Assembly: GCF_005160265.1 (NCBI RefSeq)
Contig: NZ_CP039865.1
Coordinates: 954,828-1,018,827 of the forward strand
DNA from: Phreatobacter aquaticus
GTDB lineage: Bacteria > Pseudomonadota > Alphaproteobacteria > Rhizobiales > Phreatobacteraceae
Length of the DNA stretch: 64,000 nucleotides
Reading direction: 5' to 3'
Part shown: piece after piece, positions 1-64,000 of the stretch
Numbering within the stretch: the stretch's first letter is position 1
Layout of the letters: each line of letters begins with the position of its first letter
Program-made: the position numbers and the translations under genes
The notes under the pieces: model-generated
Database searches by the model: none
What the model was told of the DNA's origin: nothing
The model's input: only the letters and a program-made list of their open reading frames with translations

Positions 1-1541
1 TCGTCATAGCGCAGCAGGAAGCCGGAGCGAGTCAGGCGCTTCTGGAGCGTCTCGACGGTGCGGATGAAGCGCGGATCGTCGGCTGCGACGACCCCCAGCT
101 CATGCAGCAGCAGGGTGCTGGCATCGGCGCCTGCGCCGTCGAACGAGGATCCGAACAAGCCCTCCTTCTCGTTCCACGTCCGCTCCAGGATGGCGGACCG
201 GATTGTCTCGGCATGGTTGCGCCAATAACCCTCGCGGGCACGCAGATCGAGCTTGGCGGCGATCTGCGCAAGCTTGTCGCAGGCGGCAAAGCACATGGCG
301 GCGGAATGCGTGTGGATCGACTGGCGGCCGCGATATTCCCAGACACCCGCATCAGGCTGGAAGGCGCTGGCGACCGCCGCCTCGCCCAGCGTTTCGAGCT
401 CCTGGAACAGGGCCACATCACCCATCTTGGGCAGGCGGCTGTCGTAGAACATCTGGGATGCCGCGAGGATCACACTGCCGAACACGTCGTGCTGGATCTG
501 CTGGGCTGCCTCATTGCCGATGCGGACTGGCCCATCGCCATTGAACCCCGGCAGCGCATCGGCGATCCATTCCCGGAGGTCCTGCTCCGGCACGATCCCG
601 TAGACCGGCTTCAAGCGGCCGCCCATCTCGTTGGCGATGACGGCGCGGGTGTAATCGAGAAACCGCTCCATGGTGAGCGTCGCGCCGAGCTTGTTGAGCG
701 CATGGACCGTGAAATAGGCATCGCGCAGCCAGCAGAACCGATAATCCCAGTTGCGGCCCGAGCCCGCTGCCTCCGGGATTGACGTCGTCAGCGCCGCGAC
801 GATCGCGCCGGTCTCTTCGCTGGAGCACAGTTTCAGCGTGATGGCGGCGCGGATTACCGCCTCCTGCCACTCGAACGGCACGGACAGATAGCGCACCCAG
901 TCGAGCCAGTACTGCCGGGTCGACTTCAGGAAGATCGCGCTGGTGTCATCGATCGAGTTCGGGAAAGTCTCATCCGCATGGATGATCAACGTCACCGGCC
1001 TGGTCAGCGGAAATTTGGCTTCCGACGACAGATAGGCAACCGGAATATCGGACGTGACGCGCACGGCGCCAGCCTCGGAGACATAGCGGATGTGATTGCT
1101 GCCGGGGATCGCCTGTCCGTCGAAGCGGCCGTAATCCATGGTCGGGCGGATGATGACGCGGATATGCGGGCTGCCGGCGATCGGCTCGATCCTGCGGATC
1201 AGCATGGGGGGGCGAAACACGCGGTCATACTGCTTGAACCGGGGTGCGAAATCGGTGATCCGCACCGCGCTGCCGTTCTCAGCTGTCATCACGGTCCGCA
1301 GGATGGCCGTGTTGCGCTCATAGGATTGGGATGTGCTGACGACGCCATCCATGTCGACCCTGAGAACGCCGCGTTGCGGATCCTTGCCGCCGACCAGGGC
1401 GCTGAACAACGGATCGCCATCGATCCTGGGCCAACAGGCCCACAGGATGCTCGCGCGCTGGTCGATGAGGGCCGCCAGCGTGCAATTGCCGATAACAGCC
1501 ATGGCAGGCAGCGGCGCCCCCTGGGTTTCATGGGTCGTCAT
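1..1541 (-). CDS. Glycoside hydrolase family 15 protein (glucoamylase/trehalase-like), 3' end beyond window
   Basis: The reading frame is open from the ATG at 1541 to the window edge, about 513 residues. Residues around 260 read NWDYRFCWLRDAYF, the GH15 W-x-R-D signature, preceded by a beta-sandwich N-terminal domain. GH15 enzymes hydrolyse alpha-glucosidic bonds; bacterial members next to ots genes may be trehalases or glucoamylases. The start codon overlaps the otsB stop as ATGA (1538-1541), so translation is probably coupled and the two are co-transcribed. In related genomes otsA often follows, but here it would lie outside the window. There is no signal peptide, so it is probably cytoplasmic. 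Family assignment is firm; substrate is inferred from the neighbour only. Confidence 0.88.
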   Translation of the reverse strand, partial: MTTHETQGAPLPAMAVIGNCTLAALIDQRASILWACWPRIDGDPLFSALVGGKDPQRGVLRVDMDGVVSTSQSYERNTAILRTVMTAENGSAVRITDFAPRFKQYDRVFRPPMLIRRIEPIAGSPHIRVIIRPTMDYGRFDGQAIPGSNHIRYVSEAGAVRVTSDIPVAYLSSEAKFPLTRPVTLIIHADETFPNSIDDTSAIFLKSTRQYWLDWVRYLSVPFEWQEAVIRAAITLKLCSSEETGAIVAALTTSIPEAAGSGRNWDYRFCWLRDAYFTVHALNKLGATLTMERFLDYTRAVIANEMGGRLKPVYGIVPEQDLREWIADALPGFNGDGPVRIGNEAAQQIQHDVFGSVILAASQMFYDSRLPKMGDVALFQELETLGEAAVASAFQPDAGVWEYRGRQSIHTHSAAMCFAACDKLAQIAAKLDLRAREGYWRNHAETIRSAILERTWNEKEGLFGSSFDGAGADASTLLLHELGVVAADDPRFIRTVETLQKRLTRSGFLLRYD

Positions 1542-2377
1542 ATACCGGACTCCGTCGCAGCCGCGGTCTGACCATCCGAAGTGGCGGCAACGCCGGCCAG
1601 CGCGGAGAGCCAGCGCCGGACCTCGCTGGCGCTGCCAAACGACTCGTCGCCGGCATGAAAATGTTCGCCCCGCACCGTCAGGCCCCAGCCATCGGCAGCA
1701 CGCGCAACGGCAAAGGCCTCCTCGTCAGCCAGATCGTCACCGATCATGATGGGGCGGCGACCCGCGAACGGCGCGTGTCGCATGATCTCGGCCAGCGCGG
1801 TTCCCTTCGAGGTCCCGTTCGGAATCAGTTCGAAGACGGCCCGTCCCTGTTTGACGTGAAAGCCGAACGATTGCTCGTTGAGCAGCCGTGCCAGCTTGAT
1901 GCCGAGCTCACTCGCAAATTCAGGAGCCTGGCGGTAATGAATGGACAGGATCGGCCCCTTGTTCTCCAGCCGCACCCCCGTCATCGCACGCGTCAACGCG
2001 ACCACGGCATCGAACAGGGCAGGCGGCAAACCGATGCCGATCTGCTCCGCATGACCTGTGGTCTCCTCCGCGCCGAACGGCGCTGAACGGAATTCCAGCC
2101 CGTGCAGGCCAGACCCTGGAAGCTGAGCCGGCGCGAGATGTCGGTTGACCTCGGAGATGCGGCGTCCTGTCACCACCGCGACGGCACCTCCAAGCAGGCC
2201 CTGCAGACGGATGATGTCCTGGGGAAGGCCCGGCTCGACCTTCACCTGTTCGGGCGATGGCGCGATATCGGCGAGGGTTCCGTCAAAATCGACAAACAAG
2301 GCATAGGCCGAGGGTGTCGCGAGGATGAGGGGCGCGATTGCCTCCGGGCGATCATGATCGGGGTCGTTATCCAGCAT
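1538..2377 (-). CDS. otsB: Trehalose-6-phosphate phosphatase
   Basis: 279 residues, normal for OtsB. HAD-superfamily motif I is DFDGTLADI near residue 30 (nucleophile is the first Asp), motif II is VVTGR near residue 68, and the distal motif is GDDLADEEAF near residue 213. It dephosphorylates trehalose 6-phosphate to trehalose in the cytoplasm, the last step of the OtsA/OtsB compatible-solute route. It is the first gene of an operon with the GH15 gene, ATGA-overlapped. A perfect EcfG-type promoter on the minus strand (2457-2481) sits about 80 bp upstream, which fits stress-induced trehalose synthesis known in rhizobia. Confidence 0.93.
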   Translation of the reverse strand: MLDNDPDHDRPEAIAPLILATPSAYALFVDFDGTLADIAPSPEQVKVEPGLPQDIIRLQGLLGGAVAVVTGRRISEVNRHLAPAQLPGSGLHGLEFRSAPFGAEETTGHAEQIGIGLPPALFDAVVALTRAMTGVRLENKGPILSIHYRQAPEFASELGIKLARLLNEQSFGFHVKQGRAVFELIPNGTSKGTALAEIMRHAPFAGRRPIMIGDDLADEEAFAVARAADGWGLTVRGEHFHAGDESFGSASEVRRWLSALAGVAATSDGQTAAATESGI

Positions 2378-2456
2378 TCAACCGGCCTGACGTGAGATTT
2401 TGCGAGCCACTCCCGCAATCCGGCATGGGGCTCGGGACGGCAGTTCATTGCACTGC

Positions 2457-2481
2457 AACGCGCCGCTCCTGATGGGGTTCC
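2457..2481 (-). promoter_or_regulatory. EcfG-type (general stress sigma factor) promoter for otsB
   Basis: The minus strand reads GGAAC-N16-CGTT (GGAAC at 2481-2477, CGTT at 2460-2457), an exact match to the EcfG consensus of alphaproteobacteria. The predicted start of transcription near 2450 gives a leader of roughly 70 nt before the otsB ATG. It is divergent to a second exact match at 2521-2545. Confidence 0.7.
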
Positions 2482-2520
2482 GCCCTCGCCGGGCGACGGC
2501 ACGATTTTCACCGGCCGGCC

Positions 2521-2545
2521 GGAACGGCTTCGCGGCGCCGACGTT
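2521..2545 (+). promoter_or_regulatory. EcfG-type promoter for the ROK protein gene
   Basis: GGAAC at 2521-2525, 16 bases, CGTT at 2542-2545: an exact EcfG consensus. It lies 30 bp before the ATG at 2576, leaving a short leader. With the minus-strand site 40 bp away it forms a back-to-back pair that would induce both flanking operons together. Confidence 0.7.
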
Positions 2546-2575
2546 GATGGCCGATGATTAGCCACCGGAGCCGAC

Positions 2576-3658
2576 ATGCCGAAGCAAGCAAGCCCCGCCC
2601 CCAGACGGGAAAAACCCTCGGCAAGCGGTCTCAGCCATGGCGGAAACGACCTGCCGTCTGTGGTGGTGGAGAGTTACAATCTGGAGCTCCGCGACCAGAA
2701 TGGCTTCATCGGCGACAGGGCCAGCAGAAGCGCGTTCAATGCGAAGCTGGATGACTGGCGGTCGCGCTTGCGCAAGGTTGGCACCGATCCGCTGGGCGAT
2801 GCGGCATCGGAAGACCTGTCGAAGAAGCAGCTCGACGCCCTCATGAAGGGAGACGACGCAACTGCCGCGGCCCTTGTGCACGGAGCGATCGAGGATTTCG
2901 CCCAGGAGCTTGCGAAGGTCATCCGGCGCTTCATCCGCACCAATGGCTGGAAGAATGTCGAGCGCATTGCGGCCGGGGGCGGTTTCAAGGAAAGCCAGAT
3001 CGGCGAACTGGCCATCGCTCGCGCCGATGTCCTCTTGAAGGCTGAGGGCATGGCCATCGATGTCCAGCCGATCCATCATCATCCCGATGAAGCAGGCCTG
3101 ATCGGTTCAGCGCACCTCCTGCCAGCCTGGATGCTTGCCGGGCACGATGCCCTGCTGGCGGTCGATATCGGCGGCAGCAACATCCGCGTCGGGGTCATTG
3201 AGCTGAACCTGAAGAAGCATCCGGACCTGTCGCGGGCAACCGTCTGGAAATCCGATCTGTGGCGCCATGCCGAAGACGATCCGTCGCGGACGGCCACGTT
3301 GAAGACCATGGTCGACATGCTGGAAACGCTGATCGCAAAAGCTGAAAAGGCAGGGCTGGCGCTCGCGCCCATCATCGGCATAGGTTGCCCCGGCATCATC
3401 AAGGCTGACGGCTCGATCGATCGTGGCGGTCAGAACCTGCCAGGCGGGAACTGGGAGAGCCAGAATTTCAATCTCCCGCAAGCGCTCAAGGCGGCGATCC
3501 CATCGATCGGTGGTCACGAGACCTGTACGGTGATGCACAACGATGCCGTGGTCCAAGGCCTGGCGGAGGTTCCATTCATGCAGGACGTCAAGCACTGGGC
3601 CGTGGTGACCATCGGAACTGGGCTTGGCAATGCGAGCTTCCGCAACCGCAGCGACTGA
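2576..3658 (+). CDS. ROK-family protein with the two sugar-kinase lobes in swapped order
   Basis: 360 residues. Residues 197-204 are DIGGSNIR, the ROK/actin-fold phosphate-1 motif; 268-273 GIGCPG; 322-323 Asn-Asp carrying the expected catalytic Asp; 347-352 GTGLGN. The protein ends eight residues later, before the ExGH and CxCGxxGCxE zinc motifs that normally follow. Residues 85-185 instead resemble what normally comes at the C-terminus of a ROK kinase: a GDD-containing helix, then AGGG (133-136) and AGLIGSAHL (173-181). So the C-lobe appears to precede the N-lobe. Sugar kinase activity is possible but unproven, since zinc-site residues are missing. It is divergent from otsB and has its own EcfG-type promoter. 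I recall similar-length ROK proteins in Bradyrhizobium-like genomes, so this is probably a family trait and not a broken gene. Confidence 0.8.
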   Translation: MPKQASPAPRREKPSASGLSHGGNDLPSVVVESYNLELRDQNGFIGDRASRSAFNAKLDDWRSRLRKVGTDPLGDAASEDLSKKQLDALMKGDDATAAALVHGAIEDFAQELAKVIRRFIRTNGWKNVERIAAGGGFKESQIGELAIARADVLLKAEGMAIDVQPIHHHPDEAGLIGSAHLLPAWMLAGHDALLAVDIGGSNIRVGVIELNLKKHPDLSRATVWKSDLWRHAEDDPSRTATLKTMVDMLETLIAKAEKAGLALAPIIGIGCPGIIKADGSIDRGGQNLPGGNWESQNFNLPQALKAAIPSIGGHETCTVMHNDAVVQGLAEVPFMQDVKHWAVVTIGTGLGNASFRNRSD

Positions 3659-3673
3659 GCGCTTCGGCGCTCA
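3656..3673 (+). terminator. Hairpin with TTCG loop overlapping the ROK stop codon
   Basis: TGAGCGC-TTCG-GCGCTCA is a perfect 7-bp stem closed by a stable tetraloop, starting at the TGA itself. No T-run follows, so it may act as a 3' stabiliser or a weak terminator. Confidence 0.4.
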
Positions 3674-3757
3674 CGCTTCACTGCGGCGACGATCCACGCT
3701 TGCTCCGTGGCGTGTTTGTCTGTTCCTTAGCGCCTTCCCCCGAGCCCCATACATTTC

Positions 3758-5623
3758 ATGCCCACCACACGACAAAGATTCCTCCTGACGAGCCTGCTGT
3801 CGCTGGTCGCCGGCTTCTCGTTCCTTGGCATCGTCGTCATTGCGAGCTTCGCGCTGGTCACCTACCAGCAGGACGCCCAGAGGGGCGTCGAGCAGGCGCT
3901 CGACATCGAAAGCGATCTCCACGGGCTGTTCTCGCTGCTGCAGGACGCCGAGACCGGGCAGCGGGGGTTCCTGCTGAGCGGCGATGAAACCTATCTCGCT
4001 CCCTATCTTGCGGCGATAACGGTCATCGACCGCGAGGTCGACGAGTTGGCCGCCAAGCTTCGGCGGAACGGGCGAGACCTCGGGGCGCTCACCCGCCTGC
4101 ATGACGTCATGCGGGAAAAGCTCGCCGAGATGGCCAGCACCATTGCGAGGAAGCGGGCGGGCGACGAGGCGGGCGCACAGGCCATCGTTCGGTCGAGCGG
4201 CGGCCAGGCCCTCATGACCAGAGCCCGTGACATCACGCGGCAGATGCGCATCGAACAGGGCCTCGTGCTGGAACAGCGCCGCAGCGAACTGGCCGACGCT
4301 CGCTGGCGGCTGCGGGCCGTCATTCTGGCGGCCGCCATTCTGGTGGCTCTCGTGGCGCTGCTGACGATCTGGACCTCATGGCGCCAGACGGCCGACCTTC
4401 TGGCCTCCCGCGACGAGCTGAAGCTGGCCAATGCCAAACTGATTGACCAGGCGCTTCAGCGGGAGAAGCTCGAGGAAACGCTCCGGCAGTCCCAGAAAAT
4501 GGATGCCATTGGCCAGTTGACCGGCGGCCTTGCCCACGACTTCAACAACATGCTGGCGATCATCACCGGCAGCCTGGGCATCGTGCAGCGGCGCCTGCGT
4601 CGCGGCGACACCGCGATCGAGAAGTTCATCGACAATGCCATGGAGGGAGCTGATCGCGCCGCAACGCTGACCCATCGCCTGCTCGCCTTCTCACGCCAGC
4701 AGCCGCTCGCGCCGAAGTCGATCGACGTCAACAAGTTCGTCGCCGGGATGGCTGATCTGCTGCATCGCACGCTTGGTGAGCAAATCCGCCTAGAAACGGT
4801 TCTGGCCGGAGGCTTGTGGCGCACCCACGCCGACTCGAGCCAGCTGGAAAACGCAATTCTCAATCTCGCGGTCAATGCCCGCGACGCCATGGGCGAAGGC
4901 GGGCGGCTGACCATTGAAACCCAGAACGCCTCACTGGACGACGACTATTCTGCAGCGCATTTCGAGGTGCCAGCCGGCCAATATGTGCTGATCGCGGTCA
5001 GCGATACCGGCTCGGGAATGCCCCCGGACGTCATCCGGCGTGCGTTCGACCCGTTCTTCACGACCAAGGGCCTGGGCAAGGGCACAGGACTGGGGTTGAG
5101 CCAGGTTTTCGGCTTCGTCAAGCAATCTGCCGGGCATGTGAAGATCTATTCCGAACTTGGGCAAGGCACGACCATGAAGGTCTACCTGCCCCGGTTCATG
5201 GGGCCGGAGATGATCACCGAAACCCCGACCGCCGGGCGCGCTCTGCCGGTAGCTGGCGCCAATGAAGTCGTGCTGGTGGTGGAAGATGAGGAGCGCGTCC
5301 GCCATCTCTCGGTCGAGAGCCTCCGGGAGCTCGGCTATACCGTATTGGAGGCCGATGGCGCATCCGCCGCTCTCCGGATCATCGATAGCCGACCCGACAT
5401 CGCGCTGTTGTTCACCGATGTGGTCATGCCTGATGTCAACGGCCGCAAGCTTGCAGACGAGGCCTTGCGCCGTCGTCCAGGCCTGCGTGTGCTCTACACC
5501 ACCGGCTATACCCGCAACGCAATCGTGCACAACGGCATGCTCGACCACGGGACCCACCTGGTCTCGAAACCGTTCACGATGGAGCAGCTGGCCAACAAGG
5601 TGAGGGAGGCCTTGGCAGGCTGA
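3758..5623 (+). CDS. Hybrid sensor histidine kinase with CHASE3 sensor and C-terminal receiver
   Basis: 621 residues. A transmembrane helix (about 8-35) is followed by a periplasmic CHASE3 domain with the signature QRGFLLSGDETYLAPY near residue 68, a second helix near 187-207, a coiled coil, the DHp motif GGLAHDFNN with phospho-His near residue 259, and a HATPase domain ending in DPFFTTK and GTGLGLS. A receiver domain follows with its phospho-acceptor Asp near residue 553 (TDVVMPD) and conserved Lys in SKPF. It autophosphorylates and passes phosphate to its own receiver; there is no DNA-binding output. No dedicated response regulator adjoins it. The DHp/receiver half closely resembles that of the kinase at 9946-12792, suggesting a common ancestor. 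Confidence 0.9.
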   Translation: MPTTRQRFLLTSLLSLVAGFSFLGIVVIASFALVTYQQDAQRGVEQALDIESDLHGLFSLLQDAETGQRGFLLSGDETYLAPYLAAITVIDREVDELAAKLRRNGRDLGALTRLHDVMREKLAEMASTIARKRAGDEAGAQAIVRSSGGQALMTRARDITRQMRIEQGLVLEQRRSELADARWRLRAVILAAAILVALVALLTIWTSWRQTADLLASRDELKLANAKLIDQALQREKLEETLRQSQKMDAIGQLTGGLAHDFNNMLAIITGSLGIVQRRLRRGDTAIEKFIDNAMEGADRAATLTHRLLAFSRQQPLAPKSIDVNKFVAGMADLLHRTLGEQIRLETVLAGGLWRTHADSSQLENAILNLAVNARDAMGEGGRLTIETQNASLDDDYSAAHFEVPAGQYVLIAVSDTGSGMPPDVIRRAFDPFFTTKGLGKGTGLGLSQVFGFVKQSAGHVKIYSELGQGTTMKVYLPRFMGPEMITETPTAGRALPVAGANEVVLVVEDEERVRHLSVESLRELGYTVLEADGASAALRIIDSRPDIALLFTDVVMPDVNGRKLADEALRRRPGLRVLYTTGYTRNAIVHNGMLDHGTHLVSKPFTMEQLANKVREALAG

Positions 5624-5774
5624 TCAGCTGGGTCTCCCCGCTGGCAAGGCCGCCGCTCTTTCGGAAACCCGGATCACGGGTGAATCCCGGCTGCCGTTGG
5701 CGGGGCTGAGGGCGATCGCCCACGCGGGGGCCGCCCGAGCATCGCCCAAACGATTGGCTCATCGGACGACGCGT

Positions 5775-5933
5775 TCACGCCTCGTTGGTCGCGAGAAACG
5801 ACAGGATCAGGTGGAGAATACAGCCGCCGAAGGCAATGAACAGGAGATCGGCCGGCAAGCCGGCGCTCTGTCCAAAGCCACTATAGATGGAGGCACCTGA
5901 AAGCGCCGCCGCGCCCGCGGAGAGTGTCGTCAC
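5775..5933 (-). CDS. Small two-helix membrane protein (hypothetical)
   Basis: A GTG at 5933, preceded by GGAAGGG ten bases upstream, opens a 52-residue frame with two hydrophobic segments separated by a short loop (roughly 4-22 and 28-46). A TTG at 5939 is an alternative, and the frame is open further upstream, so the start is uncertain. It lies directly downstream of the 71-residue gene on the same strand and could be its operon partner under the promoter at 6289-6313. I do not recognise the family. Confidence 0.4.
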   Translation of the reverse strand: MTTLSAGAAALSGASIYSGFGQSAGLPADLLFIAFGGCILHLILSFLATNEA

Positions 5934-6025
5934 GATCAAATCGCCCTTCCGATACGCAACTTGAACCGGCAATCCCTGCCTTGTCGCACAGCCGCTTGAC
6001 AGCAGCGTGACCCATTCCGGTGCCG

Positions 6026-6241
6026 TCAGCGGACGACGCTCACGGCGGCATCCGCCACGCGCGCCAATGGCTGCGATGCCCAGCCCGCGGCGATCTTCTC
6101 GCCGAACAGGATATGACGCGCCTGCGCCCGATAGGAGTCGCGCGACAGATCGGACAATTGCTCCCAATCCAGAGGCGCCAACCGCTCCTGGAGAAACATC
6201 CGTTTGGCCAGCCGCTCAACCTTGGTCGGATCGAACATCAT
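6026..6241 (-). CDS. Small conserved-looking cytoplasmic protein (hypothetical)
   Basis: 71 residues from the ATG at 6241 with AGAGG about six bases upstream. It is amphipathic and largely helical, rich in Arg, Leu and Glu (for example RMFLQERLAPLDWEQL), with no membrane segment or signal peptide. Its best support is the exact EcfG promoter 48 bp upstream on the same strand. The family is not recognised; a small general-stress protein is the simplest guess. Confidence 0.55.
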   Translation of the reverse strand: MMFDPTKVERLAKRMFLQERLAPLDWEQLSDLSRDSYRAQARHILFGEKIAAGWASQPLARVADAAVSVVR

Positions 6242-6288
6242 GGACGCCTCTTGCACCGGACTGCCACCGAGCAGCCATCACCCGTCAA

Positions 6289-6313
6289 AACGATGCAAGG
6301 GCCGATCGGTTCC
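6289..6313 (-). promoter_or_regulatory. EcfG-type promoter for the 71-residue small protein
   Basis: The minus strand reads GGAAC (6313-6309), 16 bases, CGTT (6292-6289): an exact consensus. The predicted leader before the ATG at 6241 is about 40 nt. Confidence 0.68.
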
Positions 6314-6347
6314 CCCTTGTCCCCCGCCAAAAAATGCAATCTGCCCG

Positions 6348-6373
6348 GGAACTCTTGGGTCGGGAGCTCTGTT
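6348..6373 (+). promoter_or_regulatory. EcfG-like promoter for the small membrane protein operon
   Basis: GGAAC (6348-6352), 17 bases, TGTT (6370-6373), one base off the consensus. It is 32 bp before the ATG at 6405. It is back to back with the exact site at 6289-6313, repeating the arrangement seen at 2457-2545. Confidence 0.5.
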
Positions 6374-6404
6374 AATCGCTCTCAGATCATGAGGAGTTCA
6401 GACT

Positions 6405-6482
6405 ATGGGTCGCGGTGTCCTGCTTTGGCTGCTGGGTGTTCCAATTCCAATCATTCTCCTGCTTGCCTTCCTCGGTCGCTGA
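6405..6482 (+). CDS. 25-residue hydrophobic micro-protein
   Basis: ATG at 6405 with a GAGGAG Shine-Dalgarno eight bases upstream; stop at 6480-6482. The product is a single hydrophobic helix containing LLWLLGVPIPIILLLAFL between Met-Gly-Arg and a terminal Gly-Arg. Similar tiny proline-containing membrane peptides are common in Bradyrhizobium-like genomes as I recall, usually without a name. The next gene starts 14 bases downstream, so the two are likely co-transcribed from the EcfG-like promoter at 6348-6373. Function unknown; perhaps a membrane-stress peptide. Confidence 0.65.
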   Translation: MGRGVLLWLLGVPIPIILLLAFLGR

Positions 6483-6496
6483 ATGAGGATCGCGTT

Positions 6497-7381
6497 ATGA
6501 CCAGTACTGCACCGCCAGTCCTGCGCGTCTCAGAGGCGCCGTGGTCTACCGTATCCTGGAGCGCCATCTTTGCCGGCGCGATCGTCGCGACCACGATCAG
6601 CCTCGCGTTGCTGTTTCTGTGCGCGGCCGCCGGGTTCATGATGGTCTCGCCATGGTCGGGACAGGGCACGGATCCCAGCACGTTCGCGATCTCGGGCGCT
6701 ATCGCCATGATCGTCGTGCAATGGGTTTCGTCCGCCTTCGGCGGCTTTGTCACCGGGCGGCTACGCACCCGTTGGGAAAGCCTCCATCAGGATGAAGTGT
6801 TCTTCCGGGACACCCTCAACGGCTTTCTGGCCTGGTGTGTCGCGACGCTCGCCGTCGGGGTTCTCGTGAGCTCGTCGGCAACCATGGTGGCACGAACCGG
6901 GATCCAGGCCACCGCGACGGTTGCCTCCGGCGCGGCCGCCGGCATCTCACTCGCATCTGCGGGGAGCGAGCCACAGGGCGCGGACCCCACGGCCTATTTC
7001 ATCGACCTCTTGTTCCGCGCCCCGGCCGGATCGCCCGGACCTGGCCAGGACGCCGCGCCTGAGCGGCTTGAAGCGACACGGATCGTTGTTCGCAGCGTCG
7101 TGACCGGCGGGATCAGTCCCTCCGACAAGACCTACCTCGCGCAGATCGCATCAGCGCGCACGGGTCTGAACCAGGACGAGGCGCAGCGTCGCGTTGACGA
7201 CGTGCTGGCCCAGGTGCAGGCGGCCAAGGTGAAGGCGCAGGAAGCGGCCGATGCGGCTCGCAAGGCAGGAGCGCTCGGATCCCTGTTCGTCTTCCTGTCC
7301 CTGCTGATCGGGGCGTTCATCGCCGCGGCGGCCGCAGCCATCGGAGCGAGCTTCAGGGACAATGTCCCGCGGGTCGTCTGA
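6497..7381 (+). CDS. Integral membrane protein, hypothetical
   Basis: 294 residues from the ATG at 6497 (GAGGAT upstream). Hydrophobic segments lie near residues 20-47, 58-85, 105-130 and 255-285. Between the last two is a polar, Ala/Gln/Lys-rich stretch with probable coiled-coil character (about 190-250, DEAQRRVDDVLAQVQAAK). The layout suggests a membrane-anchored stress protein with a cytoplasmic or periplasmic helical arm. I cannot place it in a family with certainty; related rhizobial proteins are often left as hypothetical. An in-frame extension upstream to 6020 crosses the divergent promoter region and the micro-protein, so I reject it. Confidence 0.7.
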   Translation: MTSTAPPVLRVSEAPWSTVSWSAIFAGAIVATTISLALLFLCAAAGFMMVSPWSGQGTDPSTFAISGAIAMIVVQWVSSAFGGFVTGRLRTRWESLHQDEVFFRDTLNGFLAWCVATLAVGVLVSSSATMVARTGIQATATVASGAAAGISLASAGSEPQGADPTAYFIDLLFRAPAGSPGPGQDAAPERLEATRIVVRSVVTGGISPSDKTYLAQIASARTGLNQDEAQRRVDDVLAQVQAAKVKAQEAADAARKAGALGSLFVFLSLLIGAFIAAAAAAIGASFRDNVPRVV

Positions 7382-7492
7382 GAACCTCACCACGGATCAA
7401 ACCATCGTCAGCCGCGCCTTGCGAGAGCAGGTGCGGCTGACGCCGTCTGGGGTCCGGGAGATCTGCGCGGAACGCCAAATCAGACGTCCGGA

Positions 7493-7517
7493 GGAACGAT
7501 CGAGAGGCCCGGCTGTT
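7493..7517 (+). promoter_or_regulatory. EcfG-like promoter for the DUF892 gene
   Basis: GGAAC (7493-7497), 16 bases, TGTT (7514-7517): one mismatch to consensus. It is about 80 bp upstream of the DUF892 ATG. YciF/YciE-like proteins are known stress-induced products, which supports the call. Confidence 0.45.
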
Positions 7518-7595
7518 GGCCTGATACCACCGCGCACCGGTCCTTTTCCGGTCCGCTGCGCATCCCGACAGCCACGCATTCAGGGAGGTCCCGCC

Positions 7596-8105
7596 ATGGG
7601 CTGGTTCTCGAAGGACATTCAGACGATGGACGATCTGTTCGTCCATACGCTCCGCGACATCTACTACGCGGAGAACCAGATTCTCAAAGCTCTGCCGACG
7701 ATGATCGACAAGGCGAGCGACGCGCAGCTCAAGGACAGCTTTGCCGCGCATCAACGCGAGACGGAAGGCCAGATCAGCCGCCTTGAAGAGGTGTTCCGGC
7801 TGCACGGCGTCGATGTGAAGGGCGTCGACTGCCCGGCGATCGATGGAATTCTCGAGGAGACCGACGAGATCAGCCGCGAGATCGCCGATAAGAAGGTTCT
7901 CGATGCCGCGCTCATCGCCGCCGGCCAGGCCGTCGAACACTACGAAATGACCCGATACGGCACGCTCGTGGCCTGGGCCAAGCAGCTCGGCCGCAACGAT
8001 TGCGCTGCCTTGCTGCAGAAGAACCTCGACGAGGAAAAGGCGGCCGACACCAAGCTGACCTCCCTCGCAGAGGCGCGGATCAACCTGCGCGCCGTCAGCG
8101 CCTGA
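7596..8105 (+). CDS. DUF892 (YciE/YciF-like) ferritin-fold protein
   Basis: 169 residues, the usual family length. ATG at 7596 follows AGGGAGG (7582-7588). The sequence opens with the family hallmark MDDLFVHTLRDIYYAENQILKALP and has Glu/His residues spaced as in a four-helix ferritin-like bundle (YAENQ, HQRETE, HYEMTRYG, DEEKAAD). Members bind diiron or manganese in known structures and are induced by osmotic or general stress, although their reaction is unclear. It probably responds to EcfG here. Confidence 0.9.
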   Translation: MGWFSKDIQTMDDLFVHTLRDIYYAENQILKALPTMIDKASDAQLKDSFAAHQRETEGQISRLEEVFRLHGVDVKGVDCPAIDGILEETDEISREIADKKVLDAALIAAGQAVEHYEMTRYGTLVAWAKQLGRNDCAALLQKNLDEEKAADTKLTSLAEARINLRAVSA

Positions 8106-8203
8106 ACAACAGCCCTCAACACCGGATCGGTCCCAGCCGAACCGGCACTAGACCAGGCATCGTCGCGGCCCCCGCGATGCAGTCGAACACAAGGAAACGC
8201 ATC

Positions 8204-8623
8204 ATGCGACGCTCAACTTTGATGGCAGCTACTCTGCTTGGCACACTCGCCCTTCCGGTGGCGGCCTACGCCCAGGCCCAGGTTTCACCAGGCGTGGCGA
8301 CGGGCGCGACCACCGGCGCGGTCGGCGGCGCGATCGTCGGCGGGCCGATCGGCGCTGTTGTGGGAGGTGTCGGCGGTGCTGTTGTCGGCGCCATCGCTGA
8401 CAATAACCGCCCGCGCTTCCGCGAATATGTCGTGACGAAGCGCCACCCGTCCTACACCTATCAGTCCGAGGTGGTCGTGGGCGCCGAACTGCCGACCGCT
8501 GGCGTTCAGTACTACGAGGTCCCCCCGGACTACGGGCAGACCGAGTACCGCTACACGATCGTCAACAATCGGACGGTCCTGGTCGATCCCCGGACTCATC
8601 GGATCGTCCAGGTCATCGACTGA
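8204..8623 (+). CDS. DUF1236 secreted/periplasmic protein
   Basis: 139 residues. A Sec signal peptide (MRRSTLMAATLLGTLALPVAAYAQA) is followed by a Gly/Val/Ala-rich segment of short repeats (ATGATTGAVGGAIVGGPIG), then a C-terminal domain ending YTIVNNRTVLVDPRTHRIVQVI, the DUF1236 signature of rhizobia. The Gly-rich part looks like a glycine-zipper membrane-associating element. Function unknown. The gene is 98 bp after the DUF892 gene and ahead of a good terminator, so it is probably the last gene of that stress unit. Confidence 0.85.
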   Translation: MRRSTLMAATLLGTLALPVAAYAQAQVSPGVATGATTGAVGGAIVGGPIGAVVGGVGGAVVGAIADNNRPRFREYVVTKRHPSYTYQSEVVVGAELPTAGVQYYEVPPDYGQTEYRYTIVNNRTVLVDPRTHRIVQVID

Positions 8624-8642
8624 TCCCTCCCGCAGGACGAAG

Positions 8643-8666
8643 GACGGGCGCCCTCGGGCGCCCGTC
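8643..8666 (+). terminator. Intrinsic terminator after the DUF1236 gene
   Basis: GACGGGCGCCC (8643-8653) pairs perfectly with GGGCGCCCGTC (8656-8666), followed by TTGCGTTGTT. It ends the stress unit before the FAD oxidoreductase gene. Confidence 0.8.
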
Positions 8667-8705
8667 TTGCGTTGTTCACTCCCCATTCCGGCAGCGAGTC
8701 CCCCC

Positions 8706-9941
8706 ATGCTCGATCCTGAGACGACCCGGCAGGCTGATCTTCGAGAGGGTCGAGGTCCCTGGCGCGACAATCGCATCGACCTGCCATGGCAGCCCAACAC
8801 CGATGAGCGATGCGATATCCTTGTGGTGGGCGCCGGCATAACGGGCGCCCTGGTTGCCCATCATCTGACCGAGCTCGGACATCAGGTCCTGATCATTGAT
8901 CGCGAAAGTCCGGGTGAGGGCAGCACGGCGGCCAGCACCGCACTGCTGCAATGGGAAATCGACACGCCACTTGGCAAGCTGTGCGACCTCTATGGTTTCG
9001 AGCGCGCCAGTCGGACCTATCATCGAAGCTTCCAGGCAGTGCGGGGCCTGAGCGCGCTTGCCGCTGCGCTGCCGGGACCGCATGGGTTGATCCGCCGTCC
9101 CACGCTCTATCTTGCGCCGCAGGCAAGCGGTGCCGAGCTTCTGGAGCGCGAACACGCCATGCGCCGACGCGCCGAGCTGCCGGGCGGCCTGCTGACGCGC
9201 GCCGACCTGCTCGCCCAGTTCCGCATCGATCGCGAAGGCGCGATCCTGTCGCCCGGTTCGGCCGAGGCGGACCCGTTGGCGCTGGCCCACGCCCTGCTCC
9301 GGCAGGCTGCCACCAATGGCGCGCGTCTCCGACACGGCGAAGCTTGCGCCTATGAGCCTCGTATCGGCGGCACTGTCGTGACCTTGGCCGATGGCTCGAT
9401 CATCGAGGCCTCGCGTGTGGTCCTGGCGACCGGCTATGTCATGCCCGACTTCGCGCGCAGCCCGCTGCACAGCACGGCATCCAGCTTTGTGATTGCGACC
9501 GCCCCTCAGTCCAAAGAGAACCTCTGGCGCGACGGCGCTCTCATCTGGGAGGCCTCGGACGACTACATGTACGCCCGGACAACCACGGATAGCCGGATCA
9601 TCCTCGGCGGAGGCGACGAAGATTGCGAGGATGCCGAAGCACGCGAGCGACTTGGGCCGGCCAAGACCGCGAGCCTGCAGCGCAATCTGGCCGAGCTCTG
9701 GCCCCATGCCGATTGCGAGGCTGATCGCGCCTGGTCGGGCGCGTTCGGAAAAACCTCAGACGGCCTGCCTTTGATCGGTCCGATCGCCGGCTATCCCGGT
9801 GTCTTCGCCGCCTATGGCTATGGCGGCAATGGCATCACATTCAGCTACATGGCATCCCGCATGATCGGCGCGATGATCGCAGGGGAAACGCGACCGTGGT
9901 TCGCCGATTTCTCCATCGACCGCCCCGACCCAGGAGGCTGA
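8706..9941 (+). CDS. FAD-dependent amino-acid oxidase-like oxidoreductase (DAO family)
   Basis: 411 residues from the ATG at 8706; an in-frame TTG at 8667 abuts the terminator and is less likely. The FAD Rossmann motif VVGAGITGALVAHHL is at about 39-53 with acidic IIDRE after it, and the family substrate-side motif GSTAASTALLQWEID follows. The C-terminal second FAD-binding region is GKTSDGLPLIGPI then YGYGGNGITFSYMA. It resembles gamma-glutamylputrescine-oxidase/glycine-oxidase-like proteins without a Rieske domain. Substrate is unknown; it probably oxidises an amine or amino acid with release of hydrogen peroxide. It converges on the kinase gene with four bases between stops. Confidence 0.85.
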   Translation: MLDPETTRQADLREGRGPWRDNRIDLPWQPNTDERCDILVVGAGITGALVAHHLTELGHQVLIIDRESPGEGSTAASTALLQWEIDTPLGKLCDLYGFERASRTYHRSFQAVRGLSALAAALPGPHGLIRRPTLYLAPQASGAELLEREHAMRRRAELPGGLLTRADLLAQFRIDREGAILSPGSAEADPLALAHALLRQAATNGARLRHGEACAYEPRIGGTVVTLADGSIIEASRVVLATGYVMPDFARSPLHSTASSFVIATAPQSKENLWRDGALIWEASDDYMYARTTTDSRIILGGGDEDCEDAEARERLGPAKTASLQRNLAELWPHADCEADRAWSGAFGKTSDGLPLIGPIAGYPGVFAAYGYGGNGITFSYMASRMIGAMIAGETRPWFADFSIDRPDPGG

Positions 9942-9945
9942 CCGA

Positions 9946-12792
9946 TCACGGCAGCTGGGGTTCGCCTGCAATCATGCTGCGCACACGCGACGCCAGCGCT
10001 TCCATCGCGAAGGGCTTGGTGATCATGGCCATTCCCGGCTCCAGAAAGCCGCCGGCAATGGCCGCGTTCTCGGCGTAGCCGGTCATGAACAACACTTTGA
10101 GGTTCGGTCGCTTCATGCGGGCAGCTTCCGCAACCTGCCGGCCGTTGAGCCCAGGCAGGCCGATATCGGTCACCAGGAGATCGATCCGTTCGCCAGACTG
10201 AAGAATGTCGAGGCCGGCCGGTCCCGTTGAGGCTTCAATGGCACGGTAGCCAAGTTCGGTCAGGACCTCGACCACCAGGCTGCGAACCACGGCCTCATCC
10301 TCAATCACGAGAACAGTCTCGCCGATTTCGGTCGCATGATCGTCGAGCAGGCCGGGCAGAATCTCCTCGTCTGTCGCCTCCCCGCGATAGCGCGGCAGGT
10401 AGATCTTGACCGAGGTGCCACGGCCGACCTCGGTGTGAATCTTGGAATAGCCCTCGGACTGGCGGGTGAACCCATAGATCATCGACAGACCAAGGCCTGT
10501 CCCCTGGCCAATCGGCTTAGTGGTGAAAAACGGGTCGAAGGCGCGCTCGGCAACATCGGACGTCATGCCGGTGCCGGTATCGCTGACGGCAATGCAGACA
10601 TATTGCCCAGGCGTCACATCATGGGTGCGGGCCGCATAGGCATCGTCGATCTGGGCATTGCTTGTCTCGATGGTCAGCCGGCCACCATCCGGCATGGCGT
10701 CACGGGCATTGATGACCAGATTGAGGATGGCACTTTCCAGCTGGTTCGGATCGCAGCGCGTCAGCCAAAGCGAGGGTTCCGTCACCACGCTGAGCGCAAT
10801 AGTCTCCCCGATCGTCCGGCGCAGCATGTCCTCCATCGACCCGATCAGCACATTCGCCCGGACGGGCTTCGGGCTCAGCGGTTGGCGGCGCGAGAAGGCG
10901 AGAAGGCGGTGTGTCAGGGATGCCGCACGGGTCGCCGCCGTCATGGCACCGGTGACGAAGCGATCAATGTCGTTGGTGCGGCCCTTCGCGATGCGCTTCT
11001 GGATGATGTCGAGCGAACCGACGATGCCCTGGAGGAGATTGTTGAAATCGTGGGCGATGCCGCCGGTCAATTGACCGACCGCTTCCATCTTCTGACTTTG
11101 ACGCAGCGCCTCATGGGCTTCCGTCAAAGCGGCCGTGCGTTCGGCCACCCGCTCCTCAAGCGTTGCCGCCAGACGCGCCAGCGCCTCGACGGCCGACTTC
11201 TGGTCCTCGATATCGGTATTTGTGCCCAGCCAACGCCGTGATCCATCCGCAGCGCCGATCACGACCGCGCGGGCAATATGCCAGCGATAGACACCATCGA
11301 AGCGGCGAAGTCGAAACTCCACCTGATACGGGGTACCCGTTTCAACCGCGCGAGCCCATGCGACCGCTGAGTGGGCGATATCGTCGGGATGGACCATCAA
11401 GGCCCAGTTCGAATTGTCGAGTTCTCCAGGCTTCAACCCGGAATAGTCGTAGACCTGATCGTTGAACCAATCGAGGCGGCCATCTGCGGGCGCCGTCCAG
11501 ACGTGGTTCGGCATGGCCTGCGCGAAGGTCCGGAATCGCGTCTCGCTCTGGGTGAGGGCCGCTTCGGCCGCCTTGCGCTTTCCAATGTCGAGGAACAGCA
11601 CGGCGAAGCGTTCCGGGCCGGTCCGGTGGGCGCGTGCCTCGAACCACCGCTCGTCAAGCGTGCCGACGTGGATCTCAAGCGAGGCTGACTGGCCGCTGTC
11701 GACCACCCCGGCATAGGCTTCGATCACGGCCTCCTCGATACCCGGCAACACGTCTCGGCAATTGCGTCCGAGCGCTTGCTGGGCGGAAATCCCGGTATGC
11801 ACCTCGAAGGCGGGATTGAGCTCCAGGAAGCGGAAATCGATCATTCGCCCATCAGCGGAACGGACCGCCTCTGCGAGGAAAAAGCCCTCCTGCATCTGAC
11901 TGAACAGATCGAGCAGGCGTGCATCGCTCTCCTGCCGGGCCTCCTCCGCCTTCCGCCGATCCGTCACGTCCATCGTCACACCGACGTACCGGCGTCCGGC
12001 ACTGTTCGGTGTGTCGACGATCTCACCCCTTCGGGCAATCCAGCGTTCTTCGCCAGTATCCCCCCGGTTGATGCGGTACTCGGCATATTCGAGCGGATTG
12101 CCGGATGAGATACGGCCCTTGGCCGAGAGCGGCCGATCGCTATCGTTGATCAAGTCGAGCAGCAGGGAATCGGTGGGTACAACGTCGGGAGACAGGCCCC
12201 ATATGCGCCGGAACTCATCGGAAACTTCGAGAAGGCCCGTATCCGGGAACCACTCGAAGGCCCCGACCCCGCCCGCCTCCTGAGCGATCCGCAGTCGCTC
12301 TTCGGCACGCACACGAGCGGTCGTCTCGATGACGATGGCGAGGACCCCGCCGGGGCTTCCGCTCTCGTCAAGGACCGGGCTGTAATCGAGATCGAGCCAT
12401 ACATCCTCGGCGACCCGGCCCCGCTGCAGCACCAGATGCTGGTCCCGGTAACTGAGTGTCTGACCTTCGTCGCGCACCGACTTCAGAATGTGGGCGTTGA
12501 ATTCGGAGACTTCCGGCCAGCCTTCCAGCACCTTGCTGCCGAGCAGCGTCGGATGCCGCTGGCCGGCAAATTCGGCATAACCGTCGTTGTAGATCATCAC
12601 GCCATCTGGCCCCCAAAGCAGCACCATCGGCAGCTTGGAGCGCAGCAGCAGGCTGGTCGTGAACTTCAGGCTGACAGGCCAGGCTGACGGCGGGCCTAAG
12701 GTTTCAGACCAGTCGCGCGCAAGAATCAGCTCCCCGGCTTCACCACCATGGGCCAGGAATGCAGGTCTATCCTGATGGGATTGGGAGAGCAT
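9946..12792 (-). CDS. Multi-PAS hybrid sensor histidine kinase with receiver domain
   Basis: 948 residues from the ATG at 12792 (GAAAGG upstream; a TTG at 12813 is the longest alternative). Four PAS-type sensor domains run from about 40 to 540, two with PAC ends ([15 protein letters not shown] and [13 protein letters not shown]). Then comes a coiled coil ([20 protein letters not shown]), the DHp motif GGIAHDFNN with His near 580, a HATPase domain ([23 protein letters not shown]), and a receiver with acceptor Asp near 875 (VTDIGLPG). No membrane helix is seen, so it is a soluble sensor, possibly of redox, light or ligand. It lies 63 bp downstream of a receiver gene on the same strand, and both may be expressed from the EcfG promoter at 13402-13426. 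Confidence 0.92.
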
Positions 12793-12855
12793 TGCACCTT
12801 TCGAGATCAGCAAGGCCTAAGCACGTTGAACGACCTCTGTGGCTCGGCCAGCGAT

Positions 12856-13272
12856 CTATTGCGAATGCGAGCGGTCCGGGGACTTCTTGGGCAGCAGGCC
12901 CGCCAGCTTGGCCGAAAGATCGCGCTGCTGATAGGGCTTTCCCAGGCGGGGCAACGTACTGCTGACGCCGGGCGGCAATTCGGCATAGCCGGTTGCAAGC
13001 AAGATCGGAATGTTGGGCCGCAATTGGCGCGCTCGCTCGGCAAGTTCGGCCCCGGTCATGCCCGGCATCGCGTGGTCGGTGACAATGGCGTCGACATGTT
13101 CGCCGCTCTCCAGAATGGCGAGCGCTTCCTGCGCGGAGCTGGCTTCTATGACGCGATGACCAAGGTCTTCCAGCATGTCGACCGTGCTCATTGCGATCAG
13201 ATAGTCGTCATCGACGAACAGAATGGTCGCCTCAGGAACGTCCTTCGGCTTGATTTCATCATCTTCTGACAT
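12856..13272 (-). CDS. Single-domain response regulator (receiver only)
   Basis: 138 residues from the ATG at 13272, where AAGG sits about ten bases upstream; the frame is open to 13359. The receiver motifs are present: acidic DDD near 20, acceptor Asp in TDHAMPG, Thr in ATGYAE, Lys in LGKPY. No output domain follows, so it probably acts as a phosphate shuttle or sink, as do small receivers such as SdrG-type proteins in EcfG networks. It leads a two-gene unit with the multi-PAS kinase. Confidence 0.88.
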   Translation of the reverse strand: MSEDDEIKPKDVPEATILFVDDDYLIAMSTVDMLEDLGHRVIEASSAQEALAILESGEHVDAIVTDHAMPGMTGAELAERARQLRPNIPILLATGYAELPPGVSSTLPRLGKPYQQRDLSAKLAGLLPKKSPDRSHSQ

Positions 13273-13401
13273 GCCAATACGCGCCTTGCCGATGCACCTG
13301 ATATCACCCGACAACAGATCCGAACCCTGATTCGCGCCTCGTGACGCAAAGCCGTTCAACGGCCCTGCTGCCCGGCTCCTAGAATGGAACCGACCTGATC
13401 A

Positions 13402-13426
13402 AACGCACCGGACATGGATCGGTTCC
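13402..13426 (-). promoter_or_regulatory. EcfG-type promoter for the receiver/kinase unit
   Basis: The minus strand reads GGAAC (13426-13422), 16 bases, CGTT (13405-13402): exact consensus. The predicted start near 13394 leaves about 120 nt of leader before the ATG at 13272, or less if translation starts further upstream. Confidence 0.6.
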
Positions 13427-13602
13427 ATACCTCCGGAAAGATTGTTCAAGACGCAGAATTCTCAGACTTTTCAGGCCTGTTGACCTGCCGTCACGAGTGG
13501 ACAACACACCGATCCTCGCTCAGGTTCCCTCTCCAGTCGAAGATGGTTCTATCGCATTCGAGGGCGAGGCGGCTGATCCACGCTTGTACGTGGTCATCCA
13601 GT

Positions 13603-13628
13603 GGAACCCATTTGCGCGCCGCCGAGTT
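13603..13628 (+). promoter_or_regulatory. EcfG-like promoter candidate for the HWE kinase
   Basis: GGAAC (13603-13607), 17 bases, AGTT (13625-13628), one base off consensus. If real, transcription begins near 13636. That would exclude the upstream ATG at 13414 and support a kinase start at or near the TTG at 13681. Confidence 0.35.
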
Positions 13629-13680
13629 GGTCCCATCGGGCGAACTATGTGATGTCCGAGCCCCCCGAGGAATCCACCGC

Positions 13681-14754
13681 TTGAGTGCCGCCTCAGACGA
13701 TTGCCAGGAACAAGCCGGCCCCCCGTTAGGCCACAATGACATCGAAGCGCGACTTCGCGCGCGGGAAGCCGAACTCGCGCGGGTCCAGAAGATCGGTCAG
13801 GTCGGAGGCCTGGAGGTCGACCTTCGGGGTGGCGCCTTCACCAATCGCCGGTCACCGGAATATCTGCGCGTGCACGGGCTGCCGCCCGAGGCTGCATCCG
13901 AGACGCACGAAGCGTGGGTGGCTCGCATTCATCCCGACGATCGCCAAAGGACCGAGCAGCATTTCCGTGAGGCGGTGACGGGCCGCGCGATGGAGTATGA
14001 AGCAGAATATCGGATCATCCGACCGAGCGACGGCGAGGTTCGCTGGATTCTCGCAAAGGCGGAGATCGAGCGCGACGTGATGGGCAAGGCCGTCCGGCTG
14101 GTCGGCGCGCATATCGACATCACCGACCGGCGATCGGCGGAAGAGCAGACGGAACTGATTGCCCAGGAACTGTCCCACCGGATCAAGAACATCTTCGCCG
14201 TGATCAACAGCCTCGTCATGCTCTCTGCCCGTGGCAAGGATGGCGATGGTGATTTTGCAAGGGCTCTGTGCGCACGCATTGGTGCCCTCGGCCAGGCGCA
14301 CGAGTTTGTCCGGCGCCATGCTCTGGGGCAATCATCCGGCCGGGACGCCCAAAGCCTCAAGGCCCTTCTCGATCTGCTTCTCGCCCCCTATCGCTCGGAA
14401 CTGTCCGATCAGATTTCGGTCGCGGGCGATGACGCCGTGGTCGGCGAGCAGGCGGCGACGGCCCTGTCGCTGGTGATCCACGAGCTTGCCACCAATGCAG
14501 TGAAATACGGCTCGCTTTCGATGTCCGCCGGCCGCCTGTCGGTCATCTGCCGGGTGGCCGGGGAGGCGTTCGTCATGACCTGGCAGGAGCGCAACGGTCC
14601 GGGCCTAAACGGGCGACCCGGTCGCCAGGGCTTCGGCACGATGATGTCGGAACGTGCGGCGAAATCGCAGCTCGGTGCGGTCGTCCGGCACGACTGGGCA
14701 GCCGAGGGCCTGACAATCGACCTCGAGATCCCACTGGCGAAGCTCGCTCGTTGA
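13681..14754 (+). CDS. PAS-domain HWE-type sensor histidine kinase
   Basis: A PAS domain with PAC end (DGEVRWILAKAEIERDVMGK to DITDRRSAEEQ) is followed by the HWE/HisKA_2 phosphorylation motif QELSHRIKNIFAVINSLV and the kinase core (IHELATNAVKYGSL, later GPGLNGRPGRQGFGTMM). HWE kinases of rhizobia commonly feed the PhyR-NepR-EcfG cascade. The frame is open back to an ATG at 13414, but residues before the PAS domain look non-coding (Arg/Ser-rich, no hydrophobic core). I prefer the TTG at 13681, preceded by GAGGAA, giving 357 residues. The exact start is uncertain, the family is not. Confidence 0.85.
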   Translation: MSAASDDCQEQAGPPLGHNDIEARLRAREAELARVQKIGQVGGLEVDLRGGAFTNRRSPEYLRVHGLPPEAASETHEAWVARIHPDDRQRTEQHFREAVTGRAMEYEAEYRIIRPSDGEVRWILAKAEIERDVMGKAVRLVGAHIDITDRRSAEEQTELIAQELSHRIKNIFAVINSLVMLSARGKDGDGDFARALCARIGALGQAHEFVRRHALGQSSGRDAQSLKALLDLLLAPYRSELSDQISVAGDDAVVGEQAATALSLVIHELATNAVKYGSLSMSAGRLSVICRVAGEAFVMTWQERNGPGLNGRPGRQGFGTMMSERAAKSQLGAVVRHDWAAEGLTIDLEIPLAKLAR

Positions 14755-14859
14755 CACCCTTCGACCGGTAGACCTTCAGCCGCGCGCGCAGCGGCCAGCC
14801 GTGGCATGATCGCGCCGGGCCGAATCGGCCACTGAAGACAGATCGAGAGACATCGCCCG

Positions 14860-15546
14860 GTGGTGCGTTTCGAGAATGTGGGCTTGCGGTACGGCCTCGG
14901 GCCGGAAGTGCTGAGGGACTTGACCTTTGGCATCGACCCGCATTCGTTCCAGTTCCTCACCGGTCCGTCGGGCGCCGGCAAGACCAGCCTGCTGAAGCTG
15001 CTTTTCCTGTCGTTGCGTCCAACCCGTGGCCTGGTGACGGTCTTCGACCACGATACGGCGCGGCTGACCAAGGACGAATTGTCGATCCTGCGCCGGCGCA
15101 TTGGCATCGTCTTCCAGGACTTCCGGCTGCTCGATCACCTCACGACCTATGAGAATGTCGCGCTGCCGCTGCGTGTCATGGGCAAGGAGGAGGCGAGCTA
15201 TCGTTCCGAGGTCGTCGATCTGCTGGAATGGGTCGGCCTCGGCCACCGGATCGACGCCTATCCGCCAATCCTGTCCGGCGGCGAGAAGCAACGCGCTGCG
15301 ATCGCCCGCGCGGTCATCGTTCGTCCCGAGATGCTGCTCGCCGATGAGCCGACCGGCAATGTCGATCCGCCGCTTGCAAAGCGCCTGCTGCGCCTGTTCG
15401 TCGAGCTGAACCGCACTGGCACTGCCGTGCTGATCGCCACCCATGATCTGTCATTGCTGGAGCAGGTGGAGGCCCGCCGTCTGATCATCCAGCAGGGTTC
15501 CATCTCCATCATCGACCCGAACGGCGAGGAGGACGAAAGGTGGTGA
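14860..15546 (+). CDS. ftsE: Cell division ATP-binding protein FtsE
   Basis: 228 residues, normal for FtsE, from a GTG at 14860. Walker A is GPSGAGKTS near 37-45, Q-loop FQDFRLLDHLTTYENV, signature LSGGEKQR, Walker B MLLADEPTGNVDP, H-loop ATHD. FtsE pairs with FtsX at the septum and in other bacteria regulates peptidoglycan hydrolases. Its end overlaps the ftsX start by seven bases, showing translational coupling. Confidence 0.95.
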   Translation: MVRFENVGLRYGLGPEVLRDLTFGIDPHSFQFLTGPSGAGKTSLLKLLFLSLRPTRGLVTVFDHDTARLTKDELSILRRRIGIVFQDFRLLDHLTTYENVALPLRVMGKEEASYRSEVVDLLEWVGLGHRIDAYPPILSGGEKQRAAIARAVIVRPEMLLADEPTGNVDPPLAKRLLRLFVELNRTGTAVLIATHDLSLLEQVEARRLIIQQGSISIIDPNGEEDERW

Positions 15547-16517
15547 TACGCCATCTCCGTGCTGTCCTGGCGCGCGCGCGTTCGGAGCCGGACGATCAGG
15601 GGGCAGAGGACCAGCCACGCCCCAGCGGGGCCTCGCTTGTCCCGCCCTCCTCGATCGCCGGCCGGGCGCTGGTGGTCATCATTGCGATCATGACCTTCCT
15701 CGGATCTCTGACGGTTGGCGCGGTCAATCTGGTGCACACCGCGGCCGAGGACTGGACCAGTTCCATCATCCGCGAGGCGACCATCCAGATCAGGCCGATC
15801 ACCGGCCGCGACCTTCAGGCCGACGTCGTCCGCGCCACCGAGATCGCGGTGCGCTTTCCTGGTGTCGCCGATGTCTCGCCCTACACGGCCGAGGAAACCG
15901 TCCGCATGCTGGAGCCTTGGCTCGGCACGGGATTGTCGGCCGAGGATCTGCCCGTTCCGCGCCTCATCGTGGTCAAGCTTGCCGACGATCGGCGCGCCGA
16001 TCTCTCCGGCCTCCGCAAGGCCCTGACCGATGTGTTGCCATCGGCCAGCATCGACGATCACCGGCAATGGTTCGACCGACTCCGCGCCATGGCCCGCACC
16101 GTCGTTGTGGTTGGCATCGTCATCGTCACGCTGATGATTTCGACCATGGGACTATCGGTGATCTTCGCGACGCGCGCGGCCGTCGCCACGAATCGACCCG
16201 TGGTCGAAGTGCTGCATTTCGTCGGCGCGCGCGATGCCTTCATTGCCGGTGAATTCCAGCGCCACTTCTTGTGGCTCGCGCTGAAGGGCGGGATCGCCGG
16301 CGGCACGGCGGCGCTCGCCGTCATCCTGCTGGCAGGCTTCATTGCCAGCCAGTGGCGTGCAACGGCTGGAGGCGATCAGATCGAGGCGCTGTTTGGATCG
16401 TTCTCGCTCGGGACCGGCGGCTATGTCGGCATCGCCGTGCTGGTCGCGCTGGTCACAGGCGTTGCCGCGCTGACGTCGCGCTGGACCGTCATGCGCACCT
16501 TGTCGGCGATCGACTAA
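15540..16517 (+). CDS. ftsX: Cell division membrane protein FtsX
   Basis: 325 residues from a GTG at 15540. It has the FtsX layout: N-terminal cytoplasmic tail, a first membrane helix (about 41-63), a large periplasmic loop (about 65-185), then three more helices near 190-212, 235-262 and 290-312. The N-terminal tail is Pro/Ser-rich. It forms an ABC-like complex with FtsE that transmits ATPase activity across the membrane. In many rhizobia a YdcF-like gene and plsC follow directly; here the neighbour is the convergent lolA gene. Confidence 0.92.
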   Translation: MVIRHLRAVLARARSEPDDQGAEDQPRPSGASLVPPSSIAGRALVVIIAIMTFLGSLTVGAVNLVHTAAEDWTSSIIREATIQIRPITGRDLQADVVRATEIAVRFPGVADVSPYTAEETVRMLEPWLGTGLSAEDLPVPRLIVVKLADDRRADLSGLRKALTDVLPSASIDDHRQWFDRLRAMARTVVVVGIVIVTLMISTMGLSVIFATRAAVATNRPVVEVLHFVGARDAFIAGEFQRHFLWLALKGGIAGGTAALAVILLAGFIASQWRATAGGDQIEALFGSFSLGTGGYVGIAVLVALVTGVAALTSRWTVMRTLSAID

Positions 16518-16522
16518 GCGGC

Positions 16523-17353
16523 CTATTGCAGGATGCGCTCGTAATTGATGCGGAACAGCCGCTGGTCCGGCCGGCGCGTCGTGTCGAGATTGTGCACGGC
16601 GACCGAAGTCTCGAAGCCCTGCGCGTCGAAGACCGTCCATTGACGCAGTGCGAAATCGGACGCGTTGAACAGGATCATCAGGCGATTGGTACCGCCGATG
16701 GCCTGGCGCTCCTCCAACATGACGATGACATAGTCGGGGTCGCGGGTGACCGAGGTCACATTGGCGTCGCGCAGGATGTCGACGCGATCCGACAGCAGGA
16801 AGCGCAGCGGCGTCTGCGAAAGCGGATAAATGTCCTGGGTGTTCAGCCGCCGGTCGCGCACCGCCACGGACTGGCCGTCAGCAATGATCTCCACCGGGCT
16901 CGGCGCATTGTACTGGAAGCGGATCTTGCCCGGCTTGTCGAGATAGAGCTTGCCGGTCGTGCGCCGCCCGTCCGGGCCGATCTGGACGAAATCGCCCTGC
17001 ATGAAGCGGATGCCGTTGAAATAATTGTTCACCTGGGTGGCGATATCGCGCGCGGACGCATCGACACCGCGCGCCTGGCGCGGCGCGCTGGGCGGGCGCA
17101 CAGGTGACGCCAAAGGCGCGCTAGCCGCCTGCGGGACGGCGGGCGCCGTCGGTGAATCGGTCGATGGGCGCGATGGCGGTGTACCCGGCCGTGCCGGTGC
17201 CGGTCCGCCAGGCGGCGGGCCAAGCTGCAGCGGCGCTCCCTGGGCGAGCAGGAACGGCGCTTCCGTTGCCGCAGCACCACCAATGGAGATCAGAGCCGCG
17301 ACGCCGGCCGCGAGAAGGCGGGATAATCCCGCTTGGGTCGGGCGTCTGGTCAT
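16523..17353 (-). CDS. lolA: LolA-like outer-membrane lipoprotein carrier
   Basis: 276 residues from the ATG at 17353 with GGAGG five bases upstream. A signal peptide (about 1-30) is followed by a Pro/Ala-rich stretch (about 40-95), then the LolA beta-half-barrel: VNNYFNGIRFMQGDFVQIGPDGRRTTGKLYLDKPGKIRFQYNAPSP is the family-typical opening, and the domain ends LDTTRRPDQRLFRINY. LolA ferries lipoproteins through the periplasm from LolCDE to the outer membrane. It lies 104 bp downstream of ftsK on the same strand, the standard rhizobial arrangement. The Pro-rich linker is longer than in enterobacterial LolA. Confidence 0.88.
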   Translation of the reverse strand: MTRRPTQAGLSRLLAAGVAALISIGGAAATEAPFLLAQGAPLQLGPPPGGPAPARPGTPPSRPSTDSPTAPAVPQAASAPLASPVRPPSAPRQARGVDASARDIATQVNNYFNGIRFMQGDFVQIGPDGRRTTGKLYLDKPGKIRFQYNAPSPVEIIADGQSVAVRDRRLNTQDIYPLSQTPLRFLLSDRVDILRDANVTSVTRDPDYVIVMLEERQAIGGTNRLMILFNASDFALRQWTVFDAQGFETSVAVHNLDTTRRPDQRLFRINYERILQ

Positions 17354-17456
17354 CGATCCTCCGAGAGCATGGTCAGGCGTGCCAGATAGGAAGGGGGTGG
17401 GGCGATTTCGAGGCGGCAAGACCCGCGAAGCCACAAAGCAGGGAGCGGCCTGACGG

Positions 17457-20189
17457 TCAATCCGCCGCTTCCGGCACAAGGATCTCGCGCTTGCCCGCGT
17501 GATTGGCGGCACCGACCAGACCTTCGCGCTCCATGCGCTCGATGAGCGAGGCCGCACGATTGTAGCCGATCTGCAACCGCCGCTGGATATAGGAGGTCGA
17601 GGCCTTCTTGTCGCGGATGACCACCTGCACCGCCCGGTCGTAGAGATCGGCGGGTTCGTCGCCAAAGGCGCCCTTGTCGAACACCGCGCCATCATCGCCG
17701 TCACCAGCGCCCTCGTCATCATCCGTCGTGACGGCGTCGAGATAGTCGGGCTGGCCCTGCATCTTCAGATGGGCGACGACGTGCTCGACCTCCTCGTCGG
17801 AGACGAACGGACCGTGAGTTCGGCTGATGCGGCCGCCGCCGGCCATGTAGAGCATGTCGCCGCGTCCGAGCAGCTGTTCGGCACCCTGCTCGCCAAGGAT
17901 GGTGCGGCTGTCGATCTTGGACGTCACCTGGAAGGAGATGCGGGTCGGGAAATTCGCCTTGATCGTGCCGGTGATGACATCGACCGAGGGTCGCTGCGTC
18001 GCCATGATCAGATGAATGCCGGCGGCGCGTGCCATCTGGGCAAGCCGCTGGATCGCGCCTTCGATATCCTTGCCGGCGACCATCATCAGGTCGGCCATTT
18101 CGTCGACGATGACCACGATATAGGGGATGGCATCGAGACCCATCTCCTCCTGCTCGTAGATCGCCTCGCCGGTCTCGCGGTCGAAGCCGGTCTGCACGGT
18201 ACGGGTCAGCACCTCGCCCTTGGCGCGGGCCTGTGCCATGCGCGCGTTGAAGCCATCGATGTTGCGCACACCGAGCTTCGACATTTTCTTGTAGCGCTCT
18301 TCCATCTCGCGGACGGCCCATTTGAGCGCCACGACGGCCTTCTTCGGATCCGTCACCACTGGGGTCAGCAGATGCGGAATGCCGTCATAGATGGAAAGTT
18401 CCAGCATCTTCGGATCGACCATGATCAGCCGGCACTGGGCCGGCGTGAGCCGGTAGAGCAGCGACAGGATCATGGTGTTGATGGCGACCGACTTGCCCGA
18501 GCCGGTGGTACCGGCGACCAGCAGATGCGGCATCTTGGCGAGATCGACGATGACCGGATCGCCACCAATGGTCTTGCCGAGAGCGATCGGCAGCTTCTCC
18601 TTGGCGGTGATGAAGTCCTGGCTCGACAGCATTTCGCGCAGCAGGACGTTCTCGCGCTTGGCGTTGGGCAGTTCGATGCCGATCGCATTGCGGCCGGCAA
18701 CCAGCGCGACGCGGGCGGATATTGCCGACATCGAGCGGGCAATGTCGTCGGCAAGTCCGATGACGCGGTTGGAACGCGTGCCGGGGGCCGGCTCCAGTTC
18801 ATAGAGCGTCACGACCGGGCCCGGCCGAACATTGATGATCTCGCCGCGCACGCCGAAATCGTCGAGGACGGCTGCCAGCGTCGTCGCGTTCTCCTGAAGC
18901 GCTTCCATCGACATGGACGGATGGCGCTCGGATGGCTTCGGCTCGGTCAACAGGTCGAGTGGCGGCAGTTCATAGGTGCCGGGCGCACCATCAGGCGGCG
19001 GCAGCGGCAATTTCTGCTGAATGGCGACCGGTCGCGGCGCAGGCGGCGGGGCGTGAATGCGGGGGCCCTGCTGCGGGACCGGCGGTCGCGCATCGACCTC
19101 GAACGGCGGCTCGTCGATCGCGTCGGGCTCGACCGGATCATAGCTGTGGTCGGGCGCAATCGGCGCCACGTGCTGCCCAGTAACATGCGGCTCGGTGACG
19201 GGCGGCTCGACAATGTCCGGGCGGCGATTGGTGACGGGCGCATGGTAGGTGCGCGGGTGCCGCTCGGGCTGAGCCTCCATCACCGGTTCGCGGCGCAGGC
19301 CCGTGACACGGGGACCGGCCGGCAGGGGCGCCTCGTCGGGCTCGGTGAAGAAGGCCTTGGCGCGGGCGGCAAGGCCGGGCGATGAGCGATCGTCCCCGGC
19401 GGCAACCGGGCGCGGTGCAACGCCCGCCGCCGCGCGAGCCTGGTCGGGCGCTTCCGACGCCATGCGACGAAGCTTCGCCTTGGCCGACAGGACCGAATGG
19501 GTAACAGCGCCCAACGTATTAGTCATCAGACCGCCGAAACGACCTGGTTCGTCTTCGTCGGACTGGTGACGGCGCACAGGCGCGATCACCGCGATGTCAG
19601 CCTCAAGCGTATCCTCCGCGGGGCGGATAAGGATGCCGGTCGCGATGGCAGCGACCACCAGACCGAGGAGCGTCATGCCGCTGCCGACGAAGAAGCGCGA
19701 CGCGCCATCCAGACGCCCCAGCACGGACGAGAGCACGGCAAGACCGCCATCGCCGATGACGCCGCCAATGCCGGTCGGCAGCGGCCAGCCGGCAGGAGCT
19801 GGAAGCGTTGCGGCTGCGACCGACAGCACCATGGCGGCGGCAATTCCGAGCGGAATGCGCAGGGCTTCGCGGTCAAAGGCACGGTTGCGCAGAAGACGCC
19901 AGCCCCAGGATGCGCTGACCGCCAGGAGCACGATGGCCGCAAGGCCGAAAAGCTGCATGAAAAGGTCGGCGAGAATCGCGCCTGGACGGCCGATCCAATT
20001 CTTGACCGGAGCGTTGCTGGCCTGGCTTAGCGACGGATCGCCTGCGGTCCATGTCAGCATGGCGATTGTGGCAATGGTCACGGCGGAGAGCACGCCCAAG
20101 CCGATGAGCTGGCCCATCTTGCGGCGCAACGCGCCCTTCAGTCCCTCGGGAAGCAGGGAAAGTCCGGTGTGCTGGCGCGCCACAGCCAT
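17457..20189 (-). CDS. ftsK: DNA translocase FtsK
   Basis: 910 residues from the ATG at 20189; the frame is open to 20261. Four or five N-terminal membrane helices (within about 1-185) anchor it at the septum. A Pro/Ala-rich linker (about 190-450) precedes the motor: Walker A GTTGSGKS near 560, Walker [12 protein letters not shown] near 693, and [26 protein letters not shown]. The C-terminal gamma winged helix ([27 protein letters not shown]) reads KOPS-like DNA sequences. It pumps chromosome termini across the division septum and activates XerCD. All parts are present and uninterrupted. Confidence 0.95.
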
Positions 20190-20354
20190 CTCGCTTGCAT
20201 CCTGATCAGGGGAGTGACCGCGCGGGAAAGTCCACGTCGCCGCAGACGCCCAGACGACCACCCGGTTCGTCGAGCGACCTTAGGCGGGCAACGGTTGACG
20301 GGGGATTAACCATCGCCCTTCCGCCCATTCAGCCAAGGCGCCGGCCCCAAAGAA

Positions 20355-20382
20355 AAACCCCGGCGATGGCTCGCCGGGGTTT
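20355..20382 (-). terminator. Intrinsic terminator of glnK-amtB
   Basis: AAACCCCGGCGA (20355-20366) pairs perfectly with TCGCCGGGGTTT (20371-20382) around a four-base loop. Read on the minus strand the stem is followed by a run of T, 24 bases after the amtB stop. It is a strong terminator. Confidence 0.88.
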
Positions 20383-20405
20383 GCAGGCTCCAAGAGTTTG
20401 GAGGA

Positions 20406-21899
20406 TCAGCTGTTGTAGGCGCGCTCGCCATGCTCGGCGAGGTCGAGACCCTCGCGCTCGCGGTCGGCGGTCACGCGCAGACCAACGATCACGTCGACGA
20501 TCTTGAACAGGATGAACGATCCGACACCCGACCAGACAAGGGTGAAGAGCACCGCCTTGACCTGCGCGAGAACCGCATCGGACAGCACATAGGCGCCGAC
20601 AGCCAGTTCGCCGGGCTTGGCTTCGTAATCCGGGATGCCAGCGCCGCCAAGGGCGGTGTTGACCAGGATGCCGGTGCCGATGGCGCCGATGATGCCGCCG
20701 ACGCAGTGGATGCCGAAGACATCCAGCGTGTCGTCGTAACCGAAGGCATTCTTCACCGTCGAGCAGAAGATGAAGCAGACACCGCCGGCAACGAGGCCGA
20801 GGATGATCGAGCCCATCGGGCCGGCAAAGCCGGCAGCCGGCGTGATCGCGACGAGGCCAGCAACCGCACCGGAGGCGGCGCCCAGCATCGACGGCTTGCC
20901 CTTCGCTGCCCATTCCACGAACAGCCAGGCGAGCGTGGCAGCGCCGGTTGCGACGAAGGTATTGATCGCAGCCATGGCGGCCGTGCCGTTGGCCTCGAGG
21001 TTGGAACCGGCGTTGAAGCCGAACCAGCCGACCCAGAGAAGGGCAGCGCCGATCAGCGTCATCACCAGCGAGTGGGGAGGCATCAGCTCCTTGCCGTAGC
21101 CGATGCGCTTGCCGATGACGAGGCAGCCCACCAGACCGGCAATACCGGCGTTGATGTGAACGACAGTGCCGCCCGCGAAGTCGAGAGCGCCCCACTGGAA
21201 CAGCATGCCGGCATCAGCCTTCACTGCGTCGAGCTTGGCCTGCGCTGCAGCCTTGGCGGCGGCATCGGTGCCGGCGGCGGCAAGCGCCTTGGCAGCATCG
21301 CCGATCGCGTCGGGGCCGGCCCAGTACCAGACCATATGGGCCATCGGGAAGTAGATGACGGTGACCCAGAGAACGACGAAGAGCAGCAGCGCCGAGAACT
21401 TCACGCGCTCGGCGAAGGCGCCGACGATGAGGGCCGGCGTGATGCAGGCAAACGTCATCTGGAACAGGATATAGGCGAATTCCGGAATGACGACGCCGTT
21501 GGAGAAGGTCGCGGCGGTCGAATTGGTGTCGACGCCCATCAGGAAGGCCTTGGAGAAGCCGCCGACGAAGCTGTTGAGACCGCCACCCGAGGTGAACGAC
21601 AGCGAGTAGCCGTAGGTCACATAGATGATCGAGACCAGGGCGACGATGACGAACACCTGGGTCAGAACCGACAGCATGTTCTTGGTGCGGACGAGGCCGC
21701 CATAGAACAGCGCGAGGCCCGGGATGGTCATCATCAGAACGAGATACGAAGACACCAGAACAAAGGCCGTGTCGCCGGAATTGGGCTTCGGCGGGGTCGG
21801 CGCCGGCGTCTGGGCGAGAACCGGATCAATCAGGAAAGCGGCAGCTGCCAACAGCGCAAGCGCCGCGAGCCCCCACCGGGAAAGGAACGACTTGGTCAT
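20406..21899 (-). CDS. amtB: Ammonium transporter AmtB
   Basis: 497 residues. An N-terminal signal-like helix (to about 30) is followed by eleven membrane helices with the family motifs GLALFYGGLVRTKN, DFAGGTVVHINAGIAGLVG and GVFGIHCVGGIIGAI (here DVFGIHCVGG), including the twin-His pore residues in VHIN and GIHC. It conducts ammonium into the cytoplasm. It lies 42 bp after glnK, the classic pair in which GlnK plugs the channel under nitrogen sufficiency. An Ala/Lys-rich insertion of about 35 residues (near 205-240, AAAGTDAAAKAAAQAKLDA) lengthens one extramembrane loop compared with E. coli AmtB. Confidence 0.95.
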   Translation of the reverse strand: MTKSFLSRWGLAALALLAAAAFLIDPVLAQTPAPTPPKPNSGDTAFVLVSSYLVLMMTIPGLALFYGGLVRTKNMLSVLTQVFVIVALVSIIYVTYGYSLSFTSGGGLNSFVGGFSKAFLMGVDTNSTAATFSNGVVIPEFAYILFQMTFACITPALIVGAFAERVKFSALLLFVVLWVTVIYFPMAHMVWYWAGPDAIGDAAKALAAAGTDAAAKAAAQAKLDAVKADAGMLFQWGALDFAGGTVVHINAGIAGLVGCLVIGKRIGYGKELMPPHSLVMTLIGAALLWVGWFGFNAGSNLEANGTAAMAAINTFVATGAATLAWLFVEWAAKGKPSMLGAASGAVAGLVAITPAAGFAGPMGSIILGLVAGGVCFIFCSTVKNAFGYDDTLDVFGIHCVGGIIGAIGTGILVNTALGGAGIPDYEAKPGELAVGAYVLSDAVLAQVKAVLFTLVWSGVGSFILFKIVDVIVGLRVTADREREGLDLAEHGERAYNS

Positions 21900-21941
21900 A
21901 TGGAGGTACTCCGGAAGGATGTCAGGGCAGGATTCGCGAGG

Positions 21942-22391
<450 letters not shown>

Positions 22392-22540
22392 TCAAGTCGC
22401 GTGCCATCTCACCCAGCGCCTTGAAATCACGAGGATTTCGGCTCGAGTCGCTGTTCCCGGGGCCGGATGCCGCAGGGTTTCATCCCCGCAAGACGATCGA
22501 TCCACGAGAGTCGCTTAATTATTGGGCATGAGACAGAGGG

Positions 22541-22556
22541 TGCGGCAAATGCGCCA
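22541..22556 (-). promoter_or_regulatory. Possible sigma-54 promoter upstream of glnK
   Basis: The minus strand reads TGGCGC-ATTTG-CCGCA, keeping the invariant GG-N10-GC spacing and five of six -24 bases but only part of the -12 box. It would give a leader of about 250 nt. glnK-amtB is usually NtrC/sigma-54 controlled, so the site is plausible but weak. Confidence 0.3.
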
Positions 22557-22565
22557 CGCAAATGC
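22545..22565. repeat. Tandem GCAAATGC repeat upstream of glnK
   Basis: GCAAATGC occurs at 22545-22552 and 22558-22565, a 13-base period, embedded in CGGCAAATGCG and CGCAAATGCCG. It overlaps the sigma-54 candidate and could be an activator site or the remnant of a tesB terminator stem. Confidence 0.45.
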
Positions 22566-22578
22566 CGCGATTTATTGC

Positions 22579-23463
22579 CTATTTTTGTGGCACATCGTCC
22601 GGTGGCCGAACATCCCTGACCACCCCCTCCTGCGCGACCGACGCCACCAAGGTGCCATCGCGCGTATAGATCGAGCCCCGGGAGAAGCCGCGCCCCCGCT
22701 GCGCTGACGGGGAATCATGGGCGTAGAGCAGCCAGTCATCCGCCCGGAAAGGCCGGTGGAACCACAACGCATGGTCGAGACTGGCCGCCTGGATCGAGCC
22801 ATCGAACAAGGTTCGTCCGTGAGGCACCATTGCGGCATCGAGCAATGTCATATCGGTCGCATAGGCCAGCACGCAGCGATGAACAATCGGATCGTCAGGG
22901 AGGGGTCCTGTCGTCTTGATCCAGACATTGAAACGGCCCTCAGGCTGTTTCTGACCGAGATAGCGTTCGAACTCGACCGGCCTCATCTCGATGGGACGAT
23001 CCATCTCGAAGTAGGACCGCATGGTCTCCGGCATGCTGTCGCGCCACCGGCCGTTGACATCGGAATCCGGCGCCAGATCCTCCGGCGGTGGCACGTCGGG
23101 CATGCCGAACTGGTGATCGAAGCTCCCCTCCTCCTCGATGTGGAACGAGGCGGACAAGGCAAAGATCGGAGCACCGTGCTGGATCGCAAGGACGCGGCGG
23201 GTCGAGTAGCTGCGACCGTCGCGGACCCGCTCGACATTGTAGATTATCGGCGTCTTGGGATCGCCCGGCAGGATGAAATAGGCGTGCAGAGAATGGGGGT
23301 TCCGGTTTTCCACTGTACGGCATGCGGCGACCAGCGCCTGCCCGATCACTTGCCCCCCATAGACCCGCTGCCAGCGCGATTGCGGGCTCTGGCCGCGGAA
23401 GAGGTTCACCTCCAGCCGTTCGAGATCGAGGATCGACAGAAGGCCCTGGACGGCTGACGACAT
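22579..23463 (-). CDS. tesB: Acyl-CoA thioesterase II
   Basis: 294 residues from the ATG at 23463, which aligns with the normal N-terminus (MSSAVQGLLSILDLERLEVNLFRGQS); an ATG at 23487 is an alternative. It has two hot-dog domains: GGQVIGQALVAA in the first, and in the second ASLDHALWFHRPFRADDWLLY with the catalytic Asp of SLDH, followed by SAQRGRGFSRGSIYTRDG. It hydrolyses medium- to long-chain acyl-CoA to free acid and CoA in the cytoplasm. It follows the PotI-like permease gene by 56 bp on the same strand, with no convincing terminator between, so read-through from the transport operon is possible. Confidence 0.95.
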   Translation of the reverse strand: MSSAVQGLLSILDLERLEVNLFRGQSPQSRWQRVYGGQVIGQALVAACRTVENRNPHSLHAYFILPGDPKTPIIYNVERVRDGRSYSTRRVLAIQHGAPIFALSASFHIEEEGSFDHQFGMPDVPPPEDLAPDSDVNGRWRDSMPETMRSYFEMDRPIEMRPVEFERYLGQKQPEGRFNVWIKTTGPLPDDPIVHRCVLAYATDMTLLDAAMVPHGRTLFDGSIQAASLDHALWFHRPFRADDWLLYAHDSPSAQRGRGFSRGSIYTRDGTLVASVAQEGVVRDVRPPDDVPQK

Positions 23464-23519
23464 GGCGGAAATCCCTGCGACGGACATGAGCCATCACGAA
23501 CACCGCCCGCGTGCAGCGG

Positions 23520-24329
23520 TCAATCCGGCTGCCCGGTTCTTTGATCCGCAAGAGCTGCGCGCTTGGTCGCGAGCGACGAGCCGATGACCAGAACAGCGAC
23601 AATGCCGATCATGATCGTACAGATCGCGTTGATCTCCGGCGTCACGCCAAGGCGCACCTGGCTGTAGATGCGCATCGGGAGCGTCGTGGCGCCAGGCCCC
23701 GTGGTGAAGCTCGCAATGACCAGATCATCCAGCGACAGCGTGAAGGCCAACAGGAAGCCCGCGATGACCCCCGGCGCGATAAGCGGCAGGGTGATACGGC
23801 GGAACACCTGAAATGGCGCGGCGCCGAGGTCGGCGGCGGCTTCTTCCAGCGACCGGTCAAGCGTGACAAGACGCGACTGGACGACCACTGCCACAAAACC
23901 GGCTGTGAAGGTCGCGTGGGCCACCGTCACCGTCCAGAAGCCACGATCGATGCCCAGCGCCACAAACAGCAGCAGAAGCGACAGCCCGGTGATCACTTCC
24001 GGCATCACCAGCGGCGCATAGACCATGCCGGAGAACAGGATACGGCCACGAAACCGGGCGTAGCGGTTGAGGGCGAGTGCCGCGAAGGTGCCGATGACCG
24101 TGGCAAGCGTAGCCGAGGCCAGGCCAACCTTCACCGTCATCCAGCCCGCGTCGAGCAATTGCCGGTTCTCCAGGATCGCCCCGTACCAGCGGGTCGAGAA
24201 CCCTCCCCAGACGGTCACCAGTTGGCTCGCATTGAACGAGAACACGATGAGGATGACGATCGGCAGGTAGAGGAACGCGAAGCCGAAGGTCAGCGCGGTC
24301 GCGTCGATCAGGCGGGATCCGCGCGTCAT
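23520..24329 (-). CDS. ABC transporter permease, polyamine type (PotI/PotC-like)
   Basis: 269 residues from the ATG at 24329, overlapping the preceding permease stop as ATGA. Six membrane helices, beginning at TFGFAFLYLPIVILIVFSFN. The binding-protein-dependent transport (EAA) loop reads SLEEAAADLGAAPFQVFRRITLPLIAPG near residue 175. With the genes upstream it completes a PotFGHI-like importer for polyamines or a related cation. Family firm, substrate inferred. Confidence 0.9.
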   Translation of the reverse strand: MTRGSRLIDATALTFGFAFLYLPIVILIVFSFNASQLVTVWGGFSTRWYGAILENRQLLDAGWMTVKVGLASATLATVIGTFAALALNRYARFRGRILFSGMVYAPLVMPEVITGLSLLLLFVALGIDRGFWTVTVAHATFTAGFVAVVVQSRLVTLDRSLEEAAADLGAAPFQVFRRITLPLIAPGVIAGFLLAFTLSLDDLVIASFTTGPGATTLPMRIYSQVRLGVTPEINAICTIMIGIVAVLVIGSSLATKRAALADQRTGQPD

Positions 24330-25237
24330 CGCCGGCTCTCGATCTGGCGGGCCTGAAGATGCTGGTAGACCATGATCGGACCGACCAGCACGACAAGCAG
24401 CAGGATGGCGACGCTGGACGCCACCGGCCAGTCGCGGTTGGAGAAGAACTCCGTCCACAGCGTCTTGCCGATCATCAGCGTGTCAGATCCGCCGAGCAGG
24501 TCCGGGATCACGACTTCGCCGACGATCGGGATGAAGCAGAGGAAGCATCCCGCGGCAATGCCGGGAAGCGTCAGCGGCACGGTGATGCGCCAGAACGCCC
24601 GCCAGGGCGGGCAGCCGAGATCGCCCGCCGCCTCCAGCAATGTCCGGTCGAGCCGTTCGAGCGCGGCATAGAGCGGCAGAACCATGAACGGCAGATAGGA
24701 ATAGACGACGCCCACCAGCACGGCCGCCTCGGTATTGGCGATCTGCAGCCGCTCGGAGATGAGACCCACAGCCAGCAGAACCTCATTGAGCAGGCCCTCG
24801 GGCTTCAGGATGCCGATCCAGGCATAGATGCGGATCAGAAAGCTGGTCCAGAACGGCAGGATCACCGCCATCACGAGCAACGGCCGGATGCCGGCGCTCG
24901 CCCGTGCCATCGCATGCGCCATCGGATAGCCGATGATCAGCAGGATCAGGGTGCCGGTTGCGGCGATGCGGAGCGAAGTCAGGAACGCATCGATATAGAG
25001 GCTATCTCCGAGGACCACGGCATAATTGTCCGACGATAGCTCTCGCGCCTTGTCGAGCCAGCCGGACCATCCGTCGCCCCAGCCGAAGTTCGGCACATAG
25101 GGCGGCACGGCGGTCGCGACCTGAGACAGGGACATCTTCGCCACGATGCCGAACGGCACGAGGAAGAACAGCACCAGCCAGAGGTAAGGAATGAGGATGG
25201 TGATGCGGCGCGCGGCGCGGTCGGACATCGTTGTCAC
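24326..25237 (-). CDS. ABC transporter permease, polyamine type (PotH/PotB-like)
   Basis: 303 residues from the GTG at 25237, which overlaps the ATPase stop (GTGA); an ATG at 25228 is also possible. Six membrane helices with a long first periplasmic loop (about 40-80). EAA loop: TLLEAAGDLGCPPWRAFWRITVPLTLPG near 205-232. It forms the heterodimeric channel with the next permease. Confidence 0.9.
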   Translation of the reverse strand: MTTMSDRAARRITILIPYLWLVLFFLVPFGIVAKMSLSQVATAVPPYVPNFGWGDGWSGWLDKARELSSDNYAVVLGDSLYIDAFLTSLRIAATGTLILLIIGYPMAHAMARASAGIRPLLVMAVILPFWTSFLIRIYAWIGILKPEGLLNEVLLAVGLISERLQIANTEAAVLVGVVYSYLPFMVLPLYAALERLDRTLLEAAGDLGCPPWRAFWRITVPLTLPGIAAGCFLCFIPIVGEVVIPDLLGGSDTLMIGKTLWTEFFSNRDWPVASSVAILLLVVLVGPIMVYQHLQARQIESRR

Positions 25238-26379
25238 CGCGTCAGCAGGATGAGGGCTTCGGGCGCAACGACCAGGCGCACCGTCTCGCCGGCAACGATC
25301 GGCTGGTCGGAGAGCCGCGTCACATTGGCGACCGCCGCGCGCAGCGTCTGACCTGACGTCTCGACAACGTAAGTGGACCAGTCGCCGAGATAGCCGACAT
25401 CGCGGACCTGGCCCGGCAAGACGATCCGCCCACCGGCGATCGGCTCAGCTCCGCGGACGAGCCGTGTCTTCTCCGGACGCCAAGCCACCGCCACCCGATG
25501 ACCCACCGCGACCGCCTCGGCGCACTCCAGCGCGATGTCGCCGGCAAGTTCGGTCGACACCGTCACCCTGCGCCCATCGACCGCGGCGACCAGACCCTCG
25601 ACCATGTTGATGTCACCAATGCAGCCGGCAACATAACGGCTCGCCGGCTGTTCGTAGATGATCCGGGGTGGCGCCACCTGGACAACGCGCCCCTTGTCCA
25701 TAACGGCGATGCGGCTCGCCATGGAGATGGCTTCATCCTGATCATGGGTGACGATGACGAAGGTCATGCCCAGGCGCTCCTTCAGCGCCACCAGCTCGAA
25801 CTGCGTCTCTTCACGCAGCTTGCGGTCGAGCGCGCCCAGAGGCTCGTCGAGCAGGAGCACCTTCGGACGCTTCACCAGCGCTCGGGCCAGCGCGACGCGC
25901 TGGCGCTGGCCGCCTGAGAGCTGATGTGGCTTTCGGCTGGCATAGGCATCGAGCCGCACGAGGGTCAGCATGGCCGCGACCCGATCGCGGATCTCGTCGC
26001 GGCCAATGCCATCCATTTCCAGTCCGAAGGCGACGTTCTTCTCCACGCTCATATGCGGAAAGAGTGCATAGGACTGGAACATCATGTTCACCGGCCGCTG
26101 GTGCGGCGGAACGCCGGCGAGATCGTTCCCGGCCAGAAGCACGCGGCCTTCGGTCGGCGTTTCGAAACCTGCGAGCAGGCGCATGAGCGTGCTCTTGCCG
26201 CAGCCCGACGGCCCAAGAAGGGCGAAGAACTCCCGCTCATGAATAGAGAGCGACAGGCCATCGACGGCTGTTTCGGATCCAAAGCGTTTGGTGACACGAT
26301 CGAAGGTCACCAGCGGCAGAACCGACGGATCATCCCAGGGTGAAGGCGCGACGGGGGCGGCGGACTGAGATGCGTTCAC
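25234..26379 (-). CDS. ABC transporter ATP-binding protein, polyamine type (PotA/PotG-like)
   Basis: 381 residues from a GTG at 26379, 14 bases after the binding-protein gene. Walker A GPSGCGKST, Q-loop MMFQSYALFPHMSVEKNVAFGLEMDG, signature LSGGQRQR, Walker B VLLLDEPLGALD, H-loop VTHD. The C-terminal TOBE-type regulatory domain starts near residue 290 (VAWRPEKTRL). It powers the PotH/PotI-like channel. The N-terminus has a 20-residue Ser/Pro-rich extension. Confidence 0.93.
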   Translation of the reverse strand: MNASQSAAPVAPSPWDDPSVLPLVTFDRVTKRFGSETAVDGLSLSIHEREFFALLGPSGCGKSTLMRLLAGFETPTEGRVLLAGNDLAGVPPHQRPVNMMFQSYALFPHMSVEKNVAFGLEMDGIGRDEIRDRVAAMLTLVRLDAYASRKPHQLSGGQRQRVALARALVKRPKVLLLDEPLGALDRKLREETQFELVALKERLGMTFVIVTHDQDEAISMASRIAVMDKGRVVQVAPPRIIYEQPASRYVAGCIGDINMVEGLVAAVDGRRVTVSTELAGDIALECAEAVAVGHRVAVAWRPEKTRLVRGAEPIAGGRIVLPGQVRDVGYLGDWSTYVVETSGQTLRAAVANVTRLSDQPIVAGETVRLVVAPEALILLTR

Positions 26380-26393
26380 GGTCGCGCGCAGCC

Positions 26394-27506
26394 TCAGCGT
26401 CCGGTCTTCGCGCGGGTCCAGGCGCGCGTAATGGTCCGCTGCAGGCGCGCATCCGGGCTGGTCACCGTGAACAGCCGCGCGATCACCGCATCCGGCGGAT
26501 AGACGGAAGGATTGTCGCGCACGGCCGGCGCGACCAGCGGGCGCGCGGCGAGATTGCCGCTGGCATAGGACACGAAGCTCGCGATCTTCGCGATCACCTC
26601 CGGCCGCATCAGGTAATTGATGAAGGCGTGGGCGAGATCGGCATTCGGCGCATCGGCGGGGATCGCCATCTGGTCGAACCACATCTGCGCGCCTTCCTTC
26701 GGAATGACATACTGGATGTCGATCCCGTTATTGGCCTCTTGCGCCCGCTTCTGAGCCTGGAAGATGTCGCCCGAATAGCCAACGACCAGGCAGATATCGC
26801 CGTTGGCGAGCGCCGAAATGTACTCGGACGAATGGAACTTGGTGACCAGCGACCGCAAGATCTGGACATGGGCGGCGGCGGCCTCCCAGTCTTCCGGCTT
26901 CTTGGAATTGGGATCGCGGCCGAGATAGCGCATCACCGAGGGGAGGAAGTCCTCGGCCGTGTCGAGGAAATGAATGCCGCAATCCTTGAAGCGCTTCAGC
27001 GTGTCGAAATCGAAGGCGAGCTTCCAGGAATCGAGCGGCGCATCGGGCATGCGCTCGCGGATCTTCGCGGCATTGTAGCCAATCCCGGTCGTGCCCCAGA
27101 GATAGTTGACCGAATAGGCATTGCCCGGATCATAGGCGGCGATCCGCCGCTGGATGTCCGGCCACATGTTGGAGAGGTTCGGGATCTTTGCCGGATCCAG
27201 CCGCTGGTGCACATTGGCCGCGATCTGGCGCGACAGGAACGGCGCAGACGGCACCACGATGTCATAACCGGTCCGTCCGGCCAGCAGGCGGGTCTCCAGC
27301 ACCTCGTTGGAATCATAGGTGTCGTAGATGACCTTGGCGTTGAACTCGCGCTCGAAGTCGCGCAGCACCTGCTCGTCGATATAGTTCGACCAGTTGAAGA
27401 TCCGGAGCTCGCGCGGCGCCTGAGCCTGAACGGGTGACACAGCCCAAAGGCCAGCGCACGCCGCCAGAGCCATTGCGCCTCGCTTCACCGCGTCAACCAT
27501 CGTCAT
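26394..27506 (-). CDS. Periplasmic polyamine-type substrate-binding protein (PotF-like)
   Basis: 370 residues. A Sec signal peptide ends at VQAQA near 30. The mature start LRIFNWSNYIDEQVLRDFEREFNAKVIYDTYDSNE is the PotF/PotD hallmark (WSNYID), and MWFDQMAIPADAPN with YVIPKEGAQ are the later ligand-side motifs. Putrescine or spermidine are the usual ligands. A homospermidine synthase gene lies 9 kb away, which supports a polyamine role. It starts 87 bp after the amidohydrolase gene on the same strand. Confidence 0.92.
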   Translation of the reverse strand: MTMVDAVKRGAMALAACAGLWAVSPVQAQAPRELRIFNWSNYIDEQVLRDFEREFNAKVIYDTYDSNEVLETRLLAGRTGYDIVVPSAPFLSRQIAANVHQRLDPAKIPNLSNMWPDIQRRIAAYDPGNAYSVNYLWGTTGIGYNAAKIRERMPDAPLDSWKLAFDFDTLKRFKDCGIHFLDTAEDFLPSVMRYLGRDPNSKKPEDWEAAAAHVQILRSLVTKFHSSEYISALANGDICLVVGYSGDIFQAQKRAQEANNGIDIQYVIPKEGAQMWFDQMAIPADAPNADLAHAFINYLMRPEVIAKIASFVSYASGNLAARPLVAPAVRDNPSVYPPDAVIARLFTVTSPDARLQRTITRAWTRAKTGR

Positions 27507-27593
27507 GTCGATCCAAGCCCCCTTGTCCGGCGGAGGCGACCATGCCTTGCCTGCTGCTGATTTCCAAGAGGCGGTGTGACGGCCCCTGCCCGC

Positions 27594-29036
27594 TCAGCAG
27601 CAGCCGAGGCGGTCGCTGAAGTGCTGGCAGATGACGGTTTCAAGCTCCGGCAGGACGCAACGGAACGATTCGCGATCAGCCATGCCGGCGCGCAATTGTG
27701 CCCGCAGTTCCCGATGGATCGCATCGAGATCGACGCCCGAGACCTTGCCGACGAGCGCGACGGTGCGGCCGGCCACGATCGATTCCTTCAGATGGCGGGC
27801 AGCGCCTCGCGCGAACAGGAGATCGACCGGATCGACCGGCATCAGGGCATCGTCGTCGAGCGCGGCGCGATCGATGACCAGCAGATCCGCCGGCGCACCA
27901 GCCTCGATCAAACCCGTCACCGGCGAATTGACCGAGCGATGGCCGTTGACGAAGACAGCCCGCATCACATCCGCCGTCGAGACCTCCGCGTCGAAGCCCC
28001 AGCCGGCATGCAGCGACCAGACGAGCCGCATTTCGCGCAGCAGATCATCGTCCTCGTCGAAGGCCTGTCCGTCGATGCCAATACCCACCTTGCAGCCGGC
28101 CTTCAGCATGGCGGCGACCGGAGCAAGACCCGAACGCAGCGCCAGATTGGACGATGTGTTGACCGAAATGGTCGCGCCGCTCTCGGCGATGATCGCGAGA
28201 TCCTCCGGCGTCGCCCAGGTGCAATGGGCGAGCGTCAGGCGCGTCGAGAGCAGACCGATGTCCTTCAGGTGTCGGGCAATGCCTTGAGGGAAATGCTGGT
28301 CGGCATAGGCGCGCTGGTACTTGGTTTCGAGCAGATGCATGTGCACCCGCCGCCCGGTCGCAGCGGATGCTTCCGCGATGGCCTCAAGCAGGGCGGGCGT
28401 CGACCATTGCACGCCATTCGGACCGTACTGGACATCGACCATCGGCGAGGCAATCGCCTCGGCGACCGCATCGACGCGGGCCAGCTGGTCTTTCACGCTC
28501 ATCGGCGGGCTGAGGAACCGGCCTTCGACCTCGGCGCGAGCCGCATCCGATAGGCCCGCGAGGATCGGCTGGCTGTCGCCGTAGACCAGCGGATTGGTGT
28601 CGCGAAGCGCGATGCCGAAGGCGATCCTGAGACCCACGTCCTTGGCCGCCCGCGCCACCACCTTCGCTTCGCTCACATAGTCGGTCAGGCCCTGGGCGCG
28701 GGTATAGTGGACCATCGAGGCCCCCTGGCCGCCGAGCACGGCCCGACCGAAAGGCGCTGCCGCCGCCAGATATGGATCGACCGGTCCGAACAGCTGGAGC
28801 CGGTGCAGCCAGATTTCCAGCGGCTTGCCGAAGCCGCCGATCGACGAGGTCCGCACCTGCCGTCCATGGTCGTGTGCGTTGGCCAGCGCCGGCATGACCA
28901 GCACGTCGTCGAAGGATGCACCTGCCGGCAGGGCCGCAACCGACGTGATGCGGTCGCCCTCAAACGTGATCGCCGATGGCCCCCGGCTCTGGCCGCTGGC
29001 GTCGATGATGGCAGCGGCTGTCAGGATGCGGGTCAT
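27594..29036 (-). CDS. Amidohydrolase-superfamily deaminase/hydrolase (cytosine-deaminase-like)
   Basis: 480 residues. The metal ligands of a mononuclear amidohydrolase are present: His55 and His57 in NAHDHG, His in HMHLLET, His in LAHCTW, and the catalytic Asp in GIDGQAFDEDDD. The TIM barrel is preceded by a beta-sandwich (MTRILTAAAIIDASGQ) that closes at APADLLVIDRAAL. A C-terminal tail of about 70 residues ends in a Cys-Cys. Members deaminate or dechlorinate N-heterocycles (cytosine, guanine, hydroxyatrazine) or hydrolyse amides. It is 33 bp after the second binding-protein gene in the same transcription unit. Substrate unknown. Confidence 0.85.
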   Translation of the reverse strand: MTRILTAAAIIDASGQSRGPSAITFEGDRITSVAALPAGASFDDVLVMPALANAHDHGRQVRTSSIGGFGKPLEIWLHRLQLFGPVDPYLAAAAPFGRAVLGGQGASMVHYTRAQGLTDYVSEAKVVARAAKDVGLRIAFGIALRDTNPLVYGDSQPILAGLSDAARAEVEGRFLSPPMSVKDQLARVDAVAEAIASPMVDVQYGPNGVQWSTPALLEAIAEASAATGRRVHMHLLETKYQRAYADQHFPQGIARHLKDIGLLSTRLTLAHCTWATPEDLAIIAESGATISVNTSSNLALRSGLAPVAAMLKAGCKVGIGIDGQAFDEDDDLLREMRLVWSLHAGWGFDAEVSTADVMRAVFVNGHRSVNSPVTGLIEAGAPADLLVIDRAALDDDALMPVDPVDLLFARGAARHLKESIVAGRTVALVGKVSGVDLDAIHRELRAQLRAGMADRESFRCVLPELETVICQHFSDRLGCC

Positions 29037-29069
29037 GGCAGGCTCACTCGACCAAGGGCGTTGAAGGCG

Positions 29070-30092
29070 TCAGGCGCCGACCGCACGCTCCGCTGCTGGC
29101 GGCAGGAAGGCGCGGCTGAAGACATCGGCCGGCGCGGGCGTCTTCGGCAATTGGAACACATCGACGATCTGGCCGATGGCCTTGGTCATCCGGGCATCAT
29201 CGACATCGCCGAAGCCCAGCGACCGCACTTCCGGCGTGATCATCGAGGTCTTTGCGGCATAGTCGACGCGCCGGGCCTCAAGCGCCGCATTGAACAGCGG
29301 CTCAACCTTGGTCATCGGCGCCATGGCGGCGGTCGGGTTGGCAAGCGCTTCCTTCATCGCCTTGTTGACCGCGCCGACCAGGCCACGAACGGCGCCGGGA
29401 TTATCCTTCGCGAGCTTCTGCGAGACCATGATGCCGTTCGAATAGGAAGCGATCCCATAATCGCCGAAGATGAACCAGCGGAAGTCCTTGTCCGGGTCCT
29501 GCCGCATGCCGACAAGGTTCATGTAGCTGGTCAGCGTGAAGATCAGGGAGGCCTGCACCTGGTCCTGGATGAGCATCTGCTCCTGCAGGTTGGGCGCCAT
29601 GTTGATGATCTCGTTCTTGGCGGGATCGAGGCCGTTGAGCTTGGCGAAGGCCGGCCACATGCGCGTGGTGGCCGAGCCTGCCGGACCGCCGAGCTTCTTG
29701 CCCTCGAGGTCCTTGACCGTGTTGATGCCGCTGGAGGCCTTCACCACGGCGCCGAACGGGGCCTTGTTGTAGATCATGTAGACCATCAGCGGCTGTTCGC
29801 CCGGCCGCTGTGCGGCGTTCTGGATGATCGCGTTGATGTCGCCGAAGCCCGCATCATAGGCCCCGCCCATGATCCGCGTGACGGTCGCCGCCGAGCCCTC
29901 GCCCTGGTCGATGGTCACGTCGAGGCCGGCGTCGCGGAAATAGCCCTTGTCCTGCGCGAGATAGTACCAGGAATGGACGCCCTGGAACCGCCAGTCGAGC
30001 GTGAACTTGATGGCAGTGCGGGCCTGAGCGAGCGCGGGGGCTGCAATCAGCGACGTGCCGGCAGCAAGAACCAGGCGACGGGAAAGGGTCAT
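29070..30092 (-). CDS. NMT1/THI5-like ABC substrate-binding protein (copy 2 of operon)
   Basis: 340 residues. The signal peptide carries paired Arg ([22 protein letters not shown]), possibly Tat-exported. The mature part opens [25 protein letters not shown] and has [13 protein letters not shown] and [17 protein letters not shown]. It is clearly paralogous to the proteins at 34056-35111 and 61541-62593. The family carries thiamine pyrimidines, taurine-like or aromatic ligands; it lacks the PNxxH-type motif of ThiY, so the ligand is open. It lies 38 bp after the permease gene. Confidence 0.9.
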
Positions 30093-30130
30093 GTCAGGTC
30101 CTCAAGGTCGGGGTTTGGGAGGAAATCCGG

Positions 30131-30910
<780 letters not shown>

Positions 30911-30911
30911 G

Positions 30912-31832
30912 TCAGTGGCTCCCTGCCTGAACGATGCCAGTGCCACCGCGCGCCGAAACGATCAGGCTGCGCAATTGCTGGTTCAGCGCGACGAAGTCGG
31001 GCTGGTAAGTCATGTCGATCGTGCGCGGCCTCGCAAAGGCCACCTCGGAATCGTCGAGAATGCGGCCCGGACGCGCTGACATCACGCAGATGCGGTTGCC
31101 GAGGAAAGCGGCCTCGCGCAGGTCGTGAGTCACCAGAAGAACGGTCGTCTTCTTGGTCATCCAGAGCTCCTGCATGATCTGCCAAAGCTCTTCGCGGGTG
31201 AACTGGTCGAGCGCGCCGAACGGCTCGTCGAGCAACAGAAGCTCCGGCTCGTGGATCAGCGCGCGGCAAAGATTGGCGCGCTGCATCATGCCGCCGGACA
31301 ATTGCCAGGGAAACTTGTCGCCAAAGCCGCTGAGCCCGACCTGCGCCAGCAGCGCCTCGGCACGCTCGCGAAACTCGGTCTTGCGCTTCGCGCGGAACTC
31401 GCCCCGGAAGGGCGGCACGATCTTCAGCGGCATCATCACGTTGTCGCGGATGTTGAGCCACGGCAGCAGGGTCGGGTTCTGATAAGCCATGCCGATCCGC
31501 ACCGGCTGGGCGCCGATCTCGCGACCCGCGACATAGACATAGCCGGACGACGGCTTGATCAGATCGCCGACCAGCTTCAGAAGCGTGGACTTGCCGCATC
31601 CGGACGGACCGACAAGCGCCACGAAATCGCCCTCGGCGATCTCCAGCGAGGTCTCCGACAGCGCCTGGACCTGCTTGGCGCCTCGGCCGAACGTGACTGT
31701 CACCTTCTCGAATTCAATGAACGGCTTCGGCCGCGACGGCACCGGACTGCCTGACATTTGGGCAGTCACGGTCTTGGCGACTGCGGCGAGCGCGGGGGGC
31801 ATGGCGGCTCCTGTGGCCGGACGTCCGGTCAT
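30912..31832 (-). CDS. ABC transporter ATP-binding protein (SsuB/TauB/ThiZ-like)
   Basis: 306 residues from the ATG at 31832, which overlaps the upstream amidohydrolase stop as ATGA; this supports the long start although the first 35 residues are not conserved-looking. Walker A GPSGCGKST, Q-loop MAYQNPTLLPWLNIRDNV, signature LSGGMMQR, Walker B LLLLDEPFGALDQ, H-loop VTHDLREA. It energises the permease at 30131-30910. Confidence 0.94.
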   Translation of the reverse strand: MTGRPATGAAMPPALAAVAKTVTAQMSGSPVPSRPKPFIEFEKVTVTFGRGAKQVQALSETSLEIAEGDFVALVGPSGCGKSTLLKLVGDLIKPSSGYVYVAGREIGAQPVRIGMAYQNPTLLPWLNIRDNVMMPLKIVPPFRGEFRAKRKTEFRERAEALLAQVGLSGFGDKFPWQLSGGMMQRANLCRALIHEPELLLLDEPFGALDQFTREELWQIMQELWMTKKTTVLLVTHDLREAAFLGNRICVMSARPGRILDDSEVAFARPRTIDMTYQPDFVALNQQLRSLIVSARGGTGIVQAGSH

Positions 31833-33244
31833 CCCGGACCTCGCAAGACGGATGCCAAGGTCTGGTCCTGGTTGTGGAGCACGGGCGTCGGCATCTTCTG
31901 GATGTCGGTCACCTGGCGGCCGTGACCCTTCGCTCCGGTCACGAGCGTCCGATCCCTCTGGACGAAGCGGCCGCGCACCAGCGTGTGGATCGGAATTCCG
32001 GTGACTGTCTCGCCCTCGAACGGCGTAACCTTGCCGCGCGACTGAAGACCGGCCGCGCGGATCGTCTCGCTGCGTGCCATGTCCACCACGGCGATATCGG
32101 CATGCGCGCCCGCGGCAATCCGCCCCTTCACCGGGAACAGGCCAAAGCGCTTGGCGGGGGCTTCCGCGGAATAGCGCACATAGTCCTCGAGGCTCATCCG
32201 GCCTTTCGACACCTGGTTGAGCATCAGCGGCATCTGCGTCTCGACGCCGGGAAAGCCGCAGTCAGCCTCCCAGATCACGGACTTGGTCTTCTCCTCCAGC
32301 GTGTGCGGCGCGTGATCGGTCTCGATCAGGTCGACCGTACCGTCCTTGAGCGCCGCCCAGATCGCCTCGGAATCGGCGGCATCGCGCACCGGCGGGTTGA
32401 CCCGGATGACCGAACCGAGCCGTGCATAGTCGCTGCTGTCGAGCAGGAGATAGCAGGGGCAGGTGCCGCCCGTGATGTCGACGCCGCGCGCCTTGGCATC
32501 GCGCAGCGGCCCGAGTTCGAGGGCCGACGAGATATGCAGTACATGGACGCGCGCGCCGGTCCACTCGGCGAGGATGGCTGCGCGGGCGACCGCTTCGGCA
32601 GCCACGACAGCCGGCCGCGCTGCGATATGGGCGAGCGGATCGTTCCGGCCAGCCTCGACCAGGCGCTTCTGCCGCCAGGCCATGATGGAGGCGGTCTCGG
32701 CGTGAAGCGAAATGCGCAAGCCCGAGCGCGCGACGATCTCGAAACCTTCCAGCATTGCGCCGGTGGAGGGTGAGGGCAGGTTACCGAACGTATTGCCCAT
32801 GAAGCACTTGAAGGCGTTGACCCCGCCGTCGATCAAGCCCTGCAACTCGTCGATATTGTCTTCCGCAAGCAGCCCGTAGAGGCCGAAATCCACATAGGCC
32901 TTTTTCGCGGCCTCCTGCTTCTGGCGCAGTTCCACCACCGAGCGGGTGGGCGGATGGGTGTTGGGCATCTCGAACACGGTGGTCGTGCCGCCCATGGCGG
33001 CCGCCGCAGTCCCGGTCTCCCAGTCTTCCTTGTGGGTGTAGCCGGGTTCACGGAAATGGACGTGGACGTCGATGGCACCTGGCAAGACGAATTGACCGGT
33101 CGCATCAAGCGTCTCGGTCGCGGAGCCGAGCGTGCCCGGCTGACCGACCGCTGCGATCAGGCCGTCCTTGATAGCGACGTCGGCCACAGACCGGCTGTCG
33201 CCGGTAACGACAGTGCCGCCTGTGATCAGCAGATCATGCATCAT
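31829..33244 (-). CDS. Cyclic amidohydrolase (dihydroorotase/allantoinase/hydantoinase-like)
   Basis: 471 residues from the ATG at 33244, five bases after the SDR stop. All binuclear-zinc ligands are present: His61 and His63 in DVHVHF, the carboxylated Lys in NAFKCFMGN, His in SLHAET, His in HVLHIS and Asp in ETDHAPH. Length and motifs fit the allantoinase/dihydropyrimidinase branch better than the biosynthetic PyrC. It should open a cyclic amide or imide ring. No pyrimidine-synthesis gene is near; it sits between an SDR and transporter genes, which points to catabolism. A longer in-frame reading to 34207 runs antisense-like through the SDR gene and is spurious. Confidence 0.9.
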   Translation of the reverse strand: MMHDLLITGGTVVTGDSRSVADVAIKDGLIAAVGQPGTLGSATETLDATGQFVLPGAIDVHVHFREPGYTHKEDWETGTAAAAMGGTTTVFEMPNTHPPTRSVVELRQKQEAAKKAYVDFGLYGLLAEDNIDELQGLIDGGVNAFKCFMGNTFGNLPSPSTGAMLEGFEIVARSGLRISLHAETASIMAWRQKRLVEAGRNDPLAHIAARPAVVAAEAVARAAILAEWTGARVHVLHISSALELGPLRDAKARGVDITGGTCPCYLLLDSSDYARLGSVIRVNPPVRDAADSEAIWAALKDGTVDLIETDHAPHTLEEKTKSVIWEADCGFPGVETQMPLMLNQVSKGRMSLEDYVRYSAEAPAKRFGLFPVKGRIAAGAHADIAVVDMARSETIRAAGLQSRGKVTPFEGETVTGIPIHTLVRGRFVQRDRTLVTGAKGHGRQVTDIQKMPTPVLHNQDQTLASVLRGPG

Positions 33245-33249
33245 GTCGC

Positions 33250-34044
33250 TCACAGCATGGCCCAGCCGCCATCGACCGGGAGGTCGACACCGGTGATCTG
33301 GCGTGCCGCATCGGAGGCGAGGAACAGGCAGGCATTGGCGACATCGACATCGGTCGAGATGCGCCGCATCGCGTAATCGGCGGCGTGATGCTTGACCGCT
33401 TCCTCCTCCGTGATGCCCAGGCGCTTGGCCATGTCCGGGATCACCTTGGTCCGGAAGCGCTCGCCCTCGATCATGCCGGGTGCCACGCAATTGACGTTGA
33501 TGCCGAGCGGCCCGACCTCGAGCGCGAAGCTCTTGGTGATGCCGCGCAGGCCCCATTTCGATGCGGAATAGGCCATGCGTCCGGCCCGACCACGCATGCC
33601 GAACGTTCCGCCGACATTGACGATCTTGCCGTAGCGCTGCTCGATCATGGTCGGCGTCACCGCCCGCATCGTGTTGAAGCAGCCGCGCATGTTGAGGTCG
33701 ACGATCTCGTCGAACTCCTCCTCCGTCGTTTCCCAGCCGGTCTTGCCGATCGGACCGGAGCCGCCGGCGACATTGACCAGAATATCGATCCGGCCGCCAA
33801 AGGCCGTCTTCGCCGCCTCGACAGCCTTGTCGCAATCGGCGCCCTTGGTGATATCGCAGCCGACGATGATCGCTTCCGCGCCCTTGGCGCGCGCCTCGGC
33901 AGCCACCGGCTCGATGGCTCCAGTGTCGCGGCCAAGCAGCGCCAGACGGCAGCCCTCCGCTGCAAACAGGCGCGTCACGGCCGCACCCATGCCCTTGGCC
34001 GGTCCCGTGATGAGAACCACCCGGCCCTTCATGTTGAAATCCAT
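33250..34044 (-). CDS. Short-chain dehydrogenase/reductase
   Basis: 264 residues. Cofactor motif TGPAKGMG near 14-21, NVAGG (the NNAG position) near 92, and catalytic Ser/Tyr/Lys with YSASK near 160. It ends in the family-typical TGVDLPVDGGWAM. It oxidises an alcohol or reduces a ketone with NAD(P)H. It lies 11 bp after the first binding-protein gene and 5 bp before the cyclic amidohydrolase, so it probably acts on the same imported compound. Confidence 0.92.
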   Translation of the reverse strand: MDFNMKGRVVLITGPAKGMGAAVTRLFAAEGCRLALLGRDTGAIEPVAAEARAKGAEAIIVGCDITKGADCDKAVEAAKTAFGGRIDILVNVAGGSGPIGKTGWETTEEEFDEIVDLNMRGCFNTMRAVTPTMIEQRYGKIVNVGGTFGMRGRAGRMAYSASKWGLRGITKSFALEVGPLGINVNCVAPGMIEGERFRTKVIPDMAKRLGITEEEAVKHHAADYAMRRISTDVDVANACLFLASDAARQITGVDLPVDGGWAML

Positions 34045-34055
34045 GATCGCGAGCC

Positions 34056-35111
34056 TCAGCCGAGCTTCCGGATGCGTTCGGCCATGGGCGGCAGGAACGC
34101 GTCGTTGAAGATCTCGTCGGTGCCAGGCAGGCGCGGCAGGGCGTTCGCCTCCTTGACGATCGCGATCGATTTGGCGAGTCGCGCGGTATCGGGCGCGCCG
34201 AGACCAAGGGTCGCGATCTCCGGGTGGCCCATCTCGTCCTGAAGGGTTGCGATCAGGCGTTCCTTCTCCACCGCCTTGTTGATCAGCGGCTCGCGCTTGG
34301 CCACCGAGTCCACCGCGGCGTCATAGTCCTTCAGCGTGTCGACAAGACCGCGATTGAAGGCCCGCACAATGCCCTTCAGCGCATCCGGCTTCTCGGCGAC
34401 CAGCTTGCGCGAGACGATCAGGCAGTTGGAATAGAGGTCCATGCCGTGGTCGCCGTAATTGATGAAGCGGAACTGCTTGTCGGGATCGATGCCGGCGAGC
34501 TTCGCCGAAAAGCGGATCGTGTTGACGAAGCCGAAGGCGCCATCGACCTGGCCGCGCTGGAGCATCTGCTCGCGCAGGTTGGGCGCCATGTTGGTGATGG
34601 TCACCTTGGATGCGTCGACGCCGGCGAGCTTGGCGAAGGCCGGAAAGAGCTGCAGCGCGCCATCGTTCGCAGGACCTCCAAGGGTCTTGCCCTCGAGGTC
34701 CTTCGGCGTCTTGATCGGGCCATCGGCCTTCACCGCGATGGTGAAGGGCGGACGATTGAACATCATGTAGATGCCGATCGGCGTCGACGGGTCCGGCGCC
34801 GGCTTCTTGCCGGCCAGGACCATCAACGCATTAATGTCGCCGAACCCCATGTCATACGAACCGGACGCGACCGCACCGACCGCGGCGCCCGAGCCATTGC
34901 CCTGGTCGATTTCCAGTTCGACGCCGGCCTCGCGCAGATAGCCTTTGTCCTGCGCGATGAAGAACCAGCTCTGCGGCCCTTGGTAGCGCCAGTTCAGCAC
35001 CATCTTGAGCTTCGTCAGGGTCTGCGCAATGGCGGGAGCCCCCAGGGCGGCAGCGGCCAGAGACCCGCAGGCAAGGGCACCGAACGTGCGGCGAGAGTAG
35101 ATCGGACCCAT
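34056..35111 (-). CDS. NMT1/THI5-like ABC substrate-binding protein (copy 1, operon leader)
   Basis: 351 residues from the ATG at 35111 with AAGGAGG (35118-35124) upstream. A twin-arginine signal (SRRTFGALACGSLAAAALG) precedes MVLNWRYQGPQSWFFIAQDKGYLREAGVELEIDQGNGSG and SYDMGFGDINALMV. Its C-terminus PGTDEIFNDAFLPPMAER parallels the other two copies. It is the first gene of the long minus-strand operon, and the operator-like repeats at 35155-35208 lie directly upstream. Ligand unknown. Confidence 0.92.
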   Translation of the reverse strand: MGPIYSRRTFGALACGSLAAAALGAPAIAQTLTKLKMVLNWRYQGPQSWFFIAQDKGYLREAGVELEIDQGNGSGAAVGAVASGSYDMGFGDINALMVLAGKKPAPDPSTPIGIYMMFNRPPFTIAVKADGPIKTPKDLEGKTLGGPANDGALQLFPAFAKLAGVDASKVTITNMAPNLREQMLQRGQVDGAFGFVNTIRFSAKLAGIDPDKQFRFINYGDHGMDLYSNCLIVSRKLVAEKPDALKGIVRAFNRGLVDTLKDYDAAVDSVAKREPLINKAVEKERLIATLQDEMGHPEIATLGLGAPDTARLAKSIAIVKEANALPRLPGTDEIFNDAFLPPMAERIRKLG

Positions 35112-35154
35112 GGCGCAGCCTCCTTGAAGTGACGGCGGCGAGGCTAGGAGCGGG

Positions 35155-35169
35155 TTGACCAAGGGGCAA
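35155..35169. promoter_or_regulatory. Imperfect inverted repeat near the binding-protein operon start
   Basis: TTGACC-AAG-GGGCAA: the arms differ at a single base pair. It lies 44 bp upstream of the ATG at 35111 and next to the stronger element at 35181-35208; it could be a second, weaker operator for the same regulator. Confidence 0.35.
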
Positions 35170-35180
35170 TTGCATAATGT

Positions 35181-35208
35181 AGGCAGATATTGCCTTCTTG
35201 TTAGGCAA
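35181..35208. promoter_or_regulatory. Operator-like triple half-site upstream of the long operon
   Basis: Three half-sites alternate in direction: AGGCA (35181-35185), TGCCT (35191-35195) and AGGCA (35203-35207). They form AGGCA-N5-TGCCT and TTGCCT-N7-AGGCAA, both perfect inverted repeats. The element sits 70-97 bp before the ATG at 35111 and 22 bp before the divergent gene at 35230. A related element precedes the paralogous importer at 61.5 kb. Confidence 0.6.
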
Positions 35209-35229
35209 CGGACTGTCCAGGGCAGCGCC

Positions 35230-36255
35230 ATGCCTTCGGTTGCCCGATCGAGGCCCATGACCGAAGATCAGACGATGATTCCGTCCAGCACGCTCTCCCC
35301 GCCCTCACGCCGTCTGGACATGATCGACGCGCTGCGGGGCGTCGCCCTGCTCGGCATGTTCGCCTATCACCTGAGCTGGGACCTCGCCTATCTCGGATTC
35401 GTCCGCCAAAGCCTGCCATTCGAGCCTGCCATGGCCTGGTTTGCCCATGCGGTCGCCGGCAGTTTCCTGGCGCTGGCCGGCGCTGGCCTTGTGCTTGCGG
35501 ATGACCGTGGCCGTGACCGCGCGGCCTATCTCAGGCGTCTGGCGCTGGTGGCCGGCGCCGCCACGCTCGTCACCATCGTGAGCTACTTCGCCATGCCGCA
35601 GGCCATGGTGACGTTCGGCATCCTGCACCTGATCGCCCTGATGAGCGTGTTGGGTCTGCCCTTTCTGCGCATGCCCCGGGTTGTCGCAGCCCTGGCCGCC
35701 ATCGTGGTCGCCGCACTGCCGCTCGCATTCCGGTCACCGGCCTTCGATCACCCGACCCTTGCATGGCTCGGTCTCAGCACGACATCGCCGAACTCGATCG
35801 ATTTCGTTCCGCTCTTTCCCTGGGCCGCGGCCGTGCTAGCGGGCATCGTGGCCATGCGCGCGATTCTCGAGAGCTTGCCCGATGGCGCATGGGCTCATTG
35901 GCGTGCCGAAGGGCGGTTCACGCGCCTGCTCGTCTGGGGCGGCCGCCGCAGCCTGTGGATCTATCTCGTCCACCAGCCGGTGTTCCTGGCGCTGCTCTTC
36001 GGCCTTGCCAATGTAACCGGTGTAAGGCCCGCAACCGTCGATCGCGGCGAGCTATTCATGAACGACTGCCGATCAAACTGCGCCGCATCTGGCGGTTCCG
36101 CCGACATCTGCCAGCGGGCCTGTTCCTGCACCGCCGACAATGCCCGCGCCGCAGGTCTCTGGGACCGGCTGATCACCAATCGCCTGACGCCGGAACAGAC
36201 CACACAGATCGGCGAAATGGCGCGCGCCTGCGTACCGCAGCGCCGCCGCGGCTGA
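35230..36255 (+). CDS. DUF1624 (heparan-alpha-glucosaminide N-acetyltransferase-like) membrane protein with Cys-rich tail
   Basis: 341 residues from the ATG at 35230 (an ATG at 35257 with GAGG is an alternative). It opens RLDMIDALRGVALLGMFAYHLSWDLAYLGF, the family signature with the conserved Asp and His, and has seven or eight membrane helices to about residue 265. Such proteins move an acyl group across the membrane. After the last helix comes a soluble tail of about 70 residues with six Cys (NDCRSNC, DICQRACSC, ARACVP), probably periplasmic and disulfide-bonded. The gene is divergent from the transport operon and shares its regulatory gap. Confidence 0.82.
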   Translation: MPSVARSRPMTEDQTMIPSSTLSPPSRRLDMIDALRGVALLGMFAYHLSWDLAYLGFVRQSLPFEPAMAWFAHAVAGSFLALAGAGLVLADDRGRDRAAYLRRLALVAGAATLVTIVSYFAMPQAMVTFGILHLIALMSVLGLPFLRMPRVVAALAAIVVAALPLAFRSPAFDHPTLAWLGLSTTSPNSIDFVPLFPWAAAVLAGIVAMRAILESLPDGAWAHWRAEGRFTRLLVWGGRRSLWIYLVHQPVFLALLFGLANVTGVRPATVDRGELFMNDCRSNCAASGGSADICQRACSCTADNARAAGLWDRLITNRLTPEQTTQIGEMARACVPQRRRG

Positions 36256-36282
36256 TCCCCAGCCGAAACAAAGGAAACCGCC

Positions 36283-36786
36283 ATGACCAAGGATCTCGCC
36301 ACACTCGACCAGCAACTCGCAGAGGTCGCCGCGGACGTGGCGCACGCGCTGGTTGCGCGCCGAGAGACCATTGTCGTGGTCGAGTCCTCCGCCGGCGGGC
36401 TGATCTCGTCGGCGCTCCTCTCGCAGGCCGGCGCTTCGACCTACTTTCTGGGGGGCGCGGTCGTCTACACCGCGGCATCCCGCGAAGCGCTTCTAGGCAT
36501 CACCCTTGACGACATGCAGGGCATGCGCTCGGCATCCGAGCCCTATGCCCAGCTGCTGGCCCGAACGGCAAGAGCGCGGCTCGGAGCCGGCTGGTGCCTG
36601 GCTGAAACCGGCGCCGCCGGGCCCAGCGGCAATCGCTATGGCGATGCCGCCGGCCATGCCTGCCTCGCCATCGACGGCCCGACAGCGGTGGAGGTCCAGA
36701 CCCTTGAGACAGGATCTGGCGACCGCGCCGCCAACATGCGGGTCTTTGCGATCACCGCTTTGGCGATGCTCGCCAAAGCCCTCTGA
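36283..36786 (+). CDS. CinA C-terminal-domain protein (nicotinamide-nucleotide amidase-like)
   Basis: 167 residues with AAAGGAAA before the ATG. The motif VVVESSAGGLISSALLSQAGASTYFLGGAVVYT corresponds to the PncC/CinA active-site region, and ETGAAGPSGNRYGDAAGHACLAI is the second conserved block. The usual ESCTGG reads ESSAGG here, so a nearby Cys is lost but the nucleophilic Ser position is kept. PncC recycles nicotinamide mononucleotide; this divergent member may have another deamidase role. It is 27 bp after the DUF1624 gene. Confidence 0.82.
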   Translation: MTKDLATLDQQLAEVAADVAHALVARRETIVVVESSAGGLISSALLSQAGASTYFLGGAVVYTAASREALLGITLDDMQGMRSASEPYAQLLARTARARLGAGWCLAETGAAGPSGNRYGDAAGHACLAIDGPTAVEVQTLETGSGDRAANMRVFAITALAMLAKAL

Positions 36787-36789
36787 GGC

Positions 36790-38226
36790 TTAGTCGCGCA
36801 CCAGGACGTTGCGGAACTGCCAGGGATCGGACGTGTCGATGTCCTCCGGGAAGAAGCCGGGGCGGCCTTCCAGCGGCGTCCAGTCGGTATAGGCACCGAT
36901 CACCGGTCCGAGATAGGGCCGCTGGACCTCGAGGCAACGGCGGAAATCGACATCGTCAGCCTCGACAATGCCGGCTTCCGGGTTCTCGAGAGCCCAGACC
37001 ATGCCGGCCAGGACCGCCGACGAGACCTGCAGGCCGGTGGCATTCTGGTAGGGCGCGATCCGCCTGGTCTCTTCGATGGAGAGCTGCGAGCCATACCAAT
37101 AGGCGTTCTTGCCATGGCCGTAGAGCAGCACGCCCAGTTCGTCGATGCCGTCCTCGATCTCGTTCTCGTCAAGGATGTGCCAGGACGGCTGGCGCTTGCC
37201 GGCCGCGCCGAACATCTCGTGCAGCGACAGCACGGCGTCGTTTGGCGGGTGATAGGCATAGTGGCAGGTCGGCCGGTAGGTGACGTTCCCGGCCGCATCG
37301 CGCACCGTGAAATAGTCCGCGATCGAGATCGCCTCGTTGTGGGTCACCAGGAACCCGTACTGCGCGCCCATGGTCGGGCACCACGAGCGCACGCGGGTAT
37401 TGGCGCCGGGCTGCAGCAGGTAGATCGCGGCGCCGCAGCCCTTGCGGTGCTTGCGCGCGTTCTTCGGCATCCAGGTCTCGTGGGTACCCCAGCCGAGTTC
37501 GGCGGGCTGCAGGCCTTCGGACACGAAGCCCTCGACCGACCATGTGTTGACGAAGACGTTCGGCGGCTTGGGCTTCTTCGAGCGCTGGGTATCCCGCTCG
37601 GCGACGTGGATGCCCTTGATGCCCGCCTTTGCAGCAAGCGCTGCCCACTCGGCCTTGGACTTCGGCTCCGTGAAGGTCAGCCCGAGATCAGTCGCAACAT
37701 TCAGCAGCGCCTGCTTGACGAACCAGGAGACCATGCCCGGATTGGCGCCGCAGCACGACACCGCCGTGGTACCGCCCGGGTTCTTCGTCCGCGCGTCCAG
37801 CACGCGCTCGCGCAGCATGTAGTTGGAGCGCGCGGCCGGACCCTTGGAGGAATCGAAATAGAAGCCGGCCCAGGGCTCGGCCACTGTGTCGATGTAGAAG
37901 CAGCCGAGCTTGCGGCAGAATTCCATGATGTCGACCGAACCGGTATCGACCGACAGGTTGACGCAGAAGCCCTGGCCCCCGCCCTTGGTGAGCAGCGGCT
38001 TGAGCAGCTTCTTGTAATTGTCCTTGGTGACAGCAGCCTGGATGTAGCGGATGCCGAGCTCGTCCAGGAGATGCCGGTCGGAATCGACAGGGTCGATCAC
38101 CACAAGCCGCTTCTTGTCGAACGTGAAGTGGCGCTCCAGCAGCGGCAAGGTGCCGCGGCCGATGGAGCCGAAGCCGATCATGACGATCGGGCCGGTGATT
38201 TCGTGATAGACAGGCCACTGGCTCAT
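36790..38226 (-). CDS. hss: Homospermidine synthase
   Basis: 478 residues, the normal bacterial length. The N-terminal Rossmann motif is VMIGFGSIGRGTLPLL near 15-30, with family blocks DTVAEPWAGFY, SCCGANPGMVSWFVKQALL, and CHYAYHPPNDAVLSLHEMFG. It uses NAD to make homospermidine from two putrescines (or putrescine plus spermidine), the characteristic long polyamine of many rhizobia. The polyamine-type importer at 23.5-27.5 kb could supply putrescine. Confidence 0.95.
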   Translation of the reverse strand: MSQWPVYHEITGPIVMIGFGSIGRGTLPLLERHFTFDKKRLVVIDPVDSDRHLLDELGIRYIQAAVTKDNYKKLLKPLLTKGGGQGFCVNLSVDTGSVDIMEFCRKLGCFYIDTVAEPWAGFYFDSSKGPAARSNYMLRERVLDARTKNPGGTTAVSCCGANPGMVSWFVKQALLNVATDLGLTFTEPKSKAEWAALAAKAGIKGIHVAERDTQRSKKPKPPNVFVNTWSVEGFVSEGLQPAELGWGTHETWMPKNARKHRKGCGAAIYLLQPGANTRVRSWCPTMGAQYGFLVTHNEAISIADYFTVRDAAGNVTYRPTCHYAYHPPNDAVLSLHEMFGAAGKRQPSWHILDENEIEDGIDELGVLLYGHGKNAYWYGSQLSIEETRRIAPYQNATGLQVSSAVLAGMVWALENPEAGIVEADDVDFRRCLEVQRPYLGPVIGAYTDWTPLEGRPGFFPEDIDTSDPWQFRNVLVRD

Positions 38227-38421
38227 GGAAGTCTCCAGAACGGACAGCTGCTAGGCTTCAGGACAACGCAAGACGGGGTCCCGGCCGCTCGGACGGAACC
38301 CCATCGATGATGGCGCGCATTGGCCACGCCAAGTCCCTCCCGTCAACGACTTTCCTGTGTCGGGACGATGACGGAACAAGTCTCTGGCCGTGATCGGCGC
38401 CTCGGTTATAGTTCAACGGTC

Positions 38422-38437
38422 GACCGGGATGCCGGTC
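38422..38437. promoter_or_regulatory. Inverted repeat in the sorA leader
   Basis: GACCGG-GATG-CCGGTC, a perfect 6-bp inverted repeat 36 bp before the sorA ATG and just downstream of TATAGT (38407-38412), a plausible -10 element. It may be an operator or an mRNA hairpin. Confidence 0.35.
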
Positions 38438-38473
38438 AGGCCAACGAACAAATCGCATCAAGGGGAGAAGACG

Positions 38474-39841
38474 ATGACGAAGCTGGAACGCTCTGTCGGC
38501 GAACTGTATCGCGACGATCCCGCCCGTGCCGAGGCCGAGATCTTCGGCCGTCGCGCCGAGGGCAGGGGCGCCTCCCGCCGTGGTTTCCTCGGCGGGGCCG
38601 GCCTTGCTGCCATGACCGCAGCCGTCGGCGGCACCATTGTCTATTCGGAACTCTTGCCTGAAGGCCTGATCCCGGCAGCCATGGCGCAGACCGCACCTCC
38701 GCCGCCCGCCGCGCCGGCGGCCGCACCATCGGGTCCGCAGCCGCTGACCTATCCGGGCAAGTCCAATGGCCTGATCCTGCTGCAGGACCGGCCGCTGGTC
38801 GCCGAAACGCCGGAGCACCTCCTCGACGACGCGACCACGCCGACCGACAAGTTCTTCGTCCGCAACAACGGCCAGATCGGCCCTGAGACCGCCAACCCGG
38901 ATGCGCATGTCGTCGTCATCGATGGCGAGGTCAACACGCCGCTGCGCCTCACCGTCGGCGAGCTGAAGAGCCGCTTCCGGGCTGTAACTTATCGGCTCCA
39001 GCTGGAATGCGGCGGCAATGGCCGCGCGGCCTTCTCGCCGCAGGCCCGCGGCAACCAGTGGGGCAATGGTGCCATCGGCTGCGCCGAATGGACTGGTGTG
39101 CCGTTGCGCGACGTGCTGAAGGCGGCAGGTGTGAAGCCCTCCGCTGTCCACACCGGCTATTTCGGCGCCGATCCGCACCTCTCGGGCGATGCGTCGCGGC
39201 AGTCGATCTCCCGCGGCACGCCGATGGCCAAGGCCATGGACCGGCACACCCTGGTCGCCTTCGCCATGAACGGCCAGCCGATCCCGCACATCCACGGCGA
39301 CCCAGTGCGCATCATCACGCCGGGCTGGCCCGGTTCCACCTCGCCAAAATGGCTGACCCGCGTCTGGGTCCGCGACAAGGTCCATGACGGCGCCGGCATG
39401 GGCGGCACGAGCTATCGCATCCCGACCGTTCCGATCGTTCCCGGGTCGAATGTCGATGGCCGCGAGAATTTCGCCGACATGCACTCCATGCCGGTGCGCT
39501 CGATCCTGACGAGCCACGCCAACGGCACGAAGCTCGCGAAAGGTACGCGCCGCCTCGACATCCGCGGTGCCGCGTGGGCAGGCGATCTCGATGTCCGGCG
39601 CGTCGATGTGTCTGTCGACTTCGGCCAGACATGGCGGCCGATGCGCATGTCAGAACTTCGCAACCGCTACGACTGGCGACGCTGGAGCGGCACGATCGAA
39701 TTCCCGACCGACGGCTATTACGAGGTGTGGACCAGGGCGCAGGACCGCTCCGGCCGGTACCAGCCCCATGTCGCGGCCAACTGGAACCCGCAGGGCTATG
39801 GCGCCAATCCCTTCCACCGGATTGCCGTTCTGATTGGTTGA
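38474..39841 (+). CDS. sorA: Sulfite oxidase molybdopterin subunit (SorA-like)
   Basis: 455 residues from the ATG at 38474 after AGGGGAG. A twin-arginine signal (SRRGFLGGAGLAAMTA, near 35-50) sends the folded molybdoprotein to the periplasm. The molybdenum-ligating Cys is in LECGGNGR near residue 179; WGNGAIGCAEWTGVPLRDVL and HGDPVRIITPGWPG are sulfite-oxidase-fold motifs, and a dimerisation domain follows from about 330 (VDVSVDFGQTW). It oxidises sulfite to sulfate, passing electrons to the cytochrome c encoded four bases downstream. Confidence 0.93.
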   Translation: MTKLERSVGELYRDDPARAEAEIFGRRAEGRGASRRGFLGGAGLAAMTAAVGGTIVYSELLPEGLIPAAMAQTAPPPPAAPAAAPSGPQPLTYPGKSNGLILLQDRPLVAETPEHLLDDATTPTDKFFVRNNGQIGPETANPDAHVVVIDGEVNTPLRLTVGELKSRFRAVTYRLQLECGGNGRAAFSPQARGNQWGNGAIGCAEWTGVPLRDVLKAAGVKPSAVHTGYFGADPHLSGDASRQSISRGTPMAKAMDRHTLVAFAMNGQPIPHIHGDPVRIITPGWPGSTSPKWLTRVWVRDKVHDGAGMGGTSYRIPTVPIVPGSNVDGRENFADMHSMPVRSILTSHANGTKLAKGTRRLDIRGAAWAGDLDVRRVDVSVDFGQTWRPMRMSELRNRYDWRRWSGTIEFPTDGYYEVWTRAQDRSGRYQPHVAANWNPQGYGANPFHRIAVLIG

Positions 39842-39845
39842 GCCC

Positions 39846-40217
39846 ATGCATCTCCCCCGTGCACTGCTCGTCGCGCTGGCCGTCCTGGCCGGCGCGGCCA
39901 CCCATCCGACCCTTGCCCAGCAACCCGCGTTCCAGCCGGGCGCCGAGACCCCGGAGGTGTGGCCAGCGGGCCCTGGGCGAGAGGAAACCTTCTACCAATG
40001 CACCGCCTGCCATGCGACCGGGCTGATCACCCGCATCGGCATGACCAGGGCTCAATGGAACGACATCATCGACCAGATGGTGGCGAAGAACGCCATGCCC
40101 GAACCCGAGGCGGCCGACCGGAAGGTCTATCTCGACTATCTCTCGGCGGCCTTCCCGCCGCGGGCACCCCAGCAGGGCGGCGGCAACTGGCGCAATCCGT
40201 TCCAGCCGCAACGATAA
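39846..40217 (+). CDS. sorB: Sulfite oxidase cytochrome c subunit (SorB-like)
   Basis: 123 residues. A signal peptide (to about AQQP) is followed by one heme-c site, CTACH near residue 49, and an axial Met in the MPEPE region (NAMPEPEAADRKVYLDYL). It takes electrons from SorA. The ATG at 39846 is four bases after the sorA stop. The cytochrome c maturation genes ccmCDG lie immediately beyond, convergent to it. Confidence 0.9.
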   Translation: MHLPRALLVALAVLAGAATHPTLAQQPAFQPGAETPEVWPAGPGREETFYQCTACHATGLITRIGMTRAQWNDIIDQMVAKNAMPEPEAADRKVYLDYLSAAFPPRAPQQGGGNWRNPFQPQR

Positions 40218-40291
40218 CGGCGAAGCCGGGTTAGCGAGGGCGTGAGGCAAGAGGCCCCCGACACGCACTCCCCTTTACGGGGGCGGCCGGG

Positions 40292-40879
40292 TCAGCGCCG
40301 GGCCAGCGCCTTTTCGATCTCGGGCCGGATCACGGTGGCAAGACTCTGCTGCGTGATCGGCCCCACATGCTTGTAGGCGATCCGCCCGTCGCGACCGACG
40401 ATGAAGGTCTCCGGCACGCCGTACACGCCCCAGTCGATCGAGGCGCGCCCGTTCGGGTCGACGCCAATCAGCTGATAGGGATTGCCGTTACGGCCGAGGA
40501 ACCGGCGCGCATTGTCGGGCTGGTCCTTCTGGTTGATGCCGGCCATCCGGATTCGGGTGTCGCGGGCAAGCTCGACCAGCATCGGGTGCTCCTCGTGACA
40601 GGGCACGCACCAGGACGCGAAGACATTCACGACGGTGACCTGCCCCTTGAGATCGGCGGTCGAGAAGCCGGGCCGGCCGCTCTCGGGCAAGGGCGCGAGG
40701 CTGAAGACCGGAGCGTCGCGGCCGATCAAGGCCGATGGCAGGCGCTGCGGATCACCGCGCAGCCCCACCACGAACAACACGACCAGGCCCACGAACAAAA
40801 CCAGCGGCAGCAGCGCCAGCCATGCACGCCGCCTTGGTGCGGGGCTTTCAGAATCGGGGCTGTCGACAGCGGGGCTCAT
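40292..40879 (-). CDS. ccmG: Thiol:disulfide interchange protein CcmG/DsbE
   Basis: 195 residues. One membrane anchor (about 20-42), then a thioredoxin fold with the active site ASWCVPCHEEHP and the CcmG-type GVYGVPETFIVGRDGRIAYKHVGP. It keeps apocytochrome c thiols reduced in the periplasm for heme attachment. Its ATG overlaps the ccmD stop. Confidence 0.94.
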   Translation of the reverse strand: MSPAVDSPDSESPAPRRRAWLALLPLVLFVGLVVLFVVGLRGDPQRLPSALIGRDAPVFSLAPLPESGRPGFSTADLKGQVTVVNVFASWCVPCHEEHPMLVELARDTRIRMAGINQKDQPDNARRFLGRNGNPYQLIGVDPNGRASIDWGVYGVPETFIVGRDGRIAYKHVGPITQQSLATVIRPEIEKALARR

Positions 40880-41070
40880 GGCTGGTCCCCCTGGCGAGTG
40901 GATCGGCGGGTCAGACCGCGGCGTTCGAGATCGGCCAGCACGGCGCGCTGCTGGCGGTGGTCAACGACCACCCAGACGATCAGCCCGAGAACGGTCGCAG
41001 CCGTCAGCAGATAGGACCCGACAATGAACCCCGCATGGGGTCCCTGCCCGAGGAAGTCCGGACCAAACAT
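40876..41070 (-). CDS. ccmD: Heme exporter subunit CcmD
   Basis: 64 residues: a short lead, one membrane helix (IVGSYLLTAATVLGLIVWVVV) and a positively charged C-terminal tail, the whole CcmD pattern. It is needed to release holo-CcmE from the CcmABC complex. It is placed between ccmC and ccmG with near-zero spacing. Confidence 0.88.
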   Translation of the reverse strand: MFGPDFLGQGPHAGFIVGSYLLTAATVLGLIVWVVVDHRQQRAVLADLERRGLTRRSTRQGDQP

Positions 41071-41072
41071 GA

Positions 41073-41837
41073 TCAGCCCCCCGCGGCCGGTTCGAAATGG
41101 GCCGGCGTGCTCTCACGCTGCGCATGGACCAACCGGATCGCCCTGACACGACGGCGCAGCACCTCGTTCCTCATGGCGGCAAGGTGGAGCACCACGAACA
41201 GAACGGTGAAGGCGAGGGCCGCCACCAGCAACGGCACCAGGATGGACGGGTGAATGGTCGGACCGCCCAGACGGAACACCGAGGCGGGCTGGTGCAGCGT
41301 GTTCCACCAGTCGACCGAGAACTTGACGATCGGGATATTGACCGAACCGACCAGCGTCATCACCGCGACGGCGCGGCCGGCTCGGCCGGGATCATCGACC
41401 GTTCGCCACAGCGCGATCAGCCCCAGATACATGATCAGCAGAACCAGTTCGGACGTCAGTCGCGCGTCCCAAATCCACCAGGTTCCCCACATGGGCCGGC
41501 CCCACAAGGAACCGGTCGCCAGGCAGATGAAGGTGAATGCGGCCCCGATGGGTGCAGCCGCCTTGGCTGAGACATCGGCCAGAGGATGCCGGAAAACCAG
41601 GGTTCCGAGCGCCGAGACTGCCATCAGCGAATAGCAGAACAGCGACAGCCAGGCAGCCGGCACATGGATGAACATGATCCGGACAGTGGCGCCCTGCTGG
41701 TAATCGTCCGGAGCTGAGGCAAAGGCGAGGTAGCCGGCCACGGCAAACAGCACGAAGGTACCCGCCGCGAGCCAGGGCAGGATGCGGGCGGTGAACGCCA
41801 GGAACCGGGTCGGGTTGGCGAGATCGAGAAGCGCCAT
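41073..41837 (-). CDS. ccmC: Heme exporter membrane protein CcmC
   Basis: 254 residues from the ATG at 41837 (a GTG at 41849 is the longer option). Six helices; the tryptophan-rich heme-handling motif is WGRPMWGTWWIWDARLTSELVLLIMYLGLIAL, and the conserved heme-ligating His residues are in FIHVPAAW and in the later NTLHQPASV loop. It loads heme onto CcmE. The usual upstream ccmA and ccmB are absent: a porin gene and its terminator precede ccmC. Confidence 0.94.
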   Translation of the reverse strand: MALLDLANPTRFLAFTARILPWLAAGTFVLFAVAGYLAFASAPDDYQQGATVRIMFIHVPAAWLSLFCYSLMAVSALGTLVFRHPLADVSAKAAAPIGAAFTFICLATGSLWGRPMWGTWWIWDARLTSELVLLIMYLGLIALWRTVDDPGRAGRAVAVMTLVGSVNIPIVKFSVDWWNTLHQPASVFRLGGPTIHPSILVPLLVAALAFTVLFVVLHLAAMRNEVLRRRVRAIRLVHAQRESTPAHFEPAAGG

Positions 41838-41914
41838 GATGAGCACCACTTAGAGGCGCGACGGATCGCGCGCAATATGGCGAAACGCCTCGCGATAGCC
41901 TTGCGCCAACGCAA

Positions 41915-41940
41915 ACGGCCCGGGACAGGGCCCGGGCCGT
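41915..41940 (-). terminator. Terminator of the porin gene
   Basis: ACGGCCCGGG (41915-41924) pairs perfectly with CCCGGGCCGT (41931-41940); on the minus strand it is followed by TTTGCGTTGG. It lies 24 bp after the porin stop and separates it from ccmC. Confidence 0.78.
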
Positions 41941-41963
41941 GGCAAAGTGGAATGTGGATCCGA

Positions 41964-42635
41964 TCAGAAGCGGTAGTTCACGCCCGTGCGGATCTGGTGA
42001 CCTTCGAAGCCCATGCGCGGGGTGCCAACAATGTTGGTGTAGTCGGCGCGCGTCAGGCCCGTGTAGCGATATTCCAGCAGGCCGGAAATGTTGCGGGTGA
42101 ACATGTACTCGCCGCCGAGGCCGGCGGTCCAGCCGACCAGCGAACGCGACTGGCTGACGATGAGCGGGCTGTTCTCGTGGGCCCGGACATTGCCGAGGGC
42201 GAGACCTGCGGTGCCGTAGATCAGCATGTTGTCCTGCACCAGATAGCCGAGACGGCCGCGCAGCGAGCCGCTCCAGTTCTGGCTGGCACGCACGTCGATC
42301 GGCCCTGCTGCCACATAGCGACGGCTGATGCCGCCGTAGGAAAGGTCGGCAACGCCACCGACGACGAAGCGGTTGATCTGGTAGTCATAGCCGGCCTGGA
42401 CGCCGCCGAGCAGGCCCGAGGCGCCGCCCATGGCATAGCCGGCAGTGTTGTTGAAGCGCGAGCCGAAGCCGAGGCCGAGATGGGCACCGACATAGAAGCC
42501 GGTCCAGACGCCAGCCGGCGCGATCACCGGTGAATAGACGGCGTCCGGAATAGCCCGGCGGCCCGAGAGGTCGGCGGCCATGGCCGGTGAGGCGAGGGTG
42601 GCGGCGATCGCCGTTGCCCAGATCACTTTTTTCAT
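41964..42635 (-). CDS. Outer-membrane beta-barrel protein (Omp25/opacity-type)
   Basis: 223 residues from the ATG at 42635 with AGGAG upstream. A signal peptide (to AMAADL) is followed by WTGFYVGAHLGLGFGSRFN, the rhizobial Omp25/Omp31 opening, and the barrel ends in the expected terminal Phe (GVNYRF). Eight strands are predicted from alternating patterns. It is a structural outer-membrane protein; a heme- or porin-like role is known for some relatives. Confidence 0.92.
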   Translation of the reverse strand: MKKVIWATAIAATLASPAMAADLSGRRAIPDAVYSPVIAPAGVWTGFYVGAHLGLGFGSRFNNTAGYAMGGASGLLGGVQAGYDYQINRFVVGGVADLSYGGISRRYVAAGPIDVRASQNWSGSLRGRLGYLVQDNMLIYGTAGLALGNVRAHENSPLIVSQSRSLVGWTAGLGGEYMFTRNISGLLEYRYTGLTRADYTNIVGTPRMGFEGHQIRTGVNYRF

Positions 42636-42700
42636 CGTCAACTCCTGTCCAACGAACGCCACTGGAGGTCGCCCCCTCAGCCGTCCCTATCGAAAGCGGT

Positions 42701-42726
42701 GAACGAACTATAACCGCATTCGTTCG
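42701..42726 (-). promoter_or_regulatory. Inverted repeat / near-EcfG promoter upstream of the porin gene
   Basis: GAACGAA (42701-42707) and TTCGTTC (42719-42725) form a perfect 7-bp inverted repeat. Read on the minus strand the same bases give CGAAC-N16-CGTT, one mismatch from the EcfG promoter, 67 bp before the porin ATG. Either an operator or a promoter; the two readings cannot be separated here. Confidence 0.4.
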
Positions 42727-43173
42727 CATTTTCGCGTCTTCGCTGGCACCGTCGTTAATGGAGCGTTACCAATGCGGCTTCCGCGATCGCATCTCTGCGA
42801 CGGATACAGTCATTTTCATTGCAATCTGACTGAAATGAGACGCGATTTCGGCGGCCACAGTTGGAAATAATGTGTTACAATCTAGTATCGTGCCGTTAAA
42901 TGCTACAATCCGGATAAATGTTGCTGTAGATTTACGCTCATTCGTGTCGTGATCGTGGCAATCGTGCGGCGGCTCAGGGTCTCCCCAAGTCGATCCACGC
43001 GCGAACAGCGGCACCTCACCTGGCAGGGCATCCCTCGAGCCGCCTGCCCAAGGTGAAGCGCTCCGCACTGCTGCGGCATCCAGGCATTTCCGCCCGCACA
43101 CGCACCGTGGCAGGAAGGCGGCCGGAACCCCATCTTCGATCCTCACCCGACACATTCATCGAAGGCCGCGACC
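42727..43173. other. Intergenic region without supported gene
   Basis: About 450 bases between the porin promoter and the SDR gene. 42840-42940 is more AT-rich than its surroundings, and TACAATC occurs twice (42876-42882 and 42904-42910). A 129-codon open frame on the minus strand (42766-43155) has no ribosome site, no signal or domain pattern and an odd composition, so I do not call it. A small RNA or the SDR promoter may lie here. Confidence 0.5.
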
Positions 43174-43953
43174 ATGACCTCCCCCCAGGCCTCAGCCGAT
43201 AGGCCCGCCCAAATCGCCCTCGTGACCGGCGGAGCCGTCCGTGTCGGCCGCGCCATCGTCCTGGCTCTCGCGGATGCCGGCTATGCCGTGGTCATTCACG
43301 CCAACCGCTCGCTAGCCGAAGCAGAACAGCTGGCGGTCGACATTCGCGAGCGCAGTGGGCGGGCCGCGACCGTTTCAGCCGATCTCGCCGAGCCCGACGC
43401 CGTCGATGCCTTGATTGCCAAGGCGGCACGCCCCTTCGGCCCACTCACGCTGCTGGTCAACAGCGCGAGCGCCTTCGAGGAGGACCATATCGGCAATCTC
43501 ACCCGCGACCGCTGGAACCGGCAGTTTCGGGTCAACCTGCAGACACCCGCATTCCTGGCCCAGGATTTCGCCGCGCAGGCGCCGCGGGGTTCCGCCATCG
43601 TCAATATCGTCGACCAGCGGGTGTTCAAACCGACGCCGCAATTCTTCTCCTACACGCTGACCAAGATCGGCCTTGCGGCGGCAACCAAGACCATGGCCCA
43701 GGCGCTCGGACCGGCCATCCGCGTGAACGCGGTCGCGCCAGGCCCGACACTTGCCAACACACGGCAGGATCCCGGCGACTTCCGCCAGCAGGCTGAAGCA
43801 ACGATCCTCGGCCACGCGAGCCCTCCCGAGGCGATTGCCGAGGCTGTCGTCTATCTCGCGGGAGCAACATCGGTGACGGGCCAGGTGCTGGCGGTCGATG
43901 CCGGCCAGCATCTGATCTGGCAGTCGGCCGATGTGTGGGGCATCAAGGAATGA
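43174..43953 (+). CDS. SDR-family pteridine-reductase-like protein
   Basis: 259 residues. The N-terminal cofactor motif is [11 protein letters not shown]: the TGxxxRxG form found in pteridine reductases (PTR1/FolM) rather than the classical TGxxxGxG. NSAS (NNAG position) is near 90, and YTLTK supplies the catalytic Tyr and Lys. It ends [15 protein letters not shown]. It may reduce dihydropterins with NADPH. uvrC starts 16 bp after its stop, so the two are likely co-transcribed. Confidence 0.88.
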
Positions 43954-43969
43954 ACCCGATTCGCGAGCC

Positions 43970-45970
43970 ATGAGCCGAAAGCCCGGAACCATCGATATCG
44001 ATCCCGATCTCGCCGACCTCGACCCCGTCGAAGCCGACGAGGCTGAGGAGCTCGCGCTCGATCTGGTGCCTGAGGACGAAGCAGCACCAGCGCCCGGACC
44101 GCTGGCCGCCGGCATCGATGTCATCAAGCAGGCGGTAAGGCATGCCCCGAAGGGACCCGGCGTCTATCGCATGATCGGTGCGAACGGCGACGTGCTCTAT
44201 GTCGGCAAGGCCAAGTCGATCGCCAAGCGGGTGATCTCCTATGCCCGCCCGACCGGCCTTGTCAGCCGCATTGCCCGCATGGTGGCCGCGACCAGCGCGA
44301 TGGAATTCGTCTCGACCAAGACCGAGACGGAAGCGCTGCTGCTCGAAGCCAATCTGATCAAGCAGCTTCGCCCGCGCTTCAACGTGCTGATGCGCGACGA
44401 CAAGTCGTTCCCCTATATCCTGATCACCGCCGACCATTCCGCGCCGCGTATCGTCAAACATCGGGGCGCGCGCTCCATGAAGGGCGACTATTTCGGCCCC
44501 TTCGCCTCGGCTGGCGCCGTCGGCCGCACGATCAATGCCCTGGAGCGCGCCTTCCTCATCCGCTCCTGCTCCGACCCCGTCTTCGAGAGCCGCACGCGGC
44601 CTTGCTTGCTGTTCCAAATCAAGCGCTGCTCGGGTCCCTGCACCGGCGAGATCGACCAGACCGGCTATGACGAGCTGGTCAAGGAAGCCAAGCTGTTCCT
44701 GTCGGGGCGCAGCAGCACGGTGAAGCAGGTTCTGGCCACCCAGATGGAGCAGGCTTCCGCCGATCTCGAATTCGAGAGCGCGGCCGTCTATCGCGACCGA
44801 CTGGCGGCCTTGTCAGCGATCCAGTCGACGCAAGGCATCAACCCGCGCGGCGTCGAGGAGGCCGATGTCTTCGCCGCCACCCAGCAGGGCGGCCAGACCT
44901 GCATCGAGGTCTTCTTCTTCCGGACCGGCCAGAACTGGGGCAACCGCGCCTATTACCCCCGGGCCGACCGCTCGATGGAGCCCGCCGAGGTCCTCGGACC
45001 CTTCGTCGCCCAGTTCTATGACGACCGTCCCCCGCCGAGCCTTGTCCTGCTGTCGCACGACGTCGAGGACCAGGGCCTGCTTGCCGAGGCGCTGTCGACG
45101 CGCGCCGGCCGACGCATCGAAGTGGCCACCCCCAAGCGCGGGGAGAAGAAGGATCTGGTCGATCACGCGGCCCAGAACGCCCGCGAGGCGCTTGGCCGCA
45201 AGCTTGCCGAGAGCGCTTCCCAGATGAAGCTGCTGACCGGGCTGGCCGAGGCCTTCGGACTGGAAAAGCCGCCACGGCGCGTCGAGGTCTATGACAACTC
45301 GCACATCATGGGCACCAATGCGGTGGGCGGCATGATCGTGGCCGGCCCCGAAGGCTTCCGGCGCAAGGACTACCGCACCTTCAACATCAAGTCGGATATC
45401 GCCCCCGGTGACGATTTCGGCATGATGCGCGAGGTTCTGTCGCGACGGTTCAAGCGGCTCTTGAAGGACGGTGCCGCCGCGGAGACTGAAGCCAGCGTCG
45501 ACGATGAGGCGGAATCCGCCTGGCCAGACCTGGTGCTGATCGACGGTGGCCAGGGGCAACTGACCGCCGCCCGGCAGATCCTGACCGATCTCGGAATCGA
45601 CAACGTGCCGCTGGTCGGCATTGCCAAGGGCCGCGACCGCGAAGCCGGGCGCGAGACCTTCTTCATTCCAGGCCGCGAGCCATTCCGGCTCGAACTGCGC
45701 GATCCCGTGCTCTATTTCGTCCAGCGCCTGCGCGACGAGGCCCATCGCTTCGCCATCGGGGCCCATCGCGGCAAGCGCAAGAAGGACATCAAGGATGCCG
45801 GCCTTGCCGAAATCGCCGGCATCGGCCCGTCACGCAAGCGCGCGCTGCTCAATCATTTCGGCACGCTGAAGGCGATCGAGCGAGCAAGCCTCGACGACCT
45901 GCAGGGCGCGCCGGGTGTCAACGCCGCGACCGCCAAGGCAGTCTTCGACTTCTTCCACCCCAACGCCTGA
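43970..45970 (+). CDS. uvrC: Excinuclease ABC subunit C
   Basis: 666 residues from the ATG at 43970. After an acidic N-terminal extension of about 50 residues comes the GIY-YIG nuclease ([27 protein letters not shown]), a Cys-containing segment ([15 protein letters not shown]), the UVR motif ([16 protein letters not shown]), the RNase H-like C-terminal nuclease ([21 protein letters not shown]) and a terminal helix-hairpin-helix pair ([17 protein letters not shown]). It makes the 3' and 5' incisions in nucleotide excision repair. Complete. Confidence 0.96.
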
Positions 45971-45974
45971 AGGC

Positions 45975-46703
45975 TCAGGCGCCAGCCGCACGCGCCTCTT
46001 CGATCAACCGGCGCGTCGCGGTCTCGATGTCGTGCTCGAGCCGCGCGGCGAAGTCCTCGGGAGGGAGCCCAGGTGGAATCGGGGGCAGGAACTCGACCAG
46101 CACCTTGCCAGGCCTACGGATGATCGAGCGGCGGCGCCAGAACAGCCCGGCATTGAGCGCGACAGGCTGACAGGGAACACCGAGCTCCGAATAGAGATGG
46201 GTCACGCCGAACTTGTAGTCGGGCGGCGCATCAACCGCGCGGCGCGTGCCTTCCGGAAAGATCATCACCTGATGGCCACGGGCCACGGCGCGCTTCGCGC
46301 CGTCGGTGATCGATGCCAATGCCACACCCTTCTTGCCGCGATCGACTGGAATCTGGTCGGCCTTCCAGATCAGCCAGCCGAACAGCGGCACATAGGCGAG
46401 TTCGCGCTTGTAGACATAGGCCGGACGGCGAAAATGCAGGAAGAAGGCGAACGTCTCCCAGGCCGACTGGTGCTTGGCCGCGACCAGGATCGGACCGTCC
46501 GGAATGTTCTGGGCACCCCGGAACTCATAGGTCGTGCCGCAGATGACCCTGAGTGCCCAGAGATTGCCGACCCCCCAGACCAGCCCGATGAACAGGATCG
46601 GCCGTGACGTTGGCCACAGCAGGAAGGGCAGGATCACCACCATCAGCAGCAGCGTCCAGAGGTAGAAAAAGAGGTTGTAGACGAGCGAACGCAACAACAG
46701 CAT
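45975..46703 (-). CDS. plsC: 1-acyl-sn-glycerol-3-phosphate acyltransferase
   Basis: 242 residues. Two N-terminal membrane helices (5-30 and 35-50). The acyltransferase block I reads KHQSAWE (HX4E variant usual in rhizobia), block II YVYKRELAYVPLFGWLIWK, block III FPEGTRRA. It makes phosphatidic acid for phospholipid synthesis at the inner membrane. It follows a YdcF-like gene by 30 bp and converges on uvrC with four bases between stops. Confidence 0.93.
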   Translation of the reverse strand: MLLLRSLVYNLFFYLWTLLLMVVILPFLLWPTSRPILFIGLVWGVGNLWALRVICGTTYEFRGAQNIPDGPILVAAKHQSAWETFAFFLHFRRPAYVYKRELAYVPLFGWLIWKADQIPVDRGKKGVALASITDGAKRAVARGHQVMIFPEGTRRAVDAPPDYKFGVTHLYSELGVPCQPVALNAGLFWRRRSIIRRPGKVLVEFLPPIPPGLPPEDFAARLEHDIETATRRLIEEARAAGA

Positions 46704-46733
46704 CAGGCGGTTTCCCCCCGCCTTGGCCGGCGG

Positions 46734-47444
46734 TTATCGTGAGGCCGAGCGCACGGGGCGCAGGTCAGCCGTTGGCGGGTCGAGCCGTAACCGTACGGCA
46801 GCCAGCAGATATTTGGCATATTCGAAGCTGAGAATCTTCAGGCTTGGAATGTCTTTCCACCAGGCAGTGGTCTTCACCGCGCCACTCGGTACGGGATAGG
46901 CGACCAACTGGACATCGGGCAGGACGCGCTGCAGTTCCAGCATGGTGCGCGGCATGTGATAGCCCGACGTCACGACCAATACCGACTTGAAGGCATGAAG
47001 CCTGACCCAGCGGGCGGTTTCCATGGCGTTGCCGACCGTATTCAGAGCCCGGTGATCGAGATCGATACAGCACCGCATCATCGCAGCGGCGGCCGGTACG
47101 ACGCGGGCGATCTCCCGCTCACCGACCATGGGATTGACCCCGCTGATGAGCAGGCGCCGGCCATGGCCGGTGCCAAGCAGCCCGACGGCATCGGAAATCC
47201 GCGACGATCCCCCGGTCATGGCCACAATGGCCTCGGTTTGCAAACCGGCCAGGTCCGGGCCTCTTGTCGCGGACCGGGCAAAGATCGGAAAGCCCGCGGC
47301 GAGACCAACGGCAGAGGCGGTGAGCAGCAGCATGATGGAGCGAAGCCGCCAGCGCGCCCGCCTCGGTTGACCGGCGGCGGGAGGGTGATCGGGCGCCACG
47401 CCGAGGGTGGCGGATGTGCGCGGCAGCGACATTGGGCTGATCAT
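46734..47444 (-). CDS. YdcF/SanA-like (DUF218) membrane-anchored protein
   Basis: 236 residues. One N-terminal membrane helix (about 36-55), then the DUF218 fold: IVAMTGGSSRISDAVGLL, RRLLISGVNP, NTVGNAMETARWVRLH and VLVVTSGYHMPRTMLEL. This family is linked to cell-envelope precursor handling (ElyC, SanA), though its reaction is not settled. It sits upstream of plsC. In many rhizobia this pair directly follows ftsE-ftsX; here they are 30 kb apart. Confidence 0.88.
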   Translation of the reverse strand: MISPMSLPRTSATLGVAPDHPPAAGQPRRARWRLRSIMLLLTASAVGLAAGFPIFARSATRGPDLAGLQTEAIVAMTGGSSRISDAVGLLGTGHGRRLLISGVNPMVGEREIARVVPAAAAMMRCCIDLDHRALNTVGNAMETARWVRLHAFKSVLVVTSGYHMPRTMLELQRVLPDVQLVAYPVPSGAVKTTAWWKDIPSLKILSFEYAKYLLAAVRLRLDPPTADLRPVRSASR

Positions 47445-47588
47445 AGCATCGAATGAGGCGGTGACGAGACAGGACTGCGGCGGGCAGCCATGGTGCTTGC
47501 CGGGGTCTTAACGATCAGCCCTCGGGCAAAGGGCGGAGATTGACCGGCAGCCTCACGGCTGGTGTGGTCGCACCCGGAGGATCCCCCT

Positions 47589-48563
47589 ATGAAAGCCGTG
47601 CTCTGCAAGACGTTCGGGCCACCCGAGTCCCTGGTCATCGAGGAAATGCCCGATCCAGTGGCCGGTCCCGGCGAGGTCGTTGTCGCCGTGACCGCCGTCG
47701 GCCTCAACTTCTTCGACAATCTGGTCATCAAGAACATGTACCAGATCAAGCCGCCCATGCCCTTCTCGCCCTGCTCGGAATTCGCCGGCCGCGTGGCGAG
47801 CCTCGGTGAGGGGGTGACGCGTTTCAAGGTCGGCGACCGGGTCGCCGGCAATGTGCCCTTCGGCGCGGCCCGCACCCATCTGGTCGCCAAGGCGGCCATG
47901 CTCGCGCCGATCCCCTCGGCGCTGACCGACGACCAGGCCGCAGGCCTGGTGATCACCTATGGTACGACCATCCACGCGCTCAAGGACCGCGCGAAGCTGC
48001 AGCCCGGCGAGACGCTGGCCGTTCTGGGTGCCGCGGGTGGTGTCGGTCTCGCCGCCATCGAGCTCGGCAAGGCCATGGGCGCCCGGGTGATTGCCTGCGC
48101 CTCCTCGCCCGAGAAACTCGCCTTCTGCAAGGCGCATGGCGCCGACGAGGTGATCGACTACTCGAAGGAAGACCTGAAGGAGCGCCTGCGTGCGCTGACC
48201 GACGGCAAGGGCGTCGATGTCGTCTATGATCCTGTCGGCGACAAATATGCCGAGCCTGCGATCCGGGCGCTCGCGTGGGAAGGTCGCTATCTGGTGATCG
48301 GCTTTGCCGGCGGCGAGATCCCGAAGATTCCGCTCAACCTGACGCTGCTCAAGAGTTCGGACATCCGCGGCGTATTCTGGGGCGAATATGCCCGCCGCAA
48401 TCCGGAAGCCAATGCCGCCAATCTGGCCGAAGTGGCCCGCCTGACGGCGGAGGGCAAGCTCTCGCTCCACGTCCACGCGACCTATCCGCTGGAACGGATC
48501 GCCGATGGCCTCAACGAGCTGCTGACCCGCAAGGCCCAGGGCAAGGTGATCCTGAAGCCCTGA
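47589..48563 (+). CDS. NADPH:quinone oxidoreductase-like zinc-independent MDR protein
   Basis: 324 residues from the ATG at 47589 after GGAGG. GroES-like N-terminal domain (MKAVLCKTFGPPESLVIEEM, GDRVAGNV) and Rossmann domain with LAVLGAAGGVGLAAIELGKAMGARVIACASSPEK. The catalytic-zinc ligands of alcohol dehydrogenases are missing, so it belongs to the quinone oxidoreductase/enoyl reductase branch. It reduces quinones or enones with NADPH. Single-gene unit as far as can be seen. Confidence 0.9.
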   Translation: MKAVLCKTFGPPESLVIEEMPDPVAGPGEVVVAVTAVGLNFFDNLVIKNMYQIKPPMPFSPCSEFAGRVASLGEGVTRFKVGDRVAGNVPFGAARTHLVAKAAMLAPIPSALTDDQAAGLVITYGTTIHALKDRAKLQPGETLAVLGAAGGVGLAAIELGKAMGARVIACASSPEKLAFCKAHGADEVIDYSKEDLKERLRALTDGKGVDVVYDPVGDKYAEPAIRALAWEGRYLVIGFAGGEIPKIPLNLTLLKSSDIRGVFWGEYARRNPEANAANLAEVARLTAEGKLSLHVHATYPLERIADGLNELLTRKAQGKVILKP

Positions 48564-48581
48564 GGTCCGCCCGGAACCGGA

Positions 48582-48983
48582 TCAGCCGGCGATGGCAGAT
48601 ACGGTTGCCGGCGACATCAGGTCGGCTTCGGCGTCTGCGCGATCCCGTTCGGTCTCGGCGATCAGATGGACATGGACTTCGTCGGCCTTCTTCATCTGGG
48701 CAAGCCGCGCGAGAGCGCGCGGCGACGCCGGCGACCGTCCAGCCCAGACAGCGACGCGCACGTCACCCTCGCGGCGCGCCAGCACGATGATCGCGCCCTC
48801 ATAGGCAGGGGCCTCACCCGCTTCATAGACCGTTGTCAGATAGCGCCGGCCCGAAATGCCGCGCCAGCCATGGAAGCGCGAGCGGATTCCGGCGGCGGCC
48901 AGTGCCTGCGGCTGGCCTGCGTCAAAGGCATGGATGATTCGGCGCGTGTTCATGAGAACATAATGAGAACTTTCGAGAGCCAT
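48582..48983 (-). CDS. Small conserved-looking cytoplasmic protein (hypothetical)
   Basis: 133 residues from the ATG at 48983 (a TTG at 48989 is also in frame). No signal or membrane segment; composition and codon use match neighbouring genes. The central part (GRRYLTTVYEAGEAPAYEGAIIVLARREGDVRVAVWAGRS) has a beta-rich pattern and the last third is helical and acidic. Not recognised. It converges with the quinone oxidoreductase gene and is the last gene downstream of ggt on its strand only in position, with ggt reading away from it. Confidence 0.6.
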   Translation of the reverse strand: MALESSHYVLMNTRRIIHAFDAGQPQALAAAGIRSRFHGWRGISGRRYLTTVYEAGEAPAYEGAIIVLARREGDVRVAVWAGRSPASPRALARLAQMKKADEVHVHLIAETERDRADAEADLMSPATVSAIAG

Positions 48984-49013
48984 GGTCAAGCGTGACCTAC
49001 CCCCGGAACAATC

Positions 49014-50789
49014 CTAATGCCCCACCGCCAGGGTCCCGCGCTGGCGCGGATCGGCAGCGCCGGTCCAGCCCTCGGCGGTGGCCAGAATGGCGTTCACATT
49101 GCCGAAGGCCGGACGCGGCATGATCCGGTGGCCGCGTGCTGCCAAGAGCCGCAGCGTATCCACCGACACACCCTGCTCGACGTCGATTGCGTCCGGCAGC
49201 CATTGGTGATGGATCCGCGGCGCGGCCACCGCCTCGGCGATGTTCATGCCGTGATCCACGACATTGAGGATCGTCTGCAATGTGATCGTGATGATGCGGC
49301 TGCCGCCCGGCGATCCCGTGACCATGGCCACCTTGCCGTCGCGAAACAGGATCGTCGGCGTCATCGAGGAGAGCGGCCGCTTGCCCGGTCCCGGCAGGTT
49401 GGCGGAACCCTGCACCAACCCAAACGCATTGGATGCCCCCGCCTTGGCAGCGAAATCGTCCATCTCGTTGTTCAGGATGATGCCGGTGCCGTCCGCGACC
49501 AGCCCGAGGCCATAGGAGAAGTTGAGCGTGTAGGTATTGGCGACCGCATTGCCGAAGCGGTCGACCACGGAGAAGTGGGTCGTCTGCTCGCCCTCATAGG
49601 GCGCCGGATCGCCCGGGCGGATATCGACGGAGGGCCGGGCCCGATCAGGGTTGATCGAGGGCCGGAGCGCAGCCGCATAGGCGCGGGACGTCAGACCGGC
49701 CACCGGGACCTGCACGCTGTCGGGATCGCCGAGATAGCGGGCACGGTCGGCATAGGCGAGTTTCATCGCCTCAACCATCAGGTGGATCGACTCGGCGCTG
49801 TTGTGGCCCCGGCTGCCGAGATCCATCGGCTCCAGCAGGTTGAGGAGCTGGACCAGATGGACGCCACCCGATGAGGGCGGCGGCATGGAGGCAATTTCGT
49901 AGCCCTTGTAGCGGCCCCGCACGACCTCGCGGATCACCGGCCGGTAGCCGCTGAGATCGGCGGCGGTCATGATGCCGCCATGGGCGGCAAGTGCGGCCAC
50001 GATCCGCTCGGCGGTGGCCCCGTCATAGAAGCCGGCGGGTCCGCGCTGGGCGACCGCCTCCAGCGATCGCGCCAGGTCCGCCTGGACAAGCGTTTCGCCA
50101 CGGCGAGGCGCGCTGCCGTCGGGCTTCAGGAAGATGCGCTGCGAGGCAGGAAACCGTTGGAAGCGCGGGGCGGCGCGGGGAAGGCTGTCGGCGAGGTCCT
50201 CGTCGACGACGATACCCTCGCGAGCAAGCGTGATGGCCGGCTGGATCAGCTGGGCCAGTGTGAAGCGGCCCGAGCCATAGCGCTTGTGGGCCTCGGCGAG
50301 CCCCGCGACCGTGCCCGGCACGCCGGCCGCCAGTCCGGAATCGCGCGACAATCTCGGGTCAGGCTCGCCATTGGGCCCAAGGAACATGGTCGGGGTGGAG
50401 GCCGCCGGCGCGGTCTCGCGATAGTCGATGGCAACCGTCCTGTTACCTTCCGCGAGATGGACAAGCATGAACCCGCCGCCGCCGATATTGCCGGCGCGCG
50501 GCAGCGTGACCGCCAGCGCGAAGCCGACCGCAACCGCGGCGTCCACCGCATTGCCCCCGCGTTCCAGCACCTGCACACCGATGCGCGAGGCCTTCGCCTC
50601 CTGGCTCGCCACCATGCCGTTCGGCGCGATCACCGGAAGGGTGCGCGCCGCATCCGAGATGATCGGCCACTGAGCCGGTGGCTGCGGCGCCGGCTGGGCC
50701 AGTGCCGCATGGCACGCCAGGGCAAGCGCTGCGGCCAACGCCGGCAGCCGCGCAATGTGGCGGCGGCAAATCTCGATCTGGTAGCCCAT
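49014..50789 (-). CDS. ggt: Gamma-glutamyltransferase
   Basis: 591 residues from the ATG at 50789 (GAGG upstream; an ATG at 50813 is the alternative). Signal peptide ends at AALAQ. The Ntn-hydrolase precursor is cleaved before the Thr of TTHFSVVD near residue 403, giving the small subunit; the glutamate-binding Arg is in IDYRETAP, and the PGSGG-like loop is GSPGGSRII. It cleaves glutathione and other gamma-glutamyl compounds in the periplasm. No missing motif. Confidence 0.94.
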   Translation of the reverse strand: MGYQIEICRRHIARLPALAAALALACHAALAQPAPQPPAQWPIISDAARTLPVIAPNGMVASQEAKASRIGVQVLERGGNAVDAAVAVGFALAVTLPRAGNIGGGGFMLVHLAEGNRTVAIDYRETAPAASTPTMFLGPNGEPDPRLSRDSGLAAGVPGTVAGLAEAHKRYGSGRFTLAQLIQPAITLAREGIVVDEDLADSLPRAAPRFQRFPASQRIFLKPDGSAPRRGETLVQADLARSLEAVAQRGPAGFYDGATAERIVAALAAHGGIMTAADLSGYRPVIREVVRGRYKGYEIASMPPPSSGGVHLVQLLNLLEPMDLGSRGHNSAESIHLMVEAMKLAYADRARYLGDPDSVQVPVAGLTSRAYAAALRPSINPDRARPSVDIRPGDPAPYEGEQTTHFSVVDRFGNAVANTYTLNFSYGLGLVADGTGIILNNEMDDFAAKAGASNAFGLVQGSANLPGPGKRPLSSMTPTILFRDGKVAMVTGSPGGSRIITITLQTILNVVDHGMNIAEAVAAPRIHHQWLPDAIDVEQGVSVDTLRLLAARGHRIMPRPAFGNVNAILATAEGWTGAADPRQRGTLAVGH

Positions 50790-50917
50790 CGCTGCGATCC
50801 TCGTTCGTCGCATGGCCGGTCGCCCGAATGGCCCCTCTTGGCAAGCCGCCGGCAAAAGCCATGATGCGCGACCTTCGCACGCTCTGGCGCGCGAATCACC
50901 ACATGCGCGAGACAACC

Positions 50918-51481
50918 ATGGCCGCCCCTGATCGCCTGCCGCCCATTTCGCCCGCGGACTACACGCCCGAGCAGGAAGAGGCCGCGGCCGACTTCCGCCG
51001 GCGCCGCGGCGTCGAGCCGTTCGGCCCCTATGCCCCGCTCATGCGGTCGCCCAAGGTGATGATCGATGTCGAGGCACTCGGACGACGCCTGCGCTACGGC
51101 TCGTGCCTGCCGGAAGACCTCAAGGAACTGGCGATCTGCCAGGTCGCTCGGTCCTATTCGCAGCAGTTCGAATGGTCCGTCCACGCCATGGAGGCAGAGA
51201 AGGCCGGCGTCCCGAAGCCTCTGCTAGCGGCCCTTGCCGATGGCCGCCGTCCCGACGACATGACCGCCGATGAGGCCCTCATCTACGATTGCGTGGCCGA
51301 GCTCCTGTCCACCAAGCGCTGGTCTGACACGACCTATGCGCGCGTCGTCGCCCGCCACGGCGAACAGGGCGCGGTCGAGATTCCGACCCTGATCGGCATC
51401 TATTCCCTGCTGGCCCTGGTGCTCAATGTCGGCCGCACGCCAGCCGACGGCGCGGAAGGCCTTGCTCGTTGGCCCGAATAG
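50918..51481 (+). CDS. Carboxymuconolactone-decarboxylase-family protein
   Basis: 187 residues from the ATG at 50918; in-frame ATGs at 50858 and 50903 are possible. The family block is LPEDLKELAICQVARSYSQQFEWSVHAMEAEKAGVP, with Glu and His in the active-site positions. The CxxC of AhpD peroxidases is absent, so a lactone decarboxylase-like or unassigned role is more likely than peroxidase. Divergent from ggt. Confidence 0.85.
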   Translation: MAAPDRLPPISPADYTPEQEEAAADFRRRRGVEPFGPYAPLMRSPKVMIDVEALGRRLRYGSCLPEDLKELAICQVARSYSQQFEWSVHAMEAEKAGVPKPLLAALADGRRPDDMTADEALIYDCVAELLSTKRWSDTTYARVVARHGEQGAVEIPTLIGIYSLLALVLNVGRTPADGAEGLARWPE

Positions 51482-51591
51482 GGCCAAGGCGAGGGGGACG
51501 AGGCGGCGCCTCCTCGACTGGTGCCATCAACGTCCTCACCCCGCCGGACCGCTAGCATTGCTGGCCGGCCTATTCTCGATAGGGTCACTCC

Positions 51592-52989
51592 ATGCAATCC
51601 CCCGTGCTGGATACTGACGAAGCCCCTGCCGCGCCGGCCCCGCGATCGGCCATTGCCGGCTGGGTGCTGTTCGACTGGGCAGCTCAGCCCTATTTCACCC
51701 TCATCAACACCTTCGTCTACGCGCCGTTCTTTGCCAGCGCCGTCGCGGCCAATCCGGTCGAGGGCCAGGCCATGTGGGGGTTCGCCACCGCAACAGCCGG
51801 TGTCGCCATCGCCCTGCTCTCGCCGATCCTCGGGGCGATCGCCGACGCCGCCGGCCGCCGCAAGCCGTGGATCGCCTTCTTCGGCCTGTTCCTGGTGGCG
51901 GGCGCGACGCTGCTGTGGTTCGGACGGCCCGGCGCACCCGACACTGTCGCCATCGTGCTGATCGCCTTCGTGCTGGCGACCATCGGGGCGGAATTCGCCA
52001 CCGTCTTCAACAATTCCATGATGCCCAATCTGGTGCCACCCGAGCGGATGGGCCGACTGTCCGGCCTCGGCTGGGCGATCGGCTATGTCGGCGGCATGGT
52101 CTCGCTCATCCTGATGCTTGGCTTCCTGGTGGCAAGCCCCGAGACCGGCAAGACGCTGCTCGGCTTCACGCCACTGTTCGGCCTCGATCCGCTTGGCCGC
52201 GAGGGCGACCGGGCCGCCGGCCCGCTGACCGCGCTGTGGTTCATCGCCTTCGTGATCCCGCTGTTCCTGTTTACGCCCGACGCACCGGCCCGGATGCCGC
52301 TGAAACAGGCCGCCAGAACCGGCATCCACAATCTCGTCGCGACGCTGCGCGAGGTCCGCCAGTACCGGAACGTCATGGCCTTCCTGATCGCCAACATGAT
52401 CTACATGGACGGCCTGATCGCCCTGTTCGCACTCGGCGGCATCTATGCGGCAGGCGTGTTCGGATGGACGACGATCGAGATCGGCCTGTTCGGCATGCTG
52501 TTGACCATCACCGGCACGGCCGGCGCGCTCTATGGCGGCAGGCTCGACGATCTCATCGGCTCCAAACCGGTGATCCTTGGCTCCATCGCCTTCCTGACGC
52601 TTGCGACCTTCGCGATCCTGCTGATCGGGCCGGGCCACATCTTCTTCATCTTCGAGACGGCCAAGCCGATGCCGGGCGACGGCCTGTTCGCGACCGGGCC
52701 CGAGCGCGTCTATCTGCTGCTCGGCGGCGTGATGGGGGCGGCGGCCGGGCCGCTGCAGGCCGCCTCGCGCTCCCTGCTGGTGCGGCTCGCCCCGCGCGAC
52801 CAGATCGGCCAGTTCTTCGGGCTGTTCGCACTGTCCGGCAAGGTGACGGCCTTTGTCGGCCCGTTCGTGTCCAGCGTCGTCACGCTCTGGCTCAACGATC
52901 AGCGCGCCGGCCTCGGCGTGCTGCTGGTCATGTTCTGCATCGGCGCGACTATCCTGAGCCAGGTCAGGACGACGGAGCCGACAGCTTGA
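51592..52989 (+). CDS. MFS transporter of the UMF1 (Atg22-like) family
   Basis: 465 residues with about 12 membrane helices. The opening GWVLFDWAAQPYFTLINTFVYAPFFAS and SPILGAIADAAGRRKPWIAFFG are UMF1 hallmarks; later FNNSMMPNLVPPERMGRLSGLGWAIGYVGG and SRSLLVRLAPRDQIGQFFGLFALSGKVTAFVGP. Relatives export amino acids from vacuoles or act as uncharacterised bacterial effluxers. Substrate unknown. Confidence 0.9.
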   Translation: MQSPVLDTDEAPAAPAPRSAIAGWVLFDWAAQPYFTLINTFVYAPFFASAVAANPVEGQAMWGFATATAGVAIALLSPILGAIADAAGRRKPWIAFFGLFLVAGATLLWFGRPGAPDTVAIVLIAFVLATIGAEFATVFNNSMMPNLVPPERMGRLSGLGWAIGYVGGMVSLILMLGFLVASPETGKTLLGFTPLFGLDPLGREGDRAAGPLTALWFIAFVIPLFLFTPDAPARMPLKQAARTGIHNLVATLREVRQYRNVMAFLIANMIYMDGLIALFALGGIYAAGVFGWTTIEIGLFGMLLTITGTAGALYGGRLDDLIGSKPVILGSIAFLTLATFAILLIGPGHIFFIFETAKPMPGDGLFATGPERVYLLLGGVMGAAAGPLQAASRSLLVRLAPRDQIGQFFGLFALSGKVTAFVGPFVSSVVTLWLNDQRAGLGVLLVMFCIGATILSQVRTTEPTA

Positions 52990-52995
52990 GACCGA

Positions 52996-53757
52996 TCAGG
53001 TCTTCAGCCGATAGCCGGTCTTGAAGATCCAGGCGACCACGGCAATGCAGGCGCCGAGAAAGACCAGCGTCATGGCAAGGCTGATGGCAATGTGGACATC
53101 GGCCCGTCCGTAGAAGCTCCAGCGGAAGCCGCTGATGAGATAGACGACCGGGTTGAACAGGCTGACCTTCTGCCAGAAGGGCGGAAGCATGCTGATCGAG
53201 TAGAAACTGCCCCCGAGGAACGTCAGCGGCGTGACGACGAGCAGCGGAATGAGCTGTAGCTTCTCGAATCCATCGGCCCAGATGCCGATGATGAAGCCGA
53301 ACAGGCTGAAGGTGACCGCCGTCAGCACCAGGAAGACCAGCATCCAGACCGGATGCTCGATCCTGAGCGGCACGAACAGCGCGGCTGTCGCCAGGATGAT
53401 CAGCCCGAGAATGATCGACTTGGTGGCGGCAGCCCCGACATAGCTGATTGCGATCTCCAGATAGGACACCGGCGCCGACAACAATTCGTAGATCGTGCCG
53501 GTGAACTTGGGGAAATAGATGCCGAACGACGCGTTGGCGATGCTCTGCGTCAGAAGCGACAGCATGATCATGCCGGGCACGATGAAGGCGCCATAGGGAA
53601 CACCGTCGATCTCGGTCATGTGCGAGCCGATGGCGGCGCCAAACACCACGAAATACAGCGAGGTCGAGAGCACCGGCGAGATGATGCTCTGCATTAGCGT
53701 GCGCCAGGTGCGCGCCATCTCGAAACCGTAGATCGCCTGGACTGCGGTGATGTTCAT
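52996..53757 (-). CDS. ABC-2 type transporter permease
   Basis: 253 residues, six helices. [45 protein letters not shown] and [34 protein letters not shown] are the typical ABC-2/NodJ-YadH blocks. It pairs with the ATPase whose stop overlaps this ATG (ATGA), forming an exporter for a lipid, polysaccharide or drug-like compound. Confidence 0.92.
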
Positions 53758-54680
53758 CGGCGGGTGCTCACAAGATCGACGAAAATGTCCTCAAGGGAGC
53801 TCTGCCTGGTGCTGAGGTCCTTGAACCGGATGTTGAGGTCGCCGAGATCCTGCAACAGCGCGGTGATGCCGGTACGCTCGCCGCGGGTGTCGTAGCTATA
53901 GGTAAGCTCGGTGCCGTCGGCCGACAGCTCCAACTTGTAGGCCGCAAGTTCCGGCGGGAGCGCCGGCAGGGCGGCCTGCAGCTGCAGGGTCAGCTGCTTG
54001 CGGCCGAGCTTGCGCATCAGTTCGGCCTTCTCCTCAACGAGGATCAGTTCGCCGCCACTGATCACGCCGATCCGGTCGGCCATGTCCTCGGCTTCCTCGA
54101 TGTAGTGCGTCGTCAGGATGATGGTGACACCCGTGGCGCGCAGCCCACGCACCATCTCCCACATGTCGCGGCGCAACTCGACATCGACGCCGGCGGTTGG
54201 CTCATCGAGGAACAGGATGTCGGGCTCGTGTGACAGCGCCTTGGCGATCATCACCCGGCGCTTCATGCCGCCCGACAGCGTCATGATCTTGCTGTCCTTC
54301 TTGTCCCACAGGGACAGGTCGCGCAGCACCTTCTCGATATGGGCGGGGTTGGCCCGCTTGCCGAACAGGCCCCGGCTGAATGTGACCGTCGCCCAGACGC
54401 TCTCGAAGGAATCGGTGTGCAGTTCCTGCGGCACCAGTCCGATCTTCGAGCGTGCGGCACGATAGTCGGCGACAATGTCGTGGCCATCGGCGGTCACAGT
54501 GCCGGTCGAGGCGTTGACGATGCCGCAGATGATGCTGATCAGCGTCGTCTTGCCAGCACCATTGGGGCCGAGCAGGGCAAAGATTTCGCCTCGGCGGATG
54601 TCGAGGTCGACGCCCTTGAGGGCCTGGAACCCGGACGCATAGGTCTTGGAGAGATTGGATATCGAGATGATGGGCTGCAT
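53754..54680 (-). CDS. ABC-2 type transporter ATP-binding protein
   Basis: 308 residues. Walker [11 protein letters not shown]-loop [20 protein letters not shown], signature LSGGMKRR, Walker [19 protein letters not shown]-loop [16 protein letters not shown]-terminal regulatory part (from about 225) includes [12 protein letters not shown]-like [13 protein letters not shown]. The gene is divergent from the small P-loop kinase, and the palindrome at 54749-54762 lies in the gap. Confidence 0.93.
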
Positions 54681-54748
54681 ACGCCCCTATATAGGGCGCC
54701 TGGCCGGATGCGCAGCACCACGCTGGCAGAATTGCCGCACCCTATCGA

Positions 54749-54762
54749 CAAAACATGTTTTG
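54749..54762. promoter_or_regulatory. 14-bp perfect palindrome in a divergent promoter gap
   Basis: CAAAACATGTTTTG is self-complementary and unusually AT-rich for this sequence. It lies between the ABC exporter operon (minus, ATG at 54680) and the kinase gene (plus, ATG at 54801), and TACAAT follows directly as a possible -10 box. A dimeric repressor site is the simplest reading. Confidence 0.5.
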
Positions 54763-54800
54763 CTACAATATCGTTGCCGGGCCCAAAGAAGACTGGACAC

Positions 54801-55238
54801 ATGCCCGGCGTTTCCCCCGACGCACATTCACCGCTCATTCTTGGAATTGCTGGACTGCCCGGAAGCGGCAAGTCGTGCCTTATCACGTCGGTTCTCGGCC
54901 ACGGCCGATCCATTCTCGACGACATCAACAACGACTGGGCCGACGGTATCGCGCGTGCTCGCGCCGCGCTGGGGGCCGCGCAGCCGCTCATTGTGTCCGA
55001 TATCATGTTCTGCCATGCGGGTTGGCGTCAGCGCCTGGCGGACGAACTTGGCCAGGCCGTCGACTGGACCTATTTCGCCAATGATCCCGTCCAGTGCGCG
55101 CGCAATTGCACCCGCCGCATCGCGGCCGGCGACGGGTCGCGAACGCTGACCCACGAACTCCGCATGATCGAGATCCTGTCAAAGATCTACCGGCCGGCAG
55201 GAGAGGTCAGGCCTGTCTACCGGCCGCCGGCTGGCTGA
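54801..55238 (+). CDS. Small P-loop kinase-like protein
   Basis: 145 residues. Walker A is GIAGLPGSGKSCL near 16-28 and a Walker-B-like strand is LIVSDIMFC. It continues HAGWRQRLADELGQAVDWTYFANDPVQCARNCTRRIAAGDGSRTL, the pattern of AAA_33/zeta-toxin-like nucleotide kinases where Asn-Asp-Pro and Arg contact the substrate. No partner antitoxin is seen. The ATG at 54801 lacks a clear Shine-Dalgarno. Substrate unknown. Confidence 0.78.
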   Translation: MPGVSPDAHSPLILGIAGLPGSGKSCLITSVLGHGRSILDDINNDWADGIARARAALGAAQPLIVSDIMFCHAGWRQRLADELGQAVDWTYFANDPVQCARNCTRRIAAGDGSRTLTHELRMIEILSKIYRPAGEVRPVYRPPAG

Positions 55239-55247
55239 TTGTCAGCC

Positions 55248-55634
55248 TCAGCTCCGCCCACCCCAGGGCGCCGTCTGAGGATAACCCGGCGCCGGTTGGG
55301 CCTGTGCCTGCGGCATCACCATCTCGACAAAGGCGGCCGTGCCGGTGACGCTGACCATCAGCATCGACTTGCCGAGGGTCTCATAGTCGATGTCGATCCC
55401 GACGATCGCATTGGCGCCGAGCCGCTGCGCTTCCGCGATCATTTCCTGGAACGCCGTGTTGCGCCCGTCGCGCAGCACCGTCTCGTAGGACCCGGCCCGG
55501 CCGCCGACGATGTCGCGGATTGAGGCGAAGAAGTCGCGGAAGATGTTGGCACCGAGGATCACCTCGCCGGTGACGATGCCCTGGTAGCGGATGATGCGGC
55601 CGCCCTCGATGGTCGGCGTCGTGGTCAGAAGCAT
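55248..55634 (-). CDS. YbjQ family protein (UPF0145)
   Basis: 128 residues with GAGGAGG before the ATG. Family signature: [44 protein letters not shown] and [20 protein letters not shown]. It forms a small alpha/beta oligomer of unknown role; some relatives are linked to metal or detergent stress. A Pro/Gln-rich tail of 20 residues follows the domain. It is convergent to the P-loop kinase. Confidence 0.93.
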
Positions 55635-55717
55635 GGAGTCCTCCTCAATGGCGACCGATTCTGCCGAACCAATGTATCGCTGATATGGCGCGACAACAGG
55701 GGGCCTGTGACGATCCG

Positions 55718-57322
55718 TCAGTGCCTGAAATGGCGGACGCCGGTGAACACCATGGCGAGACCGGCCGCATCGGCTGCGTCGATCACCTCCTGGTCGCGCA
55801 TCGAGCCGCCGGGCTGGATCACCGCCGTAGCCCCTGCCTCGACCGCGGCAAGCAACCCATCCGCGAACGGGAAGAATGCGTCGGAGGCGACCACCGATCC
55901 CTTGGTGAGCGGAATGGTCCAGCCGCCGGCAACTGCCGCATCCTCGGCCTTGCGGGCAGCGATCCGGGCCGAATCCACCCGGCTCATCTGTCCGGCGCCA
56001 ATGCCGACCGTCGCCCCATCCTTGGCATAGACGATCGTGTTCGACTTGACGTGCTTGGCAACGCGGAAGGCGAAGCGCAGGTCGGTCAGTTCCTGCGGCG
56101 TCGGCGCGCGCTTGGTGACGACCTTCAGTTGCAGGTCATCGACCACCGCGTTGTCGCGCGACTGGACCAGAAGACCGCCTGCCACCGTCTTGACCGTGAT
56201 CCCCGCCGCCTTCGGATCGGGCAGGCCGCCAGCCAGCAGCAGGCGCAGATTCTTCTTGGTCGCGAGGATGGCCTTGGCCTCGTCCGTCGCATCGGGTGCG
56301 ATGATCACCTCGGTCAGGATCTGGACGATCTTGCGGGCCGCCTCCGCATCGAGCGTGCGGTTCAATGCGATGATGCCGCCGAAGGGTGAAACCGGATCGC
56401 AGGCGAAGGCCTTCTCATAGGCCTCAAGCAGGGTCGATGCCTCGGCAACGCCGCAAGGATTGGCGTGTTTGATGATCGCGACCGCTGCAGTGCGCGCCGG
56501 ATCGAACTCGCCGATCAGCTCATAGGCGGCGTCGGTATCGTTGATGTTGTTGTAGGAGAGTTCCTTGCCCTGCAGCTGGCGAATGGTTGCCACGCCCGGC
56601 CGGGCATTCGGGCCCTGCGGAGTCTTGTAGAACGCCGCCCACTGGTGGGGGTTCTCGCCATAGCGCAGGCCTTGAGCCAGCGTGCCACCGAAGGCGCGAT
56701 AAGGCGTCGCGGTCTCGTCGAGCTCGTTGAACAGCCAGTTGGAAATGGCGGCGTCATAGGCGGCCGTCCGGGCATAGGCCTTTGCGGCGAGGCGGCGGCG
56801 CAGATCGAGCGTCGTTGCACCGCCATGGGCCTTCATGGCCTCGATGACGCGACCGTAGTCAGCACCATCGACCACGACGGTCACGGCGTCATGGTTCTTG
56901 GAGGCCGCGCGAATCATCGCGGGGCCGCCAATGTCGATATTCTCGATCGTGTCGTCCCACGACGCGCCACGCGCGATCGTTGCCTCGAACGGGTAGAGGT
57001 TCACGACCAGCAGATCGATCGGCAGGATGCCATGGGTCTTAGCCGCAGCCTCGTGCTCGGCATTGCCGCGAATGGCGAGGAGGCCGCCATGAACCTTCGG
57101 GTGCAGCGTCTTGACCCGGCCGTCCATCATCTCCGGGAAGCCGGTGAGATCGGCAACTTCGGTGACCGCAAGGCCTGCGTCCTTCAGGGTCTTGTAGGTG
57201 CCTCCCGTCGAGACCAGGGCGACGCCGAGGCCAGCGAGGTCGCGGGCAAAATCGACGATCCCCGCCTTGTCGGAAACCGAGATCAGGGCACGGGCAATGG
57301 GGCGATCGGCGGGTGCGGACAC
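55718..57322 (-). CDS. purH: Bifunctional AICAR formyltransferase / IMP cyclohydrolase
   Basis: 534 residues from a GTG at 57322. The IMP cyclohydrolase domain is at the N-terminus ([56 protein letters not shown]), the AICAR transformylase domain behind it (KHANPCGVA, with the catalytic Lys-His; [19 protein letters not shown]). It carries out the last two steps of purine synthesis. The heparinase-like gene lies 100 bp upstream on the same strand, a gene order common in rhizobia. Confidence 0.96.
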
Positions 57323-57422
57323 GAGGCGCTGTCTCCGGGAGGTCAGGAAGCGCGCGCCTTAGCACGCCCGTGCCGGTGCAGGAACCCGCTTCACTGAGGA
57401 AAGTCGAGCCTATCCGCCGCTT

Positions 57423-59120
57423 TCAGAGCGGCAATTCGGGTTCGGACGGCTGCGGAGCGGCCGCTGGCCGGTCCAGTTTGCGAAAGCCCCAGCGCACCCG
57501 CGTCGTGTCGGCGGAATTGGCCTCGATGACCAGTTGCGACGCGCGGCGCGGCCCCTCCGCCATCGCCAGCGACACGCTCGGCTCGATGGCAACCGGCTGG
57601 TCGGCGGCAAACACCCAGGCCTCGCCCGCCGGCAGGACCAGCAGGACCGACCGGCCATTCTCGGTCGGGATGGCCTGGACCACGGAATGAAGATGAAATC
57701 GCACCGCAAAGGGCTGGCCGGCGCCCTCGATACTGTCCTCGCCATCAAGGCGAAGACCGTCCTCGGCCAGCGCCATCGTCCGGCTGTGCTCGACACCGAA
57801 GCGGGCCCGGTAGCCGTCATGGACCGCCGTCAGCGTCAGGCCGCGCCGGCTGACGGCGACGTGCCGCGGCCCGGAGAGGACCGCGCCCTCGATAACGCCA
57901 CGTGAGGCAAAGCGCATGGATGAACGGTCTGCGACCGATACCGTGGAATGCGCGGCGGTCTTGCGGGCCTCGCGCCGCCAGACGGAGCGGTTGATGGCGG
58001 GTGCGCCGCAATTGACCACCAGCATCTGCCGGCCGGCCGAAAGCTCGAAGGACAAGGTCCCGGCATGCGCGCCGATGCTGTAGGCGGCCGGCGGCGGGTG
58101 GCCTGCATCGACGATGATGACGGTCTTGCCGGCCTCCAGCCGCTCGAACCCGCTATGCGGCGCCGAGGCAGGAATGTTGCCGCGACTCTCGTCATAGACC
58201 AGCGCGGTGGCGACCAGATCGATCGCGGTCGGGCCCATGCCGTTGAAGCGCGCCAGCGATCCATCGCCGAATTGCAGGAACCGCACCATCGGCATCATCC
58301 GGTCGACCGCGGTCAGGATCGCGGCGGGCGGTGTGACGTTGCGCGCCGGGAACAGCTGGCGAAGCGGCAGGAGATCGAGGATCAGCCCGACCAGCACGCC
58401 GGGATTGCGGCTGACATGACCGCCATCGGCGAGAATCTGGCGGTCGAGCTCCTCAGCCAGCCGGCGGGCCGCCCATTTGAGCAGGCGCTCCTCACCCTCG
58501 ATGCAGAGCCCCGCGGTGACCAACGCGATCAGCACCGACAAGCGGCCGGCACCGGGTGGCAATCCGACATATTGCGCCTGCAGCAACCGCATCTGGCGCC
58601 ACAATGACCGGGCAAACCGGCGATAGAAGGCGGGCTCGGCGCCCGCAAGCAGAAGTCCCGATGTCGCGAGCCAGGCCTTCAACCGTTCCGCCATCACCTG
58701 CGGCTGCCAGCCGACCGGATGGCTGCGGCCCTGCGCCTCCATCCAGGCAAGGACGAGGCGGCGCGCGGCGTCGCTCGCTTCGGGCGTGCCAGCCGAACGC
58801 AGGTGCCGGAGCCAGCCGAACCCGGCCAGCGCCTCCATCCATTCATCCGAAGGAGGCGGTATGGCGAAGGGATCGGAGGTCGTGACCGTCTGGCCGGCAA
58901 AGACGTAGACGCCCTCGATGAACTCGTCGGCACGGACCGGGTCGGCGGTCCGCAGTTCCTGCGGCACCAGGATCACGTGCGGTGCCTGGCTCCGTCCGCG
59001 CCAGATCCGCATGGAGATGGCGGTGAACGGCAGGGCTCGTGCACCGCGTGCGCGAGCGGAGGCCGCAAGCCTCGTTGCCAGCAGCCGTTCCGAAAACCAT
59101 GCGAGGGCCGAAAGCCTCAA
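57423..59120 (-). CDS. Heparinase II/III-like protein
   Basis: 565 residues from a TTG at 59120. An alpha/alpha-toroid N-terminal half (WRQMRLLQAQYVGLPPGAGRLSVLIALVTAGLCIEG, DGGHVSRNPGVLVGLILDLLPLRQLF) precedes the heparinase II/III beta-sheet domain (GFERLEAGKTVIIVDAGHPPPAAYSIGAHAGTLSFELSAGRQMLVVNCG, AAHSTVSV). No signal peptide is evident. The substrate is probably an acidic polysaccharide, but relatives beside purH in rhizobia are uncharacterised. Confidence 0.88.
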   Translation of the reverse strand: MRLSALAWFSERLLATRLAASARARGARALPFTAISMRIWRGRSQAPHVILVPQELRTADPVRADEFIEGVYVFAGQTVTTSDPFAIPPPSDEWMEALAGFGWLRHLRSAGTPEASDAARRLVLAWMEAQGRSHPVGWQPQVMAERLKAWLATSGLLLAGAEPAFYRRFARSLWRQMRLLQAQYVGLPPGAGRLSVLIALVTAGLCIEGEERLLKWAARRLAEELDRQILADGGHVSRNPGVLVGLILDLLPLRQLFPARNVTPPAAILTAVDRMMPMVRFLQFGDGSLARFNGMGPTAIDLVATALVYDESRGNIPASAPHSGFERLEAGKTVIIVDAGHPPPAAYSIGAHAGTLSFELSAGRQMLVVNCGAPAINRSVWRREARKTAAHSTVSVADRSSMRFASRGVIEGAVLSGPRHVAVSRRGLTLTAVHDGYRARFGVEHSRTMALAEDGLRLDGEDSIEGAGQPFAVRFHLHSVVQAIPTENGRSVLLVLPAGEAWVFAADQPVAIEPSVSLAMAEGPRRASQLVIEANSADTTRVRWGFRKLDRPAAAPQPSEPELPL

Positions 59121-59302
59121 TGCGCCATGTCCGTTTCTGCCGGCGGGGAATCGAATCGGGGGGACCCGGCTGAAAGCTCCTAGAAGCCTTGCTTGGTCAC
59201 CATCAAGTCATAGCCGCATTTCCAAGCCGTTAACCATTTCGCGCTTTGATGTCGGTGTGCGGCGCGCACTCGATTTGCCCCGCTGATCCTGGAGTTTGTC
59301 CC

Positions 59303-60115
59303 GTGTCCCGATCGGCTGTTGTTGTCGGCGTCGCCGCTCTGGTCTTGGCTGCCTTGCCCGCTCGCGCAGGCGAGACGGTGTCCGGCCGCTATGACATCAT
59401 GATTGGCGGACTTCAGGTCGGCGTTGCCGGACTTGAAGGGCGCATTTCGGACGAGGCCTATGAAACCTCGATTTCGCTGAGACTGTCGGGCGTCTCGCGC
59501 CTGATCGCGTCCGGCCGCGGCACGGCGAGCGCATCGGGCCGCATCTCCGGCGGACGCGCCATACCGGCAAACTACAATCTCACGCTGAACACGACCCAGC
59601 AGAACGAAGCGATCCGCATGGCGATGACCGGCGGCGCGATCCGCAGCTTCTCCGCCGAGCCCGAACGCCCGGCCGCCGCCGACCAGGTGCCGGTGACGGC
59701 AGCCCATCGCCAGGGCGTGCTCGACCCGCTCGCAGCCGGCCTGTTCTTCGCACCCGGCGCCGGGCCGACCGTCACGGCCGCGGCCTGCGCCAAGACCTTC
59801 CCGGTCTTCGACGGGCGCCAGCGCTATGACCTGTCCTTCTCATTTGCCCGCACCGACACGATCAAGGTCGCCGGCTATGAGGGGCCGGTCGTCGTCTGCA
59901 ATGCGCGGTACCGCGCCATCGCAGGCCATCGTCCGTCCCAGACCCAGGCGATGGAAGCCAACCGGGACATGCAGATCTGGCTGGCACCCATTGCCGGCAC
60001 GCGCGCCCTGCTGCCGGCCCGCATCTCGATCCGGACGCCCGTCGGCGTCGCGCTGATCGAACCGACCAAGCTTGAACTGGGCAGCCCCTCGACGACCGCC
60101 AGCATCAGCCGCTGA
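59303..60115 (+). CDS. Secreted DUF3108-like protein
   Basis: 270 residues from a GTG at 59303 with GGAG eight bases upstream. The signal peptide ends at ALPARA. The mature protein begins GETVSGRYDIMIGGLQVGVAGLEGRISDEAYETSISLRLSGVSRL, a beta-strand pattern resembling DUF3108, and contains two Cys (AACAKTF, VVVCNARY) that could pair. Periplasmic; function unknown. It is divergent from the heparinase-like gene. Confidence 0.8.
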   Translation: MSRSAVVVGVAALVLAALPARAGETVSGRYDIMIGGLQVGVAGLEGRISDEAYETSISLRLSGVSRLIASGRGTASASGRISGGRAIPANYNLTLNTTQQNEAIRMAMTGGAIRSFSAEPERPAAADQVPVTAAHRQGVLDPLAAGLFFAPGAGPTVTAAACAKTFPVFDGRQRYDLSFSFARTDTIKVAGYEGPVVVCNARYRAIAGHRPSQTQAMEANRDMQIWLAPIAGTRALLPARISIRTPVGVALIEPTKLELGSPSTTASISR

Positions 60116-60123
60116 TGCCAAGA

Positions 60124-60147
60124 GGGCCGTCCGGTCAAGGACGGCCC
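60124..60147. terminator. Hairpin between convergent genes
   Basis: GGGCCGTCC (60124-60132) pairs perfectly with GGACGGCCC (60139-60147). It lies between the DUF3108-like stop and the terC stop and could terminate both, although no long T-run follows on either strand. Confidence 0.6.
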
Positions 60148-60188
60148 CACTGGAGCATCAGCAACCGTGGTCAGCGAGTGAGCGGGCC

Positions 60189-61202
60189 TTACCGCTCCGC
60201 CTGCGCCGGCTGCGCATCGTCGTTCCGCGTCTTCCACAAGGAGACGGCAATGCCGCCGCCGATCAGAAGCACGGTGACGCCGAGCGAGATGGCCGGGTCG
60301 ACCTTGGCGACGAGCTGGCTCCAGAAGATCTTCACACCGATGAAGACCAGCACCAGGGCCAGCGCATATTTGAGATAGGCGAACCGGTGCACCATGGCCG
60401 CGAGAGCGAAATAGAGCGCCCGCAAGCCCAGGATCGCCATGATGTTCGCCGTGTACACGATGAACGTATCCGTGGTGATCGCGAAGATCGCCGGCACCGA
60501 ATCCACCGCGAAGACAAGGTCGGCGATGTTGATCACGATCAGGGCGAGCAGCAGCGGCGTCGCCCAGACGACGGTCCTGCCCGTCTGGGGATGCGGCTGA
60601 CGGACCAGGAACTTCTGCCCGTGCAGCTCCGGCGTGACCCGGATATAGCGGCGCAGGAAGTTGATCATCTTGTTGTCGGCCATGTCCGTGTCGTGATCCG
60701 GCACCATCAGCATCTTGATGCCGGTACCGACCAGGAACAGGGCGAACACGTAGAGAATCCAGCTGTACTGCTGGACCAGCGCCGCGCCCACGCCGATCAT
60801 GACGCCTCGCAGCACGATCACCGCCACGATGCCCCAGACGAGCGCCCGGTACTGATACTGGCGGGGAATGGCGAAGAAGCCGAAGATCAGCGAAATCACG
60901 AAGACATTGTCGATCGACAGCGCCTTCTCGATGAAATAGCCGGTGAAGAAGGCCATGCCCGCATGGACGCCGTCCTGCGTGACGATGAAGCCCCGCTCAT
61001 AGGCCCACCAGACGCCGCCGCCATAGACGATGGCAATGACGAAGTAGAAGAGCGAAAGCCACAGGCTTTGCGCAATACCAAGTTCCTTGTCCCGGCGGTT
61101 GAGAATGCCGAGGTCAAAGGCGAGAAGGGTGATGACAAGCGTGAAGAAGCCCGCCCACATCCAGAGCGGCTTGCCGATCCAGTCGGCAACAAACATATCC
61201 AT
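60189..61202 (-). CDS. TerC/Alx-family membrane protein
   Basis: 337 residues from the ATG at 61202 (a TTG at 61208 is in frame). About nine helices with the family motifs FDLGILNRRDKELGIAQSLWLSLFYF, EKALSIDNVFVISLIF (conserved acidic pair and Asn) and NIADLVFAVDSVPAIFAITTDTFIVYTANIMAILGLRALYF. TerC/Alx proteins export manganese or other metals, often for metalated exoenzymes. The known Mn/pH-sensing leaders of this family are not recognisable here, although the leader contains a strong hairpin (near 61250-61275). Confidence 0.92.
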   Translation of the reverse strand: MDMFVADWIGKPLWMWAGFFTLVITLLAFDLGILNRRDKELGIAQSLWLSLFYFVIAIVYGGGVWWAYERGFIVTQDGVHAGMAFFTGYFIEKALSIDNVFVISLIFGFFAIPRQYQYRALVWGIVAVIVLRGVMIGVGAALVQQYSWILYVFALFLVGTGIKMLMVPDHDTDMADNKMINFLRRYIRVTPELHGQKFLVRQPHPQTGRTVVWATPLLLALIVINIADLVFAVDSVPAIFAITTDTFIVYTANIMAILGLRALYFALAAMVHRFAYLKYALALVLVFIGVKIFWSQLVAKVDPAISLGVTVLLIGGGIAVSLWKTRNDDAQPAQAER

Positions 61203-61360
61203 GATCAAGATTCCGATTGAGCCTGAAGAACGTCTCCGGCTCCGACATGACCCGCGGGAATGGAACCCGCAGGGCCAGAGGGGCCCGCAACCGGTGACGC
61301 TAAGATCGTCAAAGGCTGGCCGGCTTGCTAGGAGACACTTGGTCGCAGCCTTTTGCCCGT

Positions 61361-61384
61361 GCAGATCGCCACTTTATTAGGCAA
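61361..61384. promoter_or_regulatory. Operator-like element matching that of the long operon
   Basis: GCAGAT (61361-61366) then, from 61366, TCGCCACTTTATTAGGCAA. The corresponding element at 35181-35208 has GCAGAT followed by TTGCCTTCTTGTTAGGCAA; 14 of 19 aligned bases agree, including the whole right arm TTAGGCAA. It is 157 bp before the ATG of the paralogous binding-protein gene. Confidence 0.5.
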
Positions 61385-61540
61385 ATCCCGGCCTTTCGCC
61401 GAAGAAAGCGGTTGATGAACGGCCCGGCATGGTCTTTGCTGCGTAAGTGACTCTACGGCATGACCTTCGCTGGTTGTGTCGATCAGGCGCGCTGCGCTGC
61501 CGCCTGGCCAACGAGACCTCCCAGCCGACAAGGGCGTTCC

Positions 61541-62593
61541 ATGACCAAGTTCCCGCGTTTTCGTCCAAGCCGCCGCGATGCCCTGAAGTTTGCCGGCGCG
61601 GCCTCGCTGTCGGCCCTCGCCGCTCCCGCCGTTCATGCCCAGGCGACGATCAACGTGCGCTTCACGCTCGACTGGCGCTTCGAGGGGCCAGCCGGCCTGT
61701 TCCTGATGGCGCTGGAGAAGGGTCATTTCCGGGCCGAAGGGCTGAATGTCTCGATCGACCCGTCGTCCGGCTCGCGCGAAGGCGTCACCCGGGTCGCCTC
61801 GGGCACCTATGACATGGGCTTCGGCGACTTCAACTCGATGATCCGGTTCCGCGACGAGAACCCGACGGTCGATGTGAAGGCCGTCATGATGGTCTATGAC
61901 CGTCCGCCTTTCGCGATCATCGGCCGCAAGTCGCGTGGCATCACCACCGATGTGAAGAGCCTGGAGGGCAAGAAGTTCGGCGCCCCCGCTCCCGACGGTG
62001 CCTATGCCCAGTGGCCGATCTTCAAGGCGGTCAACAATCTCGACGATTCCAAGATGGTGTTCGAGAATGTCGGCTTCCCGGTCCGCGAGCCGATGCTGGC
62101 CTCGGGTGAGGTCGACGCCATCTTCGGCTTCGCCCACTCGTCCTACATCAATCTCAAGTCGCGCGGCGTTCCCGATGCCGACATCATCGTGCTGCACATG
62201 TTCGACTATGGCGTCGAGCTATACGGCAACGTGCTGATGCCGAGCGTCGGCTTCATGAAGGACAACCGCGCAGCTGTCGCCGGCTTCAACCGCGCTGTGG
62301 TCAAGGGCATCCGCGACTGCATCGCCGATCAGGCCGCGGCCGTGAAGCTGGTCCTCGCCCGCAACGACGTCGCCCGCCAGGAGACCGAGGCCGAGCGCCT
62401 CAAGATGTGCATCGACAATTACGTCATGACGCCCTGGGTGAAAGCCAACGGCATTGGCGGCATCGATCCGGCGCGTCTCGCCAAGTCGATCGACCAGATC
62501 GGCCTGACCTTCACCTACAAGAACAAGCCGAAGCCCGAGGACGTGTTCGTCAGCGACCTTCTCCCGCCGGCCGCCGAGCGCAAGCTGGTCTGA
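61541..62593 (+). CDS. NMT1/THI5-like ABC substrate-binding protein (third paralogue)
   Basis: 350 residues from the ATG at 61541. Tat-like signal SRRDALKFAGAASLSALAAPAVHAQ. Mature start INVRFTLDWRFEGPAGLFLMALEKGHF; YDMGFGDFNSMIRFRDENP; ends KPEDVFVSDLLPPAAERKL. It shares LDWRF, GFGD and the LPPAAER end with the protein at 29070-30092, so a similar ligand class is expected. It heads an importer operon with the ATPase and permease downstream. Confidence 0.92.
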   Translation: MTKFPRFRPSRRDALKFAGAASLSALAAPAVHAQATINVRFTLDWRFEGPAGLFLMALEKGHFRAEGLNVSIDPSSGSREGVTRVASGTYDMGFGDFNSMIRFRDENPTVDVKAVMMVYDRPPFAIIGRKSRGITTDVKSLEGKKFGAPAPDGAYAQWPIFKAVNNLDDSKMVFENVGFPVREPMLASGEVDAIFGFAHSSYINLKSRGVPDADIIVLHMFDYGVELYGNVLMPSVGFMKDNRAAVAGFNRAVVKGIRDCIADQAAAVKLVLARNDVARQETEAERLKMCIDNYVMTPWVKANGIGGIDPARLAKSIDQIGLTFTYKNKPKPEDVFVSDLLPPAAERKLV

Positions 62594-62661
62594 TCCTTGC
62601 TGCCTCCCGATCCGGGCGAACACCGCCCGGATCATCGCACCCGACCGGAAGGCTTGTTCCC

Positions 62662-63453
62662 TTGCGTCCCTTCGTCGAACTGACCGACGTCAGCCATACC
62701 TATTCAACGGGCGGCACGCTTGCCGTCGACGGCTTGAGCCTGAAGGTCTCGGAGGGTGAGTTCGCCGCGGTTGTCGGTCCGTCCGGCTGCGGCAAGTCCA
62801 CCCTCATGAAGCTCGCAACCGGCCTGCAGTTCCCGCAGAAGGGTGCGGTCATCGTTGACGGCAAGGAAGTCTCCGAGCCGGTCAAGATGGCCGGCATGGC
62901 ATTCCAGGCCCCGACCCTGCTGCCCTGGCGCACGACGCTTGAGAACCTGATGCTGCCGCTGGAGATCGTCCAGCCGCACCGCTCCAGGTTGCGCAAGCAC
63001 CGCGCCGAATATGTCGCAAAGGCCGAAGCCCTGCTGGAATCGGTGGGTCTCGGTGGCGCGGGTTCCAAGTTCCCGTGGCAATTGTCCGGCGGCATGCAGC
63101 AGCGGTCCTCGCTGTGCCGCGCGCTGATCCACGAGCCGAAGCTGCTGATGCTCGACGAGCCGTTCGGCGCGCTCGATGCCTTCACGCGCGAGGAACTCTG
63201 GTGCGTCATCCGCGACCTACATGCGCGCATGGCCGGCAAGCTGACAGTGATCCTCGTCACCCACGATCTTCGCGAGGCGACGTTCCTGGCCGACCGCATC
63301 TTCTGCATGTCGCAGCGGCCCGGTCGCATCATCACCGAGCGGGTGGTGGACTTCCCGCGGCCGCGCGATCTCGAAATCACCTACACGCAGGCCTTTTCCG
63401 ACATTGTCCATGACCTGCGCGCCCGCATTGCGGAAGCGCGTTCGGCAGCGTGA
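62662..63453 (+). CDS. ABC transporter ATP-binding protein (SsuB/TauB-like)
   Basis: 263 residues from a TTG at 62662 preceded by GGAAGG; no ATG or GTG fits the domain start better. Walker A GPSGCGKST, Q-loop MAFQAPTLLPWRTTLENLMLPLEIV, signature LSGGMQQR, Walker B LLMLDEPFGALDAF, H-loop VTHDLREAT. Closely similar to the ATPase at 30912-31832. Confidence 0.92.
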   Translation: MRPFVELTDVSHTYSTGGTLAVDGLSLKVSEGEFAAVVGPSGCGKSTLMKLATGLQFPQKGAVIVDGKEVSEPVKMAGMAFQAPTLLPWRTTLENLMLPLEIVQPHRSRLRKHRAEYVAKAEALLESVGLGGAGSKFPWQLSGGMQQRSSLCRALIHEPKLLMLDEPFGALDAFTREELWCVIRDLHARMAGKLTVILVTHDLREATFLADRIFCMSQRPGRIITERVVDFPRPRDLEITYTQAFSDIVHDLRARIAEARSAA

Positions 63454-63460
63454 GGCCCTG

Positions 63461-64000
63461 ATGCAGCCGGTCATCGACTTTCTTCTGAACTATTGGCCGG
63501 CGGCGATCGCGATCGGATGTGTGGCCTTCCTCGCCAAGGTCCTGTTCGACGTGGTCACCGCCACCAGCATCGACAAGACGAAGCTGGCGCTGAAGCTGGC
63601 GCCGGTCATCTGCACCATCGGAACATTTCTGGTCTGGGAACTGTTCTGCAAGGCGTTGAACGTCTCGACATTCGTGCTGCCGGCGCCCTCCACCATCATC
63701 TCCGCGACCTGGGAATTCCGCCGCCAGATCGGCCTGCACTCGTTCCACACGGCCTGGATGACGCTGGCCGGCTTCGGCCTGGCCGTAGCCTTCGGCGTCG
63801 CGCTCGGCCTGGTTCTCGGCGCCAGCCGCTTCTTCTATGCCGGCTTCTATCCCCTGATGGTCGGGTTCAACTCGATCCCGAAGGTCGCCGTGGTTCCGAT
63901 CCTGGTCATCTGGTTCGGCGTCGGCTGGCTTCCGGCCGTGCTGACCGCCTTCATGATCTCGTTTTTCCCGATCGTCGTGAACGTCGCGACCGGTCTTGCC
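63461..64000 (+). CDS. ABC transporter permease (SsuC-like), truncated by the window edge
   Basis: 180 residues are visible from the ATG at 63461, eight bases after the ATPase stop. Extra N-terminal helix (PAAIAIGCVAFLAKVLFDVV) compared with the permease at 30131-30910, then the shared block VGFNSIPKVAVVPILVIWFGVGWLPAVLTAFMISFFPIVVNVATG. The cytoplasmic EAA loop lies beyond the window. Confidence 0.92.
   Translation, partial: MQPVIDFLLNYWPAAIAIGCVAFLAKVLFDVVTATSIDKTKLALKLAPVICTIGTFLVWELFCKALNVSTFVLPAPSTIISATWEFRRQIGLHSFHTAWMTLAGFGLAVAFGVALGLVLGASRFFYAGFYPLMVGFNSIPKVAVVPILVIWFGVGWLPAVLTAFMISFFPIVVNVATGLA

Follow-up and report, generated by a model that had tools for sequence, protein, structure and literature searches.

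A ROK-like gene with exchanged lobes

The gene at 2576..3658 (+ strand) of the window, as we call the whole 64,000-bp stretch of Phreatobacter aquaticus DNA analysed here, encodes a 360-aa protein that we regard, with very high confidence for the permutation by itself, as a naturally circularly permuted relative of the ROK sugar kinases. The best explanation of the whole, to which we give a probability of roughly 0.6 and whose functional part we infer, is that this permuted ROK relative is a stress-made hexose kinase next to the trehalose pathway. What the analysis shows directly is the motif order, that each half is homologous to ROK, their conservation, the promoter box and the neighbouring genes. 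The reading frame has relatives of full length, and 49 loci were aligned (36 context loci, 8 from a wider contig search and 5 others). On the + strand, residues 1-20 (2576..2635) form a variable and disordered tail, with pLDDT <50 for residues 1-21 of the model and no column before His21 kept in at least 47 of the 49 loci. Residues 21-188 (2636..3139) are equivalent to the second half of a ROK protein and carry a degenerate zinc region GFIGDRASRSAF, the GGG motif (G134-G136) and AGLIGSAHL (173-181), while residues 189-360 (3140..3655) are equivalent to the first half and carry DIGGSNIR (197-204), GIGCPG (268-273), NLPGGNW, HNDA (321-324) and GTGLGN (347-352). The stop codon lies 8 residues past GTGLGN. 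The sequence-only reading had described this motif order, and a chain that ends right after GTGLGN, and both hold. Pfam ROK (PF00480) covers only residues 194-354 of the protein, on positions 2-138 of a 294-position profile.

For comparison at the profile level we used a reference of 36 canonical ROKs, 14 of 50 candidates having been dropped because they failed the motif test. In its native order the family profile gave two crossed matches to these canonical ROKs, residues 192-357 on 4-144 (score 77.5) and 41-184 on 181-302 (50.7), and a doubled family profile gave a single alignment over canonical 4-302 with a score of 111.8. A circular-cut scan over 27 cuts rose from 77.3 for the native order to a maximum of 112.0 at residue 189 (278 aligned columns, canonical 4-302), and the runners-up scored 99-100 at cuts 137-176. 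Moreover, the N-half profile scored 52.1 against the canonical second half and 11.4 against the first, and the C-half profile 72.5 against the first half and 18.1 against the second. The N-half match to canonical ROKs is beyond chance, because 200 column shuffles averaged 14.3 and peaked at 26.7, compared with 50.7 for the real profile; the reversed profile gave 15.4. When the halves were restored to canonical order the Pfam ROK match became no longer than before in the three proteins tried, and no end-to-end PDB sequence match was obtained, which weighs neither way.

Structural models place the two halves in the same crossed manner. When residues 21-189 were modelled alone, the first 19 structural matches were ROK chains by their titles or known identity, and on ROK chains of ~300 residues the matched range was roughly 110-300, that is, the second half. 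The sequence-only reading had made its case depend on whether residues 1-190 match the ROK C-lobe, and the model of residues 21-189 does so. In VIA-align this N-half model lay on 118-290 of 3r8e and the later half of the whole model on 0-145 of the same chain, with similar half-to-half placement on 2ap1, 2qm1, 6q26 and 2yhw, so the ROK fold was found for both lobes. The top Foldseek match of the model was human hexokinase 2 (HK2), with a TM of 0.28, and in VIA-align residues 47-342 span HK2 293-674. This span across tandem domains fits what a permutant could give, as a sequential aligner bridges the two domains of HK1/HK2 with the permuted halves; however, the tandem hexokinases have two kinase domains, whereas the window protein is a single chain with one motif set and no duplication.

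The protein thus resembles the ROK family (PF00480; glucokinases, NanK, NagK) in both lobes by profile and fold, and in the DxGG(T/S), ND, GTG, GGG and AGxxG motifs, the best solved matches being the human GNE ManNAc kinase 2yhw for the later half and the sugar kinase 3r8e for the earlier half. It differs in that the canonical lobe order is swapped, the zinc cysteines and the ExGH Glu are absent, and the new termini lie between the GTG hairpin and the ExGH His. The family is homologous to ROK and probably works like ROK, but by the ROK signatures of order, ExGH and zinc site it is not a regular member. The NagC/Mlc-type ROK regulators share the ROK core fold (1z05, Mlc 3bp8 and 1z6r were among the structural matches), but these have an N-terminal helix-turn-helix, whereas the window protein has ~20 disordered residues before the second-half lobe at His21. 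A DNA-binding regulator was rejected because Pfam listed no HTH up to E 10, and a defence protein was rejected because there was no PADLOC match.

Break point and active site

To place the new terminus we compared the spacing of motifs in the canonical ROKs. GTG and ExGH were both found in 34 of the 36, separated by 20 residues in 32 and by 18 in two, and of the 29 that have a zinc motif, 23 place CxCG 15 residues from the ExGH His. His21 (2636..2638) is invariant (49/49). When it is set on the ExGH His of those 23 proteins in an ungapped alignment, Gly43, Ser50 and Phe54 fall on the Gly, the Ser and the hydrophobic residue of GCxExxxSxxxL. Of 51 offsets this register scores highest, by about 3 SD over the others (-0.43 compared with a mean of -1.09, SD 0.22), yet the score itself is below zero. 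Therefore the new N-terminus is placed at or just before the ExGH His, of which His21 is a probable remnant. No conserved Glu precedes His21, and of ExGH probably only the His is kept. The zinc motif has been defined as GHx9-11CxCGx2G(C/H)xE (PMC2742894, excerpt); the corresponding region here reads GF.GD..S..AF with the cysteines replaced, and the position of the GCxE Glu is occupied by Gly46, adjoining the invariant Asp47. Hence the earlier statement that the ExGH and zinc motifs are missing stands for the Glu and the zinc cysteines but not for the His, which probably persists as the invariant His21 at the ExGH register.

These observations suggest a route in which the hairpin that follows the GTG (phosphate-2) loop of a canonical chain would have been cut, at the ExGH His or immediately ahead of it, and the old C-terminal end, the AGLIG helix, linked to what had been the first strand (DIGG). 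The break would have cost some twelve residues, the ExGH Glu among them, and the zinc site would have decayed, with the fold retained together with the residues for ATP and phosphoryl transfer (Asp197, Asn322, Asp323, Thr348 and GGG). Across the 49 loci the chain ends 6 to 39 residues past GTGLGN. Several members (L010, L027-L031, L089, L092 and other Bradyrhizobium-type proteins) extend past the GTG hairpin, at the new C-terminus, by a tail of some 10-30 residues that is rich in Lys.

GGG and AGxxGA are the adenosine-side motifs of ROK proteins. The alignment has 55 invariant positions between His21 and Asn352, among them D197, G199, G200 and N202 of the DxGGT phosphate-1 motif (position 201 is T in 37 loci and S in 12), H321-N322-D323 with the catalytic Asp of ND, G347-T348-G349 of the GTG phosphate-2 motif, and G134-G136, D171, G174, L175 and G177 of the GGG and AGxxGA motifs; Q286, N287 and W293 are also invariant (49/49). 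In PsNagK, D105 is the catalytic base, D6 binds metal, and T10 and T132 contact phosphate (PMC10031466, excerpt), and the sugar-binding residues of GNE are N516, D517, E566, H569 and E588 (PMC2742894, excerpt). By alignment the base, the metal Asp, the Asn and the phosphate Thr/Ser are kept, the His probably so, and both sugar-ligand Glu are not. Because these sugar ligands are lost, there is a real though rather unlikely prospect that the protein is a permuted ROK fold without enzymatic activity, a sugar- or nucleotide-binding sensor or a stress-response scaffold in which a ligand closes the lobes to signal. The loss of the ExGH Glu, the GCxE Glu (both sugar ligands according to the excerpt of PMC2742894) and the zinc cysteines would suit such a role, as would gene neighbours that differ between genomes and so mark no one pathway; but a pure sensor would not obviously need an invariant base (D323), metal Asp (D197) and phosphate Thr (T348), roles assigned by reference to PsNagK D105, D6 and T132 (PMC10031466, excerpt), and no DNA-binding domain appeared in the Pfam scan. 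Of the two roles that the sequence-only reading suggested, a sugar sensor or a kinase with altered regulation, the invariant catalytic residues favour the kinase.

Conservation of the swapped order

In the sample of relatives, full-length copies were present in 10 of 60 other genomes together with one deletion remnant, so that 12 of 61 genomes matched with the window's own included. The remnant, a same-genus copy (L108:9340-9720, genome G005), is an in-frame internal deletion that joins ~57 residues of the conserved start to the last 17; it still lies behind a perfect EcfG box and may be an assembly fault. The wider contig search gave 9 family loci, and in a sample of 398 Pseudomonadota genomes there were 24 loci above 400 bits in 22 genomes, the other 23 genomes that matched at E 0.001 being weak matches mostly in the later half. 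Among 206 matching plasmid records, mainly from Rhizobium (111) and Sinorhizobium (79), 204 had at least 80% cover. A Pfam scan of 19 members gave a ROK match at E ≤1 in 17. One genome (G254) has a full copy with a fragment of the family start, ~42 codons long, ~3.6 kb away (C151:167216-167341), and a second full copy on contig C102; the fragment on C151 is a partial duplication. In a tree of the 49 loci nine rows, Variovorax among them, form one clade, and its five genomes belong to the window's phylum and are not marked as its class; the other clade has 40 rows, mainly of the window's order.

The order GGG, DIGG, HND, GTG is kept in 49 of 49 loci, several of which come from one genome or species and all of which were chosen as strong matches to the window protein. 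We also ran a canonical-order profile, built from seven members, on the 398 genomes with at most five candidates scored per genome. Each of the 24 family loci was matched in two neighbouring pieces, with profile positions of about 171-338 ahead of 1-172, which is the swapped order, and the remaining matches reached at most 27 bits and lay in the first half of the profile except for one short family fragment. The homologues could have shown the canonical order and do not; with the cut-scan maximum and the placement of the N-half model, this bears out the circular permutation that had been proposed from the letters of one gene. No canonical-order sister or tandem intermediate was seen in the 398 Pseudomonadota genomes with up to five candidates scored in each, a search that weaker sisters could escape. 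This absence, and the identical final order, would also be expected if two separately evolved half-genes, split ROK lobes, had been joined late and in reverse without tandem duplication. We consider such a fusion improbable, since one active site needs both halves, every one of the 48 pieces that scored above 170 bits in the canonical-order profile search has its partner within one of the 24 family loci, and the G005 remnant keeps both ends and is an internal deletion. Coincidental motif matches, a chimera made by a frameshift and an artefact of annotation, for which one could cite that single-sequence Pfam matches in the N-half are only weak, have a negligible probability and were rejected on the identical order of the 49 loci, the cover of the plasmid records and the column-shuffle controls.

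Stress promoters and the trehalose neighbourhood

The permuted gene is preceded by a perfect EcfG-type promoter box GGAAC-N16-CGTT at 2521..2545 (+), in keeping with the stress promoter of the sequence-only reading, and a second perfect box at 2457..2481 (-) faces otsB. GGAAC-N16-CGTT is the EcfG1 motif of R. etli (PMC3892343, excerpt), and the gene has the GGAAC-N16/17-CGTT promoter of the EcfG regulon. Upstream of the 49 loci the box was perfect in 20, had one mismatch in 14 and was lacking in 15, the background being 68 boxes over 1.27 Mb of strand. The binomial P for these boxes (1e-25) is overstated, as it counts related loci as independent. None of the nine rows of the Variovorax clade has a box, as expected because EcfG is described as confined to Alphaproteobacteria (PMC3892343, excerpt). 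A single box proves little, because the genome has 95 matches compared with 71 for the reversed pattern. The weight of the promoter case is carried by conservation and by clustering: nowhere in the genome are perfect GGAAC-N16/17-CGTT boxes denser than in the region that includes the start of the window, where 30 kb contain 11 of them compared with 0.58 expected. nepR lies 11.6 kb before the window start. The stress island extends into the window, where further perfect boxes are found at 6289-6313 (-), facing a small minus-strand ORF at 5775-6167, and at 13402-13426 (-), and a DUF892 gene at 7362-8105. The gene next downstream of the ROK-like one, also within this island, codes for a CHASE3 hybrid histidine kinase with a receiver domain (3758-5623, +), a possible input to the stress response.

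The trehalose neighbour noticed earlier is otsB, a trehalose-phosphatase gene (1538..2377, -; PF02358), which is divergent from the permuted gene. Also on the otsB strand are a GH15 or trehalase-like glycoside hydrolase (1..1541, -; PF00723 and PF19291) that runs off the window start and, next and just outside the window, otsA (G000:C1:952350-953738). Of 44 contexts, 10 have a divergent otsB, among them those of R. etli p42c, Shinella and R. leguminosarum. On pSymB of S. meliloti the annotation of the divergent gene is that of a peptidase of the osmoprotectant (NAGGN) system, and other contexts have differing neighbours, which include ferritin-like, DUF892 and response-regulator genes. In Bradyrhizobium diazoefficiens, EcfG controls the synthesis of trehalose by otsA/otsB (PMC8092242, excerpt), a case that resembles the window in its stress control and in the trehalose-6-phosphate pathway that here adjoins the gene; the words ROK and glucokinase are absent from the main text of that paper. 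A literature search on the permutation, the stress regulon and otsB gave no paper on the family or on a permuted ROK kinase among the matches listed, a weak result as subscription papers were mostly outside its scope.

We prefer a stress-made hexose kinase because the phosphoryl-transfer residues are invariant and OtsA uses glucose-6-phosphate (PMC3188799, excerpt). Under general stress, with sigma EcfG, the ROK-like protein would be made together with OtsB, GH15 and OtsA and would phosphorylate a hexose, in the simplest case converting glucose to glucose-6-phosphate, which OtsA requires to make trehalose-6-phosphate. That it is an active hexose kinase serving osmolyte synthesis is, on residue conservation and gene context, a tentative proposal. 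More tentative still is the full picture of a long-fixed natural permutant of an actin-fold (ASKHA) sugar kinase, its interlobe chain path re-wired and its zinc site lost, that may now, in rhizobia and other Proteobacteria, be an active stress-specific kinase which commits hexose to the making of osmolytes and is controlled by the general stress sigma factor.

Databases label the members of this family plainly as 'ROK family protein', while the Pfam model covers only half the chain. A large natural family in which a circular permutation is fixed puts to the test whether ROK and actin-fold kinases need the usual chain path for the closing of their two lobes. Moreover, the link to the stress response, together with genes for trehalose or other osmolytes in some genomes, opens the way to a direct test of function in the tractable Sinorhizobium meliloti and Rhizobium etli.
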